Part shown: positions 1-20,472 of the stretch, piece by piece | Numbering within the stretch: the first letter of the stretch is position 1 | Layout of the letters: each line of letters starts with the position of its first letter | DNA from: a virus | Length of the DNA: 20,472 bases | IMG/VR virus record: IMGVR_UViG_3300010883_000664 | Coordinates: 1 to 20,472 of that record | Reading direction: 5' to 3' (one strand) | Notes under the pieces: generated by a model | The model's database searches: none | What the model was told of the DNA's origin: nothing | Seen by the model: the letters and a program-made list of their open reading frames with translations, nothing else | Translations under genes and position numbers: made by a program

Positions 1-1
1 C

Positions 2-625
2 GGAAACTTGGCTAGTCAAAAAGAGGTAGATGATGTAGAGAAAGGTAAATCTGCAATGGATATGGGTCTTCGAGCTAAAGGACTCAAGAGTATGATGAGA
101 ATTTTAACATACAAAGCCGCGAAAGCCGGTGTGACGATATTGTTTAGTAACCATACGTATGATGACCCAGGATCTATGTTCCCGACACTAGTTAAGCATC
201 AATCCGGAGGAAAAGGTCCTGTGTATCTCTCTAGCGTCCTAGTCCAGCTAGCTAAGAGAGATGAAAAGCATGACAAGGATGACGAGTCAGACGAAGTAAT
301 TCCGGAGGCAAATAAGTATAGTGGGGTAACTCTTCGAGCGTTGACAGTAAAGAATCGCTTCGTTCCACCATTTCTGCAGTGTGAGATGTATTTAAATTAT
401 AAAAATGGTTTAGATCGATACTCCGGTCTTAAAGACCTTGCTGTAAATCACGGTATTATTGAGCAAAATGGCTCTACTTATATTCTAGCGTCTACTGAAC
501 CTGGTGTCCCCGGTAAGAAGCTCGGGTACTACAAGAACTGGGGAAAAGATGTAGAGCTGTGGGATAAGACTATTATACCTCGAATTGAGGAAAAACTAAA
601 AGACGTGTATAGTTATAGCAGCTAA
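2..625 (+). CDS. uvsX: UvsX-like RecA-family recombinase (5' truncated)
   Basis: The open frame runs in from the window edge, so the N-terminus, including the Walker A region, is missing; about 207 residues remain. It opens with GNLASQKE, the segment after the Walker B aspartate in T4 UvsX (typically S-x-GNLAS-KE). The pattern that follows is also UvsX-like: a helix ending RAKGLKSMMR, the strand with SNHTYDD, the glycine-rich QSGGKGPVYLSS (DNA-binding loop region) and an RFVPPF segment before the C-terminal subdomain. UvsX is the strand-exchange protein of phage recombination-dependent replication and acts with gp32 and gp41, both encoded downstream. The TTG at position 8 is not a real start; the frame is open upstream. 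The stop overlaps the stop of the convergent minus-strand gene by 4 bases. The family call is firm. Confidence 0.93.
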   Translation, partial: GNLASQKEVDDVEKGKSAMDMGLRAKGLKSMMRILTYKAAKAGVTILFSNHTYDDPGSMFPTLVKHQSGGKGPVYLSSVLVQLAKRDEKHDKDDESDEVIPEANKYSGVTLRALTVKNRFVPPFLQCEMYLNYKNGLDRYSGLKDLAVNHGIIEQNGSTYILASTEPGVPGKKLGYYKNWGKDVELWDKTIIPRIEEKLKDVYSYSS

Positions 626-822
626 ACGACGCTGGTAACATCTTCGCCTGTACGCTTATCAACAACCTTAATAAGCCCTTTTCGTATAAAGCACCCGGTG
701 TCCGGACAATACCAATGAGCTTCAGTATAGAGCTTATGATCTCGTTCAGTTGTTACAAGTTTAGGTCGGCATAAACTGCCTGTCATCGGTGATGATATAT
801 TAGTGGGTCTAACCAAGTTCAT
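622..822 (-). CDS. small conserved-looking phage protein, unknown function
   Basis: A 66-residue protein on the strand opposite its neighbours. I do not recognise it. It carries a CxxxxC pair within WYCPDTGCFIRKG, followed by a basic/hydrophobic stretch (LIKVVDKRTGE), suggestive of a small beta domain, possibly metal-binding with Cys18. Support for a real gene is positional: it fills the gap between uvsX and queC exactly, its stop overlaps the uvsX stop, and a perfect T4-type late box (TATAAATA) lies 5 bases upstream of its ATG. No Shine-Dalgarno is visible. If the late box is used with normal T4 spacing, the transcript would begin at or next to the ATG. Confidence 0.6.
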   Translation of the reverse strand: MNLVRPTNISSPMTGSLCRPKLVTTERDHKLYTEAHWYCPDTGCFIRKGLIKVVDKRTGEDVTSVV

Positions 823-827
823 ATGTA

Positions 828-835
828 TATTTATA
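828..835 (-). promoter_or_regulatory. T4-type late promoter box
   Basis: TATAAATA on the minus strand, an exact match to the T4 late promoter core read by gp55 sigma. It precedes the 66-residue minus gene; only five bases separate the box from the ATG, so the predicted transcript would be leaderless. Confidence 0.6.
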
Positions 836-844
836 CAATTTCAG

Positions 845-872
845 TTGAAATACTAGAGAGATATACTATAAT
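845..872 (+). promoter_or_regulatory. sigma70-type promoter for queC
   Basis: TTGAAA (845-850) and TATAAT (867-872) separated by 16 bases. The -10 box ends 6 bases before the queC ATG at 879, so the predicted +1 is at the start codon. The same CAGTTGAAA...CTATAATATAT layout recurs in front of gene 32. Confidence 0.75.
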
Positions 873-878
873 ATATTT

Positions 879-1592
879 ATGAGTAAGGCAATTGTACCTA
901 TAAGTGGAGGCATAGACTCTAGTGTAGTTTTGAAGATCGCGCACTCCGAAGGTCATGAAGTACATGCAATTAGCTACAATTACGGTCAGCGACATGACAA
1001 AGAACTCGCATGCGCCGGGTTACAGACTGCAAATACTAGTTGCGCAACTCACCAGTATATTAGTCTAGGATTTTTCAGCGACATAGTACCTACTAGTTCG
1101 CTAACTTGTGCAGATATTGATGTAGCTAAAACAAGAGATGTCCTAGGCGACCCACAAACCGTTAATTATGTACCTAATCGAAATATGATGTTATTATCAA
1201 TCTGCACCGCGTACGCGGAATCAGTTGGTGCTGAGGTAGTATATCATGGTGCCGCTCTTGTCGATAGCCAAGCCGGCTTTTGGGATGGTTCAAAAGAATT
1301 CCTAGAAGCTATTAATAGTATAAATGCCCTTAACCGGAAGTGCAGAGTCCGGATAGAAGCTCCATTGATATCATTATCCAAGAGAGAGATAATAGAGAAA
1401 GGTATTGATATGGGTGTATATTTTAGTGACACATGGACTTGCTATGAAGGTAAGAAGGAGGCATGCGGTGAGTGTACAGCATGCAGCTCTAGAATTAAAG
1501 GGTTCATAGACGCTGGGTACATAGACCCGGTACCTTATAGTATATCTATACCATGGCAAAGGTACAAGTGCAAGGAGGTACCATGCCGCTAA
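879..1592 (+). CDS. queC: QueC-like 7-deazaguanine synthase
   Basis: A 237-residue member of the QueC branch of ATP-pyrophosphatases. Visible features are the PP-loop SGGIDSS at residues 9-15, NYGQRH near 34-39, VPNRN near 98-102 (QueC usually has V-x-GRN) and the C-terminal zinc site Cys188, Cys196, Cys199, Cys202 (C-x7-C-x2-C-x2-C). QueC adenylates 7-carboxy-7-deazaguanine and uses ammonia to make first the 7-amido compound, then preQ0. In phages it feeds queuosine-type DNA or tRNA modification. The family-typical SGYPDCR loop is replaced here by AGFWDGSKEF (132-141), which may alter substrate or product. The start is fixed because the PP-loop begins at residue 9. A promoter lies directly upstream. 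The gene overlaps the next by 10 bases. A glutamine amidotransferase three genes downstream could supply ammonia. Confidence 0.9.
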   Translation: MSKAIVPISGGIDSSVVLKIAHSEGHEVHAISYNYGQRHDKELACAGLQTANTSCATHQYISLGFFSDIVPTSSLTCADIDVAKTRDVLGDPQTVNYVPNRNMMLLSICTAYAESVGAEVVYHGAALVDSQAGFWDGSKEFLEAINSINALNRKCRVRIEAPLISLSKREIIEKGIDMGVYFSDTWTCYEGKKEACGECTACSSRIKGFIDAGYIDPVPYSISIPWQRYKCKEVPCR

Positions 1593-1801
1593 TAGGTAAC
1601 CGCCGGTTACAGATGCTAAATGCTAGAGGTTGGTTTTGTTTAGCACTATCCGGAGTGAATCTGGTTATAGCCTTCGTCTTTGCTACACACGCTAGCTGGT
1701 GGTGTGTTGTTAGTCTATCTCTCAGCTTCATGCTGTGGTTAGGTGTGTATGACCCGAAAAATTTAAAACTTACAGATGACAATGAACAATCTAATAAATA
1801 G
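1583..1801 (+). CDS. small two-helix membrane protein
   Basis: A 72-residue protein starting MPLIGNRRL. Two hydrophobic segments (about residues 17-37 and 39-56) are joined by a very short turn with Trp-Trp, and the C-terminus is polar and acidic; a hairpin in the inner membrane is likely. I chose the ATG at 1583 over the in-frame ATG at 1553 because AAGGAGG lies four bases before it, the best Shine-Dalgarno in the window, although it sits within Lys-Glu codons of queC. Translation is probably coupled to queC, which ends at 1592. Function unknown. Confidence 0.6.
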   Translation: MPLIGNRRLQMLNARGWFCLALSGVNLVIAFVFATHASWWCVVSLSLSFMLWLGVYDPKNLKLTDDNEQSNK

Positions 1802-2045
1802 GCGAGCAGTACGAAAACTGGCTCTAGTAATAGCTAACGAGATGCATCCACAAAAAACGATGTCGGATGAGTATGTTGATGCCTCCGGAAGGACGTGGAA
1901 CTACGGTAGAGCTTTGGCTTCCTCTGCTAACAAAAAATATAAACAGGTGAGCATATCTTTCCTAGAGCATATAAACGGCATGGTTCGAGTTGAAGTAGAG
2001 AAATATATTAAAAAGAATCCACCTAGGGGAGCGACAGTTAAGTAA
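1776..2045 (+). CDS. small basic protein, unknown function
   Basis: An 89-residue protein with a basic N-terminal helix (NRRAVRKLALVIANEM), a YVDASGRTWNYGRAL segment and a C-terminal helix FLEHINGMVRVEVEKYIKKNPP. The FLE-x-hydrophobic-x-x-x-V layout faintly recalls small histone-fold-like DNA-binding domains, but I cannot support a function. ATG codons at 1776 and 1782 are both possible starts. It overlaps the membrane-protein gene by about 20 bases, and its TAA shares a base with the ATG of the dCMP deaminase, so it belongs to the same transcript. Confidence 0.65.
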   Translation: MTMNNLINRRAVRKLALVIANEMHPQKTMSDEYVDASGRTWNYGRALASSANKKYKQVSISFLEHINGMVRVEVEKYIKKNPPRGATVK

Positions 2046-2461
2046 TGCCATCTACAGAGACACTAGACCGGACTTATTTAGAGTTAGCTAGAGTCTGGTC
2101 TCAATTATCACCTGCACAGAGGATGAAGGTGGGTTGCTTGATTGTTAAGGATAATATGATTATTAGTGATGGGTATAACGGAACACCCTCCGGGTTCGAT
2201 AATACATGTGAGGGAGAGGACGGTAAAACGTTAACGGAAGTTCTGCATGCAGAGTCTAACGCAATAACTAAACTAGCAAAATCTACTCAGTCAAGTTACG
2301 GAGCAACAGTATATATAACATTATCACCTTGCGTTGACTGCGCGAAAATCATGATTCAATCCGGAATAAATCGAGTTGTTTACGGTGAACGTTACCGACA
2401 TGCTGATCGAGGATTGGATCTCTTAGCAAGAGCCGGTATACCGACCATCTTGATATCGTAA
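2045..2461 (+). CDS. dCMP deaminase
   Basis: A 138-residue zinc-dependent deoxycytidylate deaminase. The zinc/catalytic signature is complete: His68-Ala-Glu70 and Pro95-Cys96-x-x-Cys99 (motif TLSPCVDC). GYNGTPSGFDN (43-53) is the characteristic loop of dCMP deaminases of the ComEB/T4 Cd type. The enzyme converts dCMP to dUMP, feeding thymidylate synthesis during phage DNA replication. The protein is shorter than T4 Cd and lacks its extra N-terminal zinc site. The ATG overlaps the preceding stop (TAATG). Within this cluster it probably contributes to nucleotide-pool remodelling alongside base modification. Confidence 0.92.
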   Translation: MPSTETLDRTYLELARVWSQLSPAQRMKVGCLIVKDNMIISDGYNGTPSGFDNTCEGEDGKTLTEVLHAESNAITKLAKSTQSSYGATVYITLSPCVDCAKIMIQSGINRVVYGERYRHADRGLDLLARAGIPTILIS

Positions 2462-2468
2462 CATAGAT

Positions 2469-3128
2469 ATGTGTGGTATATTCGGAAGTTTGGATTTCAC
2501 AACGTATGATCGGCTTTTTACTGCTAATCGAGTACGAGGCAATTTTGCTAGCGGAAGTTTATATGTAGGTGATGATGAGATATATCTCCGTAAGGATGGT
2601 AGTGAGTATACTACTGACGGAGAGCATTTCCGTTGCAATTTATTCAACAAAAACATGTTCCTAGGCCATACACAAGCCCCAACAAGCTCGCAAAGAGATT
2701 GGGCAGCTCACACAACCCATCCGTTCGAGTCCGAGGAGTGGATAGTAGCTCATAATGGTATTCTAGAAAATTATGAGGAGTTGAAAGATAGGTGGTTACC
2801 AAAACATGACAACCCGGTTGACTCTTCAATAATCCCCGCGCTGTTAGATATGCAGTATGTAGGTGATGAAATATACTGCATAGCAGAGGTTATGGGCATG
2901 CTAAAAGGTACATTCGCATGCTGGATATATAGCAACCGCTCTAGAACCGTGTATTTGGTCCGCTCCGGTAGTACGTTGTTTTGCAATATGGAGAATTGCG
3001 TCTTCTCCTCAATCTCAGTAGATGACTGTTACGTACCGGCGGATGAAAACGTTATATATCAACTAACCAAGGAAGGTATAACAAGCGTTGGTAAGTTTGA
3101 GGCAGACAGTCCGTTTTTTATAATATGA
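2469..3128 (+). CDS. class II glutamine amidotransferase (GlmS/AsnB-type domain only)
   Basis: A 219-residue N-terminal-nucleophile amidohydrolase domain with nothing fused to it. Cys2 of MCGIFGS is the expected nucleophile once Met1 is removed. Other glutaminase-site landmarks are VRG (22-24), GHTQAPTS (66-73, equivalent to GHTRWATHG of GlmS), HPF (84-86), AHNGILENYEEL (94-105, oxyanion-hole Asn-Gly) and VDSS (117-120, glutamine-binding Asp). Such domains release ammonia from glutamine for a partner synthase. No isomerase or synthetase domain is present, so the partner must be another protein. QueC, an ammonia-using enzyme in the same operon, is the obvious candidate, since Gat-QueC fusions exist in some phages with deazaguanine DNA. 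The partnership is inference. Its TGA overlaps the next ATG (ATGA). Confidence 0.88.
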   Translation: MCGIFGSLDFTTYDRLFTANRVRGNFASGSLYVGDDEIYLRKDGSEYTTDGEHFRCNLFNKNMFLGHTQAPTSSQRDWAAHTTHPFESEEWIVAHNGILENYEELKDRWLPKHDNPVDSSIIPALLDMQYVGDEIYCIAEVMGMLKGTFACWIYSNRSRTVYLVRSGSTLFCNMENCVFSSISVDDCYVPADENVIYQLTKEGITSVGKFEADSPFFII

Positions 3129-3817
3129 AGCGTTTTTTAATAATTACAGCAACACGACTCCCTCCGGAATCGACTGTACCGCTAACTGAGAGTCTAGCCG
3201 ACATGGTACAGTTCGGGGTAACAACTGAGCATCATCAGGTAATCATTCGCCACGGTAACAATAAGGGCTTACCGGAGATTTATAATCAGTATATAACTAA
3301 AGAGCATTTAGATATATATGAAGGTATTATTTTCGTCCATGATGATGTATATATTGATGATATAAAGTTCCTAGAAAAGCTCCGGAACTGTTTTAAACAA
3401 GGATACTCTGTTGTCGGACTAGCCGGGGCATCCTCAGCCAAGATCGCAAAACCGGCGTTGTGGCATTTAATGTCAGAAAGGCAGAACCAAACCGGTGCAG
3501 TCGCTCATCCATATAAAGATGGTATGTCATATGTAACTACATTCGGACCAACCCCTAAGCGTTGTCTTATAATGGATGGTCTCTACCTAGCTATTAATTG
3601 TAAGAAATTTAAACAGAACCCTGTTAAGTTTGACGAGCAGTTCACGTTTCATCACTATGATTTAGATTTTTGTTTACAGTGTAATAAGAACAAGCATAAA
3701 TTAGTTGCAGTTAACATTAATGTCATTCATAATTCACCAGGACTACTAAAGCCAGAATCTAAAATATTTCTAGATTCGCAAGATAAATTTATTAAAAAAT
3801 ATAATGCCAAAAATTGA
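3125..3817 (+). CDS. glycosyltransferase-like protein (GT-A fold, family-2-like)
   Basis: A 230-residue protein that reads as a small GT-A glycosyltransferase of the StrF/Glyco_tranf_2_5-like type. An early strand MKRFLIITATR and GLPEIYNQYI are followed by IIFVHDDVYIDD (69-79), where His-Asp-Asp-Val replaces the DxD metal/nucleotide-sugar motif. Next come DGLYLAI (151-157) with the acceptor-side acidic region FDEQFTFHHYDLDF (169-182), and a late HNSPG (202-206) that may be a metal or phosphate ligand. Substrate is unknown. Location directly after the amidotransferase (ATGA overlap) makes modification of a DNA base or of a capsid or host surface sugar the main options. It overlaps the helicase gene by 14 bases. 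Fold confidence is moderate to good; role is open. Confidence 0.72.
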   Translation: MKRFLIITATRLPPESTVPLTESLADMVQFGVTTEHHQVIIRHGNNKGLPEIYNQYITKEHLDIYEGIIFVHDDVYIDDIKFLEKLRNCFKQGYSVVGLAGASSAKIAKPALWHLMSERQNQTGAVAHPYKDGMSYVTTFGPTPKRCLIMDGLYLAINCKKFKQNPVKFDEQFTFHHYDLDFCLQCNKNKHKLVAVNINVIHNSPGLLKPESKIFLDSQDKFIKKYNAKN

Positions 3818-5138
3818 TCATGGTTATTATGAGAAGATCATAATATATAAATTGTTAACAGACGAGACGTATTTAGCGTCTGTGGTCGATCATGTAGAAA
3901 GTCGCTTTTTTGACGACAAAAACATCGCATGCATAATCAATATTATTACTGATTTTTATCAAACGCGATCTCAAATACCCACAACGTCTGAAATAAAGAG
4001 TTATCTAACTACTGACGAGTTGAAGCAGCAATTTAAAGTTGTGGTTGGGTACTTAAGAGATGTCGCAGACCCAGACTTAAATGAGGATGAGTTGTACGAG
4101 AATACTGAAGTGTTTTTGAGAGAAAAAGCAGTCATGAAAACTCTGTTATCAGTCTCAGAGGATTACGCTAAAGAGCGAGACCATATTGACACGTCGCTTG
4201 TTTTAGATAAGTTTGATAAAGCATGCGGTATTACCTTAAGTGTAGATAAGGGTTTCGATTTGTTTAACGAGGTAGATAGACACATTGAAGAGTTGACTCA
4301 ACGAGACAAAACTATACCAACAACCTGGCCATGGTTGGACGAGAAGTTAGATGGTGGGTTGCTAGAGGATGGCAGAGCACTGTACGTATTTGCTGGAGAA
4401 ACTAATATTGGTAAATCTATAGTCCTAGGAAACTTGGCGATCAATTTAGCTAGCCAGAATAAGTCTGTCCAATTAATTTCATTAGAAATGTCGGAAAAGA
4501 TATACACAAAACGTTTAACTTCTAGCATATCATCTATACCTATTAGTGAGTTAGCGGCCAACGCGGATGATCTAAGAGCTCAGCTAATATCGTACAAGCA
4601 AGGCCGCGATAAGGCGAGATTACTCGTCAAAGAATTCCCACCTAACACTATAACAGCTAATCACCTAAAGGGGTTTATAAAGAAGGTTGTTAGCTCCGGA
4701 ATCGAACTAGATTGTATTGTGCTAGACTATGTAAATCTACTACATAGCACCATGGGAAACAATTCTTACGAGAGAGTAAAACACGCGACCGAAAAACTCC
4801 GAGCCTTATCCTACGAATTTGAATGTCCTATCGTTACAGCGACACAGCTCAACCGGCAGGGGTACAATGAAGCAAATCCTAGTCTGGATACTGTTAGTGA
4901 GAGTATAGGTTTAGCAGCCACCGCGGACGCGATTTTCAGTCTATGGCAAGAGGAGGAGGATGCAGAGTTAGGTGTAATGAGACTCGGTATCATGAAGAAC
5001 CGATTTGGTCCTAATTTCGGTAGTACGGTGATGAGAGTCGACTACAATACACTCACTGTTGCTGAGGACCCTGATGCGGTGAGCGATGATATAATGAATG
5101 ATCAGGCAGAAGATATGCTCGGTTTGCTATCCGGTTAA
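3804..5138 (+). CDS. 41: gp41-like DnaB-family replicative helicase
   Basis: A 444-residue DnaB/RecA-fold helicase, close in size to T4 gp41. The N-terminal helical domain (to about residue 150) is followed by the helicase core: Walker A AGETNIGKS (197-205), LISLEMSEKIYTKRL (224-238, motif H1a), Walker B CIVLDYVNLL (304-313), ATQLNRQGY (346-354, motif H3) and a C-terminal MKNRFGP segment, then an acidic tail. It unwinds DNA 5' to 3' on the lagging strand as a hexamer with gp61 primase, which is encoded 5.7 kb downstream. The start MPKIDHGYYEK overlaps the preceding gene by 14 bases; no Shine-Dalgarno is present. Confidence 0.95.
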   Translation: MPKIDHGYYEKIIIYKLLTDETYLASVVDHVESRFFDDKNIACIINIITDFYQTRSQIPTTSEIKSYLTTDELKQQFKVVVGYLRDVADPDLNEDELYENTEVFLREKAVMKTLLSVSEDYAKERDHIDTSLVLDKFDKACGITLSVDKGFDLFNEVDRHIEELTQRDKTIPTTWPWLDEKLDGGLLEDGRALYVFAGETNIGKSIVLGNLAINLASQNKSVQLISLEMSEKIYTKRLTSSISSIPISELAANADDLRAQLISYKQGRDKARLLVKEFPPNTITANHLKGFIKKVVSSGIELDCIVLDYVNLLHSTMGNNSYERVKHATEKLRALSYEFECPIVTATQLNRQGYNEANPSLDTVSESIGLAATADAIFSLWQEEEDAELGVMRLGIMKNRFGPNFGSTVMRVDYNTLTVAEDPDAVSDDIMNDQAEDMLGLLSG

Positions 5139-5158
5139 TATTTAGTAAATAACGATAA

Positions 5159-6070
5159 ATGGCCGCTAAAGATTATTATATATTCACCGACTGTGACTTA
5201 GATGGAGCTGGGTCGTATCTCGCGTTCAGCTGGCTCACCGGTCTTACAGATATCCCGTATATGGTCTGTCGAGTGAATGATTTAGAGAAAAAGCTCACCG
5301 GTTGGTTAAAAACTCATAAGTTTGAGGATTATAAGAAAGTATATTTTTTCGACCTAGATGTAAGCAAGGAAGGGATTAAAAAATTAATCGACCGCGATAA
5401 TGTTGTTGTAGTCGATCACCACCTATCAAATATTGAGAGTGAAGTAGAGTTTAAAAAGGCTAGTATGGTGGTAGAGGACACAACTAGCACATGTAAGCTT
5501 TTATACAAAACATTTAAAGATAAGGCACCTGAGTTAACTAACGAGCAAAAACTTTTTATCTATATGGTGGATGATTATGACTCATACACTTTAAAATTAG
5601 CAGAGAGTAAAAAGTTAAATGATGTGTTCTGGAGCTACCAAGGCAACCGAGTTGAAAAACTAGAGAGAGACTTTTCATCCGGATTCACAGGGTTTAATAG
5701 GTTTCATGAAAACACTTTAATTATTAAAGAGAAGGATTTAGCTAAAATGAAAGCGGAGTCCGAAATCTTCACCGGTGTGATTAAGACTAAAAAAGCTACA
5801 TACAAGGTCAGTAGTATTATTGGTAACAAATACATTAACGAACTTGCGGATTTTGTATCAGAGACCACTGATAGTGATGTCGCTTTAGTTGTAAATCCTT
5901 CCTCTGGAAAGGTCAGCTTCCGGAAACGTGGTGATGACGTCGAGCTCAGTATGGTTAAGTTAGCGGATATGGTCACCGACGAATCCGGAGGCCATGAGGC
6001 TGCCGCCGGCGGTATGATATGTGATAAATTTTTAGAGTTTACGAAAAGACTGTCCCCATTCTCAGCATGA
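5159..6070 (+). CDS. DHH-family phosphoesterase (RecJ/NrnA-like)
   Basis: A 303-residue DHH/DHHA1 protein. N-terminal metal-binding motifs are TDCDLDGAGS (10-19), FDLDV (64-68) and DHH (86-88). The C-terminal DHHA1 substrate-binding motif is GGHEAAAGG (277-285), preceded by NPSSGKVSFRKR. Family members are Mn2+-dependent 5'-3' ssDNA exonucleases (RecJ) or nanoRNA/cyclic-dinucleotide phosphodiesterases (NrnA, GdpP). The size fits the compact NrnA type rather than full RecJ. Position between gp41 and gp32 suggests DNA processing or nucleotide salvage at the fork. Degradation of cyclic-nucleotide or oligonucleotide defence signals is possible but not shown. It starts 20 bases after gene 41 and overlaps the next gene by ATGA. 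Confidence 0.88.
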   Translation: MAAKDYYIFTDCDLDGAGSYLAFSWLTGLTDIPYMVCRVNDLEKKLTGWLKTHKFEDYKKVYFFDLDVSKEGIKKLIDRDNVVVVDHHLSNIESEVEFKKASMVVEDTTSTCKLLYKTFKDKAPELTNEQKLFIYMVDDYDSYTLKLAESKKLNDVFWSYQGNRVEKLERDFSSGFTGFNRFHENTLIIKEKDLAKMKAESEIFTGVIKTKKATYKVSSIIGNKYINELADFVSETTDSDVALVVNPSSGKVSFRKRGDDVELSMVKLADMVTDESGGHEAAAGGMICDKFLEFTKRLSPFSA

Positions 6071-6360
6071 GTATAACGCAGACAATAAAAAATCAATGCC
6101 CGGTAGAGAGATTATCTTTAGCAGAGGTTGATAAAGCGTTTTTAACCTTCTGTTCATATATGTGTATATTACACAACAAAAAACTTAACCTAGCTAATAT
6201 ATTTTTACTACTACTAAAGCATGAAAACATCCTAGACCTTTTCCAAGGCATGAGTGATTTAGATAGTAGTTATGATTGCATGAAATACTTTCTTCAACGA
6301 GATCCCTCGTTACACAAATCCAAGTATATTAAAAATTATATAGCACAGAAGGATGAGTGA
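6067..6360 (+). CDS. small helical protein, unknown function
   Basis: A 97-residue, mostly helical protein not recognised by me. It has a hydrophobic central run (NLANIFLLLL, 42-51) that looks like a buried amphipathic helix rather than a membrane span, and a lysine-rich tail. It is translationally coupled to the DHH gene (ATGA) and overlaps the next gene by 8 bases. In T4 the region before gene 32 carries genes 33 and 59 (late co-activator, helicase loader), so a replication or transcription accessory is possible, but I see no diagnostic motif. Confidence 0.65.
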   Translation: MSITQTIKNQCPVERLSLAEVDKAFLTFCSYMCILHNKKLNLANIFLLLLKHENILDLFQGMSDLDSSYDCMKYFLQRDPSLHKSKYIKNYIAQKDE

Positions 6361-6682
6361 GTCCGAGCCGCCTAATACGTCTCAACGAAATATATACAAT
6401 ACATGGTTGAGAGTGACTAAAACTCAAGCCGGGAGACCATTCCGGTACAGAAAGCGTTGGGACAATCTATCTGACGAGCAGCTGATTGCCCTAGAGCGTT
6501 TAGATCGATTTTTCAAAAAACACCGACAGATCAATATGGATGATTTCTTTAAGTCTCCGTATGTTCTATATACTGACGCCGTCCGATCCGACCACCCGGA
6601 GTACACTAACTTCCCATTACAATTTTACACAAGATACAAAGCTATAAGCATGTATAAACTAACACAACAAAATAACAGTTGA
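6353..6682 (+). CDS. conserved-looking phage protein of unknown function upstream of gene 32
   Basis: A 109-residue basic/aromatic protein. Notable segments are NIYNTWLRV, PFRYRKRWDNL, LDRFFKKHRQINMDDFFKSPYVLY and FPLQFYTRYKAISMYKL. The spaced FRYRK...FF...PY-LY-D...FYTRYKAI pattern resembles proteins I have seen near gene 32 in T4-like phages of aquatic bacteria; this is a memory-based impression, not a search result. The many Arg, Lys and Tyr residues fit nucleic-acid contact. AGAAGG sits immediately before the ATG, too close to be a normal Shine-Dalgarno. The gene 32 promoter follows within the 31-base gap to the next ATG. Confidence 0.7.
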   Translation: MSESEPPNTSQRNIYNTWLRVTKTQAGRPFRYRKRWDNLSDEQLIALERLDRFFKKHRQINMDDFFKSPYVLYTDAVRSDHPEYTNFPLQFYTRYKAISMYKLTQQNNS

Positions 6683-6707
6683 AAACCAACAAAACAGACA
6701 CTATAAT
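6679..6707 (+). promoter_or_regulatory. sigma70-type promoter for gene 32
   Basis: TTGAAA (6679-6684), a 17-base spacer and TATAAT (6702-6707): near-consensus. The -10 box ends 6 bases before the ATG at 6714, so the predicted transcript start coincides with the start codon. Confidence 0.8.
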
Positions 6708-6713
6708 ATATAC

Positions 6714-7598
6714 ATGAGTACATTCACACAATCAATGTTCGATAGTATTAAGACAGCTCTTAATAATACTAACAATGGAGCAACAAATTCAAGAGCAGAT
6801 ATTCTCCGGTTTACACCAGACAACCAGTATGACTTGAGGTTCGTACCAAATATTAAAGATCCTGAAAAGACCTTTTTTCATTACTACACTCAATCATTCA
6901 CGTCTTTTGCAACCGGGCAATTTATTAGCGCCATGTCTCCACAGACATTCGGAAATACTGACCTGATCGCTCAGACCAAGTTTAAATTAAAAGCTAATGG
7001 TACAGAGGAGGAGAAGCGAAAAGCTGATACCATCCGCCGTACAGAAAACTGGCTAGTCAACGTATACGTCGTTAACGACCCATCCAACCCGGATAATAAT
7101 GGAGAGGTCAAAATCATGAGATTCGGAAAACAATTACATAAGATTATTATGGATTCTATTCAAGACGAAGACGAAGCCGCTGTCGGCTTCCGCGCTTTTG
7201 ATTTGAGCGAAAACGGCTGCTCCTTCCGTGTAAAGGTAGAGAAGCAAGGTGACTTTCCGACATACGTAACATCTAAGTTTTTACTACCATCTAAGGTACC
7301 TGATTTGGAAGATGCTGACGCGGTCATGGAGAAGGTATATGCCTTAGATGAGGTATTTAACCTAAAGTCGGATGAGGATGTTAACAAGCTGTTAGATGAG
7401 CACTTCTATTGCGGAGACGGGAGAACAGCCGGAGCAGTGCCGGCAGCAACTACCCAAGCCCCGGTACCTGAAAAGAAGCGGGACGCAGATCTAGATGAGG
7501 AAGTGCCTATGGAGTTTCCAAAGAAGGAAGCTTCAAAAGCCGAACCGGCGGATAATGATGATAAGCTCGAAGAGCTACTTGCCGGCCTAGACGACTAA
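6714..7598 (+). CDS. 32: gp32-like single-stranded DNA-binding protein
   Basis: A 294-residue protein matching T4 gp32 in layout. An N-terminal cooperativity segment is followed by RFTPDNQYDLRFVPN, the YYTQSF...TGQFISAMSPQTFG strand block, RTENWLVNVYVVNDPSNPDNNGEVKIMRFGK (core OB fold) and a long acidic C-terminal tail ending LEELLAGLDD, as in T4 (DLDDLLNDL), where it recruits replication partners. It protects ssDNA at forks and works with UvsX, gp41 and the polymerase. The T4 zinc ligands (His plus three Cys between SP-TFG and the W-N-VV strand) are absent; the only cysteines here are distant (NGCSF, FYCGDG). The start could instead be Met8 (ATG at 6735), which would give the transcript a normal leader. 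Confidence 0.93.
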   Translation: MSTFTQSMFDSIKTALNNTNNGATNSRADILRFTPDNQYDLRFVPNIKDPEKTFFHYYTQSFTSFATGQFISAMSPQTFGNTDLIAQTKFKLKANGTEEEKRKADTIRRTENWLVNVYVVNDPSNPDNNGEVKIMRFGKQLHKIIMDSIQDEDEAAVGFRAFDLSENGCSFRVKVEKQGDFPTYVTSKFLLPSKVPDLEDADAVMEKVYALDEVFNLKSDEDVNKLLDEHFYCGDGRTAGAVPAATTQAPVPEKKRDADLDEEVPMEFPKKEASKAEPADNDDKLEELLAGLDD

Positions 7599-7603
7599 AC
7601 CTG

Positions 7604-8167
7604 ATGGACGATACAGCAAAAGCTCCCGGTCCGCCTCCTGGGTCATTCGATATGGACGCTGCCATGGCCGCACATGAAGATGCAAGTGTTGTATCGCAGG
7701 ATGATGCCATGGACATTGCGCGTTTGTTTAATGTCATCGGTACTGATTTAACTAATATCGATAAACATAATGTAGGTGATGGTCCACCAGCTATGAAGCT
7801 AGATAAGGATGCAGTGATGGCTCAGCATACACAACAAGCCCCACGACCTAGTCCACCACCCGTGCCGAGACCCGGTCCTCCACCCCCACATGCCACCGGT
7901 GCAGTTACAGTACCGACAGTAAATATCCCTCATGTAGCATATGAGAGGGAGAAGAAAGCCACTACAGCACTAAAGCGGAAAGTTACAAAGCTAGAGAAGG
8001 ACATTAAAACTATTAATGAGGTATTGAATCTCCCTAATAGTGTTAGTAGGTATAAGATTGTTACTGATGATGTGGATTGTATGTGTTCAAATGTACACAC
8101 GCTACTAAATGTGTTTACTACTGAGATGCAGAAAAAACCAAAGAGTATAACAATTACAAAATGTTAG
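7604..8167 (+). CDS. proline-rich coiled-coil protein between genes 32 and 45, unknown function
   Basis: A 187-residue protein, not recognised. It begins with a disordered Pro/Gly/Ala-rich part carrying two related motifs: FDMDAAMAAH (about residues 15-24) and KLDKDAVMAQH (65-75). Next is the proline tract RPSPPPVPRPGPPPPH, then a charged coiled coil (REKKATTALKRKVTKLEKD and on) and a C-terminal domain with CMCSNVHTLLNVF. The repeated short motifs on a flexible arm look like docking peptides for a partner, and the next gene, overlapping by 7 bases, is the trimeric sliding clamp. A clamp- or SSB-associated adaptor is a reasonable guess, unproven. It starts 5 bases after the gene 32 stop. Confidence 0.65.
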   Translation: MDDTAKAPGPPPGSFDMDAAMAAHEDASVVSQDDAMDIARLFNVIGTDLTNIDKHNVGDGPPAMKLDKDAVMAQHTQQAPRPSPPPVPRPGPPPPHATGAVTVPTVNIPHVAYEREKKATTALKRKVTKLEKDIKTINEVLNLPNSVSRYKIVTDDVDCMCSNVHTLLNVFTTEMQKKPKSITITKC

Positions 8168-8913
8168 TACATATATCAAGTAGAGAGGAGTTTGTTAGCA
8201 AGTTCTTGGCACCGATAACTAAGCTTAGTGAATCGGCATGCATAACTATACACCGCGACAAGATCTCCGCATTAACTACCAATAGTGATAATTCACTAAT
8301 ATTACACCTATCGCACAAACAAGAAAACCCTTCTCTTACAGAAGGTGAAAAGGTCATTTTAAATGTACCTAACATTTCACGCTTTGTTAATTTATTTTCG
8401 TGTATCACAGATGATAGTACAGCCCTAGACTTCGCGGAGAATTGCGTGGTTTGTACCTCTGGAGATCTCAAATTCCGGTACCACTTGTTAGAGGATGGTA
8501 TATTAAAAGTACCTACCGTAAATATACAGAAGATAAAAGAGTTAGACTTCGACACTACATTCTATCTACAAAAGGATAATATATTGCAGCTACTAAAGGC
8601 TAGCACGTTTACTACAGATACAGATAAGCTGTATATAAGTACTGATGATACTAAGGTGTATGGTGAGTTAACTGATAAACAGCAAGCAAATGTCGACAGC
8701 TTTCAACAACCAATCGCGATGAGCTATAGTGGTTCTGCCATAACGAATCCTATGTCTATCAATTTCGAGTTAATACGTGTAATAGGATCCCTTCGTCTGA
8801 ACAGAGACTGTAAGACGGTAGTTCATGTTAACAATGAGAACAGTGTCTTCCTGTTTGACATTACATGCGGAGATAATAAATTACAGTATATAACATCAGC
8901 ATATGCTGAATAA
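8161..8913 (+). CDS. 45: gp45-like sliding clamp
   Basis: A 250-residue protein with the alternating strand/helix pattern of a two-domain trimeric clamp (T4 gp45 is 228). Family-like segments are the first-domain VILNVPNISRFVNLFS, the linker LPS-equivalent region around KVPTVNIQKIKELD, and a second-domain start TTFYLQKDNILQLLKASTF. Then come KLYISTDDTKVYGELTDKQQANVDSF and the terminal strand KLQYITSAYAE. Gp45 is the processivity factor for the DNA polymerase and, in T4, the mobile activator of late transcription with gp33 and gp55. That function is relevant here because T4-type late boxes are present in the window. The first ATG overlaps the preceding stop by 7 bases. The call rests on pattern and context, as clamps lack catalytic motifs. 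Confidence 0.88.
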   Translation: MLVHISSREEFVSKFLAPITKLSESACITIHRDKISALTTNSDNSLILHLSHKQENPSLTEGEKVILNVPNISRFVNLFSCITDDSTALDFAENCVVCTSGDLKFRYHLLEDGILKVPTVNIQKIKELDFDTTFYLQKDNILQLLKASTFTTDTDKLYISTDDTKVYGELTDKQQANVDSFQQPIAMSYSGSAITNPMSINFELIRVIGSLRLNRDCKTVVHVNNENSVFLFDITCGDNKLQYITSAYAE

Positions 8914-8917
8914 TATT

Positions 8918-9256
8918 ATGGCAAAGAATAAGATATCAACCTTAGGTTATTTTGTAAAGAGAATGAAGGACAGTGGGTATGTCGTGTGGAAGATGTTCAA
9001 TGATTACCCGTTAGCAGATACTAGGAAGTGGACTATATTAGTCAACCCGGGAATAGAATCGGTGTTAGTGACTTGTATGGTCAACGTAGGAGAAGAAGGT
9101 AGCATACCACATTTTGATATATACGACGGTGGTAATAGAACAAGACACAAAAACGTCACTGTAGCTACAGACTCGATGGAAGTTTTTATGAATCAATTGA
9201 TAGCTTATGACATAACTCCTGATAGTGATATGTATAAGAAGGAAGTTACGGAATGA
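8918..9256 (+). CDS. conserved T4-like phage protein, unknown function
   Basis: A 112-residue protein starting MAKNKISTLGYFVKRMKDSGYVVWKMF, followed by DTRKWTILVNPGIESVLVTCMVN, FDIYDGGNR and a C-terminal SMEVFMNQLIAYDI. The TLGYFVKRL-DSGY / W-ILV-PG-ESV / DGG / SMEV-LI pattern looks like a family found next to gene 45 in several T4-like phages of marine bacteria (from memory). An in-frame ATG at 8903 inside gene 45 would add MLNNI; I prefer 8918 because it avoids the overlap and gives a family-like N-terminus, but neither has a Shine-Dalgarno. It may assist the clamp or late transcription; no motif proves it. Confidence 0.72.
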   Translation: MAKNKISTLGYFVKRMKDSGYVVWKMFNDYPLADTRKWTILVNPGIESVLVTCMVNVGEEGSIPHFDIYDGGNRTRHKNVTVATDSMEVFMNQLIAYDITPDSDMYKKEVTE

Positions 9257-9684
9257 GTGAGGACGAAGATACTGAAGGCGAACCACTTTCCGGCGACGAG
9301 ACAATCGATGAGGTTGTTCTGAGCGATACTGCAAAGAAGAGATTGTTCAAGATATTAAAAGTATCTGACAATGACCTAGACGGTGCTGAGGAAGCAGATT
9401 TACAAGAAGGTATACATAAACATTTAATGGAGTATGCTAGCAAGAAGAAACTTGACCGGAAGACTGTTGATGACTTGACCCAAGTACTCGAAGAATATTT
9501 ATCAACGTTTCTTATACTAGGTTATAACTTTAAAGGTGAACCGGTCCAGATAGTATCTGTAGACTCTCAACAAAATGCGGACGCTCTAGGCACAGCTATC
9601 CACCGGTTCTTAATGCATTCCAATCGAGCGAACCTAGGTCCAGACGGTCCTGAGGGTCCGCCTGATCCTGGTATGTACGAGTAA
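9253..9684 (+). CDS. acidic conserved phage protein, unknown function
   Basis: A 143-residue acidic protein. The N-terminal 25 residues are Glu/Asp-rich and probably disordered. A helical middle contains a charged coiled-coil-like stretch (KHLMEYASKKKLDRKTVDDL). The best-defined part is LGYNFKGEPVQIVSVDSQQNADALGTAIHRFL (about 94-125). The tail is Gly/Pro-rich (GPDGPEGPPDPG). It begins with an ATGA overlap and has a reasonable purine-rich site (AAGGAAG) about 9 bases before the ATG, one of few in the window. Position between the clamp-linked gene and RNase H suggests a replication or late-transcription accessory; unproven. Confidence 0.68.
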   Translation: MSEDEDTEGEPLSGDETIDEVVLSDTAKKRLFKILKVSDNDLDGAEEADLQEGIHKHLMEYASKKKLDRKTVDDLTQVLEEYLSTFLILGYNFKGEPVQIVSVDSQQNADALGTAIHRFLMHSNRANLGPDGPEGPPDPGMYE

Positions 9685-9685
9685 T

Positions 9686-9940
9686 ATGCCTAGGCCATCA
9701 AAGAACGCCATGTATGTTATTAAGTGTGGTGATTATGGTGGTAGTTACATTATACAGTTTGATAAGACTGTAGCTCACCGAAAGTTTCTCCGCCTCCCGG
9801 AGCAGGATATTTTAGACGTACCGTTGTCTGCATTTGATAAAGGTCGTAGTACCGGCGTTTTAGATTTTGTTGCCAATATAGATAAAGACATTTATAATTA
9901 CTGTAAACATATATACAATGAAAAAAACAATAATATTTGA
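9686..9940 (+). CDS. small protein, unknown function
   Basis: An 84-residue protein: MYVIKCGDYGGSYIIQFDKTVAHRKFLRL, then a linker and an acidic/aromatic helical end (NIDKDIYNYCKHIYNEK). No recognised motif. It starts one base after the preceding stop and overlaps the RNase H gene by 23 bases. The 3' half contains a candidate sigma70 promoter for that downstream gene. Confidence 0.6.
   Translation: MPRPSKNAMYVIKCGDYGGSYIIQFDKTVAHRKFLRLPEQDILDVPLSAFDKGRSTGVLDFVANIDKDIYNYCKHIYNEKNNNI
9870..9898 (+). promoter_or_regulatory. candidate internal sigma70 promoter for the RNase H/FEN gene
   Basis: TTGCCA (9870-9875), a 17-base spacer and TATAAT (9893-9898). The predicted start is about 13 bases before the ATG at 9918. 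The element lies inside the coding sequence of the 84-residue gene, so chance composition is possible. Confidence 0.5.
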
Positions 9941-10829
9941 CGGTAGTAATCTACTACATCGATGCTACTGGGTCCATTCCGTCCGGAGAAACGTGAAGGT
10001 ATCTCAACTATTCTTAGCGAGCATGAAAAAGTGTACTAATATGTTCGCTGCAGATCAAGTAGTCTGTGTATGGGATGCTCGGAAGAGATATCCAGAGCAG
10101 AACTACCGACACATCACTAGCAACGGAGCATACAAGCAGACTAGAGACAAGGATAAAAATGCAAAAGTGTACTCCTTCTGCGATGAAGTTCAAGAGATAT
10201 CCGAACCATTGGGAGTCGCTCACTTAAACCCGGGCATTCTCGAAGCAGATGACTTTATATACTGGTTATGTAATAACATAGACGACTATAAGACCGTTGT
10301 TAGCTCAGACGGTGATCTCCTACAGCTAATAGGTGATACATGTGATGTATATAATCCGATTGTAAACAAGTTAATAACTAAGGAGACGTTTGAGGAAACC
10401 ACTGGTATGCCGGATATCCGATCATATATCGTGCATAAGTCGCTAGTAGGTGATAAGTCGGATAATATCGCCGGTCTAGAAGGAGTAGGCCCTAAACGCG
10501 CTAAGCAGATAATGGAAAGAGGTATAGAGAAGCTGAGTAAGGAGAATAAGGAGTTGTTAGAGCATAACATAAATTTAATCGATCTATCTATTGGAAACAT
10601 CCGGCATCCAGAGGAATGGGATTGGTATGAGGAAGAGTGGGGTAACAAGAAGCAGCCCCCACGCGATTTTAGTAAGTTTAAACAACTGTGCATTGAAAGT
10701 GAATTATTTGCTATAACAAATAAGTTAGCAGAGTGGAAGAGTGTTTTTGATAAGACTCAATCGATCGAAAATATCGTAGCAAAGTTAATCAAAATTAATG
10801 AAGGCGCCCTCTCTAACTTAAATGACTAA
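9918..10829 (+). CDS. rnh: T4 RNase H-like 5'-3' exonuclease/flap nuclease
   Basis: A 303-residue FEN/PIN-superfamily nuclease, nearly identical in length to T4 RNase H. Acidic metal-site motifs appear in order: FDGSNLLHR (7-15), VWDARKRYPEQNYR (51-64), LEADDF (108-113), SSDGDLLQL (129-137) and GDKSDNI (178-184). The helix-hairpin-helix clamp LEGVGPKRAKQI (187-198) follows. The enzyme removes RNA primers and short flaps from Okazaki fragments on ssDNA coated with gp32. It overlaps the upstream gene by 23 bases and the primase gene by 8, so lagging-strand priming and primer removal are translationally linked. Confidence 0.93.
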   Translation: MKKTIIFDGSNLLHRCYWVHSVRRNVKVSQLFLASMKKCTNMFAADQVVCVWDARKRYPEQNYRHITSNGAYKQTRDKDKNAKVYSFCDEVQEISEPLGVAHLNPGILEADDFIYWLCNNIDDYKTVVSSDGDLLQLIGDTCDVYNPIVNKLITKETFEETTGMPDIRSYIVHKSLVGDKSDNIAGLEGVGPKRAKQIMERGIEKLSKENKELLEHNINLIDLSIGNIRHPEEWDWYEEEWGNKKQPPRDFSKFKQLCIESELFAITNKLAEWKSVFDKTQSIENIVAKLIKINEGALSNLND

Positions 10830-11865
10830 TGAACTGACCAGTCAATTTTACATCCAACAATTCTTTCAATACGCTGGGTGGCCTAAGTATAATAAATTTA
10901 GCAATGTGTACAACGCATGTTGCCCTATATGTAGAGAGGGTAAGAGTTGGGGGAAGAAGAAACGACTATATTATATGGTCGAATCCGGAAAGGTTTGCTG
11001 TCACAATTGTGGTTGGTACGGTTCTGTTTTAAAGTGGTGTTTAGAGGCTAGTGGAAAGCCTTATGACGAGTTTATAGCGGATGCCGGCGTTGTCGATATC
11101 ACTGATAAGTCTTTCTCTCCTATCATCAAGGCATTAGCGGATCGCCCTGCTCTTCCAGAAGACCCTATTAACATTTTTGATAAATCTCAAATAACATACT
11201 ATCGAAAAACCGGCAGTTGGTCCACTCTTAAGAGTATTATTAGCTTCGTTGTCGGTAGAAGATTACACCGCGCAGTAAATAAACCTAAATCATTGTATGT
11301 AAGCCTAACCGATAAGATACATAAGAATAGATTATGTATACCGTTTACAGATAGAGGTAAAGTAGTACATTATCAAACCAGAGGAGTTTTAGAGGAAGAT
11401 CTAAAAGATCGTCCGAAATATCTATCGAGAGTAAATAGCGAAAAGTCGTTATTTAACATTGATCAAGTAACCGATGATAACGATACTATATACATAACTG
11501 AAGGCCCGCTAGATGCATTTTTCATACCTAATGGAGTCGCAGTCGCCGGTATACAGGAAAAATCTAGATCACAAGCCTTCACTAAGAAGCAACGTGATCA
11601 ATTAGCCGGTTCATGTCTACATAATAGAACATGGTGCCTGGATTCGCAATATTTAGATAGAGCTAGTTACAACAAAACAAAACAGTTAGCGGCCTCTGGA
11701 TTGGCTGTATTTATATGGCCTGCACACGAAGGTAAGCAATATAAAGATTTTAATGATATGTGTATCTCAGCTGAGATCGATAGTATAGATACTAAATGGG
11801 TAGATGAAAACACATATACAGGTCAGTCCGCCCTCCTGCTACTCTCGCAAATCAATCTAAATTAG
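10822..11865 (+). CDS. 61: gp61-like DNA primase
   Basis: A 347-residue DnaG-type primase matching T4 gp61 in size (342). The N-terminal zinc ribbon uses Cys34/Cys37 (CCPIC) and Cys60/Cys63 (CCHNC, followed by GWYG). A helical link precedes the TOPRIM core: YITEGPLDAFFIP (224-236) supplies the catalytic Glu, and WCLDSQYLDR (271-280) supplies the paired Asp motif. It synthesises short RNA primers on the lagging strand while bound to gp41. Its stop overlaps the stop of the convergent minus-strand gene by 4 bases, with no terminator between them. Confidence 0.93.
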   Translation: MTNELTSQFYIQQFFQYAGWPKYNKFSNVYNACCPICREGKSWGKKKRLYYMVESGKVCCHNCGWYGSVLKWCLEASGKPYDEFIADAGVVDITDKSFSPIIKALADRPALPEDPINIFDKSQITYYRKTGSWSTLKSIISFVVGRRLHRAVNKPKSLYVSLTDKIHKNRLCIPFTDRGKVVHYQTRGVLEEDLKDRPKYLSRVNSEKSLFNIDQVTDDNDTIYITEGPLDAFFIPNGVAVAGIQEKSRSQAFTKKQRDQLAGSCLHNRTWCLDSQYLDRASYNKTKQLAASGLAVFIWPAHEGKQYKDFNDMCISAEIDSIDTKWVDENTYTGQSALLLLSQINLN

Positions 11866-12323
11866 ATGTTGCCTTGTGGAGCGGAATTAACAGCGGCTTC
11901 TCTCGCCTTCCGCTCAGCACCTAGGAGATACTGCTTTAGAGCCTCACCCAATGACGATAAGTCTTGCGCGACTCTAGAGATCTTCTTAGACTCACTCCGC
12001 TGAACGTCAGCCATAATACTACTACAATCCGCTCTATTGAGCTCGTAGTTCATAGAGCTTGGTTGTAACCCGTTGAGATGCTCGATAAAATCTTCAATTT
12101 GCGTGATCCACTGGTTCAGCTTCGTAGTCGCGCTGGATACTTGCCCGGCTTCGCCAAAACCTGCCGGATTATCCGGAACATCGTTAAACGCTTCCGGCGG
12201 TGTATCAGAATCTAGTCCATTGACTAGAGCTTCCTCATCACCATCAACTCCTGGAGGTGGTCCCTCTAGGTCGTCTTGCTCGATTAAGATCCTCTCAAAT
12301 TGCTTTTTAAATATAGAACTCAT
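11862..12323 (-). CDS. putative virion-associated protein with capsid-targeting-like N-terminus
   Basis: A 153-residue protein, unknown family. The first 16 residues, SIFKKQFERILIEQ after the start Met-Ser, form an amphipathic helix ending L-I-E, the (L/I)-x-E signature cut by T4-type prohead protease gp21. A disordered acidic/proline segment follows (DDLEGPPPGVDGDEE...), then a helical domain with KLNQWITQIEDFIEHLNG and RSESKKISRVAQDLSSLGEALKQYLLGAERK. The gene is 14 bases downstream of the tubulin-like gene and shares its late promoter. I infer a protein carried into the prohead and trimmed; a scaffold-like role is possible. The assignment rests on the peptide pattern only. Confidence 0.68.
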   Translation of the reverse strand: MSSIFKKQFERILIEQDDLEGPPPGVDGDEEALVNGLDSDTPPEAFNDVPDNPAGFGEAGQVSSATTKLNQWITQIEDFIEHLNGLQPSSMNYELNRADCSSIMADVQRSESKKISRVAQDLSSLGEALKQYLLGAERKAREAAVNSAPQGNI

Positions 12324-12337
12324 CCTACTAATACTTA

Positions 12338-13573
12338 TTAAATGTTACCCAATCTTTTAAGGTCATCCAGCTTTCCGTTAGGTTTACCAATGCCCCCGAC
12401 TGTCGTGAATACATTCAACCCAGGTTTTGAGCCTCTATATATGCCTCGATGCACTGTGCTGTTCGGCTGCAACAGTCTGATAAACTGCTCAAACGCGTAG
12501 TCTAAGAAATCTTGAGGTATATCATTTAGAACCTCTTGAGAGCCTATAATACATGCCGCAGCTTTATCCCCGGTGCTCAGATCAATTCCACCAGCTAGGA
12601 TGTTTTGCTTAAGGTTATCTCTAACAGCATAGCTGATATCAGTCTCATCCTTCCACTCTGTAATATTCGTCGCACCGAGTACCATCAAACCAGAATCTAG
12701 CACTGTTTGATAATCTGCTGCATCAAAAGATGAATAGTGACTCTGTTTGTTGACTATAGTGTTAAATAGGTGAAATAGTGAACATGTAGATAAGTTAGCC
12801 GTTTGCCAAAATCTATCAACAGCAAGGCCTGGATACACGGAGCTTATTTTCTCGTTATCGATTAAGATTAGAGGTGATAGAATACCATCCTCAACCAACG
12901 CCCATGCTTGCTGTAAAGTCTTATAAGCATTTTCGTTAACTTTAGAACCTTCAGATCTCTTAGGTAGTGCTAGTATACCACCTACCTTATTGGTTGTTAC
13001 CCCTAGAGTCCGCTGAAGTTCGTAAGCTGTCTTAACTAGCCCGGCGAATGTCCCGGCACCTGTACCGCCTCCACCACCAGCACATACCATAATCCGGTCA
13101 ACATCTTCCCCGAAACTTTTCTTCATGAAATCTAGCACATCTTCCTTCCGCTCATCATATATACGCTCACCAACTTTAGGATTCTTACCTGCACCGCCAC
13201 CGCCGATGTTCAACTTCCGCGGCAAATTAACTGTGTCTAAATCTTGCTGTGCAGTGTTTATAGCGCACACTCGACCGTATCCGATCTTATAAAAAGTCTC
13301 CGCTATCCGTGAACCACCTTGCCCAGCACCTATAAATGCAAACTTATAACCACCCTCGAACTTATCCTTAATCTCAACCTTCTTCTTAACCGGAGGTGGA
13401 ATCATAATATCACCGATGTCCGCATCATAGTCACCGTATATGTTATCCATATCGATACCTTGATCAGTTTCCTCATTTGCGATCTCTTGTGTATTCTCAG
13501 GAGTCGCGGCTGTGTCTCCACCACCGAACACGTTCCCGGCGGAATTACCTATTATGGTTGTTTTGTCGTTCAT
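12338..13573 (-). CDS. tubulin/FtsZ-superfamily GTPase
   Basis: A 411-residue protein with the full set of tubulin-superfamily landmarks. FAFIGAGQGGSRIAETF (79-94) is the T1 nucleotide loop and INTAQQDLDTV (105-115) is T3-like. The tubulin signature CAGGGGGTGAGT (164-175) contacts GTP phosphates, and LILIDNEKI (235-243) matches the FtsZ NDKLL base-contact strand. SFDAADYQTVL (282-292) matches the T7 synergy loop NxDFADVRTVM, with both acidic residues (Asp284, Asp287) kept. Retention of T7 predicts GTP hydrolysis on polymerisation. An acidic, Gly-rich N-terminal extension of about 70 residues precedes the GTPase domain. I use the ATG at 13573 rather than the longer frame because the late box and the divergent gene occupy the upstream region. 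In jumbo phages PhuZ filaments position the replication nucleus; the role here, in a late operon, is unknown. Confidence 0.9.
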   Translation of the reverse strand: MNDKTTIIGNSAGNVFGGGDTAATPENTQEIANEETDQGIDMDNIYGDYDADIGDIMIPPPVKKKVEIKDKFEGGYKFAFIGAGQGGSRIAETFYKIGYGRVCAINTAQQDLDTVNLPRKLNIGGGGAGKNPKVGERIYDERKEDVLDFMKKSFGEDVDRIMVCAGGGGGTGAGTFAGLVKTAYELQRTLGVTTNKVGGILALPKRSEGSKVNENAYKTLQQAWALVEDGILSPLILIDNEKISSVYPGLAVDRFWQTANLSTCSLFHLFNTIVNKQSHYSSFDAADYQTVLDSGLMVLGATNITEWKDETDISYAVRDNLKQNILAGGIDLSTGDKAAACIIGSQEVLNDIPQDFLDYAFEQFIRLLQPNSTVHRGIYRGSKPGLNVFTTVGGIGKPNGKLDDLKRLGNI

Positions 13574-13598
13574 AGAAATATTTATTAGATTTGATAAG

Positions 13599-13606
13599 TA
13601 TTTATA
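13599..13606 (-). promoter_or_regulatory. T4-type late promoter for the tubulin-like operon
   Basis: TATAAATA followed by CT on the minus strand, matching the T4 late consensus TATAAATACT. The predicted start leaves a leader of about 20 bases before the ATG at 13573. A second, weaker AATAAATA (13579-13586, minus) lies 5 bases before that ATG. Confidence 0.72.
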
Positions 13607-13607
13607 G

Positions 13608-14018
13608 ATGTCAAAAAAGAAAAAATTTAAATTCGACCTCTTAGCCGAGGACTTAACCATGGGAAGTACCTCTCAGAACTTCACCGGTGGGCAGGTCGGA
13701 CAAGGCTCCGGTCAATCAAAACCTCAAGCTATGTCTATAATGGATCTGATCGACACCCAGACAACCTTAAAAGACCGACAACGCGATGCTCCTGGAGCAT
13801 TACCTTACCCAGTAAGCCATAGTACTTTACAGAGATTCGCAGAAGCATACTTCGCTATACAGGACGTCAAAAATACTTTGAGACGAACGGTAGATAACCC
13901 TCTAATATCATCTGATAAAAATAAAAAAGCAGCGGTTATGAAGATGTATAATAAATGTCTTAAGCTGCAGAAGTTGATTGAGATGTGTGGTAACGATTTA
14001 GACACACTGACACCGTAG
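13608..14018 (+). CDS. small protein with capsid-targeting-like N-terminus, unknown function
   Basis: A 136-residue protein, divergent from the tubulin-like gene with only 34 bases between the ATGs. The N-terminus KKKKFKFDLLAED ends in L-A-E, compatible with a T4 prohead-protease site. A Gly/Ser/Gln-rich disordered linker (to about residue 40) leads to a helical domain including TLQRFAEAYFAIQDVKNTLRR and MYNKCLKLQKLIEMC. No Shine-Dalgarno. On the plus strand GATAAGTA (13593-13600) is a poor late-box match (6 of 8), so its promoter is uncertain. A virion or prohead protein is the working guess. Confidence 0.68.
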   Translation: MSKKKKFKFDLLAEDLTMGSTSQNFTGGQVGQGSGQSKPQAMSIMDLIDTQTTLKDRQRDAPGALPYPVSHSTLQRFAEAYFAIQDVKNTLRRTVDNPLISSDKNKKAAVMKMYNKCLKLQKLIEMCGNDLDTLTP

Positions 14019-14053
14019 TTGATTTCCTGTACATCTTCCACTAATTATAGTTG

Positions 14054-14500
14054 ATGAATGTATACATCCGTTCTATTCTACTCACCTTACTAGTAGGCAC
14101 CGTCCTTGGAACTAGTATAGCGTATATTGGTTCACTACCTTACGACAAGTCTATAGTAGGAGCAGTCGTAGGCCAATTCATCTTCTTCGCGATATACAAT
14201 CGACTCCGAGCAAGAAAAGACGCCGCTATATTCGCTGCAGAAGCAATGGCTCGAATTAAAGAGTATAGCAAACAGGGGATTGACACCGAATGTGCCTTCT
14301 GTACAGCACCACAATTCGTACCTATACGATTTGATATAGATAATGAGTTTGACTGTACAGAGTGTGGTAAGTCTAGCGCTCTATACGTCACTGTAACTTC
14401 TGCGCAAAAAACAAACCCACTTGATGTGTCTCCGTTGCGAGTAAATACTATTATATCCGAAGAACTAGAAGCTCGCGAGAAGATTCAACAAAATGGATAA
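14054..14500 (+). CDS. membrane-anchored zinc-ribbon protein
   Basis: A 148-residue protein. Two hydrophobic helices (about residues 6-25 and 32-49) form an N-terminal membrane hairpin. A basic/alanine-rich helix follows (NRLRARKDAAIFAAEAMARIKEY), then a zinc ribbon with Cys80-x-x-Cys83 and Cys101-x-x-Cys104 (CAFC...CTEC), which should face the cytoplasm. I start at the ATG 14054; the TTG at 14051 is in frame but less likely. A weak promoter-like pair, TTGATT (14019-14024) and TAATTA (14042-14047) with 17-base spacing, would again place +1 at the ATG. The protein could recruit something to the inner membrane; target unknown. It overlaps the next gene by 8 bases. Confidence 0.7.
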   Translation: MNVYIRSILLTLLVGTVLGTSIAYIGSLPYDKSIVGAVVGQFIFFAIYNRLRARKDAAIFAAEAMARIKEYSKQGIDTECAFCTAPQFVPIRFDIDNEFDCTECGKSSALYVTVTSAQKTNPLDVSPLRVNTIISEELEAREKIQQNG

Positions 14501-14894
14501 GCTTGATATTAAAGAGACTGCTTCTATGATACCTCAACCGGTGTCTCCGCCAGAAAATATAAATTTATCTGTGATTGAGGATATGTATAATAAGTTTTAT
14601 GAGATTAATGATGAACTGAACAAACCGGCATTCGCTCAAGGTAAGCTACTAGAGAAAGATAAAACCTCCGGTCATATACGAGTGCTAAAACACATCATAT
14701 ACTTAACTTTAGATGATTTAAAATCCGTTACTGATGAACCAGAGTCTGTCAAGTTGTATGAAAAAGTCATCGGTGCTATATTGCAGTTACTTGAGTTACT
14801 AGAAATTGGAGCTCCAAATGTTAAGGATAATAAGCGTTTAGTCGCAAAATTATTCGGTTACATTTTTTCGTTGCACAATCTACATAATTTATAA
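14493..14894 (+). CDS. helical protein, unknown function
   Basis: A 133-residue acidic, largely helical protein with no recognised motif. A short Pro-rich N-terminal part (MIPQPVSPPE) precedes helices such as IEDMYNKFYEINDELN and VIGAILQLLELLEIG. It is coupled to the membrane zinc-ribbon gene by an 8-base overlap. Its 3' end contains the -35 element and part of the -10 region of the promoter for the next gene. Confidence 0.62.
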   Translation: MDKLDIKETASMIPQPVSPPENINLSVIEDMYNKFYEINDELNKPAFAQGKLLEKDKTSGHIRVLKHIIYLTLDDLKSVTDEPESVKLYEKVIGAILQLLELLEIGAPNVKDNKRLVAKLFGYIFSLHNLHNL

Positions 14895-14900
14895 TATAAT
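14871..14900 (+). promoter_or_regulatory. sigma70-type promoter for the gene at 14906
   Basis: TTGCAC (14871-14876), an 18-base spacer and TATAAT (14895-14900). An overlapping second TATAAT at 14890-14895 has a poorer spacing of 13. The chosen -10 ends 5 bases before the ATG at 14906. Confidence 0.6.
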
Positions 14901-14905
14901 AATAT

Positions 14906-15223
14906 ATGAAAAATAAAGATTTCCCACCGTCCGGGTCAGTAGTGAATGTTAATAAATGTAAACATGTGAGAGTTATCGTAGATAAGTCCCGCCCTGACTT
15001 GCGTATGACTCTATATGAATACTCCCGGTGGGGAGCGATGATCGAGGCTGTCGGTATTATAAGTGGGCATATAGATCGGAACCCACCATCCTCTCGTAAG
15101 GACCCGAATTGGGTGAAGCCTATAGCTATACAAAAGTATATTGAAGAAAGAACCCCATCCATGCTACATGAAAACGCAGTAGACCGCGGAATCGCCGAAG
15201 TGTTCGAACCATGCACTACATAA
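14906..15223 (+). CDS. small protein, unknown function
   Basis: A 105-residue protein, not recognised. Segments include PSGSVVNVNKCKHVRVIVDKSRPDLRMTLYEYSRWGAMIEAVGIISG and a C-terminal IQKYIEERTPSMLHEN. It looks like a compact alpha/beta domain. It has its own promoter with the -10 box 5 bases before the ATG, and overlaps the next gene by 13 bases. Confidence 0.62.
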   Translation: MKNKDFPPSGSVVNVNKCKHVRVIVDKSRPDLRMTLYEYSRWGAMIEAVGIISGHIDRNPPSSRKDPNWVKPIAIQKYIEERTPSMLHENAVDRGIAEVFEPCTT

Positions 15224-15513
15224 TAGGTGAACAATTTGATGTCCCACCAGTAGTACGAGGTAAGACAGACCCTAGAACCCTAGAACTCAACCGCCTCTCT
15301 CGGCAATTCACCGCCCCCGGCTCATATTCAATTTTCTACATCCGGAAACTTCATAAGAAGGCTAAGATACAGTATACGTTTCTAAATGAAGACACCGGCG
15401 ACCGGCATACTATAGACTTTGATACAGCCACTGAAGCGGATGCATTAATAGCCAAGTTTAAAGGTGATTCTTTACCTGATTATGAAGATTATTATGCCAG
15501 CATATCCAGCTGA
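15211..15513 (+). CDS. small protein, unknown function
   Basis: A 100-residue protein with a likely beta-rich core: YSIFYIRKLHKKAKIQYTFLNEDTG, then HTIDFDTATEADALIAKFKG. No family recognised. It is coupled to the preceding gene by overlap. Its TGA directly abuts the stop of the convergent gp14 gene with no base between them, so any terminator must lie inside coding sequence. Confidence 0.62.
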   Translation: MHYIIGEQFDVPPVVRGKTDPRTLELNRLSRQFTAPGSYSIFYIRKLHKKAKIQYTFLNEDTGDRHTIDFDTATEADALIAKFKGDSLPDYEDYYASISS

Positions 15514-16242
15514 TCAATAGTCTCCGTATACGTGATCTTGGTCTAGGAATACTCTATAGTCATATACCGGAACCGATATATCATCAACATCCCCAGTGTA
15601 CGATTTAATAATTATAGGCTCATTGATACCTCCCGGCAACCGCCCCTCTAGTAGGTCATCATTAACTTGACCTAATGGACCTTCCACTGGCGCCCCCGGT
15701 TCATAGCTATAATCGAATCGTTTCGCGGTCATCAACCAGACGTAATGTCCTTGAAGTTGATTTATTTGGCTAACGTCTTGATCAACGCGTTGAGTTATCT
15801 CGAAGATCTTCCCTGTCCTCCCACCCGGTCTCGTCCGGCCATACTCCTCTAGTTCAAAAATATCACCGGCTTTTGGCTCTGCTCCCTCTCCAAAGTTCTT
15901 AACATAACTTGGTATGCTGATTATTGCAGTCACCTCATCATCTGACATAATACCAAATTGAGATAGTGAAATCGCATTTTCGTTGAGATTCAATACCACA
16001 ATAACCTTCACCGGCTCTGTAAAAAGCTGAGTTGGATGTTCTCCGTATATGAAATCTTGCCCGGTCAAGCTATGATTATTAACATAGTAGTTAACCTCTA
16101 CACCGTAATGGTTGATCTGCTCTTCCCACCACTTAGTATAGTTGTGCCTCTCATGCGGATTAATATCTTTATTAAGATATCTGACAGGTATATCCGAAAA
16201 CGGCATCGCCGGCACAGACTTATCTTCTATATTTTTACTCAT
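15514..16242 (-). CDS. 14: gp14-like neck (head completion) protein
   Basis: A 242-residue protein similar to T4 gp14 (256 residues). Shared order of features: GVEVNYYVNN (T4 GVECYYVPRE), DFIYGEHPTQLFTEPVKV (T4 DLIFGEDLKNKFTKAWKF), QFGIMSDDEVTAIISI (T4 NFGMQVQDEVTLSIN), EPKAGDIFEL (T4 EPKEGDLIYF) and AKRFDYSYEPG (T4 AGKFIYSGEE). Gp14 joins gp13 at the portal vertex of the filled head so that the tail can attach. It lies on the strand opposite to terminase, tube and sheath. Its ATG overlaps the TGA of the upstream small gene (ATGA). Confidence 0.88.
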   Translation of the reverse strand: MSKNIEDKSVPAMPFSDIPVRYLNKDINPHERHNYTKWWEEQINHYGVEVNYYVNNHSLTGQDFIYGEHPTQLFTEPVKVIVVLNLNENAISLSQFGIMSDDEVTAIISIPSYVKNFGEGAEPKAGDIFELEEYGRTRPGGRTGKIFEITQRVDQDVSQINQLQGHYVWLMTAKRFDYSYEPGAPVEGPLGQVNDDLLEGRLPGGINEPIIIKSYTGDVDDISVPVYDYRVFLDQDHVYGDY

Positions 16243-16589
16243 TTAGATAGACAATACCGCCCTAGAGGACCATCGTAGTATATTGTTATTTTAGTTGTAC
16301 CTAAATCTCTAGGTTCTTCCGGAGAGAGGTTCTTTATATTGTATTGAGATAATATATCCTTAAGATCTTTCGCGTTTAGTATTACACGATGGCTGGACCC
16401 AACCGGTCTCTGTCGAAGGACTTCTACCTTTGGATGCTCTGTCGGGTCATTTCGATGAACATCCGGTACCAGCTTTTGAGTCTTTGCACCTAGTCCAATG
16501 AAACCGCGTTGTTGCCGGGTTACCGGCTTTTCTTTACCTAAGCAATTGCAATCTGATTCTAATAAACGATAGAAGGTTTTCTCGTACAT
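16239..16589 (-). CDS. small protein upstream of gp14, capsid-targeting-like N-terminus
   Basis: A 116-residue protein of unknown family. Its start MYEKTFYRLLESDCN resembles the amphipathic, LxE-ending peptide seen in three other late proteins of the window. A basic, presumably flexible middle (KEKPVTRQQRGFIGLG) is followed by a compact C-terminal domain (HRVILNAKDLKDILSQYNI ... TKITIYYDGPLGRYCLS). It is first in the gp14 operon. AAAGG touches the ATG, too close for a standard Shine-Dalgarno. A packaged or neck-associated structural protein is possible; no diagnostic motif. Confidence 0.66.
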   Translation of the reverse strand: MYEKTFYRLLESDCNCLGKEKPVTRQQRGFIGLGAKTQKLVPDVHRNDPTEHPKVEVLRQRPVGSSHRVILNAKDLKDILSQYNIKNLSPEEPRDLGTTKITIYYDGPLGRYCLSK

Positions 16590-16597
16590 CCTTTAAT

Positions 16598-16605
16598 TAT
16601 TTAGT
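16598..16605 (-). promoter_or_regulatory. weak T4-type late box for the gp14 operon
   Basis: ACTAAATA on the minus strand, 6 of 8 to TATAAATA, 8 bases before the ATG at 16589. It is placed just past the terminator of the upstream transcript, where a new promoter is expected. Confidence 0.4.
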
Positions 16606-16623
16606 CTAGTCTAATATGTAAAC

Positions 16624-16653
16624 AAAAAAATACCGGCTATAAAGCCGGTATTT
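16624..16653 (-). terminator. rho-independent terminator
   Basis: The perfect inverted repeat AATACCGGCT / AGCCGGTATT (16629-16638 and 16643-16652, four-base loop) is followed on the minus strand by a run of U (16630-16624). It ends the transcript of the acidic repeat protein about 30 bases after its stop and separates it from the gp14 operon. Confidence 0.9.
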
Positions 16654-16683
16654 CTCGAGGGGATCGTTTGGGGTTAAATTGTT

Positions 16684-17490
16684 TTACTTAATAAGCTCAC
16701 CGGCTCCGTAGCCACCAGCTTGTACTTTGTTCGATCCCATATTGGAATTGTTACCTGACTTGAGGTTGGTGTCTGCAAGCTCCTTTGGGTCAGCTTGTGT
16801 TTCCGGAATCTTACCGGATTGAGCTTTACCGCCCTTTCCGCTATAACCTGAAGCTTTCGGCTTGTTTGCTTTATTAGAATTATTCCCGGACTTGAGGTTC
16901 GAGTCAGCAAGTGGCCTTGGATCAGCCACTACCTCGATCGAATCCGCAAAAGGCTCTTCGCTATCGTCTCCAAAAGGATCTGAATCGCCGCCGTCTAGGT
17001 CTTCAATCTCGGACTCGGGATCAACGTCTAGAAGATCTCCTAGCGATTGATGTAGTTGCTCTGCAACCTCACGTGGAAGTTCTATAGTAATTGTATCGCC
17101 ATCCTCTTCGCCTCCGAGGTCTTCCCCACCGAAATCATCTCCGGCATCAGCAGCAAATGGATCTTCATCCATGGCTGGTAGGTCATCACTCTCCATCAGC
17201 GTGTTGTATAGCTTGTCAAATATATTGTCTGGATTGTTCATAATTGAATTGTTGTTAAAAGTATTTATGTTGTCTTGTACCAAATTCTCTGATTTTCCTG
17301 CATTTTCTTCAGTTCCTTTATCCTTTTTCTTCTCATACTCCGGAACCTCAGCTTCAAACCCCTCGGCCGCCTCTGGACCAGTATCACCGACCAGTTGAGT
17401 TTCTCCTTCAAATTGATCAGGTGTATTATATGTAACCTGATCATAAGCTTCTTCAAGCTGAGCAATTTCCTTTTCACTTTTTAATGGCAT
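16684..17490 (-). CDS. acidic repeat-containing protein, probable prohead/virion component with internal start
   Basis: A 268-residue, highly acidic protein. Residues 1-83 are a charged, disordered-looking arm. Met84 (ATG at 17241) begins MNNPDNIFDKLYNTLMESDD, a peptide ending L-M-E like the capsid-targeting peptides elsewhere in this window, and is preceded by its own late-type box. An acidic region follows, then the small domain DTITIELPREVAEQLHQSLGDLL and a Gly/Ser/Lys tail with two copies of ADPxxLADxNLKSGNNSN. Acidic proteins with a comparable LY--VMxE start and a PLGD/PLAD repeat tail occur as presumed structural proteins in T4-like cyanophages (memory, not searched). I infer a long (268) and a short (185) product. 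Position between gp14 and gp17 matches the T4 head/packaging region, but it is not gp16-like. Confidence 0.72.
   Translation of the reverse strand: MPLKSEKEIAQLEEAYDQVTYNTPDQFEGETQLVGDTGPEAAEGFEAEVPEYEKKKDKGTEENAGKSENLVQDNINTFNNNSIMNNPDNIFDKLYNTLMESDDLPAMDEDPFAADAGDDFGGEDLGGEEDGDTITIELPREVAEQLHQSLGDLLDVDPESEIEDLDGGDSDPFGDDSEEPFADSIEVVADPRPLADSNLKSGNNSNKANKPKASGYSGKGGKAQSGKIPETQADPKELADTNLKSGNNSNMGSNKVQAGGYGAGELIK
16741..16926 (-). repeat. two-copy protein repeat in the acidic structural protein
   Basis: Copies at 16873-16926 (ADPRPLADSNLKSGNNSN) and 16741-16794 (ADPKELADTNLKSGNNSN), 18 residues each and 26 residues apart, 15 of 18 identical. The DNA has diverged more than the protein, which suggests selection on the peptide. 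Confidence 0.85.
17262..17269 (-). promoter_or_regulatory. internal late-type box
   Basis: CATAAATA followed by CT on the minus strand, one mismatch to the T4 late consensus. It lies inside the acidic-protein gene, 20 bases before the in-frame ATG at 17241, giving a leader of about 15 bases for a short product. Confidence 0.5.
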
Positions 17491-17499
17491 AACATTAAC

Positions 17500-17507
17500 T
17501 ATTTATA
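17500..17507 (-). promoter_or_regulatory. T4-type late promoter box for the acidic protein gene
   Basis: TATAAATA on the minus strand in the 21-base gap between the divergent acidic-protein gene (ATG at 17490) and terminase. Normal T4 spacing would leave a leader of only about 4 bases. Confidence 0.6.
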
Positions 17508-17511
17508 TCAA

Positions 17512-19218
17512 ATGACCGAAAAATCGACAAAATACTATCTAGGAAACGAAAACTTACCTAATCAACATGCGACCCATGAGTACACCCCAGAACGCGTCGC
17601 TCAACTGAAGAAAGCTCAGAAAAACCTATTATACTTCGCTTCCAACTTCTTTTATATTGTTAATGTGGACTCCGGCCGGGAGGTTATTGAGTTAAGAAAT
17701 TATCAAAAGCGAGTGATGCGTCTTATGAGAGATAACCGATTTGTTATTGTGATGTCTTCGCGACAATCCGGTAAGACTACTATGATGACAATATACGCTC
17801 TATGGGTCGCCTGTTTTAATGCAGATCAGAAGATTGTACTTGTAGCCAATAAGGAAAGTACAGCTAAAGACATATTTGGTCGTGTCCGGTTAGCGTATGA
17901 AGAACTGCCTAACTGGGTAAAGCCCGGGGTCATCGAGTATGGTAAAGAGTCTATGGTGTTAGCCAATGGTAGTAGAATAGGTATTAGTACCACCACCGGT
18001 ACAGCAGCTAGAGGTATGAGCTGTAATGTATTGATATTAGATGAGCTAGCGTTTATTGAACCGTATATTGTAGATGAATTCTGGAAATCAGTGTATCCGA
18101 CAATTTCTAGCTCAAAGAAAAGTAAGATATTTATAGCTAGCACACCTAACGGTACAGAGAATCTGTTCTACAAACTATATACTGGCGCTGTTCAAGATGC
18201 GAACGGTTGGATCGCGGATAAGGTAACCTGGGAGCAGGTACCTGGTCGTGATGAGAAGTGGAAGCAAGATAATATCAAACTTCTAGGTAGTAAAGAAGCC
18301 TTTGATCAAGAGTTTGGTTGTGAGTTTATTCAAGCCGGCGATAATATGATGGATGAAAACCTCTTACTCCGGTTACAAGCCTCATGTAGAGAGCCTATGC
18401 ATTTACTAGAAGAAGGTAGGTATAAGATCTGGGACGAACCTGCTCCTGAGAAGCTATATGTTGTTGGTGTTGATGTGTCAGAAGGCGTTGGAGCCGCCGC
18501 CTCTTGTGTTCAAGTCATGGATGTTACTGATTTAAATAATATTCAACAAGTTGCATGCTATCATGATGACAAAATAAGCCCGTATGATTTCGTGTCTAAG
18601 TTAGATGAGATATTAAAACATTGGGGCCAGCCACCGGCGTTAATAGAGAGAAACAACTGCGGCGGTCAGGTAGTCGATTTATTAAAAAATAATTTTAGGT
18701 ACGATAATATTGTAACATATGCAGGTAACATTAAAACAAAAGGCCGTCTAGGTATAATATCTCATACTAACACCAAGTATAGAGGAGTTATTAATATGAG
18801 GTACTGGTTACATGAAAGCAAATGCGTAGTTGTTAGAGACGAAAAACTGCTGAAGGAACTAAAAACCTTCGTTCGCCATAATAACGGGACATGGGGCCAT
18901 GTAAAAGCCTCCGGAGTATTTGATGATCGAGTGATAGGCTTGATGTGGGCAGTGTTTATTTTAAATGAAGATCTAGTAGATACATACTATAACGTAACCG
19001 CCACCGGTACTAACGGTAAGCCTATTGCCATCACCGGTTCGGATTATAGCGGTGAATTCGCAGATTTAAATGTAGATGATTCCGGTGACGCAGCTCCGTT
19101 TGTGTTTAATAACATAAGTATGGATACGATGTTTGGAGAAAATTTAGAAGATAATCAAGGAGTCACGTACTTACGAGAGCAAGGCTGGACGAGCGGCCCG
19201 GGCGCGACCTATAAATAG
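17512..19218 (+). CDS. 17: gp17-like terminase large subunit
   Basis: A 568-residue DNA-packaging motor. ATPase domain: NYQKRVM (63-69, adenine-contact region), Walker A SSRQSGKTT (82-90, T4 has SRQLGKTT), Walker B VLILDELAFI (173-182) and coupling motif ASTPNG (209-214). RNase H-fold nuclease domain: GVDVSEG (319-325, Asp321), IERNNCGG (378-385, Glu379) and FDDRVIGLMWA (470-480). Together these translocate DNA into the prohead and cut it when full. No small-terminase gene is recognisable immediately upstream, where T4 has gene 16. No Shine-Dalgarno precedes the ATG. The last codons contain TATAAATA, a possible late box for the next gene. Confidence 0.96.
   Translation: MTEKSTKYYLGNENLPNQHATHEYTPERVAQLKKAQKNLLYFASNFFYIVNVDSGREVIELRNYQKRVMRLMRDNRFVIVMSSRQSGKTTMMTIYALWVACFNADQKIVLVANKESTAKDIFGRVRLAYEELPNWVKPGVIEYGKESMVLANGSRIGISTTTGTAARGMSCNVLILDELAFIEPYIVDEFWKSVYPTISSSKKSKIFIASTPNGTENLFYKLYTGAVQDANGWIADKVTWEQVPGRDEKWKQDNIKLLGSKEAFDQEFGCEFIQAGDNMMDENLLLRLQASCREPMHLLEEGRYKIWDEPAPEKLYVVGVDVSEGVGAAASCVQVMDVTDLNNIQQVACYHDDKISPYDFVSKLDEILKHWGQPPALIERNNCGGQVVDLLKNNFRYDNIVTYAGNIKTKGRLGIISHTNTKYRGVINMRYWLHESKCVVVRDEKLLKELKTFVRHNNGTWGHVKASGVFDDRVIGLMWAVFILNEDLVDTYYNVTATGTNGKPIAITGSDYSGEFADLNVDDSGDAAPFVFNNISMDTMFGENLEDNQGVTYLREQGWTSGPGATYK
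19210..19217 (+). promoter_or_regulatory. late box overlapping the terminase stop
   Basis: An exact TATAAATA two bases before the ATG at 19220. With normal T4 spacing the transcript would start inside codon 2, so it could only serve the next in-frame ATG at 19262 (Met15). It also encodes the terminase C-terminus, so it may be coincidental. Confidence 0.42.
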
Positions 19219-19219
19219 T

Positions 19220-19834
19220 ATGGGAGATACCGCAACAGCTAGAGCTTCTGCATACGATCCGATGGATCAAGCAGTATTAAACAAATCACGCGCTGATAAG
19301 TTCGTCATGATATTACCTATGCCGAAAGCTCTGCGAGAGATTAACGTATCCAAAGAACGTGCAAATGATAGTATCATGCAAAATGCGTTGCAATTTAGCG
19401 TCTATGGAGTCGTTGCCCCAGCAATAGTCGTAGATCCGGTAGAGATACCCTTCAGTGGTCAATCCTTTAACTTTACATCGTTCAAGCGTCCAGATTATAG
19501 TAACGTCCGGGTCGATTTTAAATTAGATAACCAGTACAACAATTACTGGGTTATATATAAATGGATAAATCTGCTAAACAATTTTAAAGAAGGTTTCTTC
19601 TATGCCGAACGACCGGGATTACGGAACGGCCCGGGGTTAGAACCGTATGCTGAGTACGCGACTGATATAACAGTTTACGGGTTAGATGAGTATAATGAAA
19701 AACGTATTCAGTTCACATATGTCGGCGCACATCCTATATCCCTAGGGGAGATAAATTACAATTATCAAGCATCAGATGAACTAGTCTCTAATTTTGAATT
19801 CGCGTTTAGTCAACTACACACAAAGTTATTATGA
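19220..19834 (+). CDS. tail tube-fold protein (gp19-like)
   Basis: A 204-residue protein with the tail-tube pattern: ADKFVMILPMP near the N-terminus, FSVYGVVAPAIVVDPVEIPFSGQSFNF (beta strands and loop as in gp19), FKRPDYSNVRVDFKLDNQYNNYWVIYKWINLL (T4 gp19: TVTVMNDE...F-DW), then ATDITVYGLDEYNEKRIQFTYVGAHPISLGEINYNYQASDELVSNFEFAFS. The last part parallels T4 IEIKGLWPTNVGELQLDWDSNNEIQTFEVTLAL. It would form the inner tube ring around which the sheath contracts. T4 gp19 is 163 residues and follows gp18; here the gene precedes the sheath gene. It may be the major tube protein or a tube-fold paralogue such as a tube cap. Met15 (19262) is an alternative start. Confidence 0.76.
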   Translation: MGDTATARASAYDPMDQAVLNKSRADKFVMILPMPKALREINVSKERANDSIMQNALQFSVYGVVAPAIVVDPVEIPFSGQSFNFTSFKRPDYSNVRVDFKLDNQYNNYWVIYKWINLLNNFKEGFFYAERPGLRNGPGLEPYAEYATDITVYGLDEYNEKRIQFTYVGAHPISLGEINYNYQASDELVSNFEFAFSQLHTKLL

Positions 19835-19862
19835 GCGAATTGAAAAAATCCGTGTAGGAAAT

Positions 19863-19870
19863 AATAAATA
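19863..19870 (+). promoter_or_regulatory. T4-type late promoter for the sheath gene
   Basis: AATAAATA followed by CT: 7 of 8 to the late core and matching the extended TATAAATACT. It lies in the 63-base gap before gene 18 and predicts a leader of about 22 bases. TTGAAA at 19840-19845 followed 16 bases later by TAATAA is a weaker sigma70-like alternative. Confidence 0.65.
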
Positions 19871-19897
19871 CTTTCATAGCAACCAATTTAACTTATT

Positions 19898-20472
19898 ATG
19901 GCAAGAACAATACAATCTCCAGGCGTTGAAATCAAAGAAGTTGATCTTTCACTTAGACCGGAACTTCCGATCGGCACAACTGTGCTCATCCCCGGCTTTT
20001 CACAAAATGGTCCCACCGAGGAGCTAATTCAAGTAACCAGCGTTAGTGACTTTGAGCAGATATACGGTAAACCTACCACTCCAGTTGAGCGGTACTTTTA
20101 TCACACCATCCGCTCATCGCTAAACAGTACAGCCAACGTTTATGCATGTCGGATGTCGTATGGTGCAAATTCCGGAGGTACCGTTGCTAACGAATACTCC
20201 GCTTTAGTGTACCCGGTATTCCCTCGTCCAACGATCAAGTCGCTTGAATTACTACCCATAGGTCATCCATTAAAGGACAGCTTAGTAAATTATTTTGCCG
20301 CTAAGACCAGCATTACTCAAGAGATACATACAATAACTTGGACCACCACTGCCGACGTCGGTCATCCATCCGGAGTAGGTGCAGTGTTAGTTCCTAGTCA
20401 AGGTACAATGACTTTTAGAGGCGGTCTCAAAACAAACGTTCAGGAGAGTACTGCTATACCGTTTGATGCATC
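19898..20472 (+). CDS. 18: gp18-like tail sheath protein (3' truncated)
   Basis: The open frame runs off the window end; 191 N-terminal residues are present. The start MARTIQSPGVEIKEVDLS matches the T4 sheath opening (SPGIELKETTV), then GTTVLIPGFSQNGPTEELIQVTSVSDFEQIYGKPT (T4 GTAALAGKFQWGPAFQIKQVTNEVDLVNTFGQPT), RYFYHTIRSSLNSTANVYACRM (T4 DYFMSAMNFLQYGNDLRVVRA) and the beginning of the variable protruding domain. The sheath contracts to drive the tube through the host envelope. A late box lies 27 bases upstream; no Shine-Dalgarno is evident. Confidence 0.94.
   Translation, partial: MARTIQSPGVEIKEVDLSLRPELPIGTTVLIPGFSQNGPTEELIQVTSVSDFEQIYGKPTTPVERYFYHTIRSSLNSTANVYACRMSYGANSGGTVANEYSALVYPVFPRPTIKSLELLPIGHPLKDSLVNYFAAKTSITQEIHTITWTTTADVGHPSGVGAVLVPSQGTMTFRGGLKTNVQESTAIPFDA

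What the first reader, a model, noticed from the sequence alone, without database searches (positions are those of the whole stretch)
11862..13606. Complete tubulin/FtsZ-like GTPase in a late operon of a T4-like phage
The protein keeps the T1 loop, the GGGGTGAGT signature and both acidic residues of the T7 hydrolysis loop, so it should assemble and hydrolyse GTP. Phage tubulins are best known as PhuZ in jumbo phages and TubZ-like proteins; I do not know one as a standard T4-like gene. It is driven by a late TATAAATACT box and co-transcribed with a protein bearing a capsid-targeting-like peptide. This points to a late job such as moving proheads, organising assembly or blocking host division by mixing with host FtsZ. 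The 70-residue acidic extension is also unusual.
Basis: partly seen in the sequence, partly recalled or inferred. Interest (0 to 1): 0.82.

Follow-up and report, generated by a model that had tools for sequence, protein, structure and literature searches.

The report
New phage tubulin beside assembly genes
A virus of bacteria related to phage T4 carries an intact gene for a tubulin-like filament protein, one of hundreds of unstudied copies in uncultured phages, so internal skeletons may be more common in phage infection than the few 'nucleus-forming' giant phages suggest.

Summary
Window 12338-13573 (-) encodes a complete 411-residue tubulin/FtsZ GTPase. All nucleotide loops and both T7 acidic residues are present, the predicted fold matches TubZ, CetZ and FtsZ (Z 30-36), and it is under strong purifying selection.

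It is one of at least 372 relatives in uncultivated viral contigs. They form one clade, apart from bacterial FtsZ and from PhuZ; by profile the closest kin are plasmid TubZ/RepX. No isolated phage searched has one (Bacillus phage G gp138 is a distant cousin).

Two phage lineages carry it: T4-like phages (contigs up to 230 kb) and an uncultured lineage where it usually sits beside the portal gene. Its TATAAATA late promoter keeps the same sequence and 33-nt spacing in four contigs. No TubR-like gene or long C-terminal tail was found; instead a disordered N-terminal peptide, D-h-x-h-P-[DE]-h-x-h-P, is nearly invariant.

Most likely it forms a late GTP-driven filament that positions or moves proheads or DNA during virion assembly, docking through the N-terminal peptide. 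Identity is secure; function is inferred. Blocking host FtsZ is less likely. It is an accessory gene: many close portal relatives lack it beside the portal.

The parts
12338..13573 (-). Tubulin/FtsZ-family GTPase, 411 aa; folded domain residues 72-411
13599..13606 (-). T4-type late promoter box TATAAATA, 33 nt from the tubulin ATG, conserved in L055, L056 and L057
13397..13426 (-). Conserved N-terminal linear motif, residues 50-59 (D-h-x-h-P-[DE]-h-x-h-P family consensus)
13052..13069 (-). T4 loop, tubulin signature (residues 169-174)
12713..12727 (-). T7 hydrolysis loop FDAAD (residues 283-287), both acids invariant
11862..12323 (-). Downstream partner gene, 153 aa, kept beside the tubulin in four contigs; N-terminus FxxxhLhE resembles a capsid-targeting peptide
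15514..16242 (-). Head-closure (neck) protein; C-terminus carries D[IV]SxP and YGDY elements also seen in the tubulin N-terminus
17512..19218 (+). Gp17-type large terminase (context: T4-like phage)
19220..19834 (+). Tail tube protein behind its own TATAAATA box at 19210-19217 (context)

Best explanation
The gene encodes a GTP-hydrolysing, filament-forming tubulin of a distinct phage family on the TubZ side of the superfamily. It is made late, together with structural proteins. Its filaments most likely treadmill in the infected cell and position or move assembling heads, or the DNA to be packed into them. The conserved N-terminal peptide is proposed as the docking site for a phage partner, doing what C-terminal tails do in TubZ, PhuZ and FtsZ. 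Shown: fold prediction, intact catalytic loops, family, purifying selection, conserved late-promoter sequence, gene neighbourhood, conserved peptide. Inferred: polymerisation, late timing itself, cargo, and the peptide's role.
For: Hydrolysis and nucleotide loops conserved in 73 of 73 sequences and dN/dS 0.02-0.07. Confident tubulin folds. Late promoter with conserved sequence and spacing. Adjacent to a portal-like gene in 50 of 105 loci and one to three genes away in about 24 more, with scaffold- and capsid-like genes downstream. Presence stable on the portal tree, 4 changes against 27.8 shuffled. N-terminal motif nearly invariant although disordered. Precedent: PhuZ treadmilling carries capsids (PMC7950403; PMC13282480).
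Against: No experiment. 45 of 53 scorable portal relatives lack the gene beside the portal, so it is dispensable for that kind of head. In the window itself it is not next to the portal. No partner identified. Sequence is nearest TubZ, a DNA mover, not PhuZ, a capsid mover.
Confidence: 0.45

Rival explanations
1. It moves or segregates phage DNA, as TubZ does for plasmids and for the plasmid prophage c-st, through a DNA adaptor not yet recognised.
For: Profile similarity to plasmid TubZ far exceeds that to FtsZ or PhuZ; the one relative in a bacterial genome assembly has a winged-helix, TubR-like gene just upstream.
Against: No winged-helix neighbour in the window or in phage relatives (weak test); no repeat array beside it (my iteron test also missed the plasmid controls); late promoter; lytic T4-like genome.
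Confidence: 0.25
2. It blocks host division by co-assembling with or capping host FtsZ.
For: FtsZ-like GTPase domain, about 25% identical; phage inhibitors of FtsZ such as T7 Gp0.4 are known (PMC13423816 abstract).
Against: Far from FtsZ by tree and profile; intact T7 hydrolysis residues are not needed for a poison; late timing; strong selection over the whole protein.
Confidence: 0.12
3. It is a structural part of the prohead or virion, built in through head proteins.
For: Neighbourhood of portal and capsid genes; partner gene with a capsid-targeting-like N-terminus; sequence elements shared with the head-closure protein's C-terminus.
Against: The tubulin has no capsid-targeting-like N-terminus; no tubulin is known to me as a virion part; many portal relatives lack it.
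Confidence: 0.1

Closest known systems
TubZ/RepX of Gram-positive plasmids (type III partition; also phage c-st)
   Same: Closest by profile (hhalign score 310, 25% identity over 327 columns) and by structure (Z 36.4)
   Different: No TubR-like neighbour found, no long C-terminal tail, N-terminal conserved peptide, T4-type late promoter or portal neighbourhood; outside the TubZ rows in the tree
PhuZ of nucleus-forming jumbo phages
   Same: Phage-encoded tubulin; possible role in moving heads
   Different: Separate clade, weak profile match (59); carried by T4-like phages and another lineage; chimallin not tested
Bacterial FtsZ
   Same: Same fold and GTPase loops; T7 keeps both acids
   Different: Separate clade, profile score 97, T7 asparagine replaced by serine, variable C-terminus without the FtsZ tail peptide
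Bacillus phage G gp138, annotated FtsZ-like
   Same: The only isolated-phage relative found, 26% identical
   Different: Outside the family clade in the tree; different neighbourhood
UniProt A0A6J5RW92, 'FtsZ Cell division GTPase', uncultured Caudovirales phage
   Same: Best match among predicted viral structures (E 1e-31, 27% identity), so a related protein is already in databases
   Different: Automatic name only; no description found in the papers searched

Membership tests
Tubulin/FtsZ GTPase superfamily | G-box signature [AG]GG[ST]GxG and T1-T6 nucleotide loops | tested here: met
Tubulin/FtsZ GTPase superfamily | T7 synergy loop with catalytic acids | tested here: met
   FDxxD in 73 of 73 sequences
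Tubulin/FtsZ GTPase superfamily | Two-domain fold joined by helix H7 | tested here: met
   Models and structure alignments over residues 72-411
Tubulin/FtsZ GTPase superfamily | GTP-dependent polymerisation | not testable with these tools
   Needs purified protein
TubZ type III partition system | Sequence closest to TubZ | tested here: met
TubZ type III partition system | TubR winged-helix gene next to tubZ | tested here: not met
   Neighbours in the window are not HTH-like and a TubR profile finds only the MAG locus L131; weak profile, so a diverged adaptor is possible
TubZ type III partition system | tubC iterons | tested here: inconclusive
   None in the window, but the test missed the plasmid controls as well
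TubZ type III partition system | C-terminal tail for adaptor binding or assembly | tested here: not met
   Protein ends just after the last helix; ends short and variable
PhuZ | Falls in the PhuZ clade | tested here: not met
   PhuZ rows form their own clade, support 100; profile score 59
PhuZ | Carried by chimallin (phage nucleus) genomes | not tested
   No chimallin search was made; the window and G013, G001, G014, G019 are T4-like
FtsZ | Falls in the bacterial FtsZ clade | tested here: not met
   FtsZ rows form their own clade, support 100
FtsZ | Conserved C-terminal peptide for FtsA/ZipA-type partners | tested here: not met
   C-terminus short and variable
T4-like phage (the genome that carries the gene) | Gp17-type terminase, tail tube, T4-type replication genes, TATAAATA promoters | tested here: met
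   Gp23 and Gp20 in longer relatives

The most novel reading that the evidence does not exclude
A third kind of phage cytoskeleton: a TubZ-derived tubulin that docks to a portal, neck or prohead protein through an N-terminal peptide and carries assembling heads in phages that build no nucleus; old in one uncultured lineage and passed once into T4-like phages, so that T4-type head assembly there would be cytoskeleton-guided.
Probability: 0.3. Interest if true: 0.85.

Novelty: new variant of a known kind. Interest (0 to 1): 0.66.

Why it matters
Phage tubulins have been studied in two settings: PhuZ in nucleus-forming jumbo phages and TubZ in a plasmid prophage. A separate, widespread tubulin family in T4-like and other uncultured phages would uncouple phage tubulins from the phage nucleus and make it testable whether head assembly or DNA positioning is filament-driven in otherwise ordinary lytic phages. 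The conserved N-terminal peptide is a concrete handle for finding the partner.

Tried and rejected
Searches of isolated phages with P0001, a second family member, phage G gp138, E. coli FtsZ and phiKZ PhuZ: none carries the family; several FtsZ hits in 'phage' records look like host contamination. Chance promoter box: rejected, because sequence and spacing are conserved, although the bare count of six boxes is not significant (7 of 100 shuffles). 'Core gene beside every such portal': rejected. Enrichment of capsid-targeting-like N-termini: weak, 5 of 255 against 0.3% internally, and one of the five is a tubulin. Transfer from the portal-linked lineage into T4-like phages: favoured by the tree (nesting 99/96) but the alternative is not rejected (AU p 0.09). 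Iteron test uninformative. Solved-structure hits of the MAG winged-helix gene: noise. A 2025 paper on chimallin and phuz diversity (PMC12625630) is not held, so an earlier mention there cannot be excluded.

Full report
Observation. The stretch 11862-13606 holds a two-gene minus-strand unit behind a T4-type late-promoter box. The first gene (12338-13573) encodes 411 residues. It matches Pfam Tubulin above the curated cut-off, and phmmer finds FtsZ, RepX/TubZ and CetZ structures, best Aquifex FtsZ at 2e-17. The ORF start at 13660 overlaps the divergent gene at 13608; relatives start at the position equal to 13573.

Family. A single-sequence scan and then a profile scan of uncultivated viral contigs found 41 and 372 relatives. 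A scan of 84,980 bacterial and archaeal species genomes found one, 33% identical, in a MAG named Candidatus Zymogenaceae bacterium. No isolated phage in the collection matches P0001; a second member finds only Bacillus phage G gp138, 26% identical, besides a weak chance-level hit. T1, T4, T6 and T7 motifs are present in all 73 distinct sequences examined. dN/dS is 0.018, 0.033 and 0.072 in the pairs where dS is not saturated. Each larger viral contig has one copy.

Placement. In a tree with ten FtsZ, six plasmid TubZ/RepX, five PhuZ, phage G and the MAG protein, the phage family is one clade (SH-aLRT 98), as are FtsZ (100) and PhuZ (100). Long branches leave the deep order uncertain. Profile comparison is clearer: the family scores 310 against TubZ (E 3e-43, 25% identity over 327 columns), 97 against FtsZ and 59 against PhuZ. 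The family HMM gives plasmid TubZ proteins 82-120 bits and FtsZ 21-42. AlphaFold models of the window protein and a short relative are confident (pLDDT 83 and 89). VIA-align gives Z 36.4 (rmsd 2.3, 328 aligned) to Bacillus cereus TubZ, 35.1 to CetZ2 and about 31 to FtsZ. A related protein is in UniProt as 'FtsZ Cell division GTPase' of an uncultured phage, so the annotation is not new, but no paper found in the held library describes the family.

Two phage lineages. The window is T4-like: UvsX, DnaB-type helicase, SSB, primase, exonuclease, Gp17-type terminase, tail tube and head-closure homologues; the terminase is 31-37% identical to those of HTVC008M, phiM9, Cr30 and other T4-superfamily phages. 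Longer relatives have T4 Gp23 and Gp20, in contigs up to 230 kb. The larger second group has no recognisable Gp23 or Gp20, and its terminase is about 25% identical to any isolated phage's. There the tubulin follows a portal-like gene (weak PHROG portal match, 1e-3): the next gene in 50 of 105 loci, and one to three genes away in about 24 more, with scaffold- and capsid-like genes downstream.

How firm is that linkage? On the portal tree, tubulin presence changes four times against 27.8 in shuffles. It is thus an accessory gene, but stably inherited rather than scattered cargo. In L200 and L230 it lies upstream instead of downstream of the portal, still close by. The T4-like tubulins are one clade (100/99), nested among portal-linked ones with 99/96 support; reciprocal clades are not rejected (AU p 0.09).

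Late expression. TATAAATA at 13599-13606 is 33 nt from the ATG. CATCTATAAATACTTAT and its spacing are identical in L055, L056 and L057, whose synonymous sites are strongly diverged or saturated. Four of the six boxes in the window lie within 45 nt upstream of a gene on the same strand (P about 2e-5, with hand-chosen gene starts). The 153-aa gene downstream is kept beside the tubulin in all four contigs; its middle varies, but its N-terminus keeps a phenylalanine-rich stretch ending in hydrophobic-x-E, compatible with a T4 capsid-targeting peptide (general knowledge), not proven.

The N-terminal peptide. Ahead of the folded domain every member has a low-confidence stretch of about 25-80 residues with the motif D-h-x-h-P-[DE]-h-x-h-P (for example FDISLPDIPMP). 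In a 59-sequence alignment its D and last P are invariant and the first P exceeds 90%. The C-terminal end is short and variable. TubZ and PhuZ rely on C-terminal tails for assembly or partners (PMC3678025; PMC5322520, title and abstract). The peptide is therefore the best candidate for a docking or filament-stabilising element, on conservation alone.

Function. Intact hydrolysis residues under selection argue for a working cytomotive filament. A late promoter and virion-gene neighbours argue for a job in assembly, for which PhuZ carrying capsids is the precedent. Lack of a recognisable TubR argues against a copy of the plasmid partition system, though adaptors diverge fast and my TubR profile was weak. 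Distance from FtsZ argues against simple co-polymerisation with the host's. I put positioning of heads or DNA during virion assembly at 0.45, TubZ-like DNA movement at 0.25, FtsZ interference at 0.12 and a virion-structural role at 0.10.

Limits. The window is a 20-kb fragment, the host is unknown, timing is inferred from promoter sequence only, the second lineage's portal assignment is weak, and one recent paper on phuz diversity could not be read.

Noticed in passing
window 15514-16242 (-) and 13397-13440 (-); L102 9438-9974: The head-closure protein ends in DDISVP...DHVYGDY, and the protein just upstream of the tubulin in L102-type phages ends in DFTEFESDKIYGDYD...VVDIP. The same YGDY and D-x-x-P elements occur in the window tubulin's N-terminus, perhaps a shared docking peptide.
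   Followed up: partly
window 879-3817: A QueC-like gene, a deaminase, a glutamine amidotransferase-like gene and a glycosyltransferase-like gene lie together (names from reading the translations, not searched); possibly DNA-base modification.
   Followed up: no
L131 9657-11128: MAG contig with a TubZ-like gene directly behind a winged-helix, TubR-like gene and ahead of a kinase-like gene; looks like a partition module outside Gram-positive plasmids.
   Followed up: partly
L122 803-2020: The tubulin frame is interrupted by a stop, splitting it in two: a decayed copy or a sequencing error.
   Followed up: no
L125 (record G013, 230047 bases): Gp23 is split over the two contig ends, as expected if this is a complete circularly permuted T4-like genome above 200 kb.
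   Followed up: no
L019, L021, L022, L034, L037, L038: Several unrelated genes near the tubulin begin with a short IDFT-x-x-I peptide, a recurring N-terminal tag in the portal-linked lineage.
   Followed up: no
L034 1321-2028: The portal-linked lineage carries a sigma-70 region 2 protein ahead of terminase and portal, perhaps its late sigma factor.
   Followed up: no
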